Shown: positions 1 through 64,000 of the stretch, piece after piece
Numbering within the stretch: position 1 is the first letter of the stretch
Layout: every line of letters begins with the position of its first letter
Assembly: GCF_017310545.1 (NCBI RefSeq)
Contig: NZ_CP066203.1
Coordinates: forward strand, 1,798,001-1,862,000
Origin: Methylacidimicrobium sp. B4
Lineage (GTDB): Bacteria > Verrucomicrobiota > Verrucomicrobiia > Methylacidiphilales > Methylacidiphilaceae
DNA: 64,000 bases
Direction of reading: 5' to 3'
Program-made: the position numbers and the translations under genes
Notes under the pieces: model-generated
Seen by the model: the letters and a program-made list of their open reading frames with translations, nothing else
Databases searched by the model: none
Told to the model about the DNA's origin: nothing

Positions 1-369
1 CAGTTCGCACCCGCGCTGCGCGTTTCCGGGGATCTGGCTTTCGACCAGCGGCGATTTGCGGAGGCTTTCCGTCTGTACAACGAGGCTCTTTTGCGGGAGC
101 CCGGTGACAAGAACCTCATTCTCAAGATGCTCTATTGCCAGGTGATGCTGGGCAATCGGGGTGCCGCGGAGCGTCTGCTTGCGCAGTTGAGTCCCTTCGA
201 CGAATCCAATCCGGCCTACTACTTCGGGGAGGCTGCCATTTTCCACGCCCGCGATCGAGAGCCGAGGGATCAGAAGGATCTGTTGCAGACGGCGCGGGTG
301 ATGTATGGCAACGACGTCTTTGCCGAGTATCTGAGTGACTATGAATTCCTGTTTGCCGATCCTCGATAG
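1..369 (+). CDS. C-terminal part of a repeat-type (TPR-like) protein, 5' end outside window
   Basis: The reading frame is open from base 1 to a TAG at 367-369, so the start lies upstream of the window. The visible ~122 residues are helical and resemble tetratricopeptide-like repeats (for example FAEAFRLYNEALLREPGD, followed by alternating Ala/Leu-rich helices with N-P turns). A TTG at 91 could serve as a start, but the same frame stays open and protein-like before it, so a partial gene is the better reading. The function cannot be told from this fragment. It is followed after 48 bp by tRNA-Cys on the same strand. Confidence 0.6.
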   Translation, partial: QFAPALRVSGDLAFDQRRFAEAFRLYNEALLREPGDKNLILKMLYCQVMLGNRGAAERLLAQLSPFDESNPAYYFGEAAIFHARDREPRDQKDLLQTARVMYGNDVFAEYLSDYEFLFADPR

Positions 370-417
370 AGCTCGTAAGCTGTTCTCTTCCTTTGCCAGA
401 GCCGGCTGAGGCTCTCC

Positions 418-489
418 GGCGGGGTAGCCAAGTGGTAAGGCCGGGCTCTGCAAAAGCCCTATGCGTGGGTTCAATTCCCACCCCCGCCT
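418..489 (+). tRNA. trnC: tRNA-Cys (anticodon GCA)
   Basis: A full cloverleaf can be drawn by hand. The acceptor stem pairs GGCGGGG (418-424) with CCCCGCC (482-488), with discriminator T489. The anticodon stem pairs GGGCT (443-447) with AGCCC (455-459) around loop CTGCAAA, giving anticodon GCA at 450-452. The T stem pairs GTGGG (465-469) with CCCAC (477-481) around TTCAATT. The 3' CCA is not encoded, so it must be added after transcription. A U discriminator and GCA anticodon are normal for cysteine. Confidence 0.95.
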
Positions 490-562
490 CTCTTCCATTC
501 CCGCTTTTTCATCGAGACTTGACTCGGCTCGCTCGCTTTGCGAAAGGTGAAGCGGCCCTCCT

Positions 563-1276
563 ATGTCCCTCTACCCAGGCGGTAAGACCACCCCGCTTCT
601 CCGGCGGGAACGCCTCGTCGCGGCTGCTCTGCTTCTCATTCCGGGGTGTTTGCTGGTCCTGCTGGGATGTGCGAGTGGGGGCAGATCGACCATGGGAGGA
701 GGGAGTGGACGCACCGCTTGGGGAAGCGTTCCCCCCGGGCCAGTTCCAGCGAGTCGGGTCGTGAAGGTGTCGCTGCAGAGCCAGGCGGTCTATGTTCTCG
801 ATGGGGATCGGATAATCTGGGCCGCGGCCACCAACGTGGGGAAGCCCGGTCATCCGACGCCGACCGGGACGTATCGGGTGAGCCAGAAGCTCGAGCGCAA
901 ACGGTCGGGCTCCTACGGCTTCTGGGTGAACGGGAGCCGCGTCATCCCCACCGAAGGCGGAGGGAGTCCCGGGTCCGGCTGGCGCTACGTGGGCTATCCG
1001 ATGCCCTACTGGGTCGAGTTCCTGCCGGGATATGGGTTTCATGAGGGCTATGTCTGGGCCCAACCCCATACGCACGGCTGCTTGCGATTGCATGGCTCCA
1101 CTGCTGGGGAGTTCTATCGCCTGGTCGAGGTGGGAACCCCCGTGCAGATCCGCGCAAGTCAGCCGGAAGACCAGACGATCGGCCCGCAGATCCCTCGGTT
1201 CGACGACTCCCGCGCGCCGGATCCCCCAAACGCCTTCCTGATTTCGGACGCCGTCTTTTCCCGACCTTGGAATTAG
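563..1276 (+). CDS. Lipoprotein L,D-transpeptidase (YkuD domain)
   Basis: The 237-residue product belongs to the YkuD family, which makes 3-3 peptidoglycan cross-links or attaches proteins to peptidoglycan. The N-terminus has Arg residues, a hydrophobic stretch and a lipobox LLGC with the acylated Cys at 36, so a lipid-anchored envelope protein is predicted. The catalytic signature is HTHGCLRL with nucleophile Cys173 and His171. The upstream TPTGTYRVSQK segment and the GFHEG block are also typical of the fold. It converges on ileS with a 7-bp gap. The specific role (cross-linking versus anchoring) cannot be inferred. Confidence 0.88.
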   Translation: MSLYPGGKTTPLLRRERLVAAALLLIPGCLLVLLGCASGGRSTMGGGSGRTAWGSVPPGPVPASRVVKVSLQSQAVYVLDGDRIIWAAATNVGKPGHPTPTGTYRVSQKLERKRSGSYGFWVNGSRVIPTEGGGSPGSGWRYVGYPMPYWVEFLPGYGFHEGYVWAQPHTHGCLRLHGSTAGEFYRLVEVGTPVQIRASQPEDQTIGPQIPRFDDSRAPDPPNAFLISDAVFSRPWN

Positions 1277-1283
1277 GTCCGGG

Positions 1284-3986
1284 CTACGCGGTGTCCCCCC
1301 TCGCCTGGACAACCGCAGTGCAGCGGGGGCAGAGCTCCGGATGAGACGGGTCGGTCTTTCCGACCTCCTCAGAATATTTCCAGCATCGGGCACACTGCCT
1401 TCCTGAGGCGCGTCGCGTCTGGATCGTCACCGGTTCGGACGGAAAGAGGCGCACCCGGGAGACGAGAAGGACTTCGGCGAGAAGCCCCTCGTCCGCCGGG
1501 AGGAAATGGGGGGAGTAGATGTCCACCTCCGCCTCCAGGGATTTCCCGATCTCCTTGGCCTGACGGCTGATTTCCAACGCTTCGTTCACCCGGTTTCGGA
1601 GATCGAGAATCCGCTCCCATCGGTCGGAGAAGGCAACGTCGTTCTGGGGAGCTTCCTCCTCCGGGAAGAGCTCCAAGTGAACCGAGCGACTCTTTCCCAG
1701 AGACTGCCAGGCTTCCTCGGCGGTAAACGGGATGAGAGGTGCGGCGAGCCGGAAGAGGCTTTCCGCGATTCGGTGGAGGAGCGTTTGGGAGGCACGGCGG
1801 GCGGCGCTCTCGGTGGCGTCGCAGTAGAGCCGGTCCTTGAGCACGTCGATGTAAAAGGCGGAAAGCTCGGTCGAGCAGAAGCGGCTGAGCGCGTGATAGA
1901 CGGCCGGAAACTCGTAGCGCCGGTAGCCGTCAACCGCTGTCCGGACAAGGCTGCGCAGCCGGTCCGCCATGTATCGGTCGAGCTCCGGAAATTCCTCTTC
2001 GTCCACCCGGTTTCGGGCAGCGTCGAAGTCGTGGAGGTTGGCCAGGAGGATCCGAAACGCGTTCCGCAAGAGCCGGTAGGTATCGGAGATCCGCGCGAGG
2101 ATCTCTTGGGAAAAGGGGACATCGTCTCGATAGTCCTCGCTCGCTACCCAGAGCCGCAGGGTGTCCGCGCCGTATTGCGCGACGAAGTCGGAGAGGCCTC
2201 GGGCACCCGCCATCTTCGAGAGCTTGCGTCCGTCGAGATCCAGGACGAAGCCATTGGTCAGGACGGTCCGATAGGGAGCGTTTCCGCTTCGAGCGACCGA
2301 AAGCAGGAGAGACGACTGAAACCAGCCGCGATGCTGGTCGCTTCCCTCCAAGTAAAGATCGGCCGGGAACTCTCCACGTGGGGCGAGGACCGCCGCATGG
2401 CTGCAGCCGGAGTCGATCCAGACGTCGAGCGTGTCGGTTCCTTTCCGAAGGCCCCCGGGCAGGCCGAGCTGTCGGGCCAGGGTCGCATCGTCGGTGGCGT
2501 ACCAGAGGTCGGTGCCACTTCGGGCGACCGCCCGAGCGAGCTTGCGGATCGCTTCCGGATCGAGGAGCGAGCTCCCATCCTCCCGGTAAAACGCTGGCAA
2601 GGGGATGCCCCAGGTGCGCTGCCGGGAGATGCACCAGTCCCTGCGGCTTTCGACCGCGCCACGGATGCGATTGCGGGCGCGGGAAGGGATCCACTCGACT
2701 TCGTCGATCCGGCGCAGCGCCTCGGGCTGGAACGACTGGACCCGGATGAACCACTGTCGGACCGAGCGAAAGAGGATCGGGGTCTTCGAGCGCCAGCAGT
2801 GGGGGTAATCATGAAGGTGGGCCCGCTCCGACCAGAGCAATCCCGCCGCCTGGAGCAGAGCGATGATGCGGGCATTGCCCTCCCAGACCGTGAGGCCGAC
2901 GAGCTCCGGAATCCCACACTCTTGGGTAAACCGCCCATCATCGTCGACCGGGGAAAGGGGGGGGAGGCCGTGCTCCTGGCCGAGCAGATAGTCCTCCATG
3001 CCATGCCCTGGCGCAACGTGGACGAAGCCGGTGCCGCTATCTCCCGTCACGAAATCGGCGGCATAGACCGATCCGGTGCGAGCCAGGAGCGGATGACGAT
3101 AGCGGAGCCCGCAGAGCTCCTCGCCTCGGGGGAAACGGCGCACCCGGGCTGCCCCCTCCAGTCCCGGGAGAACCTCCGCTCGCGCTTCTGCTGCGAGGAT
3201 GTGGTGGCCGCCGACGGCGTAGAGAGCGTACGGCAGGGAGGGATGGAGCGCCACGGCCAGATTGGCGGGGAGCGTCCAGGGCGTGGTTGTCCAGATCAAG
3301 AGCCTTGTGTCCTGGGGGAGACCGTGCTCCCGGCAACTTTCCGGGAGCAGAGGAAACTCGACATCGATCGCCGGGTCGGTGCGCGGCTGGTACTCCACTT
3401 CGGCTTCCGCAAGGGCGGTATGGCACCCAGTGCTCCAGAACACGGGACGAAGTCCTTCGAAGACCAATCCCTTCTCCGCCAGGTCGGCGAAGAGAAGCAG
3501 GACTTCCGCCTCGTAGGCGGGGTCCAGGGTGCGGTAGGGCCGCTGCCAGTCTCCGAAGATGCCAAGCCGTTCGAACTGCTCGCGCTGGATGCCGAGGTAG
3601 CGGAGCGCATAGGCTGCACACTCTCGCCGGATCGTCAGTGGATCCCGCGCCTCGGGAGGGAGGTCCGCCATCACCTTGGCCTCGATGGGAAGGCCGTGGC
3701 AGTCCCAGCCGGGGATGTAGGGGGCGAAGAAGCCCATCATGTTCCGCGACTTGAGGACCAGATCCTTGAGCGTCTTATTGAGCAAATGCCCAAGGTGGGC
3801 GTTGCCGTTCGCAAACGGAGGGCCGTCATGCAGGATGAACCGGGGACCCGAGCTGCGCGCCTCCAGGATCTGCTCGTAGAGATGGTCTTGGCGCCACCGT
3901 TCGAGAAGGAGCGGCTCCCGTTTGGGCAGCTCGGCGCGCATCGGAAAGGAAGTGCGTGGCAGAAGGACCGTGTCGCGGTAATCCAT
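1284..3986 (-). CDS. ileS: Isoleucyl-tRNA synthetase
   Basis: Class I synthetase of 900 residues that charges tRNA-Ile. Visible are the HIGH motif as HLGH (residues 64-67), the KMSKS loop as KLSKM beginning at Lys588, a CP1 editing domain between them (including TTTPWTLPANLA) and a C-terminal zinc knuckle CARC...CPRC. The start at 3986 gives MDYRDTVLLP, typical of bacterial IleS. The frame is open upstream, but that extension would run through the end of pheS. Only 5 bp separate it from the pheS stop, so the two are probably co-transcribed. Confidence 0.97.
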   Translation of the reverse strand: MDYRDTVLLPRTSFPMRAELPKREPLLLERWRQDHLYEQILEARSSGPRFILHDGPPFANGNAHLGHLLNKTLKDLVLKSRNMMGFFAPYIPGWDCHGLPIEAKVMADLPPEARDPLTIRRECAAYALRYLGIQREQFERLGIFGDWQRPYRTLDPAYEAEVLLLFADLAEKGLVFEGLRPVFWSTGCHTALAEAEVEYQPRTDPAIDVEFPLLPESCREHGLPQDTRLLIWTTTPWTLPANLAVALHPSLPYALYAVGGHHILAAEARAEVLPGLEGAARVRRFPRGEELCGLRYRHPLLARTGSVYAADFVTGDSGTGFVHVAPGHGMEDYLLGQEHGLPPLSPVDDDGRFTQECGIPELVGLTVWEGNARIIALLQAAGLLWSERAHLHDYPHCWRSKTPILFRSVRQWFIRVQSFQPEALRRIDEVEWIPSRARNRIRGAVESRRDWCISRQRTWGIPLPAFYREDGSSLLDPEAIRKLARAVARSGTDLWYATDDATLARQLGLPGGLRKGTDTLDVWIDSGCSHAAVLAPRGEFPADLYLEGSDQHRGWFQSSLLLSVARSGNAPYRTVLTNGFVLDLDGRKLSKMAGARGLSDFVAQYGADTLRLWVASEDYRDDVPFSQEILARISDTYRLLRNAFRILLANLHDFDAARNRVDEEEFPELDRYMADRLRSLVRTAVDGYRRYEFPAVYHALSRFCSTELSAFYIDVLKDRLYCDATESAARRASQTLLHRIAESLFRLAAPLIPFTAEEAWQSLGKSRSVHLELFPEEEAPQNDVAFSDRWERILDLRNRVNEALEISRQAKEIGKSLEAEVDIYSPHFLPADEGLLAEVLLVSRVRLFPSEPVTIQTRRASGRQCARCWKYSEEVGKTDPSHPELCPRCTAVVQARGDTA

Positions 3987-3991
3987 GGAGC

Positions 3992-5041
3992 TTAAGCGGG
4001 GGAGCTTTGGTTGCGGAGGAATCGGATGTCGTTTTCGGTAAAGAGCCGCAGATCGGGCACCTCCTCGACGATCATCAAGAGCCGCTCGATGCCGAATCCG
4101 AAGGCAAATCCGGAGTAGCGGTCCGGATCGATGCCGACGCCCGAGAGCACCTTGGGGTGGACCATTCCGCACCCGCAAAGCTCCAGCCACTCCTTCCCCG
4201 CTTTCGACCGGCCAGGACGCAAGCCGTCGATTTCGAAGCTTGGCTCGGTGAAGGGGAAGTAGTGGGGGCGAAAGCGGAAGCGAGTCTCCGGGCCCAGCAG
4301 CTCTCCGAAGACGAGCTCGAGCGTCCCTTTGAGGTCGAGCAGGCTCGTGTCTTCTTCCACGACGAGCCCTTCGACCTGGAAGAAGGCGATCGAGTGGGTG
4401 GCGTCGATCTCATCCCGCCGATAGCAGCGCCCCGGAGCGAAGATGCGGATGGGCGGTCGTCGCCTCTCCATCGCCCGGATCTGCACGGGGCTCGTCTGGC
4501 TGCGGAGCAAGAGCCGGCCGCCGCCACGGGAGGGAGTTGCGGGAAGGAGGCCCGGATCCTTGAGGAAAAACGTATCCTGCTCGTTGCGTGCCGGATGGTC
4601 GGGAGGAGTGTTGAGGGCGTCGAAATTGTAGAATTCCGTTTCGACTTCCGGGCCGTCGGCCAGGGCGAAACCGAGCCGATGAAAGATTTCCACGATCCGC
4701 CGCGACATGCGAGAGACCGGATGGATCGAGCCTTCGGGCACCGGGCGGCCCGGAAGGGTCGGGTCGAGAGAGGGTCCCCGGGGATGGGCGGAGGCCAGGG
4801 ACCCGCGTCTCTCCTCGATCGCCGCCTCGGCCCAAGCCTTGAAGCGGTTGATCGCTCGGCCGGCCTCCCGTCGCTGCTCCGGCGGAAGGGCGGAGAGGGA
4901 AGCGAGCTGACGCGGGATCTCTCCCTGCCGGCCGAGGTAGCGGATGCGGATCTCTTCGAGAGCGGCTTCCGTCTCTGCCACCCCCAGTGCGGCTCGAAGC
5001 TCGGCTTCCCGCTCTTGCATTTCCTTTTCCACGAATGACAC
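3992..5041 (-). CDS. pheS: Phenylalanyl-tRNA synthetase alpha subunit
   Basis: 349 residues, normal PheS size. An N-terminal helical region (residues 1-~90) that binds the tRNA is followed by the class II core: RMSRRIVEIFHRLGF, the GPEVETEFYNFDALN block, motif 2 around FAPGRCYRRDEIDATH and motif 3 FAFGFGIERLLM. It forms an alpha2beta2 enzyme with PheT, but pheT is not adjacent here; ileS takes its place. The gene lies 46 bp downstream of the ResB-like gene on the same strand, so a resB-pheS-ileS transcript is possible. Confidence 0.96.
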   Translation of the reverse strand: MSFVEKEMQEREAELRAALGVAETEAALEEIRIRYLGRQGEIPRQLASLSALPPEQRREAGRAINRFKAWAEAAIEERRGSLASAHPRGPSLDPTLPGRPVPEGSIHPVSRMSRRIVEIFHRLGFALADGPEVETEFYNFDALNTPPDHPARNEQDTFFLKDPGLLPATPSRGGGRLLLRSQTSPVQIRAMERRRPPIRIFAPGRCYRRDEIDATHSIAFFQVEGLVVEEDTSLLDLKGTLELVFGELLGPETRFRFRPHYFPFTEPSFEIDGLRPGRSKAGKEWLELCGCGMVHPKVLSGVGIDPDRYSGFAFGFGIERLLMIVEEVPDLRLFTENDIRFLRNQSSPA

Positions 5042-5087
5042 TCCTTGCTAGGCCGAAATTGTTCTTCCCCACTGCGCTTCCGTCCAT

Positions 5088-6998
5088 CTACCGAGTCGGC
5101 GTGGCACCGGCGCTCCGCTCCGAAGGGATCTCGTCGGGCGGCAGAACCGTGGGGACCGGAGTCGGATTCTTGGGCGATCCACGATGGAGGAACATGAGGA
5201 GAATGCCTCCGCAAATCAAGAGCGAGCCGACCCACTTGCAGGGCCAGCCTGGATCGTAGAGCACCTGAAGGGTGGTTTCCTGGAGATCCTGGGGATTCCA
5301 GGATGCCTGAGAAAACTTGTAGTTGCGCCCGAGCGCCGATCGCCAAAAGCCTCCCGGGAAGGTCGCCGGCGAGTTCATGTGGGCGGTTGCGACGCGGGTC
5401 GTGCCGGCCTTCGGATCCTCAAAGCGGACGGTCGCCTGAAAGTCGACGGGCGACTCGCTTCCCTCTTCCCGGGGGACAGCGAACTTTTCCAGCGAAATGC
5501 GGAAGGGGAGGGATCGGCTCTCCAGCCCGTAGGCAACCCGGATGGGGATCCCCTCCACCGCGAAGGTCTGGGTGAGCCCCGAGAGAATCCAGAGGCGAGG
5601 GGATTCCGCCTTGCTCTTCGGATCCTCCACCCACGCGCGAACGCCCGAGCCGATCGTCATCGTGAAGGCCGTGCCCGGTTCCCGCTTCCGGATGATGGAC
5701 TGAATCGATGCATGAGATTCGTAGCGGAGAACCGAGGCCTCCCAATCGGCCCATCCCAGGGAAAAGTTCTGACCGAGGGTGGCCTTTCCTTCGGCCGAGA
5801 CCTCTTCCCGCCGATTCAGGGCCCGAAAGGCGATGCGGTCGTCATCTGGGGATTTCCACAGCGAAAGGCCGGTGGAGCCACCCCCCCCTTCCGTCCAGCG
5901 AAGCTGCACCAGGACGGCAGGATTTTCGGGACGATCCGAAAGGGAGGTCGGCTTCCCTTCCCGCATGGCGAAGTCGGGCCAATAGCTGGTCAAGAGCGCT
6001 TGCGCGCCGCCGGGTAACTCGAGTGCCTTGCCGATGTGGGAGGCTACCTCCCAGGCGTTCTTTTGTCCCGAGGGGGAGATAGCGACCAGGAGCATCTGCC
6101 GGCTCTGCTCATCGGGGACGAGAAAGAAGCGGTAGTGGGACGGGATGCCCTCGGCCGCATGGGTGATCGGTTGGTCGGGGGATCGGGCAAAGACGACCTG
6201 AGCCTCATGCACGGTCCGCCCGGAAGAGGAGGCGGGTGGTCCGGAGAGCCAGTGAACCTTGGCGAGGCCGAAGAAGTCCTGAGTCTGGTGGGCGGGCTCC
6301 CTTTCCAAAAGAGCGAGCAGCGTCTTCTGTCTGGCCATCCGGCTCTGCAGCAGGAGGGTGATCCCGGGTCCAGAGGAGGGATCGGAGGAGGGGACCACTT
6401 CCTCCGCAAGGGCCAAGTCTGAAGAAAAATCATCGACGACCAGCCGAAGGTCCGTTCCGGGAATCGTGAGCTTTCGTGGATGGTCGGAACGGGGACGCCA
6501 GAGCTCTGCAGGGAAGCTCACGCGGAAGATCTCCTTCCGGAAGGGGTCTTCCAGGAAAAGAGCGGTCTGATTGAGCGTCACCCGATCCTCGGCGGGCTCG
6601 CCGAGCCGCAAGTGGACGAATCCCTCGAAGCCCGCGATCCGGCCGATCATGGCCCCGGAAAGCAGCAGGATGATCCCGTAATGGGTGATGACGAACCCGA
6701 GGTGGCGCGGCTTCCAGGGGATCCGGGTCAGCGTGACCGCAAAGAGATTGAGGCAGAGGAGGACGAGCCAGCCGAGGAACCAGGGCGACCGATAGACGTA
6801 GTACTGGGCGACGCTCGAATCGAAGCGCGACTCGATCCAGGTGGCGGCGGCGCAGGCAGCAGCCAGGCTCAGAAGCAGGCCAACGGCGATACGGAGAGAG
6901 CCCAAAAGATGGATGGCCCTCCAAAGGACGGAGTTGCGCTTGCGCTCAGCGATGAGCTCCTGGCGGGCCTGATCGGAGAGGGATGTGAAGAATTTCAC
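5088..6998 (-). CDS. resB: ResB-like cytochrome c biogenesis protein
   Basis: 636-residue membrane protein. It has a hydrophobic segment after residue ~30 (LLGSLRIAVGLLLSLAAAC), a second at SPWFLGWLVLLCLNLFAV, a third around HYGIILLLSGAMI, a long periplasmic-type domain, and a last membrane helix (WVGSLLICGGILLMF) near residue 600. This order matches ResB/CcsB of system II cytochrome c maturation, which delivers haem together with ResC/CcsA. No ResC gene is in the window, so its partner must be elsewhere. The start codon is GTG. The gene diverges from fhs. Confidence 0.82.
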   Translation of the reverse strand: MKFFTSLSDQARQELIAERKRNSVLWRAIHLLGSLRIAVGLLLSLAAACAAATWIESRFDSSVAQYYVYRSPWFLGWLVLLCLNLFAVTLTRIPWKPRHLGFVITHYGIILLLSGAMIGRIAGFEGFVHLRLGEPAEDRVTLNQTALFLEDPFRKEIFRVSFPAELWRPRSDHPRKLTIPGTDLRLVVDDFSSDLALAEEVVPSSDPSSGPGITLLLQSRMARQKTLLALLEREPAHQTQDFFGLAKVHWLSGPPASSSGRTVHEAQVVFARSPDQPITHAAEGIPSHYRFFLVPDEQSRQMLLVAISPSGQKNAWEVASHIGKALELPGGAQALLTSYWPDFAMREGKPTSLSDRPENPAVLVQLRWTEGGGGSTGLSLWKSPDDDRIAFRALNRREEVSAEGKATLGQNFSLGWADWEASVLRYESHASIQSIIRKREPGTAFTMTIGSGVRAWVEDPKSKAESPRLWILSGLTQTFAVEGIPIRVAYGLESRSLPFRISLEKFAVPREEGSESPVDFQATVRFEDPKAGTTRVATAHMNSPATFPGGFWRSALGRNYKFSQASWNPQDLQETTLQVLYDPGWPCKWVGSLLICGGILLMFLHRGSPKNPTPVPTVLPPDEIPSERSAGATPTR

Positions 6999-7015
6999 CC
7001 GGGCGGAAGGGAAGC

Positions 7016-7043
7016 TTGTCGCCTATTGAAAGGCATTTATGGT
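7016..7043 (+). promoter_or_regulatory. Possible sigma-70-type promoter for fhs
   Basis: TTGTCG at 7016-7021 and TATGGT at 7038-7043 are separated by 16 bp, each matching four of six consensus bases. They lie 80 bp upstream of the chosen fhs start in the gap between divergent resB and fhs. This is a sequence match only, with no supporting conservation. Confidence 0.3.
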
Positions 7044-7122
7044 AGTCGGGAATGCGTGGAAAAGCCAAGCGGAAATCCGTTTGCCAGGCGGCGGACAAGA
7101 GACCAATCCGGAGGGAAGTCCC

Positions 7123-8799
7123 ATGAGTCATCCGTTTACCGATCTTGCCATCGCGCAGCATGCCCGCCCCGCTCCGATCGAGGAGATTGGAGCCCGGCTC
7201 GGCATCCCGAAGGAGGCGCTTCTTCCCTACGGAACGGGGTCCGCCAAGCTGCGCTGGCCTTTCCTCAAGAGTTTGCGTGATCGACCCAAGGGCCGATTGG
7301 TCCTGGTGACGGCGATCACCCCGACTCCCGCCGGAGAAGGGAAGACGACGACGGCGATTGGCTTGGCCGACGCCTTGCGCCGGCTCGGGCAGAAATCGGC
7401 GGTCTGCCTGCGCGAACCGTCGATCGGGCCGATCTTTGGAAGAAAAGGGGCGGCAACCGGAGCGGGTTGGGCGCAGGTCGTGCCTCGGGAGGAGATCAAC
7501 CTTGAGTTTACCGGCGACTTCGGCGCGGTCGGGCTCGCTCACAACCTGCTTTCGGCTCTTCTCGACAACCATTTCTATCAGGGGAACGAGCTTCACCTCG
7601 ATCCAAGCCGGCTCCAATGGAAGCGAGTGGTCGATATCAACGATCGGGCCTTGCGGCAGATCGTTGTGGGCTTGGATGGCCACAGAGGGCCGGTCCGGCG
7701 GGATGGGTTCGAAATCATCGCCGCATCGGAGGTAATGGCGATCCTCTGCCTTGCCCGTAACTTTACCGATCTGCGAACCCGTCTTTCGGAGATTCGTATT
7801 GGCGCCCGTGTCGGCGACGGATCGGTGACTGCGGGAGATCTGGGTGCTGCCGGAGCGATGGCGGCGGTCCTCCGGCACGCCTTCCTGCCCAACCTGGCGC
7901 AGACGCTCGAGCAGGTCCCTGCGTTCATTCACGGGGGGCCATTCGCGAACATCGCTCATGGGTGCAGCTCGGTAGTCTCCGTAGAGGCGGCGTTGAGCCT
8001 TGCCGACTGGGTGGTGACGGAGGCGGGGTTCGGGAGCGATCTCGGGGGAGAGAAGTTCGTCGATATCTTCTGCCGTCAATCGGGCTTGCGTCCAGCGGCG
8101 GCAGTGATCGTCGCTACCATTCGCGCGCTCAAGTTCCATGGCGGTCTCCCCTTGGATGCCCTCGATCGGGAAGACTTCGGAGCGTTGGAATCGGGGATGG
8201 CGAACTTGCGGAGGCATGTGAGGATCCTGCGGGATCTCCTGGGGCTCCCCGTGGTCATTGCCTGGAATCGCTTCGCCTCGGACACCGACGCGGAATTGCG
8301 GTGCGTCGAACAAGGAGCGAGGAGCATCGGCGTGCCTTCCGCCGAGTGCCGGCACTGGGCGGAGGGAGGGGCGGGTGCGGAGGAGCTCGGGCGAAAGCTG
8401 CTGGAAATGGCGGCCGATCCCGCCCCTTTCCGTTTCCTCTATGACGAAGAGACCCCGCTCTGGGAAAAGATCGTCACTGTGGCCGAAAAGGTCTACGGCG
8501 CCGGTGAGGTGAGGGCCAAGCCGTCGGTTCGGCGCGCACTTGTCCAGATGGAGGAGGAGGGCTTCGGCCACTTGCCCGTCTGCTTTGCGAAGACCCAGTA
8601 CTCGTTCTCCGCCGATCCCCGACTGCGCGGAGCGCCAGAAGGGCACTCGCTTCCCGTCCGAGAGGTGCGCCTGGCCTCTGGCGCGCGCTACGTGCTGGCT
8701 CTCTGCGGAGAGATCCTCACCATGCCTGGCCTGCCAAGCGAACCCTCCTCCCTGCGGATCGATATCGATGAGGACGGACGGGTCGTGGGCGTTCTCTAG
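7123..8799 (+). CDS. fhs: Formate-tetrahydrofolate ligase
   Basis: 558 residues from ATG 7123, which follows a strong ribosome site GGAGGGAAG (7110-7118); the frame is open further upstream but that stretch is not family-like. The enzyme makes 10-formyl-THF from formate, ATP and THF, feeding purine and one-carbon metabolism. The ATP site TPTPAGEGKTT is at residues 66-76, followed by REPSIGPIFGRKGAATG and, near residue 300, the GFGSDLGGEKF segment typical of the family. Length matches bacterial FTHFS. In a C1-using organism it would be a main entry of formate carbon; that link is inference. Confidence 0.97.
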   Translation: MSHPFTDLAIAQHARPAPIEEIGARLGIPKEALLPYGTGSAKLRWPFLKSLRDRPKGRLVLVTAITPTPAGEGKTTTAIGLADALRRLGQKSAVCLREPSIGPIFGRKGAATGAGWAQVVPREEINLEFTGDFGAVGLAHNLLSALLDNHFYQGNELHLDPSRLQWKRVVDINDRALRQIVVGLDGHRGPVRRDGFEIIAASEVMAILCLARNFTDLRTRLSEIRIGARVGDGSVTAGDLGAAGAMAAVLRHAFLPNLAQTLEQVPAFIHGGPFANIAHGCSSVVSVEAALSLADWVVTEAGFGSDLGGEKFVDIFCRQSGLRPAAAVIVATIRALKFHGGLPLDALDREDFGALESGMANLRRHVRILRDLLGLPVVIAWNRFASDTDAELRCVEQGARSIGVPSAECRHWAEGGAGAEELGRKLLEMAADPAPFRFLYDEETPLWEKIVTVAEKVYGAGEVRAKPSVRRALVQMEEEGFGHLPVCFAKTQYSFSADPRLRGAPEGHSLPVREVRLASGARYVLALCGEILTMPGLPSEPSSLRIDIDEDGRVVGVL

Positions 8800-8889
8800 G
8801 CCGGCTCGAGCGGGAACGGAACGGCCAGCCGATGCACATCTCTGGCAAATGCGGTCTTTTCCCGCGGGAGACCTTCGACTACTCTTTCA

Positions 8890-9369
8890 GTGGCCTCCGT
8901 GTATCACTGCTTGCTTGTACCCCTGGAGCAGAGCCCCGTCGATGACGCGGTGCTTGGCCATGCACGCGAGCTTGCGCGGCTCTCGGGCGCGCGCTTGGTG
9001 CTTCTTCATGTCTCCCCTCTTCCGGCCTTTCCGCTCGCCGGCATCGAGGAGTGGACTCTCGAATCGGGAGAACGGATCGCCTTGCGCCAGGATGAGGCGA
9101 TGAACCGGGCGCGGCAATACCTCGAAGAGAGGGCGCGTGATCTGCGAAGCCAAGGACTCTCGGCTGAGGTGGAGCTTGCTCTAGGGGATCCGGTCAACCA
9201 GATCGTTCGGACCGCGAAGGAAAAAGGAGCCGATCTCATCGTCATGGGAAGCCATGCACACTCAATCCTCGGGGAACTCTTCGGGCGGAGCACCTCCTTC
9301 CCGGTTCGACGGCTGGCCGAGGCTCCGATCCTGCTTGTCCGGACCGAGAGCCAAGCGACCGCTCAGTGA
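8890..9369 (+). CDS. Universal stress protein family (UspA-like)
   Basis: 159 residues with the Usp fold: an N-terminal strand CLLVPLEQSPVDDAVLGHA, a central EVELALGDPVNQIVRTA, then VMGSHAHSILGELFGRST followed by PILLVR. The G-x2-H...G-x-ST pattern resembles the ATP-binding Usp subgroup (G-x2-G-x9-G-S/T), with His in place of one Gly. The start GTG at 8890 (MASVYHC) has only a weak ribosome site; GTG at 8899 is an alternative. Its 3' end overlaps the convergent lepB stop by 7 bp. Confidence 0.82.
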   Translation: MASVYHCLLVPLEQSPVDDAVLGHARELARLSGARLVLLHVSPLPAFPLAGIEEWTLESGERIALRQDEAMNRARQYLEERARDLRSQGLSAEVELALGDPVNQIVRTAKEKGADLIVMGSHAHSILGELFGRSTSFPVRRLAEAPILLVRTESQATAQ

Positions 9370-10511
9370 ATCCAGCCCCAGCGAGGGCTAAGCGGCCAGT
9401 AGACGAAAAGGCCGGTCCCCACAAGGTCGTTTCGGGGGACCGGCCCCCAGAAGCGGCTGTCCTGGCTATCGGGGCTGTTGTCGCCCATCGCCCAGTAACC
9501 ATCCTTGGGGACAACCACCTGCTCTTCCGGGGAGAGGAGGTACTGCTGGCCGGGGAGGACGACGTAACCGTGGTACCCGGCGCGCCCCGCTTCGACCCGG
9601 GCCATGGCGGCATTCGGGGGCGTAGTGCTCCCGTTGATCCGGAGCGCCGGAGGGTCGATCTGAAGCCGGTCACCCGGAACTCCGACGCACCGTTTGATGT
9701 AAAAGAGCGATCCATCCAACCCGTGATCCCGCAAGGTGGATTCGATGCCTTCGATGCCGGCGGTCCGGAAGACGAAGACCTCGCCGCGTCTCGGGGGGCG
9801 CAGGTGATACACCGCCTTGTTGACCAGGACCTGGTCTCCCGCGACGCTCAAAAAGTTGAAGACGGGCTCTCCGGCGTGAAAGGTGAGGCCGGGTCGGAGC
9901 CCGACCTTGTAGACCAACGTGGGTGCCGGGATCCAGACGCGCTGCTTTTGTCCGTCGTCAAAGAGGAGATCGGTGTATTCGATGAGAAACTTTCCTGGAA
10001 CCAGGTCGACCAGGGCGGCGTCATGGGAGAGGCGAAGATAGTGGTATTGCTTGCCGAAGAGAAGCAGGTGCAGAAGACGGACGGGAGCCGATGGGGGTGG
10101 GCCGGTCCGGGCGACCGTCTGAATCCCGTAGAGGGTCGGCTTCATCGAATCGGTGGGAATCTTGAACGGTTGGAGGAAGTAGGCGCGGATGGCCAGTGCT
10201 GCAGCGATCGCGACCAGGAAGATCTCGACGTTTTCCCTCAGCTCCCCCCAGGGCTTTCGCGGAAAGAGCTTCGCCGCGAGCTTGTCCCCCCGTTCGAGAA
10301 GAACCGGAGCCGTCGCGGAGGACGAATCCGCGTTGGTGAGGTAGGATGCCACCTCCCTTTCGAAGGTTTCCGCTTCTTGCCGGGCTTCCTCGGAAAGCAG
10401 GTCCCTCTGACGGACGCACATCCGATGAATTGCCTTTCTCAGCCGGTCGAGCGCCTTTTGGTGGCGGCGGCGTTCCCGCCGGTCCGAGAACGATAAGGGC
10501 GCCGATCTCAT
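9363..10511 (-). CDS. lepB: Signal peptidase I with long N-terminal extension and internal insertion
   Basis: 382-residue type I leader peptidase that cleaves Sec/Tat signal peptides at the membrane. A charged, coiled-coil-like cytoplasmic region (residues 1-~92) precedes one membrane helix (~95-112). Catalytic Ser122 is in KIPTDSMKPTL. The box C equivalent is AGDQVLVNK (~224-232). Catalytic Lys273 is in YIKRCVGVPGD and box E is AMGDNSPDSQDSR. The Ser-Lys distance of ~150 residues is almost three times the ~55 of E. coli LepB. The ATG at 10511 overlaps the lepA stop (ATGA), giving the usual lepA-lepB order and translational coupling. Confidence 0.93.
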   Translation of the reverse strand: MRSAPLSFSDRRERRRHQKALDRLRKAIHRMCVRQRDLLSEEARQEAETFEREVASYLTNADSSSATAPVLLERGDKLAAKLFPRKPWGELRENVEIFLVAIAAALAIRAYFLQPFKIPTDSMKPTLYGIQTVARTGPPPSAPVRLLHLLLFGKQYHYLRLSHDAALVDLVPGKFLIEYTDLLFDDGQKQRVWIPAPTLVYKVGLRPGLTFHAGEPVFNFLSVAGDQVLVNKAVYHLRPPRRGEVFVFRTAGIEGIESTLRDHGLDGSLFYIKRCVGVPGDRLQIDPPALRINGSTTPPNAAMARVEAGRAGYHGYVVLPGQQYLLSPEEQVVVPKDGYWAMGDNSPDSQDSRFWGPVPRNDLVGTGLFVYWPLSPRWGWIH

Positions 10512-12316
10512 GATCCGGTCTCCGTCTTGAGGATCTGCAGAAAGGCTTCCTGCGGAATATCGACGCGACCGAAGGTCTTCATTCGCTTCTTGCCCTCCTT
10601 CTGCTTCTCCAAGAGCTTGCGCTTCCGGGTGATATCCCCGCCATAGCATTTTGCGGTCACATTCTTTCCCACGGAGCCGATGTCTTCACGAGCGAGGATC
10701 TTGCTGCCGACGGCCGCTTGGAGAGCGATCTTGAAGAGATGCCGGGGGATGAAGTCCCGCAGCTTGGCCAGGATCGCCCGGCCCCGGGCTTCCGCGCGGC
10801 TGCGCGCCACGATGCAGGAGAAGGCCTCTACGGGCTCGCCGTTGACGAGGATGTCGAGCTTGATCAGGTCTTCGGTCTGGTAGGGGGCCGGCTCGTAGTC
10901 CATCGAACCGTATCCTCGCGTGAGCGACTTCAACCGGTCATTGAAATCGACCAGGATCTCGCTCAGGGGCATCCGACAACGCAGCATCACGCGGTTTTCT
11001 CCCGCCGATTCGGTCGATTCGCAGATGCCGCGCTTCTCCAGGACGAGCTGGAGAATCTCCCCGATCCGTTCCGTCGGAATCAGCAGGAAGGCGCGCACCG
11101 TCGGTTCCGCGATCGAGTCGATCTGCGCAGGATCGGGCATCCGGAGCGGGTTATCGACCTCGAGCGTCTTCCCGTTGGTCAGATGCACCTGGTAGACGAC
11201 GCTGGGATAGGTGGCCAGGATCTCGACTTCGTGCTCCCGTCGGAGCCGCTCCTGGACGATCTCCATGTGGAGCAGGCCTAGGAAGCCGCATCGCAGGCCC
11301 GACCCCAACGCCGCAGAGCTCTCTTGCGTGAAGACGATGGCCGGATCGTTGATTTGCAACTTGTGAAGAGCGGTCTTGAGCTTCTCGAAATCCGCCGGGT
11401 TGATCGGGTAGATGCCGCTGAAGACCATCGGGCGAGCTTCCTGGAACCCCGAGAGCGGTTCCGATGCCGGATGAAGAGCCGAGGTGAGGGTGTCCCCGAT
11501 CTTGACCTCGAGCGGGCTCTTCATGTTGGCGATCACGTAGCCGGTGGCTCCCGCCTCGAGGCGATCTTGCGAGGTCATCTTGGGAGAGAAGATCCCGACT
11601 TCCTTGATCTCGTAGACGCTTTGCGTCGCCATGAGGAGGATCTTCTCGCCCCGGGAGAGCTCTCCGGACCGGACGCGTACGTAGAGGACGACCCCTCGGT
11701 AGGGATCGAAGATCGAGTCGAAGACCAGGGCTCGGATGATCCCGTCGGTGAAGGGATCCGGAGGAGGAATCCGGTGGACCACCGCCTCCAAGGTCTCGCC
11801 AATGCCGATTCCCGCCTTCGCACTTGCCAGGACCGCTTCCTCTCCGGGGATGGCGAGAACCTCTTCGAGCTGCCGCTTCACCGAGGCCGGGTTAGCGGTG
11901 GGCAGGTCGATCTTGTTGATGACCGGGATCAGATGGAGATTTTGCCGCGCGGCCAGGTGGACGTTCGCAACCGTTTGCGCCTGTACGCCTTGGGCTGCGT
12001 CGATCACGAGGAGAGCCCCTTCGCAGGCCGAAAGGCTTCGGGAGACCTCGTAGGAAAAGTCGACATGGCCCGGCGTGTCGATGAGGTTGAGCTGATAGGT
12101 TTCCCCGTCTGCAGCCTTGTAGCGCATGGTGACCGGGTGGGCCTTGATCGTGATCCCCCGCTCTCGTTCCAGGTCCATGGAATCAAGAAGCTGGTCCTGC
12201 ATCTGCCGTTCGGGAATCGTGCCGGTGGCCTGGAGAAGACGGTCGGAGAGGGTTGTCTTGCCGTGATCTACGTGCGCGATGATGCAAAAATTGCGAATCC
12301 GGGATGGGGGAAACAT
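10508..12316 (-). CDS. lepA: Elongation factor 4 (LepA) GTPase
   Basis: 602 residues, family length. The GTPase domain starts with AHVDHGKTT (G1, residues 14-22), has DTPGHVDFSYEVSRS (G3) and NKIDLPTAN (G4), followed by EF-G-like domains and the LepA-specific C-terminal domain (TAKCYGGDITRKRKLLEKQKEGKKR). It acts on stalled or initiating ribosomes. It is the first gene of the lepA-lepB pair. Confidence 0.98.
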   Translation of the reverse strand: MFPPSRIRNFCIIAHVDHGKTTLSDRLLQATGTIPERQMQDQLLDSMDLERERGITIKAHPVTMRYKAADGETYQLNLIDTPGHVDFSYEVSRSLSACEGALLVIDAAQGVQAQTVANVHLAARQNLHLIPVINKIDLPTANPASVKRQLEEVLAIPGEEAVLASAKAGIGIGETLEAVVHRIPPPDPFTDGIIRALVFDSIFDPYRGVVLYVRVRSGELSRGEKILLMATQSVYEIKEVGIFSPKMTSQDRLEAGATGYVIANMKSPLEVKIGDTLTSALHPASEPLSGFQEARPMVFSGIYPINPADFEKLKTALHKLQINDPAIVFTQESSAALGSGLRCGFLGLLHMEIVQERLRREHEVEILATYPSVVYQVHLTNGKTLEVDNPLRMPDPAQIDSIAEPTVRAFLLIPTERIGEILQLVLEKRGICESTESAGENRVMLRCRMPLSEILVDFNDRLKSLTRGYGSMDYEPAPYQTEDLIKLDILVNGEPVEAFSCIVARSRAEARGRAILAKLRDFIPRHLFKIALQAAVGSKILAREDIGSVGKNVTAKCYGGDITRKRKLLEKQKEGKKRMKTFGRVDIPQEAFLQILKTETGS

Positions 12317-12333
12317 GCGGGCGTTCTTTTCTT

Positions 12334-12361
12334 CTTATAGTGGGAAAGGAGCAGGCCGCAA
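12334..12361 (-). promoter_or_regulatory. Possible promoter for lepA
   Basis: On the minus strand TTGCGG (12361-12356) and TATAAG (12339-12334) are 16 bp apart, just upstream of the lepA ATG at 12316. The -10 box matches five of six consensus bases, the -35 box only three. The implied leader would be only ~10 nt, so this is a weak prediction. Confidence 0.3.
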
Positions 12362-12440
12362 AAGGTTAAAGCGTAGACGCGCTGCATCGTCCGAAGGTCC
12401 GTCGACGGGCGGCGGCTCCGGCTCCGTGGCCTGCCGCTGG

Positions 12441-13349
12441 CTAGACGAGCGCCTTTTCGATCTCCTGGTGGAGCTGATTGCAGCCGATCTGAAGCTCCAC
12501 CAGGAGGTAGCTCAGCCGATTCTTGGAGGTGCCTCCCAGGGAGGCGAGAGCCGCCCTGAGCGCCAGAGCCGACTCAGAAGCGGAAGAAAGGGTGTAGGTG
12601 CTGCTCTTCTCGAGCCGCTCGAGCGAGGCCGAAACCGATTGCAGGAGCGCGGCGAAGCTCCTGGGGATCCGCCGGTCGCCCAGAAGGGCGCGGCAGACCG
12701 GTTCATCCTCGTAACAGGGGCCGAAGGTTGCCCGGTAGGCGTCGAGGGAGCAAAAGCCGCAGAGAATCGCCGCTTCTTCCTCCGGGGAGGGAGGCGGGCT
12801 TCCCGATTCATCCGGGACGAGCGCACTCAAGGCCGCCGTGAGGTTCCCCATCCCTTCGATCGCCTGACCCAGGGCGAGGCAATCCGGCCCCGCCCCTTGC
12901 ACGAGGGAGAACCGGGCGATTTCGTAGATGGCGCTAATCCCCTGAACCCGGTGGAGGAAGACGCTCCATGGGAAGGGCGTTTCGAGGAGCGGCGCGGGGG
13001 GCACGGCCGGGAGCCCCGAGGGGAGCTCCCCGAGCATCTCCCATAGCTCCTCCGGGAGCTCCTCTCGCAAGAGGCGCGCATTGGATCGTGCGGCTTCGAT
13101 CGAACTTCTCACGGAGAGAGGATTTTCGGTAGCCTCCAGAAACCAGAAGAGCTCACCCGCTGGTCCGAAGATTGGGCCGGGAGCCGACATGCGCAACGCT
13201 TGGCGCAGCCGGATCAGTGAGGCCTCGCCCCGTCCCTTTCCGCCGTCCCAGCAGAGAGGCCAATAGGCTTCCACGAGCCGGATCGTGTCGAGTGCCCTTG
13301 TCAGGTAGCGCGAGAGCCAATAGAAGTAGGCCGCCTTGCGAAAGATCAT
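12441..13349 (-). CDS. Alpha-E domain protein
   Basis: 302 residues from ATG 13349. The start FRKAAYFYWLSRYLTRALD is the conserved opening of the Alpha-E (DUF403) family, normally MLSRVAENLYWLGRYLERAE. The rest is nearly all helix, with the family's late block (residues ~200-290) containing FCSLDAYRATFGP. Biochemical function is unknown. Family members nearly always sit next to a circularly permuted ATP-grasp protein, as here, and are predicted partners in a peptide or amide ligase. The start overlaps the upstream gene's stop by ATGA. The frame continues upstream but is only a shadow of that gene. Confidence 0.85.
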   Translation of the reverse strand: MIFRKAAYFYWLSRYLTRALDTIRLVEAYWPLCWDGGKGRGEASLIRLRQALRMSAPGPIFGPAGELFWFLEATENPLSVRSSIEAARSNARLLREELPEELWEMLGELPSGLPAVPPAPLLETPFPWSVFLHRVQGISAIYEIARFSLVQGAGPDCLALGQAIEGMGNLTAALSALVPDESGSPPPSPEEEAAILCGFCSLDAYRATFGPCYEDEPVCRALLGDRRIPRSFAALLQSVSASLERLEKSSTYTLSSASESALALRAALASLGGTSKNRLSYLLVELQIGCNQLHQEIEKALV

Positions 13350-14863
13350 GGCTTTCCCAGGTTCTGCGGCCTTCCGGCATGCTTGTCGGCGCGCAACACC
13401 CAGGTGTCCTTGCTCCCGCCCCCTTGGCAGGAGTTTACGATGAAGGACCCTTTGCGCAGGGCGACGCGGGTAAGTCCTCCCGGGATGACCGTGGGAGAGG
13501 GTGCGAAGAGAACGAAGGGGCGCAGATCGATTCGCCGGGGCTCGAGGCGTCCGTCGATCCAGCAAGGGACTTGGGAGAAGGAGAGAACGGGCTGCGCAAT
13601 GTAGTTGCGCGGCTGGGCGAGGATCTTCTCGCGAAAGGCCGCGCGCTCCCGGGCGCTGCTCGTGGGTCCAAAGAGCATGCCGTATCCTCCCGCTTGGCTT
13701 ACTTCCTTGACGACCAGGTCCTTCAAGTGGACAAGAACATGGTCTCGCTCGGGTGGCCGGTCGCAAAGAAAGGTCTCCACGTTCGGCAGGATGGGCTCCT
13801 CCCCGAGATAATAGCGGATCATGGAGGGGACAAACGGGTAGATCGCCTTGTCGTCTGCGACCCCGGTCCCAATCGCATTGACCACATTCACTGCTCCGGC
13901 TCGACAAGCGGCCACGAGCCCCGGTACGCCGAGGAGCGATTCCGGGCGGAAGGCGACCGGATCGAGAAAGTCGTCGTTGAGCCTGCGGTAGATGGTGCCC
14001 ACCCCCTTCCAGCCGGAAGAAGTGCGCAGCTGCACCTTCCCATCGATTACCGCTAGATCCTTCCCTTCCGCCAACGGGATGCCCATCTCCTGCGCAAGAA
14101 AGGTGTGCTCGAAGTAGGCCGGATTGTGAATTCCTGGGGTCAGAAGGACGGTGAGGCCGTCGCGAGCTCCCTCGGGGCGAAGGGCGGTGAGAGCCTCCCG
14201 CAGGAGGGTGGGGTAGGGCTCGACGGAAGCGACCGGGCCCGCTTGGAAGAGCGAGGGGAAGATCCGGCGCAGGACGCGGCGGTTGGCGAGCATGTAGGAA
14301 GCGCCACTCGGCACCCGCAAGTTGTCCTCCAGGACGACAAAGCCCTCCCGAAGTCGCAGAAGATCTGAGCCAGCGATCATCGCATGAAGCCCGTGGGGCA
14401 TTGCAACCCCCACCATTTCCCTTCGAAATTGGGAAGACCCATAGACCAGAGAGGACGGGATGACTCCTTCCTGCAGGATCCGGGCCCGGGTGTAGACATC
14501 CCGGAGAAAGCAGTTGAGGGCGGTCACCCGCTGGATGAGCCCCCTCTCGATCGGGAGCCATTCCGAGGCGGAGAGAATCCGAGGCAGAAGATCGAAGGGG
14601 AAAATTCGTTCCTCGCTCTTCGAGTCTACGGCAAAGGTGACTCCGCGACGCAAGAGCTCTTCGGCAGCGGCCCGCTGCCGATGCTCCCACATTTCCGGCG
14701 AGAGCTTTTCGAGGAACTTCCAGAGGCCCTGATAGGGAGGCCGCGGCCCTAGCTCGCCGTCGACCATCTCGTCGAAATCGGCGGGGAGCGGGTAGTCGGG
14801 ACCGGGTAAGCAGTTCTTTTCCTGACGGCCAACGCCGGTGTCAACCGGAAATGTCGAGTGCAT
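13346..14863 (-). CDS. Circularly permuted type 2 ATP-grasp protein
   Basis: 505 residues from ATG 14863. Recognised by the family blocks: LPPRILSASEW-type region (residues ~92-103), NCFLRDVYTRARIL (~118-130), VVLEDNLRVPSGASYMLANR (~177-195), VNAIGTGVADDKAIYPF and the C-terminal ILAQPRNYIAQPVLSFSQVP. ATP-grasp enzymes join a carboxylate to an amine using ATP; the substrate of this branch is not established. In other genomes the pair is often linked to transglutaminase-like or proteasome-related genes (established comparative-genomics observation). None of these is present next to it here. It is translationally coupled to the Alpha-E gene downstream. Confidence 0.87.
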   Translation of the reverse strand: MHSTFPVDTGVGRQEKNCLPGPDYPLPADFDEMVDGELGPRPPYQGLWKFLEKLSPEMWEHRQRAAAEELLRRGVTFAVDSKSEERIFPFDLLPRILSASEWLPIERGLIQRVTALNCFLRDVYTRARILQEGVIPSSLVYGSSQFRREMVGVAMPHGLHAMIAGSDLLRLREGFVVLEDNLRVPSGASYMLANRRVLRRIFPSLFQAGPVASVEPYPTLLREALTALRPEGARDGLTVLLTPGIHNPAYFEHTFLAQEMGIPLAEGKDLAVIDGKVQLRTSSGWKGVGTIYRRLNDDFLDPVAFRPESLLGVPGLVAACRAGAVNVVNAIGTGVADDKAIYPFVPSMIRYYLGEEPILPNVETFLCDRPPERDHVLVHLKDLVVKEVSQAGGYGMLFGPTSSARERAAFREKILAQPRNYIAQPVLSFSQVPCWIDGRLEPRRIDLRPFVLFAPSPTVIPGGLTRVALRKGSFIVNSCQGGGSKDTWVLRADKHAGRPQNLGKP

Positions 14864-14924
14864 GGCCTCCTTTATAAAGCAAAAACCATGCCGGGGCGCG
14901 GGAGCTGGGAGAACGGACGGTCGT

Positions 14925-15905
14925 TCAGAGCGGCGGAGCCATGAATTCCGGGCCGATCGGCTCCGGAATGCGCGCTGCCAGGATTCGGTCGATGTCGGCC
15001 AGCTCCCGCTCCGAGAGCAAGGAGGCCGGGACCGCTGCCGCCTCCAAGATCTGCCCGGGGTTTCGCGCTCCCCAGAGCACGACGGAAATTCCCGGCTGCT
15101 GCAAAGCCCAGCGGGCGGCCAGCTGGCCCAGCGAGCAGTGCCGGGCCCGGGCGATGGAGCGGAGATCCTCCGCCGCGGAGAGGTAATGGCGGAAGGCCTC
15201 CGCTTGGAACTTGGGATCGAACCGGCGAAGGTCGCCCGCCGGAAAGGTGTCGCCTGCGGAGAACTTGCCCGTGAGCAGTCCTCGGCAGAGCACCCCGTAG
15301 GCCACGACGCCGATGCCGTGAGCGCGGCAGTAGGGAAGGATATCCTTCTCGATCCCGCGCTCGAAGAGATTGAAGGGAGGTTGGTCGGTGTGAAGGGGCG
15401 CGACGCTCCGCCACGCATCCATTTGACTCGGGGAGAAGTTGCTCACCCCGAGTGCCCGAATCTTCCCTTGCGCCTGGAAATCGAGCAGGGTCTGCGCCGC
15501 CGCCTCGATCGGTGAGCGGGCATCCGGCCAGTGAATCTGGTAGAGATCGATCCAATCGGTTCCGAGCCGGCGAAGGCTCTCGTCGATCTCCTTTCTGAGC
15601 CGTGCCGGGCTCGAATTGCGTCGGATTTCCTCTCGCTCGTTCCATTCGAGGCCGCCTTTGGTGGCGAGGATGACCTTGTCTCGACCGATCCTCCGGACCG
15701 CTTTCCCGACGATCTCCTCCGCGCGCCCGAACCCGTAGACTGGAGCGGTGTCGAGGAAATAGATGCCCGCCGCGACCGCCGCCTCGATCGCGGCGATGGC
15801 GTCCGCTTCTTCGGCTCCACCCCACATCCAGCCCCCCACGACCCAGGTTCCCAAGCCGATCCGGGGCACCTGCTTTTTCAAGCCGGGCAGCGAAGTGTAT
15901 TCCAT
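14925..15905 (-). CDS. Aldo/keto reductase
   Basis: 326-residue NAD(P)H-dependent oxidoreductase of the AKR superfamily. The catalytic tetrad is intact: Asp52 and Tyr57 in DTAPVYGFG, Lys83 in LATKGG and His125 in QIHWPD. The LGVSNFS block (~residue 153) and the C-terminal NADPH-binding region (VVLWGARNPGQILE) are present. It resembles the YhdN/general-stress group. The substrate cannot be inferred. It stands alone between the ATP-grasp gene and the acyltransferase gene, 61 bp and 62 bp away. Confidence 0.9.
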   Translation of the reverse strand: MEYTSLPGLKKQVPRIGLGTWVVGGWMWGGAEEADAIAAIEAAVAAGIYFLDTAPVYGFGRAEEIVGKAVRRIGRDKVILATKGGLEWNEREEIRRNSSPARLRKEIDESLRRLGTDWIDLYQIHWPDARSPIEAAAQTLLDFQAQGKIRALGVSNFSPSQMDAWRSVAPLHTDQPPFNLFERGIEKDILPYCRAHGIGVVAYGVLCRGLLTGKFSAGDTFPAGDLRRFDPKFQAEAFRHYLSAAEDLRSIARARHCSLGQLAARWALQQPGISVVLWGARNPGQILEAAAVPASLLSERELADIDRILAARIPEPIGPEFMAPPL

Positions 15906-15967
15906 GGCCTTATGCTAAGAAAACCGGAGGCTCCACGCAACGGCCTCTCCCCAAAGACGCCCTTCTT

Positions 15968-16684
15968 TCAGGATTGGGTGTCCGGGCGGAGCGCTTCTTC
16001 CAGGGCATCCCGGCAGGCCGCGAGCTCGGAGGGAGAGTCGTCTCTCGGGGGAGTGATCAGGCTCCCCACATGGATGGTGCATCGGGAGAACGGGTAAGGA
16101 ATCTGAAAGCGATCCCAGCTTCGCAGCTCCCACTTTCGGGAGAAGCGGCAAGTGATGGGAAGGACGGGGCGTTGGAGCAGCTGGGCGACCTGCAGGACCC
16201 CGTCTTGCAGCTGGTAGCGGGGCCCGCGTGGGCCATCCGGCGTCACCGCGATGTCTCGTCCTTCCCGTCCCAGCCGAAGGATCGTCCGAAACCCGAGGCT
16301 TCCTCGCCGCGAAGATGAGCCTCGGGCCGCTTCGAATCCGAACTGGGCGAGCAGCCGGGCCAGAACCTCGCCGTCGTTGCTGGCGCTGACCAGTGCCACA
16401 AGCTTGCGTCCGGGAAGGTGGCGAGAGTAGAGCGCCGGCATGACCAGGAGCCGGTTGTGCCAAAATGCGAAGATCAGAGGCTCTCGCGGGGGACGGCTCA
16501 CGATCCCCTGGGGGTCTTCGATGGTCGGACGCAGCGTCCCGGTCAAGCGGCGGATCAGGAGAGCCCCAAGTACCGGAGAGAGGTTCCTGCGGAGAGAGCG
16601 GCGGCGGGCCGTGAACCAAGCGCCCAGATCTTGCCGCCCGGGGGGTGCGGACCGGGTGCGGTTTGATTCGCGGTCCGAGCTCAT
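15968..16684 (-). CDS. DUF374-type lysophospholipid acyltransferase-like protein
   Basis: 238 residues from ATG 16684, which overlaps the stop of the CNNM gene (ATGA). Typical DUF374 features are FAFWHNRLL with His76, the VSASNDGE segment with Asp104, GSSSRRGSLGF and TPDGPRGPRY. The fold is that of the LPLAT acyltransferases, and members are proposed to acylate lipid A or a lipid precursor. The frame continues upstream of 16684, but that stretch lies over the transporter gene and is not family-like. Confidence 0.85.
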   Translation of the reverse strand: MSSDRESNRTRSAPPGRQDLGAWFTARRRSLRRNLSPVLGALLIRRLTGTLRPTIEDPQGIVSRPPREPLIFAFWHNRLLVMPALYSRHLPGRKLVALVSASNDGEVLARLLAQFGFEAARGSSSRRGSLGFRTILRLGREGRDIAVTPDGPRGPRYQLQDGVLQVAQLLQRPVLPITCRFSRKWELRSWDRFQIPYPFSRCTIHVGSLITPPRDDSPSELAACRDALEEALRPDTQS

Positions 16685-18027
16685 GCCGATTCGTCGGTCG
16701 CTTCCGGAAATTCTTCCTTGAGCCGTTCGATGCGAACCCGCCGGAATTTCTGGGGGAGCACATCTTCGGCAACCAAGAGGAAGCCGTTGACACGGAGGGT
16801 TTCGAATCGTCTCGGCTGCCGGCCCCATTGGGCCAGGCACCATTGGGAGACGGTCTGGGTCGTCTCGGTGGGCAGCGGCCAATTGGTTTCGATGGCAAGA
16901 TCGCGCAAAGGCAGATCCCCGTCGACCGTCGCCGAGTCCTGGGTCAGCTCGTAGATCGGGCTCTTTTCGATGTCGAACTCGTCCCGGATGTCGCCAACGA
17001 GCTCTTCGAGGACGTCCTCAAAGGTCACCAGGCCCAGCATGCGGTTGCCGGCGTCCGTCACGATCGCCATATGCGTCCGCGCCTTGCGGAACTCTTCGAG
17101 CATCGCGGGCAAGAGAATGCTCGGCGAGAACAAAAGGGCCGGACGAAGGATCGAGGCCAGGGTGGTCTGCTTGCCCAAGGCGATGTATTGCCAAAGAAGC
17201 TCCTGCAAGAGGATGATTCCAACGACCTGGTGCTCATTCTCCCCGCATACGGGGAATCGGCTGTAGCCCGAGCTTTGCGCAATGCGGATCGTCGCCTCGA
17301 TCGGGGCATCCCGCCAGAGGAGGACCGCGCGCTCCCGCGGAACCATGACATGCTCGGCTCGGGTTTGACGCAAGCGAAGCGCCTTGACCATGATCTTGTT
17401 GATCAGCTCGTCGAAAGGATGAGCGTGCGGAGAGTGGATGAGGATCTGCTGGAGCTCCTCGCGGCTGAGCGAAGGGCCACCGCCTTGGGGCTGGGGGAGG
17501 GCGAAGCCGAGCAGCCGAAGAAGACGGTCGGCGGTCTCGTGCAGGATCCAGACAAAGGGAAAGAAGAGGTAATAGAAGGCGACCAGCGGTGGGCTGAGCA
17601 GAAGGACGATCTTTTGCGAGTACTGAAGGGCGAGAAACTTGGGGGCGAGCTCGCCGAGTGCGATGCAGACGAAGGTGATCAGGCTAAAGCCGAGGATCGA
17701 GGCGACCGAGCTGAGATAGGGACCCTTCGGCAAGCCGATCGAGAGAAGCAGCGGGTGGATGCAGTCGACCATGATCGGTTGCCCCGCCCATCCGAGGCCG
17801 ATGCTGGCCAGGGAGACCCCGATCTGGATAGCGGGAAGAAAGCGATCGGGTTCGCGAACCATCCGCAAGGCGAGGGGAAGCCTCCAGTCGGAGCTCTTCA
17901 ACAAGGGCTTCAGCTGGGTGACGCGGACCTTGACGATCGCGAATTCGATGGCGACGAAAAACGCGTTGGCTGCCACCAACAGCGGCAGCAAGAGGGCCCT
18001 CCACCCGGAATCTGCCCCTGTATCCAT
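16681..18027 (-). CDS. CNNM/CorC/HlyC-type transporter (DUF21 + CBS domains)
   Basis: 448-residue inner-membrane protein. Four hydrophobic segments form the N-terminal DUF21/CNNM transmembrane domain (residues ~10-170, with IGVSLASIGLGWAGQP and ITFVCIALGELAPK). They are followed by a CBS pair (VMVPRERAVLLWRDA...; GLVTFEDVLEELVGDIRDEFD) and a C-terminal CorC_HlyC domain. The family is linked to divalent cation (Mg/Co) efflux. It is first in a two-gene unit with the acyltransferase. Confidence 0.9.
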   Translation of the reverse strand: MDTGADSGWRALLLPLLVAANAFFVAIEFAIVKVRVTQLKPLLKSSDWRLPLALRMVREPDRFLPAIQIGVSLASIGLGWAGQPIMVDCIHPLLLSIGLPKGPYLSSVASILGFSLITFVCIALGELAPKFLALQYSQKIVLLLSPPLVAFYYLFFPFVWILHETADRLLRLLGFALPQPQGGGPSLSREELQQILIHSPHAHPFDELINKIMVKALRLRQTRAEHVMVPRERAVLLWRDAPIEATIRIAQSSGYSRFPVCGENEHQVVGIILLQELLWQYIALGKQTTLASILRPALLFSPSILLPAMLEEFRKARTHMAIVTDAGNRMLGLVTFEDVLEELVGDIRDEFDIEKSPIYELTQDSATVDGDLPLRDLAIETNWPLPTETTQTVSQWCLAQWGRQPRRFETLRVNGFLLVAEDVLPQKFRRVRIERLKEEFPEATDESA

Positions 18028-18104
18028 TCTCCGTTCGACTTTCCGTTTGCTGAAAGTTGCGCCTTGCCCGAATTCCCTTGGGTAAAAAAAATCTTTCCCC
18101 TTAA

Positions 18105-19505
18105 ATGGAGCCTGGACGCTTCCTCATGAATCCTGCGGCCTCACCCTGCTCTGGTCGTCCACGAGGCCCGTCAGAGGAGGAGGCGTACCGGGAGGCGCTC
18201 GCCTTTCTCGGCCGATGCCGCCGATGGGGCATGAAGCTCGGGCTCGAGAAGATGGAGCTTCTGGCCCGAGCCGTAGGATCGCCGCAGGACGGCTTGCATT
18301 TTCTTCATATCGCCGGCACCAACGGCAAGGGATCGACGGCCTCCTTCCTGGCCTCCGCTCTCCGTTCCGCCGGCTACCGTGTCGGTCTCTATACTTCGCC
18401 CCATCTTTGCACTGTCCGTGAGAGAATCCAGATCGATGGGGCCATCGCTTCGCAAAGTCAGTTTACGCGTTGGATCCGGAGGGTTCAAGTGGCAATCCGA
18501 AACCTGGAACAGACCCAGCCCGGCTTTGCTCCGACCTTCTTCGAGGTCCTGACGGCGGCGGCTCTGCTCGCCTTTCGGCAGGAGGAGGTGGACTGGGTCG
18601 TCTGGGAAACGGGCCTGGGAGGAAGGCTCGATGCGACCAACATCGTCCGCCCGGAGGCCTGCGTCATCACCACGATCGCCCTCGAGCATACCCGGCACCT
18701 CGGCTGCTCCTTGTCCGAGATTGCTCAAGAAAAGGCGGGCATTCTCAAGCCGGGAGTCCCTGCCGTGATCGGGGTCTGCCCGGGGGAAGCTCGGCAGGCG
18801 ATTGAGGAGCGGGCGCTCCAGGTAGGGAGCCCGCTCCGGGAAATCGGAGCGATGGCCGTGGAGCCTGGCGGGGAAGAAGGGCCTTGCCAGCGGGTGCGGA
18901 TCGAGGGGCAGCGGCTCGTCCTCGGGCTCCTGGGCCACCATCAGCTGCACAATGCGGCCTGCGCCTACGCGGTGCTCCGGTTGCCTCTTTTTTCCGGAAG
19001 GGCACTGCCGCAGAAATCGATTCGTGCGGGCTTCCGGGCGGTGTCCTGGCCGGGCCGGTTCCAGGTATGGAAGAGGAATCCTCTCTGGATCCTGGACGGA
19101 GCCCACAACCCTCAGGCGGCTGAGGCCCTCGTCCACGCTTGGCGAACCGGCTTCGGGCAACGACCCTATCACCTGGTTTTTGGGGTCTTGGCAGACAAAG
19201 ACTTTAGGGCGATGGCCGGCATTCTCTCCCGGCAAGCTTGCCGAGTCAGCCTGGTCAAGCTCTCTGCCGAACGCGGGCTCGATCCCGGTCGCCTCGCCGG
19301 ATGCTTCCCCGCGTTGCCGTGCGAAGCCTACGGCTCGTGGGAAGAGGCGAGGCGGGAGTTGGCCAAGGTTCCGGGCCCCGTGCTGGTGACTGGCTCTCTC
19401 TTCCTGATCGGAGAGGTGCTGGCTGGTCATGGCGGTTTCGACCCCGATCTCGAATCCAATGAGCGGATCGAGCCTTCGCATGCCCATTCGCATGGTTCTT
19501 TTTGA
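18105..19505 (+). CDS. folC: Folylpolyglutamate synthase / dihydrofolate synthase
   Basis: 466 residues from ATG 18105, 459 from ATG 18126; neither has a clear ribosome site, so the start is uncertain. The Mur-ligase type ATP site is HIAGTNGKGSTASFL (~residues 67-81). YTSPHLCTVRERI, WETGLGGRLDATNI and, later, ILDGAHNPQAAEAL are diagnostic for FolC. It adds glutamate to folates and may make dihydrofolate. The end overlaps the HAD gene by 26 bp. With fhs in the same window the folate one-carbon pathway is well represented. Confidence 0.95.
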   Translation: MEPGRFLMNPAASPCSGRPRGPSEEEAYREALAFLGRCRRWGMKLGLEKMELLARAVGSPQDGLHFLHIAGTNGKGSTASFLASALRSAGYRVGLYTSPHLCTVRERIQIDGAIASQSQFTRWIRRVQVAIRNLEQTQPGFAPTFFEVLTAAALLAFRQEEVDWVVWETGLGGRLDATNIVRPEACVITTIALEHTRHLGCSLSEIAQEKAGILKPGVPAVIGVCPGEARQAIEERALQVGSPLREIGAMAVEPGGEEGPCQRVRIEGQRLVLGLLGHHQLHNAACAYAVLRLPLFSGRALPQKSIRAGFRAVSWPGRFQVWKRNPLWILDGAHNPQAAEALVHAWRTGFGQRPYHLVFGVLADKDFRAMAGILSRQACRVSLVKLSAERGLDPGRLAGCFPALPCEAYGSWEEARRELAKVPGPVLVTGSLFLIGEVLAGHGGFDPDLESNERIEPSHAHSHGSF

Positions 19506-20196
19506 TCTGGTCGGCACACTCCTTGTGCCGGCGGTTCCCGTGGGGGAGACCTACGCGGCGGCGGCCGTGCGGCATGGGTTCCCAGTCGATGCCGCGGTTG
19601 TGACGGAGAACTTTCATCGGGCCCTGGCTCGCCGCCGGTATCGGCCTCGGGCGACCGTTCCCTCGGATGGGGAGGACCGCGCCTATTGGCGCGAAGTGGT
19701 CCGGGAGAGCCTCGCGCTGGTGCCCGGCACCTTGCCGGAGAGAGAGAAGCAGGTGACCGAGGAGCTCTACGCGCACTATGGGCGCGGCGCGGCCTGGAGG
19801 CTCTATCCGGAGGTTCGCGTCGTTCTCGCTGCTTTGCGGAGCTCAGGAAGGCCGCTGGGGGTTCTTTCGAATTGGGATCGGCGAGCGAGGCGGGTGCTGG
19901 CCGATCTGGGGCTGATCGACTCGTTCTCAGCCCTCTTCTTGAGTGCCGAGCTGGGTGCGGCCAAGCCCGATCCATACCTCTACCGCCTGGTGGCCGAGCG
20001 GCTGGGACTCCCGCCGGTGACCATCCTTCTGGTCGGCGACGATCCGGAGAACGACGGTACCGCCGCAAAAGCGTGCGGTTTCTCGACCTGGGTCTTCCGG
20101 CGGCCGGCGGCCGGCCTGGAAGGATTGCCCTGCCTCTTGGCGAGCGGTTCGCTTGGGGGACCCAGCCTGCGAACATCGGGCGCCGGACGCGCATAA
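19480..20196 (+). CDS. HAD-superfamily hydrolase-like protein with altered motif I
   Basis: 238 residues from ATG 19480 (MPIRMVLFDLVGTLL). HAD motifs: nucleophile Asp9 in DLVGT; motif II LSNWDRR; motif III Lys in GAAKPDPYLY; motif IV VGDDPENDGTAAKACG. A cap domain lies between motifs I and II. The second aspartate of motif I (DxD) is Val here, so the usual general acid is missing. Related HDHD3/REG-2-like proteins also vary here. Function is unknown; it could be a weak phosphatase or a non-catalytic member. ATG 19459 is an alternative start. Confidence 0.8.
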   Translation: MPIRMVLFDLVGTLLVPAVPVGETYAAAAVRHGFPVDAAVVTENFHRALARRRYRPRATVPSDGEDRAYWREVVRESLALVPGTLPEREKQVTEELYAHYGRGAAWRLYPEVRVVLAALRSSGRPLGVLSNWDRRARRVLADLGLIDSFSALFLSAELGAAKPDPYLYRLVAERLGLPPVTILLVGDDPENDGTAAKACGFSTWVFRRPAAGLEGLPCLLASGSLGGPSLRTSGAGRA

Positions 20197-20241
20197 GATC
20201 TCTTTGCGTTTTTCCTCGCGCTGTGCGATAGGAGAGCCCCG

Positions 20242-20931
20242 GTGACGGAGCGGACGAGCGTCTCGACGATCGGCCTGAAGGTCCTCATGGGGGCGACGGG
20301 CCTGATCCTGGTCGGCTATGTCTGCCTGCACATGCTGGGAAACTGGCAGATCTTTCTTCCCGCGGTCTACATCAACCAGTATGCCTATCTTCTCAAATCG
20401 GTTCCCCTCGTTCTCTGGACCGTGCGGTTGGTACTCCTGGGTTCGTTCGTCATCCATATCTGGTGCGCGGTCCGGTTGGCCCAGCTCCGCCGAGAGGCGC
20501 GACCAGCCCCTTACGACCAGCGGAAGCCCAATGGCGCGAGCTGGGAGTCCCGTTCGATGCTGCTGACCGGGATCGGGCTCGGTCTCTTTGTGATATTCCA
20601 CCTCTACCATTTTACCTGGCACTTCCCGCCCTTTTCCGCGTTCGAGAGCTTCACCGCCCATCTTTCGGAAACAAGGCGCTCCGTTCCCGACGTGCACCGC
20701 ATGATGATCGAAGGGTTGAGGACTCCTTGGGTGGCGGGAGTCTATCTTCTTGGGATGGGATGCCTCTTCTTTCATGTCCGCCACGGGATTGATGGGATCT
20801 TCAGCTCATTTGGGTTGGTCAACCGGCGGAGCTTCCCCTGGGAACGGTGGCTTGCCCACGCCCTGGGCTGGGTCTTTTTTGTCGGCTTTTCCGTCATCCC
20901 GGTGGCCATCGTCCTGAGGTGGATCCGGTGA
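20242..20931 (+). CDS. sdhC: Succinate dehydrogenase cytochrome b subunit
   Basis: 229 residues with five hydrophobic helices, as in the single-subunit (type B, di-haem) anchor of Bacillus-like and epsilon-proteobacterial enzymes. Candidate haem-ligand histidines sit in [30 protein letters not shown] and [12 protein letters not shown]. It holds SdhAB to the membrane and passes electrons to quinone. The start is GTG 20242 after GGAGAG. It is first in sdhCAB, 28 bp before sdhA. Confidence 0.92.
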
Positions 20932-20959
20932 GTGCTGGCGGGAGAAGCGAGGGACACGG

Positions 20960-22876
20960 ATGAACGCCCCCGATGCCCGGATCCCCGATGGACCGCTCGA
21001 GCGAAAGTGGCAGCGATGCCGTGATGGGCTCTCCTTGGTTTCTCCTGCCAACAAGCGGCGGATGCGGGTGATCGTGGTCGGGACCGGGCTGGCGGGTTCC
21101 TCGGCGGCGGCAGCGCTCGGCGAGCTCGGGTACGCGGTCGACTGCTTTTGCATTCAAGACAGCCCTCGGAGAGCCCACAGCGTGGCCGCGCAAGGGGGAA
21201 TCAACGCCGCCAAAAACTATCGGAATGATGGAGACTCGGTCTTCCGCCTCTTCCAGGAGACGATCAAAGGGGGAGACTTCCGGGCCCGCGAGGCCAACGT
21301 CTATCGCCTGGCCGAGCTGAGCGCCCGGATCATCGATCAGTGTGCGGCCCAAGGGGTGCCTTTTGCCCGGGAGTATGGCGGCATGCTGGCCAACCGTTCC
21401 TTTGGGGGGGTGCAGGTCTCCCGGACCTTCTATGCCCGAGGGGCGACCGGGCAGCAGCTCCTGCTGGGCGCCTACGGCGCCCTCAACCGGCAGATCGCAT
21501 TGGGTCAGGTGCGGATGCACTCGCGGGCGGAAATGCTCGATCTGGTCGTGAGTGAGGGCCGCGCCCAGGGGGTGATCGTCCGGGACCTGGTGAGTGGCCG
21601 GATCTTCGCCTGTGCGGGCGATGCGGTCGTCCTGGCGACGGGCGGTTACGGGAATGTCTTCCATCTCTCGACCAACGGGCGGATGTCCAATGCGACCGCG
21701 ATTTGGCGGGCCTACAAGCAAGGAGCTGGCTTTGCCAACCCTTGCTTCACCCAGATTCATCCGACCTGCATTCCGCCCGCGGGAGGCTCCCAGTCGAAGC
21801 TCACCCTGATGTCGGAGTCCCTGCGGAATGACGGAAGGGTCTGGGTCCCGAAAAGCCCGGGCGATCCGCGGCCGCCGGATCAGATTCCGGAATCGGAGCG
21901 CGACTATTTTCTCGAACGTCTCTACCCCAGCTTCGGGAACCTCGTTCCTCGTGACATTGCCAGCCGGGCCCTCAAGCGAATGTGCGACGAGGGTCGTGGC
22001 GTCGGTCCCCATGGGCTGGGCGTCTACCTCGATCTCCGCGATGCCCTGCAGCGGCTTGGGCCCGAGGCGATCCGGGAGCGATACGGAAATCTCATCGACA
22101 TGTATCGCCAAGTCACCGGAGAAAGCCCGCTCGCTCAGCCGATGCGGATCTATCCCGCGATTCACTACGTGATGGGCGGACTCTGGGTCGATTATCATCT
22201 CATGTCGACCATCCCGGGGCTCTTTGTCCTCGGCGAGGCCAACTTCTCGGATCATGGGGCGAACCGCTTGGGGGCGAGTGCCCTGATGCAGGGCCTCGCC
22301 GACGGATACTTCGTGCTGCCTTCTACGATCGGCGACTACCTCTCGCGCAAGAAGGATCCTTGCCTGCCCTGGGAAGCGGCTCCTTTCCGAGACGGCATTC
22401 GGAGGGCGGAGGCGCGGGTGGGGAAACTCCTTGCGCTGCGTGGATCGAAGATCCCCGCCGACTACCACAAGGAGCTTGGCGTGCTGCTTTGGGAGCATTG
22501 CGGTATGGCGCGGAACGCGGCTGGCCTCCGGTTGGCGGCCGCAAAGATCCGGGATCTCCGGGAATCCTTCTGGGCGAATGCCCAGCTCGTCGGAAGGGCA
22601 GACGGGTACAATCAGGCGCTGGAGCAGGCGGGGCGAGTCGCCGATTTCCTGGAGCTGGGAGAGCTGCTCTGCCTCGATGCGCTCGCGCGGGAAGAGTCGT
22701 GCGGCTGTCACTTTCGGGAAGAGCATCAGACGGCGGAGGGAGAATGCCTGCGGGATGATTCCCGTTTCGCTCATGTCGCGCTCTGGTTCTTTCGAGGCGA
22801 GGGGGAGGCTCCCGAGCGGGCGGTCGAGCCTCTCCGGTTCGAAAGCCTCGAGCCGGTCGCAAGGAGCTACCGGTAG
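20960..22876 (+). CDS. sdhA: Succinate dehydrogenase/fumarate reductase flavoprotein
   Basis: 638 residues. The FAD dinucleotide fold is [19 protein letters not shown] (~residues 36-54); [14 protein letters not shown] carries the His that covalently holds [11 protein letters not shown], the substrate-site IHYVMGGL with its His, and [19 protein letters not shown] are all intact. It oxidises succinate to fumarate in the citric acid cycle. The length and motifs fit the B-type enzyme that uses a single SdhC. Confidence 0.96.
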
Positions 22877-23653
22877 GTGAAGATCATCCTGCGCATCTGG
22901 AAGCAGCCTTCCCCCAACGAGCGGGGAGCCTTCGTCGAGTACGTTCGGGAGAACGTTCGCCCCGACCAGTCCTTCCTGGAAATGCTCGACGAGCTCAATC
23001 ACGATCTGGAGAGGGGAGGAAGCGATCCGGTGGCCTTCGAGCATGATTGCCGCGAGGGAATTTGCGGGAGCTGCTCGCTCGTGATTGACGGGCGACCCCA
23101 TGGACCCGGGAAGGAGACGACGACCTGCCAGATCTACATGAGGAGCTTTTCGGACGGGGCCCGAATCACCGTGGAACCCTTCCGCAGCAAGGCTTTTCCG
23201 GTGATCCGGGACCTTGTGGTCGATCGGAGCGCCTTCGACCGGATCCTGCAAGCGGGGGGGTACATTTCCGTCGGGACCGGGCAGGCTCCAGAAGCAAACA
23301 GCTTGCCCGTCGCTCATGACGTGGCGGAGGAAGCATTCGATGCTGCGCATTGCATCGGCTGCGGCGCCTGCGTCGCGACCTGCATGAACAGCTCCGCCGT
23401 CCTCTTTGTCGGAGCAAAGGTGAGGCACTTGGGGCTTCTCCCCCAGGGGAAGATCGAGGAGGATGCGCGGGTGCTGCGGATGGTGCGGGCGATGGATGAG
23501 GAAGGCTTTGGCGGATGCAGCTTCACGCGGTCCTGCGAGGCTGTCTGTCCGAAGGCCATTTCGGTCGAAGTCATCTCCGCACTCAATCGGGCCTACTGCT
23601 CTGCGCGCGCGAAGGAGCTCCTGGGCTGGATCCAGCCGAGCAGCCAAGCTTGA
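22877..23653 (+). CDS. sdhB: Succinate dehydrogenase iron-sulfur subunit
   Basis: 258 residues, starting at GTG 22877 directly after the sdhA stop. The [2Fe-2S] motif DCREGICGSCSLVIDG is near residue 57, with its fourth Cys in TTTCQIY. The [4Fe-4S] motif is CIGCGACVATC (~residue 157), and the [3Fe-4S] ligands include the last CEAVCPK. The chain carries electrons from FAD to the haem/quinone in SdhC. Confidence 0.96.
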   Translation: MKIILRIWKQPSPNERGAFVEYVRENVRPDQSFLEMLDELNHDLERGGSDPVAFEHDCREGICGSCSLVIDGRPHGPGKETTTCQIYMRSFSDGARITVEPFRSKAFPVIRDLVVDRSAFDRILQAGGYISVGTGQAPEANSLPVAHDVAEEAFDAAHCIGCGACVATCMNSSAVLFVGAKVRHLGLLPQGKIEEDARVLRMVRAMDEEGFGGCSFTRSCEAVCPKAISVEVISALNRAYCSARAKELLGWIQPSSQA

Positions 23654-23714
23654 CCCTCGCGGCCGTTGGTTGCCGCGTTTTGGAGCCGTGCTCCCCAGGA
23701 AGGAAAGCGACGTC

Positions 23715-24827
23715 ATGGAAAAAAACGAGGGATCTTCCCCTCAGCGAATCGGGTTCTGTCTCGACTGGCTCCACCGCCGCTTCTTTTGGGCATTGCTTGC
23801 CGCGCATGGGCTGGCGGCGATCGCGCCGGGCTTGGGTCAGCGCGCGCGCAGCCTTACATTCGGGTCGTTTTCGATTCTGGGAGAGCCCTTCGCAATCTCC
23901 CTGCCGGTCGTCCTTCTGTTCCTGCTGCTCTGGAACGGGGGGCTCGGAGTGCCGGGAGGCAAGCTTGGGGAGCTTTTCCGCAATCTTCGCGCCCTGGTTC
24001 CCGGCCTTCTGGTCAATTTCCTGATCCCGCTGCTCTTTCTCGCCGGCCTGCGTGCCGCCCTGAGGCAGTGGCATAATTCAGAAGAAGTGGAAAGCCTCGT
24101 GATGGGGCTCGGTCTTGTGGTGGCCATGCCCATCGCGGGGGCTTCGGCCGCCTGGTGCCAGAATGCGGGCGGAGACATGGCCCTTTCCTTGGGCCTGGTG
24201 CTCGGCTCCACGGTGCTGAGCCCTTTTGTGGGCTCTCTCTCCCTCCATGCCGTAGCCGCGATGGTGGGAGGCGACTACGCGGAAGATCTCCACGAGATGG
24301 CCGGGCGCGGAATGGGGGTCTTCCTTTTCCTCTGCGTCGTCCTGCCCTCCCTGCTCGGGATTGTGGCGCGGCGCAAGGCAGGAGAAGCGCTTTTCGCGCG
24401 GATCCGCCCGGCCCTGCGGCCCGCCAACGAGCTGATTCTCCTCTGGCTGATCTACATGAATGCCTCGGTCTCCCTGCCGTACGCCTTCGGCCATTTCGAC
24501 CCCGATTTTCTGGCGATGCTCCTCCTTGGCTCCGGTCTCCTCTGCCTGCTCCGCTTTCAGTGCGGGGAGTGGCTGGGACGGCTTCTGCGGACCTCGGCCC
24601 CCGAGAGGACCGCACTCGTCTACGGCCTCGGCATGAACAACAACGGTGGCGGATTGACCTTGGCGACCGTCGCGATTCCCGACCACCCGCTGGCGATCCT
24701 TCCGATCGTCTTCTATACACTCCTGCAACAGGTCACCGCTGCCTGGTACTACAGCTATCGGATCCCTCGTCGCAAGGAGCCGCGAGCCCCCGGCTCGGAA
24801 ATCGATGCTACTCGAAGCGACCGGTGA
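23715..24827 (+). CDS. Bile acid:sodium symporter-family (BASS/SBF-like) membrane protein
   Basis: 370 residues with about nine or ten hydrophobic helices. The family-like stretches are [24 protein letters not shown] and the late crossover motif [20 protein letters not shown], both typical of the BASS fold that cotransports organic anions with Na+. The start ATG 23715 has AGGAAAG 10 nt upstream. The substrate is unknown. The last 20 bp overlap the convergent pstB stop. It follows sdhB by 61 bp and may be read with it, which could hint at a keto- or dicarboxylate substrate (inference only). Confidence 0.75.
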
Positions 24828-25629
24828 GGTAATCCTCCGTCTGCTTCCGGCTCGGATTGGTAAAGAGCTTCTTGGTCGATTCGAACTCGATCAGCTTTCC
24901 CTCGAGGAAGAATGCGGTGAAGTCGGCTGTCCGTCCGGCCTCCTGCAAGTTGTGGGTCACCAGCACGATCGAATAGTGCTCCCGGAGATCCCGGATGAGC
25001 GACTCGATCTGGGCCGTGGCGATCGGATCGAGGGCAGAGCAGGGCTCGTCCATGAGAAGAACTTCGGGGCGGACGGCCAGGGCTCTGGCGATGCAAAGCC
25101 GCTGCTGCTGGCCCCCGGAGAGCTCGGTTCCCGGCGCATGGAGCCGGTCCCTGACCTCGTTCCAGAGCGCCGCCATTCGGAGCGCTTCTTCGAGCCGCTC
25201 TTCGAGCAGCCCGCGGTTTCGCATGCCCGCGAGCCGGAGGCCGACCAGGACGTTTTCCTGGATGCTCATGGTGGGGAAGGGATTCGACTTCTGGAAGACC
25301 ATGCCGACGCGGCGCCGCAGAAGGATCGGATCGATTTTCGTCTCGTAGATGTCTTCTCCGAAAAGGCGGATCTTTCCTTGCACGCGTACTCCTGGCGTGA
25401 ATTCATGCATCCGATTGAGCGCCCGCAAGAAAGTGCTCTTCCCACAACCGCTGGGGCCAATGATTCCCGTCACATGGCGGGCCGGGATTTCCAGCGAAAT
25501 GCCGTGGAGCACGGCACGATTCCCGAACCAGACGCGCAGGTCCTCGATTTGGAAGGCGGGACGGCTCTTCTGCGGCGGGGTTCCCCCGTTGGGCGTCGTT
25601 CGCTTGGGATCGGAGGCGCTGCTGGTCAT
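24808..25629 (-). CDS. pstB: Phosphate ABC transporter ATP-binding protein
   Basis: 273 residues. Walker [10 protein letters not shown] (~residues 57-65), Q-loop VFQKSNPFP, signature LSGGQQQRL, Walker [14 protein letters not shown] and the H-loop in VTHNLQEA are all intact. NPFP after the Q-loop and the C-terminal [18 protein letters not shown] are PstB-specific. It powers phosphate import through PstC-PstA. It is the last gene of pstSCAB and is coupled to pstA by ATGA. No phoU follows; the next gene is convergent and overlaps by 20 bp. Confidence 0.97.
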
Positions 25630-26537
25630 TCCGGATTCCCCCGGGAGAGCAGACGAAGCGCCAGATTCATGAGAAAGACCAGAGCGAGCAAAACCAGGGC
25701 TCCCGCCCAGGCTTGCCGGTGCCAGTCCGGATAGGGGGAGATGGCATAGGAGAAGATTTGGAGAGGGAGAGCGGCCATCGGTTCTTGCAAGCGGGCGGCC
25801 CAGATGCGGTTACCGAAGGCGGTGAAGAGGAGAGGGGCCGTCTCGCCCGCCACGCGGGCCGCGGAAAGCAGAACGCCCGTGACGATCCCCCGTCGGGCGG
25901 TCGCAAGCACGATGTGAAGGATGACCTGGCTCCTCCGGAGGCCGAGTGCGAGCCCCGCCTCGCGGTAGGCGGGAGGAACGAGTCGGAGGACATCTTCTGT
26001 CGTTCGCAAGATCAAGGGGATCATGATGAAGGAGAGAGCCAGACCGCCGGCAAGCCCCGAGAAGGTCTTCATGCGGAGAACCACCCAAGAGTAGACGACA
26101 ATCCCCCAGATGATCGAAGGAACACCGTTGAGCACGTCCGCCGTGAAGCGGATGGCCGCACGAAGCCGCGGCTCCTTGTGCTCGTAGAGGAAGACCCCTC
26201 CGAGCACTCCGATCGGGGCTCCGATTACGGTCGCGATCGCGACCAGGATGCAGCTTCCGACGATGGCGTTCGCCATTCCGCCTCCGGTCTCTCCTACGGG
26301 CTTCGGGAGCTGCGTGAGGAAATCCCAGGTGAGCGAAGATCCTCCGGAAGAGAGAAGGAAGACGAAGACGAGAAGAAGCGGGCTGATGACGACGACGGCG
26401 GCAAGGAGCGAAAGGAGCTGGAAGAAGCGATCGAGGATCTTTCGGACCCGAAATCGGCGGGCGGCCGCCCGCTCTTCGCTGGACGCTCGCTTTTCCCGGC
26501 TCCGCTCCAGACCGGGGCCGCTCCCCGATGCGCTCAC
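25626..26537 (-). CDS. pstA: Phosphate ABC transporter permease PstA
   Basis: 303 residues with six hydrophobic helices. A basic N-terminus of ~30 residues precedes the first. The permease EAA loop is [19 protein letters not shown], and the stretch [15 protein letters not shown] is typical of Pst permeases. It pairs with PstC to form the membrane channel. Both ends are coupled by ATGA overlaps, to pstC upstream and pstB downstream. Confidence 0.95.
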
Positions 26538-27550
26538 CGGTCTCCCTCCATCGATGGGGCGCGCAGGGTCCGAGGGGCAAAAAAGAAGGGTACATTATGG
26601 ATCAAGAGACGGGCGAGGAAGTTGACGACCAGGGTCACGGCGACCAGGGTCAAGCCGATTTCGAAGAGTGCGGCGAGATGCTCCTCGGAAGTGGCCTCGG
26701 CAAATTCGTTGACCAGGACGCTCGCCAGCGTGTAGCCGGGGGAGAAAAGGGAGAGCAGGATCTCCGGCCGGTTCCCGATCACCATGGTGACCGCCATCGT
26801 CTCTCCCAGGGCTCGGCCCAGGCCGAGAACCCCGGCGCCGACCAGGGCGCTCCGGACATAGGGAAGGACGGCGACGCGGATCACTTCCCATCGGGTGGCG
26901 CCCAACGCCCAAGCCGCCTCGCGCAGCAAGGGTGGCACCGCTTGCAGGATTTCGATGGCCAGGGAGGTGATGATTGGCGTGATCATCATTGCGATGATCA
27001 AGGCACCCGCCAGGAGGCTCACCCCGTAGATCGGTCCCTGGAAGAGGGGAATCCAGCCGAACACCCGCTGCAGGAATGGGAACGCGGCCTGCCGCAGCCA
27101 GGGCACCATCTCGAACATGGCCCAGAGTCCCCAGACGACGCTCGGGACAGCGGCCATGAGGTCGACAAGCACCCGGACTGGGCGGCGAATCCAGAACGGA
27201 GCAAATTCCGTCATGGAGAGAGCCGTGGCGACCGACAAAGGGAAGGCGAGGAGCAGCGCGATAAAGGAGGAGACGAAGGTTCCGTACAGGAACGGGAGGG
27301 CTCCGAACTGGCCCGCCACCGGATCCCAATGAGATCCGGTGAGAAATCCTGCGCCGGAGCGGCTCAGCGCCTTCTCGGCTCCCCGATAGAGCTCCCATCC
27401 GAGCAGGCCGGCCAGAGCGAATACGGAGAGTCCCGCTCCCGCGATCAGGAGCCCGAACCCCCTGTCCAGGATGCGCCCGAAGCCAACGGAAACCGTCAGC
27501 GACCCCGCGCCGGGCGCGGTCGAAGTCGGATCGCTCGGGTGATCGCTCAC
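26534..27550 (-). CDS. pstC: Phosphate ABC transporter permease PstC
   Basis: 338 residues from GTG 27550, which has GCGAGAG at good spacing; GTG 27586 would add 12 residues but is poorly placed relative to a purine-rich run. There are six hydrophobic helices, MAAVPSVVWGLWAMFE and the EAA loop REAAWALGATRWEVIRVAVLP. The N-terminal periplasmic loop (FGALPFLYGTFVSS) matches PstC. It lies 100 bp after the pstS stop and is coupled to pstA. Confidence 0.93.
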   Translation of the reverse strand: MSDHPSDPTSTAPGAGSLTVSVGFGRILDRGFGLLIAGAGLSVFALAGLLGWELYRGAEKALSRSGAGFLTGSHWDPVAGQFGALPFLYGTFVSSFIALLLAFPLSVATALSMTEFAPFWIRRPVRVLVDLMAAVPSVVWGLWAMFEMVPWLRQAAFPFLQRVFGWIPLFQGPIYGVSLLAGALIIAMMITPIITSLAIEILQAVPPLLREAAWALGATRWEVIRVAVLPYVRSALVGAGVLGLGRALGETMAVTMVIGNRPEILLSLFSPGYTLASVLVNEFAEATSEEHLAALFEIGLTLVAVTLVVNFLARLLIHNVPFFFAPRTLRAPSMEGDR

Positions 27551-27650
27551 GGCATGCTCTCGCTGCGTTCGAAGAGGGCGGAACACTCCCGCCCGCCTTC
27601 TTCTCCTGCGTCGGGTGTTGATCTGGTGTGCTTCATTCCAAGGCGTCTTC

Positions 27651-28682
27651 TTACCGAATCTCGGGCAAGGATGCCAGCACCCGTTCCCGGAGGCGAGGCG
27701 GGAGGGGGGCGTAGTCGAGGGAAGAGGCCAGAGCCTGACCGTCGGTGAGGCACCAGCGCACGAAGGAGAGCAGCTTTTGCGCCTTTCGGCGGTCGGGCGG
27801 CTTTTCGTAGAGCAGCAGCCAGGTCAGTCCGGCAATGGGATAGGCTCCGGGGCCGTCGGCATTGGCAATCGAGATGCGGAAATCATCCCGATCGAGCGTG
27901 CTTGAGATCAGCGCTTGCGTCACCGACTCAGGCGAGGGGAGAACGAAGCTCCCGGAGGGGTTTTGAACGGCAGCGTAGGGGATCTGATTCTGCACGGCAA
28001 AGGCGAGCTCCAGATAGCCGACGGCACCGGGCAGCGAGCGGATCTGGCCTGCGACCCCTTCATTTCCTTTGGCTCCGATGCCCGTCGGCCATCGCACCGC
28101 CGTCCCCCGCCCAGCGATCCGGGACCATTCCGGGCTCACCTTCGAGAGGTAGTCGGTAAAGATATAGGTCGTGCCGCTTCCATCGGAGCGGTGAACGACG
28201 ATCAGCGGCAGGGACGGGAGGCGGGTTTCCGGATTGATTCGCGCCAGCCGCGGATCGTTCCAGTCCTGGATCCGGCCGAGGAAGATTTCGGCGATGATCT
28301 CCGGGGTGAGGCGGAGCGGAGGAGAGCCGGGAAGATTGTAGGCGAGCACGTCTGCGCCGGCGATCATCGGGACGTGGAGGATCTTTCCGGGTGCGGCCTC
28401 CAGGAGGCTCCTGCGCATGGGGCTGTCCGAAGCCCCGAAGTCGACAGTCTGGTGGAGCAGTTGCTGCTGCCCGCCTCCGGATCCGATCGCCTGGTAGTTG
28501 AAGCGGACCGAGGGGTCGAGCCCCTCGTAGGCGGCAAACCATCGGGCATAGAGAGGATAGGGAAAGGAAGCGCCTGCGCCATTGATGAGGGGGGGAGTCT
28601 CGTCCCTCCGAGGAGCCAGCGAGAGCCAGACAAGCGCGAGCAGCAAGAGGAGGAAGACGCTCCAAGGGCCCGGAATCTTCAT
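27651..28682 (-). CDS. pstS: Periplasmic phosphate-binding protein
   Basis: 343 residues with an N-terminal hydrophobic signal (~residues 8-23). PstS blocks: INGAGASFPYPLYARW, GSGGGQQQLLHQTVDFGASD and VVHRSDGSGTTYIFTDYLS, which hold the phosphate-binding Ser/Thr/Arg/Asp residues, and the late AYPIAGLTWLLL. There is no lipobox Cys, so a soluble or signal-anchored form is likely. It is the first gene of pstSCAB. Regulation by a PhoB-type protein is expected from the family, but I see no clear Pho box upstream. Confidence 0.95.
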   Translation of the reverse strand: MKIPGPWSVFLLLLLALVWLSLAPRRDETPPLINGAGASFPYPLYARWFAAYEGLDPSVRFNYQAIGSGGGQQQLLHQTVDFGASDSPMRRSLLEAAPGKILHVPMIAGADVLAYNLPGSPPLRLTPEIIAEIFLGRIQDWNDPRLARINPETRLPSLPLIVVHRSDGSGTTYIFTDYLSKVSPEWSRIAGRGTAVRWPTGIGAKGNEGVAGQIRSLPGAVGYLELAFAVQNQIPYAAVQNPSGSFVLPSPESVTQALISSTLDRDDFRISIANADGPGAYPIAGLTWLLLYEKPPDRRKAQKLLSFVRWCLTDGQALASSLDYAPLPPRLRERVLASLPEIR

Positions 28683-28748
28683 GCAAAAGACCGATTGGCG
28701 CCGATTCGATCCACTAGCTCAATTTGCCCATGCCCTGGAGGCGGCGTT

Positions 28749-28783
28749 CCTCCCTCTTCCCGGCCGACCCAGGAAGAGGGAGG
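28749..28783. repeat. Perfect 12-bp inverted repeat between pstS and the DsrE-like gene
   Basis: CCTCCCTCTTCC (28749-28760) and GGAAGAGGGAGG (28772-28783) are exact reverse complements around an 11-base spacer. The flanking genes point away from it and no T-run follows on either strand, so it is not an ordinary terminator. It could be an operator or a leader hairpin for either gene. Confidence 0.6.
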
Positions 28784-28865
28784 CATCCTCTCCCGCTTTG
28801 GGCGATTGACCCTGAGCGGCCACTATGCCACAAGAGGAGGCAGCACTCCTTTTCGTCAAGGAAAA

Positions 28866-29156
28866 GTGGCGATCGAAAAGCAGATCCTCGTGGTGGTGGA
28901 AGCCGATCCATCCCGAAGCCATCGAGCAGCAGAGGGAGTTCGGGTGGCAGCGGGCCTGTCGATGCATCCGGAGATTCGCGTCACCGTGGTCCTGGGGCAG
29001 AGCGCCGCGCAATCTCGGCGGGAGAGATCGCCCCGGCCCGTCGACGAGGAAGCGTGGGAGAGGGCTCTTGCCGATCTCGCCGAAAATCAGGTCCCTCTTT
29101 TGGAGGAGGAGCCGCGCGGCGTTGCTTGGAACGGGGTGATTCGGTTCGCAGGCTAA
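28866..29156 (+). CDS. Small DsrE-like protein
   Basis: 96 residues from GTG 28866. The opening strand-helix EKQILVVVEADPSRSHRAAEG and the strand RVTVVLGQSA look like the first half of the DsrE/DsrF/TusD fold, but no active-site Cys is present. The ribosome site (AAGGA) is very close to GTG 28866, and TTG 28806 in the same frame is possible. It precedes the polyprenyl synthase gene by 27 bp on the same strand, so the two may be co-transcribed. The family assignment is tentative. Confidence 0.55.
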   Translation: MAIEKQILVVVEADPSRSHRAAEGVRVAAGLSMHPEIRVTVVLGQSAAQSRRERSPRPVDEEAWERALADLAENQVPLLEEEPRGVAWNGVIRFAG

Positions 29157-29183
29157 GGCGGAAAACGAGAGGAGGGAAGCGGC

Positions 29184-30068
29184 TTGAACAACGATATCCT
29201 CGCCTATCTGGCGGAGCGGAGAAGAGTCATCGAGGTGGCATTGCGACGCTACTTGCCGCCGCCTTCCCAGAAGCCTCGATCGCTTCACGAGGCGATGGGA
29301 CATAGCTTGTTCGCCGGGGGAAAACGCCTGCGGCCCATCCTCTGCCTGGCGGCTTGCGAAGCGGTGGGGGGGGACTACGCTCGGGCGCTCCCGCTCGCTT
29401 GTGCTGTGGAGTGCGTTCATACCTATTCGCTCATCCATGACGACCTTCCTGCGATGGACGACGACGATTGGAGAAGAGGGAAGCCGACCCTGCACAAGAT
29501 CTACGGAGAGGCGATTGCCATCCTGGCGGGAGATGCGCTGCTCGCCCACGCCTTCGAGATCGCTTGCCGCTATCCGGGAGGAAAATACGGGACCGGGCTC
29601 GTGGTTGCCGAGCTCGCTCGCGCTTCCGGCAGCCGAGCCCTGGTGGGAGGGCAAGTCTCCGATTTGGAGGCCGAGGGCAAGGTCATTTCGGTGCGGGAGC
29701 TGCGGGCCATCCATTTGCGGAAGACGGGGGCGCTCATCACTGCGGCTCTGCGGCTGGGGGCCATGGCGGGCGAAGCGAATGGAGAATCGCTGCGCGCGGT
29801 TACCGAGTTCGGACGATTCCTTGGGCTTGCCTTCCAGGTGATTGATGACATCCTGGACCTTACGCAGACGCGGGAGACACTGGGGAAGAGCGCAGGCAAG
29901 GACCTTGCGGCGGAGAAGGCCACCTACCCCCGTCTGCTCGGGCTCGAGGGCGCCCAGCTTACGGCGGAGCGCTACACCGCGCGGGCTCACGGAGCGCTTG
30001 CTCCCTTGGGGAAGGGCGGAGCGATCCTCGATGTGCTGGCGCATCATCTCCTCTCTCGGGAGAACTGA
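29184..30068 (+). CDS. ispA: Polyprenyl (farnesyl/geranylgeranyl) diphosphate synthase
   Basis: 294 residues from TTG 29184, which sits just after AGGAGGGAAG. The first aspartate-rich motif is DDLPAMDDDD with HTYSLIH before it; the second is FQVIDDILDLT. GGKRLRPILCLA (~residue 45) binds isopentenyl diphosphate. It is an IspA-type short-chain trans-prenyltransferase and would supply farnesyl diphosphate for the squalene used by the hopanoid genes. The exact chain length is not certain from sequence. Confidence 0.93.
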   Translation: MNNDILAYLAERRRVIEVALRRYLPPPSQKPRSLHEAMGHSLFAGGKRLRPILCLAACEAVGGDYARALPLACAVECVHTYSLIHDDLPAMDDDDWRRGKPTLHKIYGEAIAILAGDALLAHAFEIACRYPGGKYGTGLVVAELARASGSRALVGGQVSDLEAEGKVISVRELRAIHLRKTGALITAALRLGAMAGEANGESLRAVTEFGRFLGLAFQVIDDILDLTQTRETLGKSAGKDLAAEKATYPRLLGLEGAQLTAERYTARAHGALAPLGKGGAILDVLAHHLLSREN

Positions 30069-30143
30069 CCGTGGGGAGGAGGCGCAAGGGATCGGTTTTG
30101 GGTTGACGGCAACGGGCTTCGCGCGCTATCTGCCGACGTTCCT

Positions 30144-32207
30144 ATGCGATCCGGAAAACTCTTTTCCCAACCAGCGGAAGGCGAGGCCAAGGCCAAGCCC
30201 GTCCTGGTGATCGAGGAGACCCTCGATGCCGAACAGAAGGTCAGGGCGGCGATTGCTCGAGCGCAGCGCTTTCTCCTCTCGACCCAAAAGCCCGATGGGC
30301 ACTGGGTCGGGGAGCTCTTTGCGGACGTAACCCTGGCTTGTGACCGGATCCTGCTGATGCACTGGCTCGGCAAGGTCGACTATCGCAGGCAAGCCCGATT
30401 CGTGAAGCACATCCTCGATCGGCAGCTCCCCGACGGGGGATGGAACATCTACCCAGGGGGTCCCAGCGAGCTCAACGCGACGATCAAGTCCTATGTGGCG
30501 CTCAAGCTCGCGGGCTTTACCCCGGAAGATCCGGTGATGGAGAGGGCTCGCTCGACGATCCTGCGCCTGGGGGGAATCCCCAAGTCGATGACCTACACGA
30601 AGCTCGGCTTGGCGCTTCTGGGGATTTACCCCTGGCGCGACCTTCCGGTGATCCCTCCGGAGATCGTGCTCTTTCCCCCTTGGTTTCCCTTTCATCTCTA
30701 CAAGATGTCGGCTTGGACCCGGACGATGCTCGTCCCGCTGGCGATCATCCATCACTTCAAGCCGACCCGGCAGCTGCCGGCCCACCTCCAACTCCACGAG
30801 CTCTTTCCGGCGGGCACGGAGCAAGAAGGTCTTTCCTGGATCTGGTCGACCAAGTTCTTTTCCAAAAGGAACTTTTTCTTGCTTTGCGACAAGCTGCTTC
30901 AGCTTTGGGACTGCTCACCCTGGAAGCCGTTGCGGCAACGCGCGTTGAAAAAGGCCGAGGAGTGGCTCGTGGAGCGGATGGGTGCCGGATCCGACGGGCT
31001 GGGAGCCATCTTCCCGGCGATGCACTATGCAATCGTGGCGCTCGCAGCGTTGGGCTACCCCGAGGAGAATCCGGTCTATCAGAAAGCGCTCCGGGACTTT
31101 GACGGCTTGCTCGTGGATGAGGGGGAGGATCGCGATTTTCGCGTCCAGCCCTGCCTCTCCCCAGTCTGGGACACAGCGGTCGCGGGCGTGGCCTTAGGAA
31201 AGTCGGGGCTGGCACCCGATCGGCCCGAGTTGCGCAAGGCGGCTGCCTGGCTGATGGAGCGGGAAATTCAGGTGCGAGGGGATTGGCATGTCAACAATCC
31301 CCACCCTGAATGCAGCGGCTGGGCCTTCGAATACAACAACGTCTATTACCCAGACGTCGACGACACGCTGATGGTGCTTCTCGCCCTCCTGCGCATCGAA
31401 ACCGATGACCCGACGAAGAAGCAGAAAGTGATCGAGCGCGCCTTCCGCTGGGTGGTCAGCTTCCAGTGTCGGAACGGAGGGTGGGCTGCGTTCGATCGGG
31501 ATGTCAACAGCCCTTGGCTCGAGGATGTCCCTTTCGCCGATCATAATGCGATCCTCGATCCTCCCTGCTCCGACATCACGGCTCGGGCACTCGAGCTCGC
31601 CGGAATGATGGGAATCAAGCGAACCGAGCCTTTCGTCCAGCGCGGAATCCGATTCCTCAAGGAGACCCAGGAGGCCGACGGCTCATGGTTTGGCCGATGG
31701 GGTGTCAATTATGTCTACGGGACTTGGCAGGCCCTGCGCGGGCTGCGAGCGATCGGAGAGGACATGAACCAGCAGTGGACCCTGCGGGCCCGGGACTGGC
31801 TGGAATCCTCTCAAAACGAGGATGGCGGATGGGGAGAGACGCCCGACTCCTACGAAAATCCGCAGCTCAAGGGTCGGGGGCCCAGCACGGCCTCCCAAAC
31901 CGCGTGGGCCGTCATGGGAATCCTCGCCTGCGGCGAAATCGATCGGCCCAGCCTGCGTCGCGGAGTCGCCTATCTTCTGCGGAAGCAGGATCCGGACGGC
32001 TCTTGGCCAGAAGAGTTTCTCACCGGTACCGGCTTTCCCGGGGTCTTCTATCTGAAATACGACATGTACCGGAATGCCTGGCCTCTCCTTGCTCTTTCCG
32101 AGTATGCCAAAGCTCTCTCTCTGGCCAAGGAGCAGACCGAGGCTTGGGTTCGTGCGACCCTTTCCGTTGCGGTCCGCTCCCGCTCCAGCGCCAGCGGAAT
32201 CGGATGA
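30144..32207 (+). CDS. shc: Squalene-hopene cyclase
   Basis: 687-residue triterpene cyclase that folds squalene into hopene/hopanol at the inner face of the membrane. The catalytic acid motif DVDD is at residues 404-407 (YYPDVDDTLMV). Several QW repeats are visible (QKPDGHWVGE, RQLPDGGWNIY, CRNGGWAAFDR, TQEADGSWFGRWG, QDPDGSWPEE). Family length is ~630-720. No strong ribosome site precedes ATG 30144. It is coupled to hpnG by an ATGA overlap. Confidence 0.97.
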   Translation: MRSGKLFSQPAEGEAKAKPVLVIEETLDAEQKVRAAIARAQRFLLSTQKPDGHWVGELFADVTLACDRILLMHWLGKVDYRRQARFVKHILDRQLPDGGWNIYPGGPSELNATIKSYVALKLAGFTPEDPVMERARSTILRLGGIPKSMTYTKLGLALLGIYPWRDLPVIPPEIVLFPPWFPFHLYKMSAWTRTMLVPLAIIHHFKPTRQLPAHLQLHELFPAGTEQEGLSWIWSTKFFSKRNFFLLCDKLLQLWDCSPWKPLRQRALKKAEEWLVERMGAGSDGLGAIFPAMHYAIVALAALGYPEENPVYQKALRDFDGLLVDEGEDRDFRVQPCLSPVWDTAVAGVALGKSGLAPDRPELRKAAAWLMEREIQVRGDWHVNNPHPECSGWAFEYNNVYYPDVDDTLMVLLALLRIETDDPTKKQKVIERAFRWVVSFQCRNGGWAAFDRDVNSPWLEDVPFADHNAILDPPCSDITARALELAGMMGIKRTEPFVQRGIRFLKETQEADGSWFGRWGVNYVYGTWQALRGLRAIGEDMNQQWTLRARDWLESSQNEDGGWGETPDSYENPQLKGRGPSTASQTAWAVMGILACGEIDRPSLRRGVAYLLRKQDPDGSWPEEFLTGTGFPGVFYLKYDMYRNAWPLLALSEYAKALSLAKEQTEAWVRATLSVAVRSRSSASGIG

Positions 32208-32923
32208 TTGGAATCGCGTTCGCCGTCAAGCACGAGGCCAAGGAGTTTCTCGCGACTCTCCAGAGGAAGCGGTGGGAAAAGGAGGGGGCAACCCCGCTTT
32301 GCCTCGGCCAAGTGGGAGATCGGCGGGTCGCGGTTGCCATCATCGGGATGGGCCGGGAAAGGGCGGCAAGAGGTACCGAGCTGCTTTTGCGGCGCTGCTC
32401 CGTCCGCCTCTTGATTCTGGCCGGATATGCGGGCGCGCTTCGACCCGAGATCAAGCGAGGGCAGGTCGCGGTGGCTTCCAACTACCTGGATGCGGGATCG
32501 GCTCTCTGGTTTTCCGGGGGGGAGGTGCCGGAACTGCGGATCGCAACCGCCGATGTCGTCGTGGGCGATCCGGAGAGCCGGAGAAAGCTCGCGGAAGAAA
32601 CCGGAGCGGATCTGGTCGACATGGAGACCGAAGCGGTGGCGGGTGTTGCCCGGTCGCGAGGGATCTCCTTTGTGAGCCTGCGGGTCGTCACCGATGATTT
32701 CGAGGATCGACTTCCGGTTGATGCGATCGCTGCGGCCTGGGAGAGCGAAAGCGGGACCGTTCGCCCGCTGCCCCTCACCCTCTATCTGGCCGCCCATCCC
32801 GGCGAGATTGCGCCGCTGATCCGTTTCGCCCGGTTCCTCCCGGAGGCTCGTCACCGGTTGACACGAAGAGTCTTGGAGCTAGTGTACAGCTTAGGAGGAA
32901 GCGGAGGGGCGAGTGCAATCTAG
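32204..32923 (+). CDS. hpnG: Hopanoid-associated nucleosidase/phosphorylase HpnG
   Basis: 239 residues from ATG 32204, overlapping the shc stop by ATGA. It has the nucleoside phosphorylase fold: IIGMGRERAARGTE, LILAGYAGALRPEIKRGQVAV and the purine-site DLVDMETEAVAGVARSRG. HpnG removes adenine from adenosylhopane to give ribosylhopane, so extended (C35) hopanoids are expected. The partner radical-SAM HpnH that makes adenosylhopane is not in the window. Its end overlaps the next gene by 11 bp. Confidence 0.9.
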   Translation: MIGIAFAVKHEAKEFLATLQRKRWEKEGATPLCLGQVGDRRVAVAIIGMGRERAARGTELLLRRCSVRLLILAGYAGALRPEIKRGQVAVASNYLDAGSALWFSGGEVPELRIATADVVVGDPESRRKLAEETGADLVDMETEAVAGVARSRGISFVSLRVVTDDFEDRLPVDAIAAAWESESGTVRPLPLTLYLAAHPGEIAPLIRFARFLPEARHRLTRRVLELVYSLGGSGGASAI

Positions 32924-33239
32924 GCCTATTGAGATTACCCAAAGGGCGCGGGAGGAGATTCAGCGGTTGGCTCCGGCCCACGGGGCTTCCCACTTGCGGA
33001 TCGCCGTGACGCGGGGCGGCTGCGCCGGATGGGAATACCAGATCGAGTTCACGGCGGCGCATCCAGGCGATATGGAGTGGCAGGAGGGCGACATTCGGGT
33101 CGCCGTCGACTGCGCGAGCCTCGATCGGCTAGCGGGTTCGATTCTCGATTATCAAGGAGGGCTTTCCGGAGCGGGATTTCGCTTTCGGAACCCCCATGCG
33201 CGGGGGACCTGCGGCTGCGGTACCTCCTTCGAGGCTTAG
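32913..33239 (+). CDS. erpA: A-type iron-sulfur carrier (IscA/SufA/ErpA-like)
   Basis: 108 residues from GTG 32913. The three conserved cysteines are Cys37 (RGGCAGWEYQ) and Cys100/Cys102 (GTCGCGTSF), with the FxFxNPHARGTCGCG ending usual for the family. Such proteins pass Fe-S clusters to target enzymes. Overlap with hpnG suggests co-transcription; the radical-SAM step of hopanoid extension needs an Fe-S cluster, so the link may be meaningful (inference). Confidence 0.9.
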   Translation: MQSRPIEITQRAREEIQRLAPAHGASHLRIAVTRGGCAGWEYQIEFTAAHPGDMEWQEGDIRVAVDCASLDRLAGSILDYQGGLSGAGFRFRNPHARGTCGCGTSFEA

Positions 33240-33317
33240 CGGAAGCAACTGGAGCAGATCCGCGGTTTTGCCGCACCGGGGGAGATCGATCGGGCAGCTC
33301 GAAGCCGGGAAGGCCAG

Positions 33318-34283
33318 TTATGCTTCGTCCACATCCTTGTGAGACCAGATGCGCCGCACCAAGTATATGGGACGCTGCTTGCACTCTTCATAGGTCCTCC
33401 CCAGATACTCGCCGATCACCCCCAACGCCATGAGTTGCACACCGCCAAGAAACAAGAGGGTGACCATAATCGAGGGATAACCCTTAACCGGGCTGCCCTT
33501 CAGCAGGGTGCGAGCTACCAGATAGATCGCAGAGAAAGAAGCCAGGCCGGATACCACGAATCCAAGATAGGAGGCGAATCGCAATGGGACCTGACTGAAG
33601 GAGGTGATGCCGTCAAGTGCGAATTGCCAGAGCTTCTGGTAGCTCCACTTCGATCTCCCCGCATGGCGTGGCTCGCGATGATAATAGACGCTGGCGGTTC
33701 GAAATCCCAGCCAGGCAAACAGTCCCTTCATGAACCGTCGGCGTTCCGGAAGCGCCTTCAGAGCATCGAGTGTGGGACGGGAGAGCAGGCGAAGGTCTCC
33801 GGTGTTTGGTGGGATCTCCACGATGCTCATGCAGTTGATGGCTCTGTAGAATGCATACGAGCTGATCTTCTTTAGCCAGGATTCTCCCTTGCGCGAGATG
33901 CGAACTGCATTGACGACATCAAACCCTTCTCGCCATTTGGCAAGCATGCGGGGAATGATCTCCGGGGGATCCTGCAGATCTGCGTCCAGAGGAATGGCGC
34001 ACTGCCCTCTTGCGTGAGCCAATCCCGCAGTGAGCGCGGCCTCCTTTCCGAAATTACGGGAGAGATCGATGACGACGACGCGCGGGTCTTCCTGATAGAG
34101 CTGGATCAACCGGTCGAGCGTCTCATCGGTGCTGCCATCATTGACACAGATCATCTCCCATTCTTCGTGGGAGCTGTCCATGACGTCCCGCATGCGCGCG
34201 TACAAGGCGGGGAGATTCTCGGATTCGTTATAGCAGGGGACGATGACCGAAACGGTCGGGCCTTGCGGCGAATGTCCCGTCAT
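33318..34283 (-). CDS. Membrane-bound family 2 glycosyltransferase (DPM1/GtrB/ArnC-like)
   Basis: 321 residues from ATG 34283. The GT-A domain opens VSVIVPCYNESENLPALY, followed by VNDGSTDETLDRL and the metal site DADLQDPPE. Two membrane helices near the C-terminus (FASYLGFVVSGLASFSAIYLV and IMVTLLFLGGVQLMALGVIGEYLGR) are typical of enzymes that load a sugar onto a polyprenyl phosphate carrier. The frame stays open 240 codons upstream, but that stretch is not family-like, so this start was chosen. Confidence 0.9.
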   Translation of the reverse strand: MTGHSPQGPTVSVIVPCYNESENLPALYARMRDVMDSSHEEWEMICVNDGSTDETLDRLIQLYQEDPRVVVIDLSRNFGKEAALTAGLAHARGQCAIPLDADLQDPPEIIPRMLAKWREGFDVVNAVRISRKGESWLKKISSYAFYRAINCMSIVEIPPNTGDLRLLSRPTLDALKALPERRRFMKGLFAWLGFRTASVYYHREPRHAGRSKWSYQKLWQFALDGITSFSQVPLRFASYLGFVVSGLASFSAIYLVARTLLKGSPVKGYPSIMVTLLFLGGVQLMALGVIGEYLGRTYEECKQRPIYLVRRIWSHKDVDEA

Positions 34284-34998
34284 GCGCGAAGCCTCGTTTC
34301 GATCGCGTATTTCAAGCCGCGAACCCGATACGCTACTCACAAGCCCTCCCTCGAAACCGGAAGGAAGATCCGCTTGCTTCATTCCTCCGGGTTCCCCATC
34401 TTCGTTGCAGGTCGACATATAGACCCAGTGAGAAACCGGTTGTCCGCCCCGCATCCGTACCCCTCGGTGGCATTCGCTGCAGCGCTCCTGGGCGAGTGCC
34501 TGCGGAAAGGCCGCCCATCGGATGCCGAAGGGGGGAATAAAGAAGTTCGTCATGGGGTCAAAGCCTCGTATTACCGGATCAATCCATTTAACCCCTGGTT
34601 TGAGAAAAAGTTTCTTTCGGGTTCGCCATCGAGGAGAAATTTCCATGGCGATCTTTCGATGTCGGCTTTGCTGATTGGCGCGGTGCGCAGAGGGGCCAGC
34701 GCGCTTCGGGGGAGGAAAGAGAGGTTTTGGGCTTGAACCCGCTGCGATCTGCTGGCGGCAGCTCGCTCCTTCGGTTACGACTCCGGGCTTGAGCAGGCTG
34801 CTTCTGCGGCGAAAGAGCGATGTCCAGACTGGATCGTCAATGAAGTTGCCTCCAGTGTCCCAGCCCTCGCTAACCGAGCCTGAGCCTGACCCCTTGTGCG
34901 TCGGAAGGTCCTGCGACCCGCCGGTCCCTTTTCGGCATTGGCCGGGCATGTGAAAAACCCTTTCGCTTTGGGCGACGGCATGCCATGTAGAGGCGAGC
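34284..34998. other. 715-bp gap between divergent GT2 and leuS; possible gene remnants
   Basis: No convincing intact gene. On the plus strand, codons from 34746 to a TGA at 34878-34880 read as a natural-looking protein tail (DLLAAARSFGYDSGLEQAAS...PDWIVNEVASS), but a TGA at 34734-34736 precedes it and there is no start. On the minus strand the GT2 frame stays open to 35000 with a chance CSECH motif. No recognisable tRNA, leader RNA or IS end was found. Promoters for both flanking genes should lie here, but none stands out. Confidence 0.4.
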
Positions 34999-37473
34999 AT
35001 GGAAGCGCGTAGGGCCTACCCGTTCGATCGGATCGAGCCGAAGTGGCAGAGGGTCTGGGAAGATCGCGCGATCTTCCGCGCTCCCAACCCCGGCGAGCCG
35101 GGTGCCGAGAAGCCCAAATATTACGTGCTCGACATGTTTCCCTACCCCTCGGGCAGAGGGTTGCACGTCGGCCATTTGGAAGGGTATACCGCCAGCGATA
35201 TCGTCGCTCGTTACAAGCGGATGTGCGGCTTCAACGTGCTCCATCCAATGGGGTGGGATGCGTTCGGCCTCCCGGCAGAGCAGCATGCCGTGGCCACCGG
35301 CATCCATCCGCGGATCACGACCGAGCGCAACATCGCCAACTTCCGAGCGCAGATCGCGGCCATGGGCTTCTCCTACGACTGGTCTCGGGAGATCCATACG
35401 ACCGATCCCCGCTACTACCGCTGGACCCAATGGATCTTTCTCCAGCTCTTTCACCGCGGGCTCGCCTATGTCGCCGAAGCCCCTGTCTGGTATTGCCCGG
35501 CCCTGCAGACCGTGCTGGCCAACGAGGAGATTCTTCCGTCGCCGGAGGGTCCGGTTTCCGAGAGGGGCCACCATCCGGTCGAGAGGCGGCCCTTGCGGCA
35601 GTGGATGCTTCGTATCACCGCCTACGCCGAGCGGCTGCTCGCCGACCTCGATCTCGTCGACTGGCCGGAATCGATCAAGGAGATGCAGCGAAACTGGATC
35701 GGGCGGAGTGAAGGGGCGACCGTCCGCTTCGCGATCGAGGGGGAGGAACGCACGGTCGAGATCTTTACCACCCGCCCCGATACGCTCTTCGGCGCCACCT
35801 ATCTAGTCCTCTCTCCCGAACACCCGCTGGTGGAAGCGATCACCCGCCCCGAGTGCCGGGAGGCCGCCGAAGCCTACCTGCGGGAAGCAGCCCGGAAGAG
35901 CGACCTGGAGAGGACGGAGCTTGCTCGGGAGAAGACGGGTGTTTTCATCGGCGCTTTTGCGATCAATCCGGTCAACCGCGAGAGAATTCCGATCTGGATC
36001 GCCGATTACGTCCTCTCATCGTATGGAACCGGAGCGATCATGGCGGTACCGGCTCACGACGAGCGCGACTTCGAGTTCGCCTCTCGCTTCGGCCTTCCGG
36101 TGCGCAAGGTCGTCGTTCCCAAGGATCCGGCTGATCCACCGGCGGGATGCTTTTCCGGAGACGGCGTCGCCTGCGCCTCCCAGTTCTTGGATGGCCTGCC
36201 CACGCCCGAAGCCAAGAGCGCGATGATCGCCTGGCTCGAGGAAAAGGGCTTCGGGAAGAGAACCATTCATTATCGGCTTCGCGACTGGCTTTTCTCCCGG
36301 CAGCGATATTGGGGAGAGCCCTTCCCCATCATCTGGCGCAACGGGGAGGCGCAGCCGGTCCCCGAATCGGAGCTCCCCGTCCTCCTGCCAGAACGGAAGG
36401 AGTTTTTCCCGGAAAAGGGAGGATTTGCCCCGCTTTCGCAAGAGAAGGGATGGGTGGAATTGCCTGACGGAGGCCAGAGAGAGACCAACACGATGCCCCA
36501 GTGGGCGGGCTCCTGCTGGTACTACCTGCGGTATCTCGATCCCAGGAACGACCGAGAGCTCGTTTCCCGCGAGGCGGAACGCTACTGGATGGGCCCGCAG
36601 GGCGTCGATCTCTATATCGGAGGGGCCGAGCACGCCGTGCTCCACCTCCTCTACTCCCGGTTTTGGCACAAGTTTCTTTTCGATATTGGGGTGGTTTCGA
36701 CCCCCGAGCCGTTCCACCGGCTCGTCAACCAGGGCATCATCCTGGGAGAAGACGGCCGGAAGATGTCCAAGTCCTTCGGGAACATCGTCAATCCCGAAGG
36801 GCTGCTTCGGCAGTACGGTGCCGACACCGTGCGCCTCTTCGAGATGTTCCTGGGCCCCCTTGAGCAGATGAAGCCCTGGTCCTCCCAGGGACTCGAGGGG
36901 CCCCATCGCTTCCTGGCTCGCGTCTGGAGGCTCGTGATGGAGGAGGATGCTGAAGGCCGCTGGGTTCTTCGCTCGGGTATTTCGGAGCAAGGAGCTCCGG
37001 CAGAGATTCGGCGGCTTCTCCACCGGACGATCCGGAAGGTCACCGAGGACCTGGAGCAGCTCTCCTTCCACACGGCCATCGCGCAGATGATGATCCTGGT
37101 CAATGCGCTGACTCGGGAGCCCATTCCCTCTCGAGACGTTCTCGAATCGCTGATCCTGCTCCTTTCGCCCTTTGCTCCCCACCTCTGCGAGGAGCTCTGG
37201 TCGGTGCTCGGCCACGCCGACTCCTTGGCTTATGCTCCATGGCCAGAAGTCGATTCCCGGCTCCTCACCGAGGTGGAGGCGGAATGGGTCATCCAGGTCA
37301 ACGGCAAGGTGCGGAGCCGGATGAGGGCAGAGATCGACCTCGGTCAGGAAGAGGCCGAAGCGCTCGCTCGCCGGCGACCCGAGATCGAAGCTCGGCTTGA
37401 AGGAAAATCGATCCGGAAGGTGATCTTCGTCCCCGGGAAGCTGCTCAACTTCGTGCTCGACCGGGAGCCGTAA
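34999..37473 (+). CDS. leuS: Leucyl-tRNA synthetase
   Basis: 824-residue class I synthetase. HIGH is HVGH at residues 56-59 ([11 protein letters not shown]). KMSKS is exact from Lys588 ([10 protein letters not shown]). The CP1 editing domain includes [22 protein letters not shown] and the [14 protein letters not shown] segment. The C-terminal [13 protein letters not shown] is usual for bacterial LeuRS. It charges tRNA-Leu. The next gene is convergent, 23 bp away, with a small bulged hairpin in the gap. Confidence 0.98.
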
Positions 37474-37496
37474 CCCGCGCTCAAGGCTCCTTCCAA

Positions 37497-38831
37497 TCAG
37501 GAAGCCTGGGACACCGAGGAAAACCTAAACTCCTTGGAAACCAGTGCCGGGACTCGAGCAGGAAGATCGTCGATCTCCGATCCCACCGCCGCTTCGGGTT
37601 TCCCGAGAGCCAGCACGTTCTTGAGAAGAGAGACCGGGCTCTCGTTGAAGCGGAAGTTGTTCACCGGATAGCCGATCTTCCCCTTGTCGATCCAGAAGGT
37701 GCCGTCCCGGGTGAGACCGGTGAGAAGGAGCGTGCGGGGATCGACCGTCCGGACATACCAGAGGCGTGTGACGAGTACGCCTCGATCGATGCCCTGGATC
37801 AATTCTTCGGTCGAGCGGTCGCTGCCGGAGAGAAGGAGGTTCGTCGGTTCGGGAACGACCGGAGCCTTTTTCTCCTGCGCCCAAAATCGGGTGCGGATCA
37901 ACTCGCGGAGTCGACCCCCCTCAATCCAGCTCCGGGGCAAAGCGGGCAGCCCCTCGGTCGAATAGATCGAGCCGGGCGCAACGGGGTCTGCCGGATCCGA
38001 CCGGAGCGAGACCGAGTCGGCGAAGAGCTTTTCTCCCAAGAGCGTACCCCCTCCCGGGCGAGAGAGGAAGCTTCTCCCCTCGTCGGCGGGGCGGGCCTGG
38101 AGGGAGAGCAAAAGAAAGCCGATCAGGTCGCAGACCGCCGAAGGCTCGAGCAGGACGGTGTATCGACCCGGAGCCAATGGCTTCGGATGGCGAGAAAGGA
38201 GCGCCTTCTCCACCGCTCGGCGGGCGAGGGCCGGGAGGGCGATTTCTGCGGGAGCGTAGGCGGCGGTCGCCGCCCAGCCGGCGCCCCCGCCGTCCCGGGT
38301 GCGCGCAGAGACCGTATATTGCAGGCGAGTCGACTGCTGAAAAACCCAGAGGCCGCTCGTGGCCATGCAGGCAGAAAAGCTATTCTCGCATTCGAGAAAG
38401 GCCGCTCCGACAACCCGCTCGGCCTCTGCCGCAGCAAGGATCGTCCGCCCCTGCTCCGCCAAGTCCTTCGCAGTCAAGCGAGCCGCCTCGGGGGAATAAC
38501 TTCGGGAGCAAGGATAGGTCTGCGGACCCGGAGGGGGAAGAAACTCCGGGTCTTCCGGAGAAACGCGTGCGACCTCCTCGGAACGATGCACGAGCGTGGC
38601 CAGGTCGCCGGGCTCCGCCTTGTTGCCCGCGGCTTCCCCCCGGCGCTTTCCGAAGGAGGAGGCGACGCGGCAATGGAAACCTTCATCCTTTCCGTCGGTC
38701 GTGACCGTGTTGCAGGCGATGCGGACGTTGAGCCGGCTCCAGCCGGCCATCTCGGCCACCGCGGTATCCGCGCGGGATTGGGAGAGAAGCTTGGTTCCGA
38801 TTTCCCGGGCTTCCCCTTCCGACAGGATCAT
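37497..38831 (-). CDS. tldE: TldE/PmbA-like metalloprotease-family subunit
   Basis: 444 residues from ATG 38831, overlapping the tldD stop by ATGA. It matches the PmbA/TldE family: NTVTTDGKDEGFHCRVASS near residue 50, the mid block YTVLLEPSAVCDLIGFL, and the C-terminal TGLTRDGTFWIDKGKIGYPVNNFRF. TldE lacks the zinc-binding HExxxH and acts with TldD as a heterodimer that cleaves unfolded peptides or matures peptide products. No signal peptide is visible, unlike its partner. Confidence 0.88.
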   Translation of the reverse strand: MILSEGEAREIGTKLLSQSRADTAVAEMAGWSRLNVRIACNTVTTDGKDEGFHCRVASSFGKRRGEAAGNKAEPGDLATLVHRSEEVARVSPEDPEFLPPPGPQTYPCSRSYSPEAARLTAKDLAEQGRTILAAAEAERVVGAAFLECENSFSACMATSGLWVFQQSTRLQYTVSARTRDGGGAGWAATAAYAPAEIALPALARRAVEKALLSRHPKPLAPGRYTVLLEPSAVCDLIGFLLLSLQARPADEGRSFLSRPGGGTLLGEKLFADSVSLRSDPADPVAPGSIYSTEGLPALPRSWIEGGRLRELIRTRFWAQEKKAPVVPEPTNLLLSGSDRSTEELIQGIDRGVLVTRLWYVRTVDPRTLLLTGLTRDGTFWIDKGKIGYPVNNFRFNESPVSLLKNVLALGKPEAAVGSEIDDLPARVPALVSKEFRFSSVSQAS

Positions 38832-40402
38832 GCCCCCCTCCCGGTGTTGAGCACGGTGATCCCCCGAAAGCGGGCGGGAACGACGCCGTGAGAGACGGGC
38901 GCCGATTGGACCGGTTGGCCCTTGCCGCAGGAGAGCGTGCCGCCGAGCCAGTATTCCTTGGCTCCGCCGATCCCGTCGCATGCCTTCCAGAACGGAACCG
39001 TGGTCCCCTGGTAGGCGACGTCCCGGAGCATCTCTCCGAGCTTCCCCTTTCGGATTTCGTAGAAGAGCTGGCCGCCGAACTGAAAGTTCCTGCGCTGCTG
39101 GTCGATGCTCCAGCTTCCGTCGCCCATGATGTAGACCCCCTCGTCGACGCCGGAGATCAACTCTTCGATGGAGATGTCTTGCTCGGAGGGTTGCAGGGAG
39201 ATGTTGGGCATGCGCTGGATCGGAAAGTAAGCGTGTCCTTCGGCGAAGGCGCAGGCGTTGGAATGGGGTAGCCCGATCCACCGGGACTGGCCGATCGCCA
39301 TTTGAAAATTCTCGAACCGGCCATGAGAGAGGATGGGGAAACGGGCGTAGCGTGCGGGCATCCCGTCATCATCATACGCGGCGGTGGCAAGTCCTCCCGG
39401 TTGATCGCGGTCGGCCATCACCGTCACGAGCTCGCTGGCGAAGGCCAAGCGCCCCCGATCGGCGGGGGTGATGAAGGTCGTGCCCGCGAAACCGGCCTCA
39501 TAGCCAAAGGCCCGGTCGAGCTCTGTCGAATGGCCCACGGTCTCGTGGAGGGTCAACCAGAGGTGGGTTGGATGAAGCACCAGGTCCATCCTGCCTGCGG
39601 CCACAGGCTTGGCCTTGAGCTTTCGCTGCGCATCCTCCGCCGCTTGGTGCGCTTCCCGCTTCCAATCCTGCGAGCGGATGTACTCGTAGCCGGCCGCCCG
39701 CGGCGGAAAAAAGCTGGAACGGTTGGCGAACCGCCCGGAGGCCGGATCGGTCGCAGTGACAGTGAGCCGCGGATAGGTCCGGAAAAAGAGCTGTTCGAGG
39801 AAGGAGCCGATGCTCGATGCGAAGAACTTTTCCTGCCGGACGAAGAGAAAGAAGCTGTGGGCGAAAGAGGCGCCCGCTTTCATCGCCTCGGCATTGATTG
39901 CAAGGAGCTGCCCCGCCTTCCGATCAAGCGGGACAGCGAAAGGATCCTGCTCGATGGGTACCTGCCAGCGGTCGACCTTGGGCTCGATCCGCTCGATCTC
40001 GATCGGCTGGGTTGCAAGCGCGCGGTTGGCCTTGGCGATTTCCACCGCACTCCGTGCGCAATCGCTCGCGTGTGCCGGGTCGAGGACGCTCGCCGAGCTG
40101 AATCCCCAGACTCCGTTCACCAGGACCCGCACGCCAAGGCCGCTGCTCGTCGATACCTCGACGTTCTCGATCCGTTCCTCGCGAGCCGAGATCATCTCGG
40201 ATTCAGAAAAGAGGATGCGAAGATCCGCGTATCCCGCTCCTGCGGAGCGAGCCGCGGAGAGAGCCGCTTCCGCGAGGCGCGCGGCATCCGCCCGCCGGGA
40301 AGAGGGGGCTTCGGACGCCGAGGCGGCCGTTACCAGCGGTCCTCCTCCTCCAAGGAAGCTTGCGGCCAAGCTTTGGAGGAATCTTCTGCGGGAGATGCTC
40401 AT
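38828..40402 (-). CDS. tldD: TldD metalloprotease with Tat-type signal
   Basis: 524 residues. The N-terminus MSISRRRFLQSLAASFLGGGG has the twin-arginine pattern SRRRFLQ, then a hydrophobic stretch and an Ala-rich likely cleavage region (~28-32). Typical TldD features follow: SSGLGVRVLVNGVWGFSS, the zinc site HETVGH with His286-Glu287-His291, and the late SWSIDQQRRNFQFGGQLFYEIRKGK. TldD is normally cytosolic, so the Tat signal is notable. It is first of a coupled tldD-tldE pair and diverges from the M20 peptidase gene. Confidence 0.9.
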   Translation of the reverse strand: MSISRRRFLQSLAASFLGGGGPLVTAASASEAPSSRRADAARLAEAALSAARSAGAGYADLRILFSESEMISAREERIENVEVSTSSGLGVRVLVNGVWGFSSASVLDPAHASDCARSAVEIAKANRALATQPIEIERIEPKVDRWQVPIEQDPFAVPLDRKAGQLLAINAEAMKAGASFAHSFFLFVRQEKFFASSIGSFLEQLFFRTYPRLTVTATDPASGRFANRSSFFPPRAAGYEYIRSQDWKREAHQAAEDAQRKLKAKPVAAGRMDLVLHPTHLWLTLHETVGHSTELDRAFGYEAGFAGTTFITPADRGRLAFASELVTVMADRDQPGGLATAAYDDDGMPARYARFPILSHGRFENFQMAIGQSRWIGLPHSNACAFAEGHAYFPIQRMPNISLQPSEQDISIEELISGVDEGVYIMGDGSWSIDQQRRNFQFGGQLFYEIRKGKLGEMLRDVAYQGTTVPFWKACDGIGGAKEYWLGGTLSCGKGQPVQSAPVSHGVVPARFRGITVLNTGRGA

Positions 40403-40549
40403 ATCCAGCCGTCGGCGCTCGCCAATACCCCATAACTAACAGGGGCCCCCGGGCTGCGGCAAGGGCGGGGAGCCGCCATCGCCGGCCCGCCGCGAAAAAG
40501 GCTGCCATCGTCTACCAGCGTGGTAAAAGGGAGAGGGGGAAGAGAAACC

Positions 40550-41815
40550 GTGAACACCGACGCGGAAGCCTGGCTAGCGGAGCACGAAGGAGAGCTCTGC
40601 TCTTTCCTCGGCGAGATCGTGAGCATTCCCACCGTGAATCCCCCAGGGGATCATTATACGGATCTGGTAGGGCGATTGGAAGCCAAGCTTCGGGAGATCG
40701 GCCTCTCCACCGAGATCTTGACCGTCCCGCGCGAGATCGCCGCCGAGGTTCTCCCACCGGGCTCGGCGGATCTTCCCCGGCACAATCTGATCGGCAGATG
40801 GGAGGTCGGCGGCCAGAAGACCGTCCAGCTCAACTCCCATTACGACGTCGTTCCGGCAGCGGGAAGGTGGAAGCACGGCCCATTTTCGGGAGAGCGCGAC
40901 GGAGGCTGGATCTTTGGCAGGGGGACTGCCGACATGAAAGGATCGCTGGTTGCGAGCCTCTTCGCGGTCGAGGCGCTGCGGAGGACCGGGACGCTGCCTC
41001 GGGTCAACGTGGAGCTTGCATTCGTCGCGGATGAGGAGATCGGCGGGGAGCTGGGTACCGGGTATCTCGTAACCCATCAGGGGAAGCCCCCCGATTTCGC
41101 CATCGTCTGCGAAGGCGGAGCCGCGGGAAAGATCGGGATCGGCCACAACGGGATCGTTCAGCTCGAGGTGACTGTTCTTGGCAAAGGGGGCCACTCGGCC
41201 TATCCGAGTCGGACCGTGAATGCCTTCGAGCGGATGATTGCCCTCGTTTCTCGCCTCGAGCCAGAGCTCAAGCGGGTAATCGCCGATCCCCGCAGGCGCT
41301 TTGCCACCCCGTCCGGCGAGGACCTGGAACCGGTGGTCAACTTGGGAGGGGTCTTCGGTCCGGGCAAGGCGGCCAAGGTCAACATCATCCCGGGCGAGGC
41401 CTCCTTTACGATCGATCGGAGGCTCACTCCCGCCGAGCAGGCCCCCGCGGTCGAGCGAGAGCTGCGGCAGATGGTCGAGGTGGCTGCGGCAAAGACTCGG
41501 GCAGGGATTCGGATCCGAACCATTCACACGACGGCCCCGTGCTCGCTCTCGCCCCGTGCGTTGCTGCCCCAGGCCTTCCGAAGGGCGGTGGAAGGGGTGC
41601 GGGGTGGGCGCGCTCGCTTCAGCGTGAATCGCGGAGCCACCGACATGCACTACTACGCGCGAAAACGGGGAGTGGACACGATCGGTTACGGGGTCGATGG
41701 GAAGAATATCCACGCCATCGAGGAAAGGATCCCGGTCAAGGAGCTGGTGACCACGGCCCGAGTTTATGCGCGCTTCCTGCGTGATTTCACGCCGGAGTCC
41801 CGGAAGGGCGGGTAG
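40550..41815 (+). CDS. M20 family metallopeptidase (ArgE/DapE/CPG2-like)
   Basis: 421 residues from GTG 40550, after GGGAGAGGGGGAAGAG. Zinc-site blocks are LNSHYDVVPA (His/Asp), GRGTADMKGS (bridging Asp) and FVADEEIGGE (catalytic Glu pair). IVCEGGA, a dimerisation domain beginning GIVQLEVTVLGKGGHSAYP, and a final His (GKNIHAIEERI) complete the site. Members remove acyl groups or split dipeptides. The ArgE/DapE distinction cannot be made from sequence; GRGTADMKGS and SRTVNAFE look most like the general succinyl/acetyl-deacylase group. Confidence 0.88.
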   Translation: MNTDAEAWLAEHEGELCSFLGEIVSIPTVNPPGDHYTDLVGRLEAKLREIGLSTEILTVPREIAAEVLPPGSADLPRHNLIGRWEVGGQKTVQLNSHYDVVPAAGRWKHGPFSGERDGGWIFGRGTADMKGSLVASLFAVEALRRTGTLPRVNVELAFVADEEIGGELGTGYLVTHQGKPPDFAIVCEGGAAGKIGIGHNGIVQLEVTVLGKGGHSAYPSRTVNAFERMIALVSRLEPELKRVIADPRRRFATPSGEDLEPVVNLGGVFGPGKAAKVNIIPGEASFTIDRRLTPAEQAPAVERELRQMVEVAAAKTRAGIRIRTIHTTAPCSLSPRALLPQAFRRAVEGVRGGRARFSVNRGATDMHYYARKRGVDTIGYGVDGKNIHAIEERIPVKELVTTARVYARFLRDFTPESRKGG

Positions 41816-42357
41816 GCCGGTTGAGCCTCCCCCCGAAGCAGAGACCGCCTCGGGAGATTGGAGCAGTACCCGCTGTCTGCCGCAGAGCGCGAGCCCCGCA
41901 TGAGAGATCCCCACTCCCTTGTCGTCTTGCTGCTCCTGGGGTCGGCCTCCATGATCGGCCTGCCTCGCCTCTACCCGCAGCAGCATCCCTTTGAAGCGGG
42001 TGTCGGCATGGCCTATGCACCGGGACACGCCTTCATCCTCAAGGCACCCGATGGCTGGATCCTCGATCGAGAGTCCCGTGGCAACGCGCTCCCGGAGCCT
42101 CTCTTCTATCCGGTCGGCTTCACCGCAAAAGATGCCCCCGTTCTCAGCTGGGCGGGTTCGATGCGCAGCGAGCCCGGTGGCCGCGATCGCATTCAAGGGT
42201 TCTTGGAGGAGAGGGCTCGTGCGCTCTCAGCGCCACGCGGAGCAGGGGTCAAGGCCGATCGCCTGGACGAGTGGCGCATAGGGAAAAATGGAGCCCGCGT
42301 GGCAATCTACGCCTTTGTCTCGGAGCCGGGAGGAGACCCGCTCCTGGAGAGGGTTTG

Positions 42358-42582
42358 AACAGTTGATTCATTATTTGTCTTTTTCAATCTTTCTTGTAGA
42401 TTTTAACTGACAGTGGCCGTCCTGGACGGCCCTACGGCGAGTTCCGCCGGAAGTCACGCCTGTGGAGAGGAGGGCTCTGGCTCGGCACGCAAGCGCCGGG
42501 TGAAACCAGCCTCGAAGAAGCAGGAAGTCAGCTTTGTTCCTGTTTAGGCAGGAATGAGCAAGTCTGACGGAACGGTCGGTTG
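42358..42582 (+). mobile_element. Relic of an IS200/IS605-type element
   Basis: A 225-bp island, AT-rich at its left end (42358-42406), between the two halves of the split gene. It holds the last 46 codons of a TnpB-type gene and ends with a short imperfect hairpin CTGAC-N6-GTCGG (42565-42580). TTGAT, a common IS605-group target sequence, occurs at 42363-42367, but I cannot fix the true ends. Most of the element, including tnpA and the TnpB catalytic domain, is gone. It could instead be a short non-autonomous copy. Confidence 0.55.
42407..42547 (+). pseudogene. tnpB: C-terminal fragment of TnpB (IS605 OrfB) transposon nuclease
   Basis: The reading frame after a TAA at 42404 encodes 46 residues ending with a TAG at 42545. 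The tail pattern (LTVAVLDGPTASSAGSHACG, then EEGSGSARKRRVKPASKKQE) is that of the extreme C-terminus of IS605/IS1341-type TnpB proteins, whose last zinc-finger Cys precedes a basic tail. The nuclease domain is absent, so it cannot be active. Confidence 0.7.
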
Positions 42583-42804
42583 TTTTCCGACTGCAAGCTC
42601 GATCGACTATGTCGTGCTTCGGGCGAAGGAGAGGGCCTTTTATGAAAGGTCGCTTGCCGCCTTTGCGTCGATCGTGAAGTCCTACATTCCCTTCCAAGGC
42701 GGTCCGGTGTACATCCCTCGATGAGCCTTGGGCGAAGCACCGGCGCCGGCTGGACCAAAAAAAGAGACGATGGGTTCGGGTACCAAAGGAAAGGGAAGCG
42801 GCCC

Positions 42805-44571
42805 GTGGGCACTACGCTAGGCATTGAAGGAGGGGGAACCAAGACGACCTGGGCGGTTCTCGACCCGGAAGGAGCGGTTCGCGCGCAAGGATTGGCCGGC
42901 CCGGGGAATGTCAGCCTGCTTCCGGACGAGGAGATCCGGAAGCTCCTGGCGGGAATCCGTGCTTCGGTCGGAGGCGCAGTCGACACGATCGGAGCCGCTT
43001 TTGCTGGCTGCCGACTGCCGGTGCAGCGGCAGCGGATCGACGAACTGCTCCGGGCCCTGTGGCCGGCTGCGGTGCGCATCGTTGTCTCCGAGGACACCCG
43101 TTCGGCCTTTGCCGGCGCCTTCGGCTCCGGCGAAGGAATCGTCGTCATCGCGGGCACCGGCTCGAACGTCCAGGGGCATCGGGAAGGACGATGGGAGCGA
43201 GCCGGCGGCTGGGGCCACATCCTGGGAGATCCCGGCAGTGCGTACGACCTGGCGCATATCGGTCTCCAGCGCGTCTACGATGCCTTGGATGCCACCGGCG
43301 GCGTCGTTTCACTGGGAGCCTCCTTTCTGCAATGGACCGGCCAGAACAGTCTCGAGGAGCTTTTTGCCTATGTTCTCCGCGATCCTTCGAAGGATCGGAT
43401 CGCAGCCCTCGCTCCTTGCGTCCTGGACAACGCGGCGGCGGGCGATCCGCTCGCCGTCGACATCGTGCGATCCCGTTCGAGGCTCCTGGCGGAGCAGGTG
43501 AGGTACGTCGCGGAAAGGCTCGGGCTCGCGCGTCCCAGGATGGCCCTGGTCGGCGGTCTCTTCGAGCATAGCGAGGCCTACGCAACGCTTTTCGGCGACG
43601 AAGTGCGGTCCCACCTGTCGGTGAGTGAGATGTTCGTCTCCCGCGTGCCGGGAGCCTTGGGTGCCGCCCGGCTGGCCGACGAGGCGCTCTCAGCGCCGCG
43701 GGCGGCCGAGGCGGAGTCGGGCTCGATCCGATCGCGCGAGATCGCCGCTTCGCTCGAGGGCGCGCTCACCGAGGAGCGGAACCCTCGTTCCCGCTTTCTC
43801 GATCAGAAAACGGTAGCGGAGCTCGTCGAGCTCTTTCTTTCGGAAGAGAAGCTTGTAGAGCGGGCTCTCCGAGATCGGCAAGAGGAGATCACGGCCGTGG
43901 CCGCGGCGGTGGCGGCGGCCTTGCAGGAGGGAAACCGGCTCTTCTACGTCGGCGCCGGAACCAGCGGGCGATTGGGGGCGCTCGATGCGAGCGAGATGCC
44001 ACCCACCTTTGGGGTCCCCGCCGATCTCGTCCAGGCGATCATGGCCGGGGGATCCGAGGCGTTCTTCCGGAGCCAAGAAGGGGCGGAAGACGATCGCGGG
44101 GCGGGCGCGCGCAGCGTGATCGAACGAGGCGTTCGGAAGGGAGACGCCGTTTGCGGGATCACCGCGAGCGGACGGACGCCGTTTGTCCTGGGCGCGCTCG
44201 AGCAGGCGGCCGCGATCGGTGCCCTGCCGATCCTTCTGAGCTGTAACCCGAGGCGCTCTCCGGTTCCTTTTGTCCGCTTCTCGATCGATCTGCCTACCGG
44301 GCCCGAAATCGTTGCCGGCTCGACCCGCCTCAAGGCCGGGACGGCGACCAAGCTCGTGCTCAACCTGCTTTCGACCATCGCGATGATCCGGATCGGGCGA
44401 GTTCGGGACAACCGGATGATCCACGTCCAGCCGAAGAGTGAAAAGCTCCGCTATCGCGCTCTCCTTCTTGTCATGGAGCTGGCTTCCTGCAGCGAGGAGG
44501 AGGCCCTGAGGCGCTTGGAGTGCACGGATTGGCGGGTGGCTGCGGCGATCGACCTCCCGAAACCGCTCTGA
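42805..44571 (+). CDS. murQ: Fusion of BadF-type sugar kinase and MurQ etherase
   Basis: 588 residues from GTG 42805 (AGGGAAG upstream); ATG 42721, overlapping the previous frame's stop, is an alternative adding 28 residues. The N-terminal half (1-~300) is a BadF/BadG-type ASKHA kinase with phosphate loop GIEGGGTKT (6-14) and IVVIAGTGSNVQG, like GlcNAc/MurNAc kinases. The second half (from ~321) is MurNAc-6-phosphate etherase: RNPRSRFLD, GAGTSGRLGALDASEMPPTFG (from 383), catalytic Glu397 and Glu428, and a C-terminal helical domain. Together it would phosphorylate MurNAc and cut its lactyl ether to GlcNAc-6-P. The substrate of the kinase half is inferred. The 3' end overlaps nth by 101 bp. Confidence 0.88.
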   Translation: MGTTLGIEGGGTKTTWAVLDPEGAVRAQGLAGPGNVSLLPDEEIRKLLAGIRASVGGAVDTIGAAFAGCRLPVQRQRIDELLRALWPAAVRIVVSEDTRSAFAGAFGSGEGIVVIAGTGSNVQGHREGRWERAGGWGHILGDPGSAYDLAHIGLQRVYDALDATGGVVSLGASFLQWTGQNSLEELFAYVLRDPSKDRIAALAPCVLDNAAAGDPLAVDIVRSRSRLLAEQVRYVAERLGLARPRMALVGGLFEHSEAYATLFGDEVRSHLSVSEMFVSRVPGALGAARLADEALSAPRAAEAESGSIRSREIAASLEGALTEERNPRSRFLDQKTVAELVELFLSEEKLVERALRDRQEEITAVAAAVAAALQEGNRLFYVGAGTSGRLGALDASEMPPTFGVPADLVQAIMAGGSEAFFRSQEGAEDDRGAGARSVIERGVRKGDAVCGITASGRTPFVLGALEQAAAIGALPILLSCNPRRSPVPFVRFSIDLPTGPEIVAGSTRLKAGTATKLVLNLLSTIAMIRIGRVRDNRMIHVQPKSEKLRYRALLLVMELASCSEEEALRRLECTDWRVAAAIDLPKPL

Positions 44572-45322
44572 AGTCGACGGGGCAATCGGATGGCTGCTGA
44601 GGCAGCGGAGGCAAGCCTTGCCGCGGGCAGAGAGAGAGCAGCTCGCAGTGGGGGCAATCCGGCTTGCGGGCCCGGCAGCGTTTGCGCCCGTGGAAGATGA
44701 GGCGGTTGCTGAAGGCGATCCACTCCTTTCGGGGAATCGCTTTCATGAGGTCGGCTTCGATGCGCTGCGGGAGCTTCTCCCGGGTCAGGCCAAGCCGATA
44801 GGAGACGCGGGCGACGTGGGTATCGACGACGACGCCGATCGGGAGAGCAAAGCCATTGCCGAGCACGACGTTCGCGGTCTTGCGGCCGACGCCAGGCAGC
44901 GCAAGCAACGCTTCCATTCTCTTGGGCACCTCTCCTCCCCAGCGTTCGCTCAGGATTTGAGCCGCTGCGCGGATATGGCGCGCCTTGGTACGAAAGAAGC
45001 CGAGCTGGCGTAGCGCGTGCTCCAGATCTTCCAGCGGAGCGGCGGCATAGCTGGCGGCATTCGGGTAGCGGGAGAAAAGCCCGGCGGTCACCCGATTCAC
45101 CTGCTGGTCCGTGCACTGTGCGGAAAGAATCGTAGCGATCAGCAGCTCCAGAGGATTCCGGTAATGGAGCGCCGGACGGCTCTCCGGGTAGGCGGAGGCG
45201 AGCCGGAAACAAATGGCGGAGGCTCTCCTTCTTTCCGCTCGGTCGCGATCTGGGGATGGGCCCTTCCCGGGCCGGCGTCGTTTTCCGATCGCCGCCTCAG
45301 TGCCTTCAGCCGCTACTGACAC
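44471..45322 (-). CDS. nth: Endonuclease III (DNA glycosylase/AP lyase)
   Basis: 283 residues. The helix-hairpin-helix LPGVGRKTANVVL contains catalytic Lys148; catalytic Asp167 is in VDTHVARVSYRLG. The [4Fe-4S] ligands are Cys216-x6-Cys223-x2-Cys226-x5-Cys232. It removes oxidised pyrimidines from DNA. Beyond residue ~240 the protein has a Pro/Ser-rich tail not typical of the family, encoded opposite the end of the murQ fusion. The start overlaps the rimO stop by 17 bp, placing it last in ftsK-rodZ-rimO-nth. Confidence 0.96.
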   Translation of the reverse strand: MSVAAEGTEAAIGKRRRPGKGPSPDRDRAERRRASAICFRLASAYPESRPALHYRNPLELLIATILSAQCTDQQVNRVTAGLFSRYPNAASYAAAPLEDLEHALRQLGFFRTKARHIRAAAQILSERWGGEVPKRMEALLALPGVGRKTANVVLGNGFALPIGVVVDTHVARVSYRLGLTREKLPQRIEADLMKAIPRKEWIAFSNRLIFHGRKRCRARKPDCPHCELLSLCPRQGLPPLPQQPSDCPVDFRAVSGGRSPQPPANPCTPSASGPPPRCRKPAP

Positions 45323-46697
45323 GAGCAGCCTCCCTGGCGATCAAGTCATAATCGGAGACTCCCCGAACGACGACCTCGGCGAAGGTTCCCGGGGTCAGCT
45401 TCGGAGAGACAAAGACCCTTCCGTCGACCTCCGGGGCATCGGAGGCCGAACGGGCGATTCCGGGGGAATCGACGAGCACGCGAATGCGTCGTCCGATCCA
45501 AGCGGGCGCTTGGCTACGGACGACCTCCTTTTGCCGCGCCATGAGCTCTTCCCACCGTCTCTTCTTCTCGGCTTCGGGAACCTGTGCTGCGTGCTGCGCG
45601 GAACGGGTTCCCTCTTCCTGAGAGTAGGAGAAGACGCCGAGCCGGTCGAAGCGGGCTTCGCCGACGAAGCGGAGGAGCTTCTGGAAGTCTTCTTCGCTCT
45701 CTCCGGGAAAGCCGACCAGGAACGTCGTCCGCAGGGCAACTCCGGGAATGGCTTGGCGGAGGGCGGCGAGAAGCTCACGCAATTGTGCTTCGGAGGTGCC
45801 CCGTTGCATCCGCTCAAGCACCGGGTCGGCGATGTGCTGGAAGGGAACGTCGACGTAGCGCACCAGCTTGCGCGCCCCGGCAAACGTCTCGATGAGCCGC
45901 TCGCTCCAATGGGCCGGATGAGTATAGAGCACCCGGATCCAGAAGTCTCCCGGAATCTCGTCCAGGGCGGAGAGGAGATCGGCCAGGGTCTCTCCCTCTC
46001 GCGAAGCGCTCGCCACCGTATCGCGCCTCAGGCGGTCCTTGCCGAAATAGGTCGAATCTTGGGAGATCAGAATCACCTCCCGGACGCCACGGGCGATGAG
46101 CGCTTCCACTTCCTGGACGATCGAGGAGATCGTCCGGCTCCGGAACCGGCCGCGAATCCGCGGAATGATGCAGAAGGTGCAGGGATGGTTGCACCCTTCG
46201 GCGATCTTGACGTAGGCCAGATGGCTGGGAGTGAGCGGGAAGCGAGGCGAGGAGAAGTCGGGAAGAAAGCGGGAGTCGGAGGAGATCGCCTCGCGGCGCA
46301 CGCCTCCGTCGGGAAGCAGAAGATGGGCGAGATGCTCGGCGATCCTGTCGACCTCGTCGAGGCCGAGAAAGAGATCCACTTCCGGGAGAAGCGAGGGGAG
46401 ATCCTCGCGATAACGCTGAGAAAGGCATCCGGTCACGACGATCTTCTGCCGCCCTTCTCGCCCCGAGGTCTCACGCTCTTGGTGGGAGGAGAGGACCGTG
46501 CGAATGGCCTCCTCTTTGGCCGGGTCGATGAATCCGCAGGTGTTGACGATGAGGATGTCCGAGGAGGAGGGATCGAAGGAGACCGCCGCCCCCGCCTCCG
46601 CCAGGCGACCGAGCATGATCTCCGCATCGATCAGGTTCTTGGCGCACCCGAGCGGGATCATCCCGACCGTCTTCCCCTCGAGCGATGGGGAGATCAT
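45306..46697 (-). CDS. rimO: Ribosomal protein S12 methylthiotransferase RimO
   Basis: 463 residues. An N-terminal MTTase domain carries three Fe-S cysteines (LGCAKN, NTCGFID, TGCLSQRY). The radical-SAM motif CNHPCTFC lies in AEGCNHPCTFCIIPRIRGRFRSR. A C-terminal TRAM domain follows. The LGCAKNLIDAE start and IPRIRGRFRSR separate RimO from MiaB. It adds a methylthio group to Asp of ribosomal protein S12. It is coupled to rodZ by ATGA. Confidence 0.96.
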   Translation of the reverse strand: MISPSLEGKTVGMIPLGCAKNLIDAEIMLGRLAEAGAAVSFDPSSSDILIVNTCGFIDPAKEEAIRTVLSSHQERETSGREGRQKIVVTGCLSQRYREDLPSLLPEVDLFLGLDEVDRIAEHLAHLLLPDGGVRREAISSDSRFLPDFSSPRFPLTPSHLAYVKIAEGCNHPCTFCIIPRIRGRFRSRTISSIVQEVEALIARGVREVILISQDSTYFGKDRLRRDTVASASREGETLADLLSALDEIPGDFWIRVLYTHPAHWSERLIETFAGARKLVRYVDVPFQHIADPVLERMQRGTSEAQLRELLAALRQAIPGVALRTTFLVGFPGESEEDFQKLLRFVGEARFDRLGVFSYSQEEGTRSAQHAAQVPEAEKKRRWEELMARQKEVVRSQAPAWIGRRIRVLVDSPGIARSASDAPEVDGRVFVSPKLTPGTFAEVVVRGVSDYDLIAREAARVSSG

Positions 46698-47761
46698 GGG
46701 GTTGGGAGAGTCAGCTCTTGCCCGGGAGAAGAGTTGGAAGCCATCGAGACCGTCTGTCCGTCCAGGACGATATCGACCACGGAGCTATTGGCCACCTTGA
46801 TCTGAAACTTGGGGCCCAGGAACTCCTTGCGTTCTCCCGTATGCAAGACGCCCGCGAAGAGCTGCCGGCGGTGGCCATTCTCGATGACATTCACGTGGAC
46901 CCATGATTCCTTCCTGGCTTGGAGAACCAGGTGGTACGCCTTGGTCGGAGAGGGGAGCTCGACCGTCGGGGGGACAGCCGAAGCGGAGGGTTCCGCCGCC
47001 TGGGCCTCCTCGTCATTGGTCTCTGCCTCCTCCGCAGATACCCTGGAAGAGGGGGCCTCCGCCTGCGGTGCGTCCGCATCTTCGCCGGGCCGGACCGGGA
47101 TCGCCCGAGCCACCCGGACCGGGGCTTCGGCGGCCGCAGAAGGGGCGCCGGGGGAGGGATTCACGGGCAGCGCCCGACGCACCTCCATCACGTCTGGCGT
47201 CGGGGGCGGAAGCGGCGCCCGCTTCCGGATTTCCGCCTCCACCGGCTTGCGGGCAGACCGGGCTTCGGGGGAGAGCTCCAGGCCGGTGATGTCTTTGGGT
47301 TCGGAAGGCAAGGGTCGCCGGTACGAGGCGACTTGGTAGACGCGGTAGACGCCGACCGCGCACATGAGAGCGAAAAGCCCGGCCGCCACCAAGAAGGCGA
47401 CGAGCTGCGGAGTGATCCAACGGCGTCGGGGAGCGGACTCTGCCCGGCCCATCAGGAGGAGAGGCTTCTGGGTGGGAAAGGGACCTTTGCGCATTGGCCA
47501 GAACGCTTGATCCAGCTGCTCGAGCAGCGCCTTCTCGTCCAGGTGGAGAACTCGAGAGTAGGTCCGGAGGAAATTCCGCACGTACGCCGGAGCGGCGAAA
47601 CTGCGATAGTCGTCCTGTTCCAGAGCCACGAGCTGCTCTGGCAAGATCTTCGTGGCCTTGGAGGCTGTATGGATGCTCCACCCCAGTGCAGCGCGCGCCT
47701 CCTGCAACTGGTGACCGATGCTCTTCCCCGGCGGGAGCCGCTTTACGTTATCGATTGCCAT
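46694..47761 (-). CDS. rodZ: RodZ-like cytoskeletal/HTH membrane protein
   Basis: 355 residues. An N-terminal helix-turn-helix domain (IGHQLQEARAALGWSIHTASKATKI, ~residues 15-90, ending YVRNFLRTYSRVL) is followed by one membrane helix (~118-140), a Pro/Ala/Glu-rich linker (~150-275) and a C-terminal periplasmic beta domain (KESWVHVNVIENGHRRQLF) of the DUF4115 type. RodZ links MreB to the envelope and helps keep rod shape. The gene lies 14 bp after ftsK. Confidence 0.88.
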   Translation of the reverse strand: MAIDNVKRLPPGKSIGHQLQEARAALGWSIHTASKATKILPEQLVALEQDDYRSFAAPAYVRNFLRTYSRVLHLDEKALLEQLDQAFWPMRKGPFPTQKPLLLMGRAESAPRRRWITPQLVAFLVAAGLFALMCAVGVYRVYQVASYRRPLPSEPKDITGLELSPEARSARKPVEAEIRKRAPLPPPTPDVMEVRRALPVNPSPGAPSAAAEAPVRVARAIPVRPGEDADAPQAEAPSSRVSAEEAETNDEEAQAAEPSASAVPPTVELPSPTKAYHLVLQARKESWVHVNVIENGHRRQLFAGVLHTGERKEFLGPKFQIKVANSSVVDIVLDGQTVSMASNSSPGQELTLPTP

Positions 47762-47775
47762 GACGGAGCACGCCT

Positions 47776-50106
47776 TTATGCTGTCGGGACCGGGCCGTCA
47801 AGATCGGCAAGAATCTCCCTGGGCTTGGCGCCGTTTTCCGGTCCGACCCATCCTCGATCCTGGAGCAGGTCCATTACCCATGCCGCCCGATTGTAGCCTA
47901 GCCGCAAGCGCCGTTGCAGAAGGGATGTGCTGGCGCGCCTTTCTTGCCAGATGATTTCCAGGCACTTCTGGACCAGCTCCCGATCCGGGTCCGACAGATC
48001 GTTGGTGGCGGACTCCCCCGCAAGCTGCTCATGGAGCTCGTTCTCGAGCGTGGGCCCTCCTTGGGCGCGAACATAGTCCACCACCTCGGCAACCTCCTCT
48101 TCCGAAACATACGCTCCTTGCCCTCGGACCATTTGACCGACGCCCGGCGGCACGTAGAGAAAATCTCCTTTCCCCAACAGGTTCTCTGCACCATTTTCGT
48201 CGAGGATGACGCGGGAGTCAAGCGAGCTGCTGACCTGGAAGGCGATGCGGCTGGGGATGTTGGCCTTGATGACCCCCGTGACCACTTCCCTCCGTGGAGT
48301 CTGGGTTGCGACGATCAGGTGAATGCCGGCAGCTCGAGCCTTCGCCGATAATCGTGCGATTGCGACCTCGACGTCCGCGGACGCGGTCTGCATCAAGTCG
48401 GCCAGCTCGTCTACGATCACGACGATGGAGGGGAGCGGTTTGGGAGGCTCCTCCTCGGCGGCTCCCGTGCTGGAACCATTCGAAGAAGGGGGAGATGCCT
48501 TGCGTTGAGCGGAAAGCGCCTTGAGAGCGTGCGCGTTATAGGCGGAGATGTTGCGCACTCCGGCCGACGCCAGGAGCTTATACCGCTTGTCCATTTCGAC
48601 GATCACCCATTTGAGAGCGGTAATCACCTTCTTGGGGTCGACTACGACCGGCACGATCAAGTGTGGGATTCCGTTGTAGATCTGCAGCTCGACCTGCTTG
48701 GGATCGACCAGGATGAGCCGTAGCTCTTCCGGGCCGAAGCGAAAGAGCAGCGAGAGCAGCAGCGAGTTCACGCAGACCGACTTGCCCGAGCCGGTCGCTC
48801 CCGCGATGAGCAGATGCGGCATCTCCGCGAGGTCGGCGATCAGTGGTTGGCCGTAGACGTCCTTGCCGAGAGCAATCGGGAGGCGCGCCCGGGTCTGCTG
48901 GAACTCGGGGAGGCCGAGGATATCTCGCAGAACCACGGCCGACTTGTTCGGATTGGGAATCTCCACCCCGACGCTGTCCTTGCCCGGAATCGGGGCGAGG
49001 ATGTTGATCTTTTCTGCGCGCGTGGCGCGCGCGATGTCCCTTTGGAGGCTCAGGATTCGATCGACACGGACTCCCTCCGCCGGATAGAGCTCGAACCGGA
49101 TGACGGTGGGTCCCTTCGTGATGGTTCCGAGGATGGTCTCGATGCCGAAGCTGGCGAGCGTCTTGACGAGGAGATCCCCTGTCTGGCGAAGGTCGTTGTC
49201 GCCGGGGCCGCCTTTGCGAGGAGCGGGGCTTTCCCGGAGCAGACGGAGCGGGGGGGGGCAATAATCGGCGGCGCTTCCGGCCGAGGCGGTGCGGGAAAGG
49301 GGATCCGGTGGCCGCTTGCGCACGGGCTCCGGCTCGGGCGTGGGGGCATTGCTTGTCGCTGTTCGCTCCGCGGTATCGATGACCTCGGGCGAGCCCGTTT
49401 CCCTCCGTGCACCGAGGCGGTTCTCCTTCCTGGACAGCTTCCGCGAAAGGAGCCTCTCCTCTTCCGCGAGCTTGCGTTCGGCGATCTCGATTTGACCGCG
49501 AACCCCCTCTCTCCGGAGGCGCTCCTCCCGGTAAGCAGCCCAGCGTTCCTTCGCCCAGCGCGCCATCCGGATCAAGCTGCGGATCGGCTCCGCCTCATAA
49601 AGAATGATCAGCAACAGGAGGCAAGCGATTCCGAGAAAGATCTGACTTCCCGTTTTGCCCAGCGCTGGGGAGAGCAAGGGGCGGTCGAGGAGCTCGCCCA
49701 CGAACCCTCCTGTGCTCCCGATGTTGACACGGGCGCGCAATGCGCTGCCGAAGTAGGGCTGGACATTGAAGAGCCCGGAGGCCGCGATCAAAAAGAGAGC
49801 CGTCCACAGGAGCTTACGGCTCCAGGCCACCCGGGCCTGCAGGCTGAACGCCATCCCGGCGGTGAGCAGCAGGAAGGGAATCAGGTAGGCTCCGAGGCCG
49901 AAAAGGGAGTAGAGGGCGAAGGCCGTGTAGGCTCCCAGCGGTCCGATGGCGTTGGCCACCTCGGCCTGGCTGGGCCACTGGTTGTAGGCGATGTCGCCGG
50001 GGCGGTACGAGACCAGGCTCAGGAGCAGGAGGAGGGCAAGCCCGAAGCAGAAGATGCTGCTGATCTCCGCCAGGAGGCGGCTCTTCGCGTTCTCCCAGAG
50101 CTTCAC
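47776..50106 (-). CDS. ftsK: DNA translocase FtsK/SpoIIIE
   Basis: 776 residues from GTG 50106; the frame is open further upstream but not protein-like, and the start is uncertain. Four or five N-terminal membrane helices (to ~residue 165) are followed by a charged linker (~180-300) and the RecA-like motor domain, with AGATGSGKS (Lys442) and VVIVDELADLM as Walker A and B. The C-terminal gamma domain (LLQRRLRLGYNRAAWVMDLLQ) reads KOPS-like sites. It pumps DNA through the septum and aids dimer resolution. It heads ftsK-rodZ-rimO-nth and diverges from sodA. Confidence 0.95.
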   Translation of the reverse strand: MKLWENAKSRLLAEISSIFCFGLALLLLLSLVSYRPGDIAYNQWPSQAEVANAIGPLGAYTAFALYSLFGLGAYLIPFLLLTAGMAFSLQARVAWSRKLLWTALFLIAASGLFNVQPYFGSALRARVNIGSTGGFVGELLDRPLLSPALGKTGSQIFLGIACLLLLIILYEAEPIRSLIRMARWAKERWAAYREERLRREGVRGQIEIAERKLAEEERLLSRKLSRKENRLGARRETGSPEVIDTAERTATSNAPTPEPEPVRKRPPDPLSRTASAGSAADYCPPPLRLLRESPAPRKGGPGDNDLRQTGDLLVKTLASFGIETILGTITKGPTVIRFELYPAEGVRVDRILSLQRDIARATRAEKINILAPIPGKDSVGVEIPNPNKSAVVLRDILGLPEFQQTRARLPIALGKDVYGQPLIADLAEMPHLLIAGATGSGKSVCVNSLLLSLLFRFGPEELRLILVDPKQVELQIYNGIPHLIVPVVVDPKKVITALKWVIVEMDKRYKLLASAGVRNISAYNAHALKALSAQRKASPPSSNGSSTGAAEEEPPKPLPSIVVIVDELADLMQTASADVEVAIARLSAKARAAGIHLIVATQTPRREVVTGVIKANIPSRIAFQVSSSLDSRVILDENGAENLLGKGDFLYVPPGVGQMVRGQGAYVSEEEVAEVVDYVRAQGGPTLENELHEQLAGESATNDLSDPDRELVQKCLEIIWQERRASTSLLQRRLRLGYNRAAWVMDLLQDRGWVGPENGAKPREILADLDGPVPTA

Positions 50107-50393
50107 GGCCCACTCTATCGCGTCGGAAGGGAGAGGCGCAATCGTTGATTCGTTGGCTCCCCAAGGCGAGCAGAGCAACGAAACCGGATGGGTAGGGGAA
50201 ACTCCGGGGGCACCCGAGGAAAAAGTCCTTGCCTTTCCGGAGGCCTTGACGTTTGAGTGGACTGATCCTTTGGGCAACCGGGTTGCGGCGGTTTCGGGAC
50301 CCCGGGGAGCCGGAGATCGCAGCAGTGGCGCGCGTCGATCGGCGCCGGCTGGAAAAATTGGCAAGAAGGTGGAAAGAGACAGGAGGATTCCTT

Positions 50394-51008
50394 ATGGCAT
50401 ACGAAACCCCTCAGCTTCCCTATCCGTTGGACGCGTTGGAGCCCTACGTCAGCACGATGACGATGGATTGCCACTACAATGGTCATCATAAGGCCTATGT
50501 GAACAATTTGAACAAGGCGCTCGTCGATTATCCGGAGCTGGCAGCGAAGAGCCCGGAGGAGCTGATCCGGAACCTGAGCGCCGTCCCGGAGAAGATCCGT
50601 ACCGCGGTGCGCAATAACGGCGGAGGCCACGTCAACCACTCGATGTTCTGGAAGATGATGGCTCCTCGCGCCGGTGGAGAGCCTTCCGGGAAGCTTCTCC
50701 AGACGCTGCAATCCGCCTTCGGCAGCTTCGGCGAATTCCAGGGGAAGTTCGAGGCGGCGGGTTTGGGCCGGTTCGGGAGCGGCTGGGTCTGGCTCGCGCG
50801 CAATCCTTCAGGGGCGCTCGAGGTCACCTCTACGCCCAACCAGGACAGCCCGCTCATGGAGGGCAGCTATCCCCTTCTCGGATGCGATGTCTGGGAGCAT
50901 GCCTACTATTTGAAATACCAGTTCCGCCGCGGAGACTGGCTCAAGGCGTTCTGGAGCGTTGTGAACTGGCCGGAGGTCGAGCGGCGCCTGGACGAGAAGG
51001 GGGCGTAG
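50394..51008 (+). CDS. sodA: Superoxide dismutase (Mn-type by motif)
   Basis: 204 residues from ATG 50394 with AGGAGG at 50381-50386. Metal ligands are His27 (DCHYNGHH), His82 ([11 protein letters not shown]), Asp165 and His169 ([10 protein letters not shown]). Gly before the second ligand and Gln150 in TPNQDSPL follow the Mn-SOD pattern, while Fe-SOD carries its Gln in the N-terminal half; a cambialistic enzyme is possible. It lacks a signal peptide, so it acts in the cytosol. The 287-bp gap to divergent ftsK has no clear promoter match. Confidence 0.95.
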
Positions 51009-51035
51009 GCTCCCCGGGTTCGCGCGCTCTACCCT

Positions 51036-51350
51036 CTAGAAAGCCAGGAGCTCGGCGGTGCCGGAGATCAGATCCGCCAGCAAGCCGAGCCCGCCGTAGG
51101 TGACATCGGGATTCCTCGGAAGAGAGCGACGCATGGCGGCGTAAGCGCAGCCGAAGAGCCGCAGTTGCGGCCCGGCCAGGGCGTGAAGAGAGTCGATCTC
51201 CCGGATCCCGTCGTCGAGGCAGTAGAGGTAGATCTGCTCTCCTCGCGCCCTTCGCTCTTCCAGCACCTGGAGAAATTGGCTAAACTGCTCGCTCCTCCGA
51301 TCGACGGTCAGGAGAAGGCAGAGCTGCTTGGGGGAGGAAGGGCTTGGCAT
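51036..51350 (-). CDS. DsrE-family-like small protein
   Basis: 104 residues from ATG 51350. The pattern KQLCLLLTVDRRSEQFSQFL, YLYCLDDGIREID, LFGCAYAAMRRSLP and GLGLLADLI...LLAF follows the DsrE/TusD/YchN fold, with one Cys (in LFGCAY) at the position often used to carry sulfur. Function is unknown; sulfur relay is possible. It diverges from the DUF192 gene and converges on sodA with a 27-bp gap. ATG 51350 is preferred because the longer frame gives no DsrE-like sequence. Confidence 0.72.
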   Translation of the reverse strand: MPSPSSPKQLCLLLTVDRRSEQFSQFLQVLEERRARGEQIYLYCLDDGIREIDSLHALAGPQLRLFGCAYAAMRRSLPRNPDVTYGGLGLLADLISGTAELLAF

Positions 51351-51459
51351 GCGGACACAGGGGCTAACGGGGAACGGGGCGAGAGGCAACCTTCGCTCGC
51401 CTCGGACGGAACGGAGCGGCCATACGCGTATTCTTGCTCGGCACGCCTGGCGGCGCAAG

Positions 51460-51948
51460 ATGCTCTACGGAAGAGTTGCCTTTCTTTGCTTCCTGGCGCA
51501 GCTTGGCCCGGTGGCGCTCCTTTCCCGCTCGACCGCCGCGGAGGCCGCGGCGGTACCGTTGCGGCTTTCCGTCGGATCGGGCCGCTTGGCGGTCGAGGTG
51601 GCGCGAACGCACGAGGAGCTCTCCCGCGGGCTCATGTTCCGCCGAAGCTTGGACGAGGATGCGGGAATGCTCTTTTTGCTCCCGCACGAGGGAGTGGCAT
51701 CGTTCTGGATGGCGAATACGACCATTCCGCTTTCCGTTGCGTTTCTCGACCGAACCGGCGCGATCCTCGAGATCCACGATCTCGAGCCGCTCGACACCCG
51801 CATCGTCTCCAGTGAGAGCGCGCGGGTCCGGTTTGCTCTCGAGGTCAATCGCGACTGGTTTGCCCGCCACGCTGTTCGGGCGGGCGAGACGGTACGGCTA
51901 GAGGGAGCGAGCTGGCAGCAGCTTGCCGACCGGAAAGGAAATCCATGA
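51460..51948 (+). CDS. Secreted DUF192 protein
   Basis: 162 residues from ATG 51460. A signal peptide (LYGRVAFLCFLAQLGPVALL, ending STAAEAAA) is followed by the DUF192 domain: RGLMFRRSLDEDAGMLFLLP, SFWMANTTIPLSVAFLD and ALEVNRDWFARHAVRAGE. DUF192 proteins are small beta-barrel envelope proteins of unclear role. The frame extends upstream over the divergent gene's start, so a downstream start was chosen. The last bases overlap the next start (ATGA). Confidence 0.85.
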   Translation: MLYGRVAFLCFLAQLGPVALLSRSTAAEAAAVPLRLSVGSGRLAVEVARTHEELSRGLMFRRSLDEDAGMLFLLPHEGVASFWMANTTIPLSVAFLDRTGAILEIHDLEPLDTRIVSSESARVRFALEVNRDWFARHAVRAGETVRLEGASWQQLADRKGNP

Positions 51949-52724
51949 ATCTGTTTAGCGACTATCACATGCACCCGCAGGGGCACCGTCTGCAGCCTTA
52001 CGACCGCGAGCTGCTGGAACCCTGGTCGAAAGCCGCCCGCAAGCGCGGGATTCGCCACTTCGCCATCACCGATCACGACCGTTACCACGAGGGGGTCGAC
52101 TTCGAGGCCTTTCAGCGCTGGCGCGAGGAAAACGGCGACTTGACGATTCGCATGGGGATCGAGCTCGACAACGATCCTCAGAGCGGCGAAGCGGGCCTTG
52201 CCTGGGTGCGGCGGAATTGGGAGAAGCTCGACTTCGTCTTGGGCTCCGTCCATTTTTTGAAGAATTGGCCATTTGATCGTGCGGGGGAGGATGTCGGCTT
52301 TGCGCAGCGGCCGATCGAGGAGATTTACCGCGAATACGCGGGAGCCCTACGGTCGCTCGTGCAGCGCGGTTGGATCGATTGCCTGGCCCACCTCGACTTG
52401 ATCAAGATCTTCGGATTTCGGCCCAAAGCGGGCTTCCTCGACTACTTCGAGGAAGTATTGGTTCTCGCGCGGGAAAAGGACTTGGCTCTTGAGATCAGCA
52501 CGGCGGGGTGGAGAAAGCCGGTAGGCGAGGCGTACCCCGACGAAGCCATCTTGCGACGAGCCAAAGAGCTGGGCATCCCCTTTACTCTCGCCTCCGATGC
52601 TCATTCCTCCTTTCAGATCGGGGAAGACTACGAGCGGCTTTCCGGGCTGCTCGAAAAAGTGGGCATTCGCGAAGTCGCCCTCTTCGAAGGGCATCGGCGG
52701 ACGCTCGTCCCGCTCGCCGCGTAA
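51945..52724 (+). CDS. PHP-domain phosphoesterase (histidinol-phosphatase-like)
   Basis: 259 residues. Metal-binding motifs of the PHP fold: SDYHMH (Asp6/His8/His10), FAITDHDRYH, LGSVHFLKNWPFD, LDLIKIFG with its preceding Asp/His, and the C-terminal SDAHSSFQIG. Members include HisK histidinol phosphatases and other phosphoesterases. No other his genes are near, so histidine synthesis is not assured. It is coupled to the DUF192 gene by ATGA and converges on hpnC with a 10-bp gap. Confidence 0.85.
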   Translation: MNLFSDYHMHPQGHRLQPYDRELLEPWSKAARKRGIRHFAITDHDRYHEGVDFEAFQRWREENGDLTIRMGIELDNDPQSGEAGLAWVRRNWEKLDFVLGSVHFLKNWPFDRAGEDVGFAQRPIEEIYREYAGALRSLVQRGWIDCLAHLDLIKIFGFRPKAGFLDYFEEVLVLAREKDLALEISTAGWRKPVGEAYPDEAILRRAKELGIPFTLASDAHSSFQIGEDYERLSGLLEKVGIREVALFEGHRRTLVPLAA

Positions 52725-52734
52725 GGATCTCCGG

Positions 52735-53649
52735 CTAGGACGAACCAAGAGCGACGGATTCCGACAGGCGGGGAAGACCGTCCCGAATGCGGAAGAACGC
52801 CTTCGCCAGCAGAGTGGGTGCATCGAGGGCGTCCAGGGTGGGGCGATGGTGAAGGGTGTCGAAATCGAGGTCAACGATCTTTTCGAGGATGCGACGGCCG
52901 CTCTGCCAAGTGAGCTCGATTTCCCAGCAAAGAGGACGGGGAAGGGTCGCCATCAGGCCATAGCCTTGCTCGAAGAGCTGAAAGGCCCTCTCCACTTCCA
53001 TGGCGAGCAGCCCGCGGAATTCGCAGCTTGCCAGTCCGGCAAAGAGACTCTCCTCGGTAACCCCGAAGCGCTTCATCTCGTCTTGTGGGAGATAGATGCG
53101 GTCCTTGAGCAGATCGACGGAGAGGTCCTGCCAAAAGTTGGTGATCTGCAAGGCCGTGCAAATCGCGTCCGAGGCCGCAAGCTGTTCCTCTCGCTTCTGA
53201 CCGTGAATGAGCAGGACAAGCCGGCCGATCGGATTGGCGCTGCGGCGGCAGTAGTCGAGCAGCTCAGCGAACGAGGCATAGCGTCGCTTCTCGACGTCCT
53301 GCGCGAAAGCGCTCAGGAGATCGAGGAAGAGATCGATCGGCAGGTCGAACTCCTGGATCGTCTGGTGGAGGGCTACGAAGACTGCGTCCTCTGGTGCACT
53401 CGCCGGATCGCGAAGCGCGGTTTCGAAACGGAGCAGACCCTTCCTTCGTCCCGCCGCCGTCCGCTCCGGGAGAGCTTCGTCGGAGGAGGAGTCGTATCCC
53501 TCATCGGCGATGTCATCGGCCAGCCGCGCGAACGCGTAGATGGCGTGGATGTGAGGTCGCAAGGGGCGGCGGACCAGAAGGCCGACAGGGAAATTTTCGT
53601 AATGCTGAGCGATGCGCCGGCAGGTGGCGTAGGCCGTTTCGAGAGTCAC
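52735..53649 (-). CDS. hpnC: Squalene-synthase-like HpnC
   Basis: 304 residues of the trans-isoprenyl diphosphate synthase (head-to-head) family. AYATCRRIAQHYENFPVGLL and AIYAFARLADDIADEG are typical of HpnC rather than HpnD or phytoene synthase. The second aspartate motif is NFWQDLSVDLLKDRIYLP. HpnC turns presqualene diphosphate to hydroxysqualene in the three-step HpnCDE route to squalene. HpnD and HpnE are not in the window. It lies 20 kb from shc. Confidence 0.88.
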   Translation of the reverse strand: MTLETAYATCRRIAQHYENFPVGLLVRRPLRPHIHAIYAFARLADDIADEGYDSSSDEALPERTAAGRRKGLLRFETALRDPASAPEDAVFVALHQTIQEFDLPIDLFLDLLSAFAQDVEKRRYASFAELLDYCRRSANPIGRLVLLIHGQKREEQLAASDAICTALQITNFWQDLSVDLLKDRIYLPQDEMKRFGVTEESLFAGLASCEFRGLLAMEVERAFQLFEQGYGLMATLPRPLCWEIELTWQSGRRILEKIVDLDFDTLHHRPTLDALDAPTLLAKAFFRIRDGLPRLSESVALGSS

Positions 53650-53822
53650 CTGCTCCTTCTTTTCCGAAAGGGAGAGCTTGTCAACAGGGAATGGACGGGG
53701 CTACCCCATGGCCAAGGGGTGATCGAGGAGCGGGCAGAACACAAGTCGGGAAGAGGAACGGGTTTCCCGCTGGTCGGAAGGGGTCGGCCGCTCGGCCCGC
53801 TCCATGGAGGAGGTCTCTCGCC

Positions 53823-54425
53823 ATGCCGGTTTCTTATGTCGGTCTGACCGGCGGAATTGCCGCCGGCAAGTCGACGACCTCCGAATGGCTTCGGAGGATG
53901 GGATGGCTTGTGATCGACGCGGATGAGATCGCCCGAGAGTTGACGGCGCCGGGACAGAAAACATGGCAGAAACTGGTTGACGCGTTCGGGGAGCAGATCT
54001 TAAATGAGGATAAGACCATCGATCGAAAAAAGCTCGGGTCGATGGTTTTTCGTTGTTCTCAGTTGCGGGAGACGCTAAACGGGCTCACTCACCCCGACAT
54101 CGCCGAAAGGTGGCGCAAGGAAGTGACGGATTGGAGGGCTCGGAACCCGAACGCAAAAATTGCTGTGTCGGTTCCCCTCTTGCATGAAGTGGCCCTGGAG
54201 GGAGAGTTTGAGAAAATTCTCTGCGTAGGTTGCTCCTACGCGACGCAACTGCGTCGGCTCCTGGCACGCGGTTTGGAAAGGGAGGAAGCGGAGGCACGGA
54301 TCGAGAGTCAGTGGCCAATCGAGAAGAAGGCCGCGCGCAGCGACGTACTCCTCTGGAACGACGGTTCGTTGGAACTTCTGGAGCAGCAGATTTCTCGCTT
54401 TGTCCTCGCTTGCGCAGCACCTTGA
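53823..54425 (+). CDS. coaE: Dephospho-CoA kinase
   Basis: 200 residues from ATG 53823, with GGAGGAGG upstream. P-loop GGIAAGKST is at residues 10-18, followed by VIDADEIARELTAPG, PLLHEVALEGEFEKILCV and RLLARGLEREEAEARI, all CoaE-typical. It phosphorylates dephospho-CoA in the last step of coenzyme A synthesis. It is followed 117 bp later by rho on the same strand. The frame continues upstream across an intergenic stretch, but ATG 53823 is clearly best. Confidence 0.95.
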   Translation: MPVSYVGLTGGIAAGKSTTSEWLRRMGWLVIDADEIARELTAPGQKTWQKLVDAFGEQILNEDKTIDRKKLGSMVFRCSQLRETLNGLTHPDIAERWRKEVTDWRARNPNAKIAVSVPLLHEVALEGEFEKILCVGCSYATQLRRLLARGLEREEAEARIESQWPIEKKAARSDVLLWNDGSLELLEQQISRFVLACAAP

Positions 54426-54542
54426 GACATTGTCCCTTGCGGGACGAGGAACGGGGTGCGCGGTGGAATCCAACACGCGATCGAGTGGAACGGGCAGTTT
54501 CTGGTGAGAGAGGGGGAAGAGGGAAACCTCAATGGAAAAAGA

Positions 54543-56012
54543 ATGAATGCGGATGAAATCGGACAGGAGAAGGGTGAACCTTCAAAGAGTGGCGCATCGA
54601 CCGGGACTAGTCCATGGGAAGCGGGCGCGCCCTCCGAAGAGCAGCGGCAGCCTCGGAGCGGACACCCGGCCCGGCCTGCCGAATCCCGCGGCGGTGAGCA
54701 GCCCAATCGCAAGGAAGGAGGTGGGGAGTGGTCTCGTCCTCTTGCGACCGGCCAGCCGCTCAGCCTGAGCGAGCTCCAGCACCTTTCCTTTGCGGAGCTC
54801 CAGCTGAAAGCCGGGGAGTATCAGATCGAGAATCCCGGGCTACTCCGGAAGCACGAGTTGATCTTCGAGACGTTGCGTCGTCATGCCCAGCGCAACGGTC
54901 CGATTTTCGGAGACGGGGTCCTGGAGGTGCTCTCCGAGGGGTATGGCTTCCTGCGGTCGCCCGCCTACAACTACTTTCCTTGTCCCGAAGACGTCTACGT
55001 CTCTCCTGCGCTGATCCGGCGCAACGGCCTCAAGAAGGGCAACCTGGTTTCGGGCCCCATTCGTCACCCGAAGGAGAAGGAGCGATATTTCTCGCTTTTG
55101 CAGGTCGATCTTGTCGAAGGGGAAGAGCCGGACAAGGTCCGCAATCGCATCTTTTTCGACAACCTCACCCCCCTCTTTCCCAACCGTCGGATTTTCCTCG
55201 AAGGAAAGTCGAAGGACGCTTCCCTGCGGGTCATCGATCTGGTTACGCCGATCGGCTTCGGTCAACGCGGTTTGATCGTGGCTCCTCCGAGGACCGGGAA
55301 GACCGTCCTGATGCAGAAGATCGCCAACGGGGTCAGTGAAAATCATCCTCAGGCGCATCTGATCGTCCTTCTGGTCGACGAACGGCCCGAAGAGGTGACC
55401 GATATGGAGCGCTCCGTCCGCGGCGAGGTCATCAGCTCGACCTTCGATGAGACACCGGAGCGCCATGTCCAGGTGGCCGAAATGGTGATCGAGCGGGCGA
55501 AGCGCCTGGCGGAGACGAAGGTGGACGTGGTCATCCTGCTCGACTCGCTGACCCGGTTGGCGCGTGCGTACAACACCTTGCAGCCCCATAGCGGAAAAAT
55601 TTTGACCGGAGGCGTCGACGCCAATGCGCTGCAGAAACCGCGGCGCTTTTTTGCGGCGGCGCGGAACTTGGAAGAAGGCGGGAGCGTGACGATCCTGGCC
55701 ACGGCCCTGATCGAGACCGGGTCGAAGATGGACGACGTCATCTTTGAGGAATTCAAGGGAACCGGCAACATGGAGGTCCATCTCGACCGTGCGCTCGTCG
55801 ACAAGCGAATCTACCCGGCGATCAACATCCCCAAGTCGGGTACGCGCAAGGAGGAGCTCCTCTATCATCCCGACGAGATTGCGCGGATTCATGTCTTGCG
55901 CCGCGCGCTTTCCTCCGTACCTCCGGTGGAGGCCATGGAGCTGCTGCTCGAGCGGTTGCGCAAGACCAAGAGCAACGTCGAGTTCCTCCTTTCGATGAAT
56001 CTCAAGGAGTAG
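54543..56012 (+). CDS. rho: Transcription termination factor Rho
   Basis: 489 residues from ATG 54543. Residues 1-~70 form a polar, low-complexity extension before the Rho N-terminal domain ([15 protein letters not shown]). The RNA-binding cold-shock-like domain has [18 protein letters not shown]. The P-loop is [10 protein letters not shown] (family PPKAGKT), then [17 protein letters not shown], the Q-loop [20 protein letters not shown] and [18 protein letters not shown]. It is an RNA helicase that ends transcripts lacking intrinsic terminators, which fits the scarcity of hairpin terminators seen here. The N-terminal start is uncertain by ~30 residues. Confidence 0.96.
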
Positions 56013-56032
56013 AGTTCTTTCCACTCGTCCCG

Positions 56033-57043
56033 ATGAAGATCCTGGTGACCGGTGGGGCGGGGTATGTGGGAAGCGTCTGCGTGGAGTTTCTCCTGGAGGC
56101 AGGCATTTCCGTAGTGGTCGTTGACAATCTCTCCGAAGGACACCGGGCGGCGGTGGACGAACGGGCCACCTTCCATCGGCTCGATTTGAGCGACCGCGAG
56201 GGGATTCTGGCCTTATTCCGAGCCGAGAGGCCCGATTCGGTCATCCATTTTGCGGCCAACGCCCTGGTCGCCGAGTCGATGCGGGATCCTTCGGCCTACT
56301 TCCGCAACAATGCGTTCTATGGGATCCATCTGCTCGACGCCATGGTGGCAACGGGAGTGCGCAAGATCGTCTTTTCCTCCACTTGCGCCGTCTACGGGCT
56401 CCCGCTCAAGATTCCGATCGAGGAGCGGGGAGAGGCGAAGCCGATCAATCCCTACGGCGAGTCGAAGCTCTGCTTCGAAAGGATCTTGCGCTGGTATGCG
56501 GAGATCCACGGGATCGTTCCGCTGATTCTGCGCTACTTCAATGCCGCCGGAGCTTCGGACCGGTATGGGGAAGACCATGAGCAAGAAACCCATCTGATTC
56601 CCAACGTATTGCGGGTGGCGTTGGGAAAGCGCAGGACGGTAGAGGTCTACGGGGACGGATTTGCCACCCCTGATGGCACGGCGATCCGGGATTACGTCCA
56701 CGTGCGCGACCTGGCGGCAGCCCATCTGGCTGTGCTGCGGCGAGAGCAACCCAGCCTCTACAACGTGGGGACCGGAGAGGGGTGGTCGGTCCTGCAAGTC
56801 GTCGAGATGGCGCGCAAGATCACCGGAGCCCCGATCCCCTACGACGTCCGGCCAGCTCGTCCGGGGGATCCACCGCGCCTTGTGGCGAACGTTCACAAGA
56901 TCCACCAGGAGCTCTCGTGGAAGCCGGAACGCTCGCGGCTTTCCGAAATCATCGAGAGCGCCTGGCGGTGGCATCGGGCACATCCCGACGGATATCCGGA
57001 AGACCCAGCGGAAGCGGAGAGGCAGAGAGGAAGGGCCACATAG
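56033..57043 (+). CDS. galE: UDP-glucose 4-epimerase
   Basis: 336 residues. The NAD site TGGAGYVGS (6-14), Tyr141-x3-Lys145 in NPYGESKLCFE, RYFNAAGA and the C-terminal YNVGTGEGWSVLQVVE match GalE of the extended SDR family. It interconverts UDP-glucose and UDP-galactose for envelope sugars. It lies 20 bp after rho on the same strand. Confidence 0.94.
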   Translation: MKILVTGGAGYVGSVCVEFLLEAGISVVVVDNLSEGHRAAVDERATFHRLDLSDREGILALFRAERPDSVIHFAANALVAESMRDPSAYFRNNAFYGIHLLDAMVATGVRKIVFSSTCAVYGLPLKIPIEERGEAKPINPYGESKLCFERILRWYAEIHGIVPLILRYFNAAGASDRYGEDHEQETHLIPNVLRVALGKRRTVEVYGDGFATPDGTAIRDYVHVRDLAAAHLAVLRREQPSLYNVGTGEGWSVLQVVEMARKITGAPIPYDVRPARPGDPPRLVANVHKIHQELSWKPERSRLSEIIESAWRWHRAHPDGYPEDPAEAERQRGRAT

Positions 57044-57173
57044 CGGAATTCCGCGCCGGGCCGCTTTCGTGCACCCAAAACGGAGGGATTGGTACCCAAC
57101 CGGGCACCGACTCCGCAGGGCGGAGCTGCTCTTTTCCCTTGTGGAGCAAGCAATAGCGCGGTACATCGAGAAA

Positions 57174-58454
57174 ATGGGCGGTGATCGCCGGGAGATGCGG
57201 GAGCGCCGAGCTCAGAGAGTTCCGGCTCGGTTTGCGGGCTGCGGGCTCCCGGAACGGCCGCGGCGGTGGGCCACAGGCTTTTCCCCAGCACCGCTGGCTA
57301 CTGCGGGCTTCTCGGACGAACCGAGAGGGATCGCCGGAAGAATATGGCGCCATGCCCGTGCGGCCGTGGTGCTCGTAGCGGTGGTGCTTCCCGTGACGGG
57401 AAGGGCGGACGGGATTCGCCTCGACCGCGACAATCCGGCGAGTGAGGCGATCGTTCAGGTGGTCGCCTATCAAGGCATCGGCAACGGCATCGTTCGGGTG
57501 ACCGGAACCGGGTTTTTCGTCAACCCCCATGGTCAGCTGATCACCAATCGACATCTCCTGTCTCGGGCGGTCTTCTGTGCGGTCCTGGGACCCGGGACGG
57601 AGCCGCTCCGCGTCGACCGGGTCTTGGCGGAGGCGGGAGATCTGGTCCTGGTGCAAGTCGACCTTCCGACCGGGGCAAAGGCCGAAGCCCTCCAGCTGAG
57701 AAAGACCCCCCCCATTCGGGGGGAGGCGATTCGGATCGAAGGCTATCCTCTGGGTGTGGGTCTTGCCTCCGCGTCCGGGCGGGTGGTTGGATTTCGGCAT
57801 AAACCCTATCACGGAGCTCTTTCCTTCGAGGTGGACGCGCCAACCTTTTCCGGGAATAGCGGAGGCCCCGTTGTCGATGAAGTGGGACGAGTCGTCGGAG
57901 TGACGACCTTTCGTTCCCTCCAGGGAACGAACCGGCTCGCCGGGGCGCTCTGCCCCCGCGTCCTGATGGATGAGAGTCGCATCGTCGACCTCCCCTTCCC
58001 GGTCTGGTCTCGGCGAACCGGAAACGGAAGGGGAGCGGTCGGCCCAGCCGCCAATGGATGGAGGGCGCTGCAGTGCGGAGACCTCCAGTCGGCGCGCCTT
58101 TTTTTTCGAACCGCCCTCCGCAGTCAAACCAGAGGGGCATTGCTGCACCAAGGCCTTGCCGAAGCCCTGCTGGAAAGCGGACGGCCCCAGGAAGCCGCCT
58201 TGTCTCTCTCCGCCGCGATCGAGGAGAGACCGAAGGATTTTCTCGCTCGCCTTCGGCTCGCCGCCGTCTACCGTCGGCTGGGAAAACCGGAGTTGGCGGC
58301 ACTCGAGGAAGCGGCCGGCCGAAGAATCGAAGGGTCGATCTTCTCTCGGATCGAAACCGAGGTGGCCGCCCGGGAGCAGACCGGCCTTCCCGGACTTTGG
58401 GAAAAAGCACGCTTCATTCTCCAGCGGCCAGTCGAATCGGGAGAGCTGCGTTAG
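57174..58454 (+). CDS. Secreted trypsin-like serine protease with TPR-like C-terminus
   Basis: 426 residues from ATG 57174; ATG 57195 is an alternative. A basic ~50-residue leader precedes a hydrophobic signal-type stretch (HARAAVVLVAVVLPVTGRADG). The trypsin-like domain keeps the triad His127 (ITNRHLL), Asp156 (EAGDLVLVQV) and Ser229 (TFSGNSGGPVV). From ~residue 300 Ala/Leu-rich helices (ALRSQTRGALLHQGLAEALLESG...) look like two or three TPR-type repeats. There is no PDZ domain, so it is not DegP-like. An outer-envelope protease is likely; the target is unknown. Its stop overlaps the convergent rbfA stop by 4 bp. Confidence 0.8.
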   Translation: MGGDRREMRERRAQRVPARFAGCGLPERPRRWATGFSPAPLATAGFSDEPRGIAGRIWRHARAAVVLVAVVLPVTGRADGIRLDRDNPASEAIVQVVAYQGIGNGIVRVTGTGFFVNPHGQLITNRHLLSRAVFCAVLGPGTEPLRVDRVLAEAGDLVLVQVDLPTGAKAEALQLRKTPPIRGEAIRIEGYPLGVGLASASGRVVGFRHKPYHGALSFEVDAPTFSGNSGGPVVDEVGRVVGVTTFRSLQGTNRLAGALCPRVLMDESRIVDLPFPVWSRRTGNGRGAVGPAANGWRALQCGDLQSARLFFRTALRSQTRGALLHQGLAEALLESGRPQEAALSLSAAIEERPKDFLARLRLAAVYRRLGKPELAALEEAAGRRIEGSIFSRIETEVAAREQTGLPGLWEKARFILQRPVESGELR

Positions 58455-58828
58455 CTTTCCGGAGCCGGCGGTTTCTCCCCCTCTTCGCCCTCGCTCTCGA
58501 TTTCCTGGAGAATGCGCAGGATGCGATCCCCTCGTTCCAGGGAGTCGTCGAGGCGAAAGGTCAGCTGGGGTGTAAACTTGGACTGGAGCTTCTTGCCGAG
58601 CCGATGCTGCCACTCCCTGCGGTGGCGATGGAGGAGAGAGAGCAGCTCTTCGTTCCGCAGGGGAGACTGCCATGCGCTGACGAAGACGAAAGCCTCTTTC
58701 AGATCCGGAGTCGTTTCGACCGCAGCAATGGTCAGCAGCAAGCCTTCGAGTGAGACTTCCCTGCGAAAGTATTCCGAAAGTTCCTTTCGGATGACTTCTG
58801 ACACCCGGACGGTTCGATGTGTACCCAT
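58451..58828 (-). CDS. rbfA: Ribosome-binding factor A
   Basis: 125 residues with the RbfA KH-like fold: RVSEVIRKELSEYF at the start, LLLTIAAVETTPDLKEAFVFVSAW in the middle and KLQSKFTPQLTFRLDDSLERGDRIL towards the end. It helps mature the 30S subunit at low temperature. It is last in nusA-infB-rbfA, after a 135-bp gap that holds a 7-bp-stem hairpin. Confidence 0.95.
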   Translation of the reverse strand: MGTHRTVRVSEVIRKELSEYFRREVSLEGLLLTIAAVETTPDLKEAFVFVSAWQSPLRNEELLSLLHRHRREWQHRLGKKLQSKFTPQLTFRLDDSLERGDRILRILQEIESEGEEGEKPPAPES

Positions 58829-58878
58829 GATAGCGGCTCCGAAGGATTTCTGCAGGAGAGGACAGGGCAGGTCGTGAG

Positions 58879-58900
58879 CCGGGACCCGGATCCGTCCCGG
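58879..58900 (-). repeat. GC-rich hairpin between infB and rbfA
   Basis: CCGGGAC (58879-58885) and GTCCCGG (58894-58900) are exact reverse complements around an 8-base loop. It has no T-run on the minus strand, so it is not a terminator. It could be a processing or pausing element in the infB-rbfA transcript. Confidence 0.4.
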
Positions 58901-58963
58901 TGGGGAACAGAACAGGAGCTCAACCGGCGGGATGCAGCGTGGCCCAGGAGCGAGGCGTGACCA

Positions 58964-60883
58964 TCAGAGGCTTTGGGGAACTCGCTCCAGCTGATAGCAC
59001 TGGATGGTGTCGTTCGGCTCGTAATCATCGAAATTCCCCAGGCGCATGCCGCACTCGAGTCCCGCCCGGACCTCCGGGACCTCGTCCTGAAAGCGTTTGA
59101 GGGTTTGGATGCTCCCATCGTAAATCGGCTGCTTGCCGCGGAGCACCCGGGCCTGACCCTTACGGACCATTCTGCCCGACTGTACCAGGACACCCGCAAC
59201 CGAAAATTTATTGAGCTCAAACACCTTCTTGACGAGCGCCGTACCGAGCACCGTTTCACGGAGCTCCGGTTCGAGCAGTCCCGCCATGGCGTCCCGGACT
59301 TGGTCGACGAGCTCGTAAATAATGCTGAAGAGCTTGATCTGGACCCCTTCCCGCTTGGCGGCGGCCGCGGCGGAGCTATCGGTCTTGACGTTGAAGCCGA
59401 TCACGATCCCCTCCGACGCCTTGGCCAGAAGAATATCTGACTCGGTTACCGGGCCAGCTGCGGAATGAATGATCGATAGCTCCACCTTGTTGCTGGGAAT
59501 CTTTTGGAGTTGGCCGATCAGGGCTTCGATCGATCCCTGAGTGTCCCCCTTGAGCACCAAGTGCAGCGTCTTGCGCTGACCCTCGGCGATCGCCGCGAAG
59601 AGATTTTCCAACGTGATCTTCGGACCGTCTTCCTGCCGGGGACGCTTGAGCGCTGCGAGCCGTTCTTCTGCGGTCTGCCTCGCCTTGCGCTCGTCGCTCT
59701 CTACGATCAGCTCTTCTCCCGGCGAAGGGAGGCCGCTCAAGCCGAGGACCTTGACAGGGGTGGATGGCATCGCCTCCCGCACCGTCTTCCCCAGATCGTT
59801 GATGAGCGCCCGGATCCGTCCCCAATACGGCCCGCACACCGCGATGTCTCCCGCATGCAGGATCCCTTTCTGAACCAGGACGGTCGCCGTCGGTCCTCGC
59901 CCCGTCTCCATCTGTGCCTCGATTACCCGGCCGACCGCCGGACCATGAAAGGGAGCATGCAGCTCGAGAACCTCCGCCTGGAGAAGGATCATCTCGAGAA
60001 GATGATCGATCCCTTTCCCTTTCAGCGCGGAGACTTCGCAGAAGATGGTCTCTCCGCCAAACTCTTCCGGGACCAATCCGCGTTCCTGGAGCTGAGTCTT
60101 CACTCGGAGCGGGTTCGCTCCCGGAGCATCGATCTTGTTGATGGCGACCAGGATCGGAACTCCCGCCGCCCGGGCATGATCGATGGCCTCCATCGTCTGC
60201 GGCATGGCACCGTCGTCGGCCGCAACGACGAGCACGACCAGGTCGGTGATCGAAGCTCCCCGAGCCCTCATTGCGGTAAACGCTTCGTGGCCGGGGGTGT
60301 CGATGAAGGTGATCGATTTGCCGCCGCGGCTGATCGTATAGGCTCCAATGTGCTGGGTGATCCCTCCGGCCTCCCCCGCGGCAACCCGGGTGTGCCGGAT
60401 CGCATCCAGCAAGGTGGTTTTTCCGTGATCGACATGACCGAGAAAGGCTACGACGGGACAGCGAGCCTGCAACTCGGGCTTTACCTCCCGGGCGGGCGGC
60501 GGTTCTTCGATCACCTTGGGGGGCGGCGGCGGGGGTCCGTGACGCTCCTTGCGCTCCGTCTGCACCTCGAAGCCCATGCGGTTCGAAACCTTTCGGGCGA
60601 CATCCTCGTCCAACAGCTGGGTCAGGGTAGGGAAGATGTTCATCTCCATGAGATGATGAATCAATTGGAAGGGCTTGATTTCCAGAAGGCCCGCCAGCTC
60701 CTTGACCGCAATCGGCCCCCGAAGGGAAATCGTTTTCTGGGCAGGGGGTGCGGAGCCCTCTTCGGGCTCCGGTGGCGGGGCAACTGGCTTGGGAGGTGCT
60801 TCCGTCAGAGCAGCGTGCCCTGCGGAGATGGTGCGATCGTCCCTCTGCTCCGGAGGCGACAGGGTCTGCTTGGTCTTGGGCAT
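58964..60883 (-). CDS. infB: Translation initiation factor IF-2
   Basis: 639 residues, short for the family. An N-terminal IF2_N-like block ([21 protein letters not shown], ~53-73) follows a Pro/Ala-rich stretch. The GTPase domain opens with GHVDHGKTT (149-157), then [17 protein letters not shown] and NKIDAPGAN. Domains II-IV include [17 protein letters not shown] and a C-terminal [18 protein letters not shown]. It brings fMet-tRNA to the 30S subunit. It lies 21 bp after nusA. Confidence 0.98.
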
Positions 60884-60904
60884 GAAAAACTCGGGTGGCT
60901 GAAC

Positions 60905-62158
60905 TTAAGAAGCTTTCGCGCAATGCCGTGCGTTTTCGCGCAATTGCTTAACGGCGATCAGGTCTAATTCGGGAAGCACCGAGGCGAGATCGGTCTCCTC
61001 GCTTTCGGCTACGGCAGACGGGCTCAAGAAGCCCGCTCGTACGATCTGCTCGGCCGTGGACGGATCGACCGAGAGGGCGCTCGCCATCTCCTCGGTCGCT
61101 CGCGCCAGCTTTTGCGCAAAGTTTTCCTCCGCTGACTGTTCTCGGACAACGTCGATTTCCCATCCAGTGATCTTGCTCGCCAGCCAGGCGTTCTTCCCTT
61201 TTCGACCCAGGGCGATGGAATAGTTCTCCTCATCGACCACGACCTTCACGCGCTTGCCCGCCTCATTGAGCTCGACGCTCTTGATGCGAGCGGGCTTGAG
61301 GGCTTCAACGGCCAACTCGGCCACGTCGGAGGACCAGCGAAAGAGGTCGATCTTTTCGATGTGGAGCTCGCGCACGATGTTCTTGACCCGGGCCCCTCGC
61401 ACCCCCACGCAGGCTCCGACGGGATCGATCTTGGGATTGGCGCTCCAGACGGCGATCTTCGTTCGAAAGCCGGGCTCCCTGGCCATGGCCTTGATCTCCA
61501 CCGTGTGGTCGGCCACCTCGCTCACTTCCAGCTCGAGGAGCTTCCGGACAAAATTGGGATGGCTGCGGGAGAGGAGGATTTGCGGGCCATGGGAGGTATT
61601 ATCCACGGCGAGCACGTAGGCGCGGATCCGGTCCCCGACAACATACTCCTCGCCGGGCACCCGCTCGCGAGCCTGCATCACGCCTTCGTAGCGGCCGAGG
61701 TCGAGAATCACGTCCGATCGATCGAAACGCCGGACGGTTCCCATGACGATGTGATCGACGCGGTCCTTGAACTCGGCGAGCACCATCTCGCGCTCGATCG
61801 AGCGGAGGGCCTGATTGATCGTCTGCTTGAAGACCTGTGCGGCGATGCGACCGAAGTCCTTGGGGGTTACCTCGACATCGATCAGCTGCCCGAGCTGCGC
61901 GGTCGGGTCGATCTCCTTGGCCCGCTTCAAGGAAACTTGGCCCCGCGGATCCTCCACTTTGTCCACCACCTCGAGATTCGCTCGTGCCGTGATCTTGCCA
62001 GTCTTCGGGTGGATTTCTACCCGCAAGTCGCGTGCGGGCCCGATGCTCTTTCGGGCCGCGGCAAGCAGGGCCGATTGCATGGCTTCCAGAAAGGCTTCGC
62101 GATGAATGCCCTTCTCCCTTGCCATGTATTCGATGATGGCCAAGACTTCTTGATTCAT
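60905..62158 (-). CDS. nusA: Transcription termination/antitermination factor NusA
   Basis: 417 residues from ATG 62158, with CGGAGA upstream. The N-terminal RNA-polymerase-binding domain is followed by an S1 domain (MGTVRRFDRSDVILDLG), KH1 (GACVGVRGARVKNIVRELH) and KH2 (ALGRKGKNAWLASKITGW), then a short helical C-terminus without the repeated acidic domains of E. coli NusA. It modulates pausing, hairpin termination and antitermination. It heads nusA-infB-rbfA; the 5' leader contains a terminator-like hairpin. Confidence 0.96.
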   Translation of the reverse strand: MNQEVLAIIEYMAREKGIHREAFLEAMQSALLAAARKSIGPARDLRVEIHPKTGKITARANLEVVDKVEDPRGQVSLKRAKEIDPTAQLGQLIDVEVTPKDFGRIAAQVFKQTINQALRSIEREMVLAEFKDRVDHIVMGTVRRFDRSDVILDLGRYEGVMQARERVPGEEYVVGDRIRAYVLAVDNTSHGPQILLSRSHPNFVRKLLELEVSEVADHTVEIKAMAREPGFRTKIAVWSANPKIDPVGACVGVRGARVKNIVRELHIEKIDLFRWSSDVAELAVEALKPARIKSVELNEAGKRVKVVVDEENYSIALGRKGKNAWLASKITGWEIDVVREQSAEENFAQKLARATEEMASALSVDPSTAEQIVRAGFLSPSAVAESEETDLASVLPELDLIAVKQLRENARHCAKAS

Positions 62159-62184
62159 GACGGTCTCCGGCGATACTTCCAAAG

Positions 62185-62214
62185 AAAAAAAGTGGAAACT
62201 CTGCAAGTTTCCAC
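62185..62214 (-). terminator. Terminator-like hairpin in the nusA leader (possible attenuator)
   Basis: On the minus strand GTGGAAACT (62214-62206), loop TGCAG and AGTTTCCAC (62200-62192) form a perfect 9-bp stem, followed at once by seven T (62191-62185). It lies between a predicted promoter at 62247-62275 and the nusA ATG at 62158. No gene ends here on either strand, so it should work on the nusA transcript itself. Function as an attenuator is inference. Confidence 0.65.
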
Positions 62215-62246
62215 CTTTTCTTTGCAGCAGAATCGCCTTGCCAAAA

Positions 62247-62275
62247 AAGTTACGAACGGTTCTTCCAACGGTCAA
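62247..62275 (-). promoter_or_regulatory. Predicted sigma-70-type promoter for nusA-infB-rbfA
   Basis: On the minus strand TTGACC (62275-62270) and TAACTT (62252-62247) are 17 bp apart. The start site would be near 62240, giving an ~80-nt leader that contains the hairpin at 62192-62214. Matches are five of six and four of six, respectively. Confidence 0.55.
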
Positions 62276-62338
62276 GGTTTGAATTGCTCCGGGTTGCTCC
62301 GGAGCGGCGCGGGACGAGAAAAGCGGAGGCAAAGTCTC

Positions 62339-63184
62339 ATGCACGGCCACGAGGGCGACCAAACGGATGGCTTGGGGTTGATCGCCGGTCGCGGAGTCTA
62401 TCCGGTTTTAGTGGCTCGGGCCGCGCGCCGTGCCGGAGTCGATGGGCTCAGCACGGTCGCCTTCGTCGGGGAGACCGATCCGGAGATCGAGAAGCTCAGC
62501 CGTCGGGTCGAGTGGCTCCGCGTCGGGCAGCTGGGGAGCCTGCTCCGCTTCTTTCGTCGTAGCGGCGTCTCCCGGGCCGTCATGGCGGGGGCGGTCGCCC
62601 CCTCCCATCTTTTCGACTTGCGGCCCGATCTGAAAGCTCTTTTGCTCCTGGCCCGCCTCAAGGTCAGAAACGCCGCCACCATCTTCGGGGCGATTGCAGA
62701 GGAGCTGCGGGGGGTCGGGGTCCTGCTTCTGCCGGCGACGACCTATCTGGAGGAGGAGCTGGCTCCCGCCGGCCATTTCGGTGGGCCGCCTCTTCGTCCG
62801 CGACAAAAGGAAGATGCCGAGTTCGGGTTTCGGATGGCGAAGGAGATTGCTCGGCTCGATATCGGACAATCCCTGGTGGTCAAGCAGGGCACGGTGCTGG
62901 CCGTGGAGGCGTTCGAGGGCACCGACAAGACCCTGGAGCGCGGGGGCGGCCTCGGGCGCGGCAAGGCCGTTTTAATCAAGGTGAGCAAGCCGGACCAGGA
63001 CTTTCGATTCGACGTGCCGGTGATCGGACGACAGACGATCGAGATGGCCAGCAAGTCGGGGGTGGCGCTCATCGTCTGCGAGGCGGGAAAGACGCTGATC
63101 CTGGAGAAGGAGACGGTCGTCCAGCTCGCCCAGGAGCTGGGAATTTCTCTTTACGGAATGCAGGAGGATGGAGAAAACGCATGA
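62339..63184 (+). CDS. lpxI: UDP-2,3-diacylglucosamine pyrophosphatase LpxI
   Basis: 281 residues from ATG 62339, after GCGGAGG. It matches LpxI (DUF1009): GLIAGRGVYPVLVARAARRAG at the start, MAGAVAPSHLFDLRPDLKALLLL, then DIGQSLVVKQGTVLAVEAFEGTDKTL and FDVPVIGRQTIEMASKSG. It cuts UDP-diacyl-GlcN to lipid X in lipid A synthesis, the alternative to LpxH. It is coupled to the following oxidoreductase by ATGA and diverges from nusA. Confidence 0.95.
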   Translation: MHGHEGDQTDGLGLIAGRGVYPVLVARAARRAGVDGLSTVAFVGETDPEIEKLSRRVEWLRVGQLGSLLRFFRRSGVSRAVMAGAVAPSHLFDLRPDLKALLLLARLKVRNAATIFGAIAEELRGVGVLLLPATTYLEEELAPAGHFGGPPLRPRQKEDAEFGFRMAKEIARLDIGQSLVVKQGTVLAVEAFEGTDKTLERGGGLGRGKAVLIKVSKPDQDFRFDVPVIGRQTIEMASKSGVALIVCEAGKTLILEKETVVQLAQELGISLYGMQEDGENA

Positions 63185-64000
63185 TGCAGCCTATTGAGAT
63201 TGGGGTGATCGGGGTCGGCCATATCGGTCGGCACCACGCCCGTATCTGTTCGGAGCTTCCTCAAACCAAGCTGGTCGGCGTCTTCGATGTCGATGCCCAG
63301 CGCTGCCGAGAAGTAGCAGAGCTCTATCGAACGGAGCGGTTTCGTTCTGTAGAGGAGCTTGCCGCGAGCTCTCAGGCGGTGACGATCGCAACCCCCACCG
63401 GAACGCACTTCCCGGTTGCCGCGGTGTGCCTGGAGATGGGCTGCCATGTGCTCGTCGAGAAGCCGATCGCGGATCAAGTGGAGCATGCGCGGAGGTTGGT
63501 CCTTCTGGCACGCGAGAAGGGCCTGCTGCTGCAGGTAGGCCACGTGGAACGGTTCAACCCCGCCTTCCAGGCCATGGAGCCGCTTCTTCGCGCTCCCCGG
63601 TTCATCGAGGCGCACCGCCTCTGTCCCTATCCTGGGAGGAATACCGAGATCGGCGTCGTCTTCGACCTGATGATTCACGACCTGGAGATCGTCCTCCATC
63701 TGGTTCGGGCGCCGGTGGCCTCGATCGACGCGGTTGGGGTGGCCGTCCTGAGCCCGACCGAGGATATCGCCAACGCGCGCCTCCGATTCGCCGGGGGAGC
63801 GGTTGCGAATTTGACCTGCAGTCGGATCAGCCCGGAAAAGATGCGGAAGATCCGCATCTTTCAGGATGACGCCTACCTCTCCCTCAACTACGGGGAGCAG
63901 TGTGGGGAGATCTATCGCAAGAAGGACGGGAGGATCGAACGGGAGCCGATCCCGATCGAAAGGGATGAGCCTCTTCGGCTCCAGATCGCCTCGTTCATCG
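63181..64000 (+). CDS. Gfo/Idh/MocA-family oxidoreductase, 3' end outside window
   Basis: At least 273 residues, open to the window edge. The nucleotide fold is GVIGVGHIGRHHARI (~residues 8-22) and the family motif EKP occurs in VLVEKPIADQ (~94). HVERFNPAF and GVVFDLMIHDLEIVLHL are typical of a sugar-dehydrogenase-like member. Coupling to lpxI suggests a role in lipid A or nucleotide-sugar chemistry; GnnA-type UDP-GlcNAc 3-dehydrogenases belong to this family. Whether this is GnnA cannot be decided without the aminotransferase partner. Confidence 0.88.
   Translation, partial: MMQPIEIGVIGVGHIGRHHARICSELPQTKLVGVFDVDAQRCREVAELYRTERFRSVEELAASSQAVTIATPTGTHFPVAAVCLEMGCHVLVEKPIADQVEHARRLVLLAREKGLLLQVGHVERFNPAFQAMEPLLRAPRFIEAHRLCPYPGRNTEIGVVFDLMIHDLEIVLHLVRAPVASIDAVGVAVLSPTEDIANARLRFAGGAVANLTCSRISPEKMRKIRIFQDDAYLSLNYGEQCGEIYRKKDGRIEREPIPIERDEPLRLQIASFI

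Follow-up and report, generated by a model that had tools for sequence, protein, structure and literature searches.

Upstream of the rimP-nusA-infB operon lies the rimP-leader, a terminator whose 5' arm is rich in G and whose 3' arm is rich in C, with a U-stretch behind it; it has been termed the most ubiquitous bacterial attenuator (Naville & Gautheret 2010, PMC2965389). It comprises neither an antiterminator nor larger conserved elements; the authors favored NusA as the protein being sensed and named RimP as a second possibility, leaving the choice between the two open (PMC2965389). In the nusA operon of B. subtilis, whose leader is 180 nt long (PMC2965389), read-through is controlled by intrinsic termination in the 5' leader, which NusA stimulates, according to a review's account of Mondal et al. 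2016 (PMC12288461). In E. coli, RNase III cleaves the nusA-infB leader (PMC6511841), and NusA is reported, in work cited in PMC2965389, to repress its own operon. We found GGGCTTTAGGCCC-T7 just before the E. coli rimP gene, which puts a GGGC...GCCC-T7 element at the equivalent position. A literature search, light on subscription journals, returned no work on nusA leaders of Methylacidiphilum or other Verrucomicrobiota, and an earlier mention is possible.

The nusA leader of Methylacidimicrobium sp. B4

The window, i.e., the whole 64,000-nt stretch of DNA from the acid-loving bacterium Methylacidimicrobium sp. B4 that was analyzed, carries on its minus strand an operon whose first gene is nusA (60905..62158, 417 aa, start codon ATG at 62158..62156; TIGR01953, E = 4.6e-115), followed by infB, encoding IF-2 (58964..60883; TIGR00487, E = 8.6e-211), and rbfA (58451..58828; TIGR00082, exceeding its cut-off). 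The upstream neighbor, which lies outside the element, is a divergent lpxI-like gene on the plus strand (62339..63184; NF047836, E = 5.3e-42, under its curated cut-off).

All elements of the leader are on the minus strand. The -35 element TTGACC (62270..62275) and the -10 element TAACTT (62247..62252) are separated by a 17-nt spacer, placing the predicted transcription start near 62239. TTGACC recurs in 48 of the 50 leaders of the host's order, the remaining two having TTGACG and TTGCCG, and the aligned promoters of relatives mostly show TANNNT after a spacer of 16-17 nt. A consensus promoter scan of the window did not pick up the nusA promoter because its hexamers lie under the scan thresholds.

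The terminator hairpin P2 (62192..62214; GTGGAAACT-TGCAG-AGTTTCCAC) follows the -10 element after a gap of 32 nt and starts 56 nt upstream of nusA. It consists of a perfect 9-bp stem and a 5-nt loop, and is directly followed by a T7 U-tract (62185..62191), the predicted end of a short terminated RNA. The preliminary description of this DNA had read the same promoter, a perfect 9-bp stem with T7 within 40 nt of it, and then nusA, an arrangement that we could confirm in every element. In both the single-sequence fold and the genus consensus, the A-rich sequence CAAAGAAAAG (62215..62224) is predicted to pair with the U-tract and the following CUUUG, lengthening the terminator stem. An outer helix, P1, is predicted from the same two sources and from a flank-swapping test on 15 lineages; it joins GGCGAU (62232..62237) to AUCGCC (62169..62174), which adjoins the nusA Shine-Dalgarno sequence GGAGA (62164..62168).

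The leader folds with -35.4 kcal/mol (z = -4.4 versus dinucleotide shuffles). A hairpin with a T-run is by itself not rare: a simple terminator scan of the 6 kb around the leader gave 7 terminator-like sites where 6.2 were expected, and the significance of P2 thus rests on its conservation. The same scan reported P2 solely on the plus strand. With its A-rich and T-rich flanks (62185-62223, plus strand), P2 can in the host genus be read as a terminator toward lpxI as well, and in this orientation it could end antisense transcripts.

Conservation in the order and across the phylum

By NusA identity, close relatives of the host are found in Methylacidimicrobium (93-98%) and Methylacidiphilum (73%), both Verrucomicrobiota. 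NusA was located in 57 of 60 relatives, and 50 nusA leaders were readable, covering nine families with NusA proteins 49-98% identical. The preliminary description had proposed aligning the nusA leaders of related genomes and had staked its reading on the conservation of stem and T-run. Both are present upstream of nusA in all 50 leaders, 50-66 nt past a TTGACC-like -35 box, with a U-tract of T6-T9.

Pairing in the 9-bp stem amounts to 95% over the 29 distinct sequences, and the GTGG/CCAC base of the stem is nearly invariant, while the loop varies in length. Four of the nine pairs show changes on both sides, and the resulting covariation score was reached by none of 500 shuffles; as these leave the relatedness of the sequences in place, the score counts as support and not as a probability. 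Covariation and variable loop length together speak for a hairpin formed in the RNA and against a fixed-spacing operator in the DNA. We rejected an inverted-repeat operator because the varying loop leaves the spacing of the arms unfixed. Outside P2, the leader sequence is not conserved from family to family. The genes upstream of nusA also differ between families while the leader stays; the neighbor is divergent in f1 and f8, the calls in other families being raw ORFs and less certain. We likewise rejected P2 as the 3' terminator of a gene ending ahead of it, since it is located downstream of the promoter and the neighbor is divergent in these two families.

A covariance model of P2 found a single site in the host's own genome, the nusA leader (E = 9e-8), plus a weaker opposite-strand reading of the palindrome. 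The next matches in this genome (E of 2.3 and worse) did not rise over background, and a multi-copy regulon was rejected on this account. Strong matches in the class, of which 286 genomes were searched, were nusA leaders of the host's order, in whose genomes the model matches essentially only at nusA. Two genomes of one genus have a second, weak match (G021:C24:3909-3945 and G026:C9:263977-264014; E about 0.002-0.004). At curated gathering cut-offs, the window, the leader region and 20 related leaders gave no Rfam match other than tRNA, and permissive thresholds yielded chance matches only.

To cover the phylum, we fetched 60 additional Verrucomicrobiota nusA leaders, nearly all from different families, and combined them with 15 lineages of the host's order into a set of 75. 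At a threshold of dG <= -8, a terminator-like hairpin was detected in 68 of the 75 leaders, compared with 15 of 225 dinucleotide shuffles. Beyond the host's order, it occupies the same place in 53 of the 60 leaders, the usual stem being AGTGGG...CCCACT or AAGTCGG...CCGACTT. The 5' arm contributes more G than C to the G-C pairs in 66 of the 68 leaders (271:72 pairs; 3:1 in the window leader itself), whereas the same procedure gave 170:172 by orientation for 47 terminator-like hairpins of the window; as the leader families are related, a binomial p value on this polarity would be inflated. Seven leaders from seven families (L086, L088, L091, L099, L121, L142 and L143) yielded no terminator-like hairpin ahead of nusA. 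In L142 a hairpin, GGCGGGTTTCG...GACCCGCC with TTATTTTTT, is visible by eye and was missed by the filter; others of the seven may have lost theirs. In family f54, the nusA promoter is closely preceded by a tRNA gene of the same strand as nusA (L097:171-242, minus strand of the locus), which recalls metY-rimP-nusA of E. coli.

The RimP N-terminal domain (RimP_N, PF02576) is absent from the host's own genome and was undetected in all 140 Verrucomicrobiota genomes searched, each at least 90% complete, and the C-terminal domain (PF17384) was undetected in 58 of 58 genomes of the phylum; the control for these searches was positive in 10 of 14 reference genomes. The phylum has thus retained the leader on nusA in the absence of rimP. 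This excludes RimP as the leader's general sensor and means that the leader serves nusA-infB and not rimP. The host retains infB and rbfA although rimP is undetectable, and 30S maturation apparently proceeds without RimP here.

The outer helix P1 and additional leader structure

In the host's order, P1 encloses both the terminator and the U-tract. Across the 15 lineages, the pairing energy was -17.9 kcal/mol for native flanks and -12.8 kcal/mol when flanks were exchanged between lineages (z = -5.3, p = 5e-5), a signal that was robust to flank length. Beyond the order the signal was weaker (z about -1.7 to -3.0) and sensitive to flank length, and many families of the phylum have P2 without a clear P1. 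The sequence of the helix differs between families, for example UGUCCAAG/CUUGGACA in f5 and GAUUACGGCACG/CGUGUCGUAAUC in f9. P1 and P2 form a near-continuous stem in the window, and P1 touches the Shine-Dalgarno sequence in the host genus; among relatives, the distance from P1 to the ATG is variable and the ribosome site mostly open. Because the 3' strand of P1 is positioned past the U-tract, the helix would form only in read-through RNA.

In one genus of family f9 (g13; L017-L022 and L025), the outer helix, with the strands CCTGCGGTGGG/CCCACTGCAGG, extends into the 5' arm of P2, and in the modeled read-through fold of L020 a longer P1 substitutes for P2. In some families of the class, the terminator AAGTCGG...CCGACTTTTTT is closely preceded by a second conserved hairpin, GCTGG...CCAGC, which shows compensatory changes (L095, L100-L103, L106-L111, L115-L119 and L123); these leaders look like a larger structured leader absent from Rfam. 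A search for an antiterminator upstream of P2 gave no consistent structure; until the 3' arm of P2 has been transcribed, no more than about half of its 5' arm is paired.

Proposed mechanism and comparison with known systems

As the preliminary description had argued, a promoter upstream of the hairpin with no gene between them leaves nusA-infB-rbfA as the only genes whose transcription P2 can stop; the divergent orientation of lpxI leaves no same-strand gene to be terminated ahead of P2. Because promoter, hairpin and U-tract stay together in front of nusA across the order while the neighboring genes change, a role in attenuation of this operon is strongly supported, and we infer that termination takes place at P2 in vivo. 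NusA is, by analogy, a plausible signal. That the leader acts as a NusA-responsive transcription attenuator of nusA-infB-rbfA is, in our judgment, probable.

According to this model, transcription would initiate near 62239 and proceed for 20-odd nt before P2 and the U-tract are transcribed. There, the polymerase would either stop, with an RNA of about 55-57 nt (42-73 nt predicted across relatives), or read through into nusA. By stimulating hairpin-dependent termination, NusA would set the terminated fraction, resulting in negative feedback with more termination at high NusA and read-through of the operon at low NusA. In the read-through RNA, the strand past the U-tract would pair with the strand preceding P2 to form P1, probably locking or stabilizing the 5' end of the mRNA after the decision; P1 might serve commitment, RNase III processing or the stability of the mRNA. 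Many terminators that depend on NusA are weak. With its 9 bp and T7, P2 of the window has the look of a fairly strong terminator, and a strong one would need a means of read-through. A more elaborate and rather doubtful version of the model would make the leader of Methylacidiphilales and relatives more than a simple terminator, namely a structured RNA switch and self-contained NusA sensor that evolved after the phylum's loss of rimP: GTGG/CCAC would be read directly by NusA, and the covarying P1 would form only after escape to commit the transcript, for which it would displace P2 in some lineages, with the GCTGG...CCAGC hairpin as a counterpart in another order.

An attenuator need not respond to NusA, and IF-2, RbfA, NusG, polymerase speed or NTP supply might be sensed in its place. 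The operon encodes IF-2 and RbfA too, either of which could feed back, and the near-invariant GTGG/CCAC base suggests recognition by some factor. However, the other published candidate, RimP, is absent phylum-wide, and NusA is a factor of hairpin termination with a precedent in B. subtilis and reported repression of its operon in E. coli (in work cited in PMC2965389); a signal other than NusA appears unlikely to us. It is still harder to regard termination as a minor activity of a post-transcriptional element, in which the helix of about 20 bp formed by P1 and P2 would serve as an RNase III site, a stabilizer of the 5' end or a tuner of translation. The near-continuous stem in the window, the restriction of P1 to read-through RNA, its contact with the Shine-Dalgarno sequence in the host genus and the RNase III cleavage of the E. 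coli nusA-infB leader (PMC6511841) would all fit such an element, but it would have no use for the U-tract found right behind P2 in all 50 leaders of the order, which is needed by termination only. Neither the varying distance to the ATG, with a mostly open ribosome site, nor the many families with P2 and no clear P1 agree with it, and we consider it quite improbable.

The unit could also be unregulated, either as a bidirectional terminator or insulator between the divergent nusA and lpxI genes or as a fixed damping of nusA. P2 can indeed be read as a plus-strand terminator in the host genus, yet this reading is found mainly in family f1, the hairpin lies downstream of the nusA promoter and cannot insulate nusA from upstream transcription, and the leader is retained in families whose upstream neighbors vary, all of which makes this explanation very improbable. 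Hardly credible, finally, is a separate small RNA gene placed before nusA by chance: its own promoter and terminator and a predicted RNA of about 42-73 nt would suit one, but nusA is always the gene that immediately follows the unit, no second promoter is apparent between P2 and nusA, the 3' strand of P1 lies beyond the terminator, and the sequence outside P2 is not conserved between families.

For the NusA-responsive attenuator, a phylum that lacks rimP and has retained the nusA leader is a natural experiment against RimP as the general sensor, and the persistence of the leader points to NusA as the controlled and probably the sensed protein. The short leader, with its conserved stem and a predicted RNA of 55 nt, offers a minimal system for studying NusA sensing in vitro. 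P1, in turn, indicates that the rimP-leader class can bear extra structure not reported by earlier screens.

The preliminary description had cited NusA autoregulation in E. coli, through a different leader, as precedent. The precedent holds, the closest experimental one being that of B. subtilis (PMC12288461), while the E. coli leader does contain the corresponding GGGC...GCCC-T7 element. Like the verrucomicrobial leader, the E. coli metY-rimP-nusA-infB leader has terminators ahead of the operon, but it also includes a tRNA, several promoters, two tandem terminators and rimP. The B. subtilis attenuator shares an intrinsic terminator between the promoter of the nusA operon and its first gene, recognized here by sequence only; it differs in having rimP (ylxS; PMC2965389), which our control search also detected, and a 180-nt leader, compared with a rimP-less operon and a terminated RNA of about 55 nt. 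Dependence on NusA has been shown in B. subtilis, and we infer it for the verrucomicrobial leader.

The likeness to the rimP-leader extends to the nusA-infB operon, the terminator with a directly following U-tract, the short distance to the first gene and the lack of a detected antiterminator. Hairpin and U-stretch lie in the 5' UTR of the operon, the hairpin of the window starting 56 nt ahead of the first gene as against 4-130 nt for the rimP-leader, and the polarity of the arms, with G prevailing on the 5' side and C on the 3' side, is seen in the 66 of 68 leaders described above. The strict core GGGc(...)gCCC is replaced by GTGGAAAC...GTTTCCAC in the window and by GTGGGAAC...GTTCCCAC or GTTTCCCAC in sister lineages of the order, whose core can be written GTGG(G/A)AAC...GTT(T/C)CCAC; other orders have GTGGG...CCCAC and some GGGC...GCCC, and a GGG...CCC core is present in many families of the phylum. 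Unlike in the rimP-leader, an outer helix surrounds the order's terminator, and the first gene of the operon is nusA and not rimP, which is missing from both operon and genome. By position, polarity and U-tract, the leader is not peculiar to Methylacidimicrobium sp. B4 and belongs to the widespread rimP-leader class, in which, with the strict core and rimP missing, the verrucomicrobial nusA leader is best described as a divergent variant and not a strict member. What is new with respect to the described systems is the persistence of the leader on nusA without rimP across a phylum and, in the host's order, the covarying outer helix P1.
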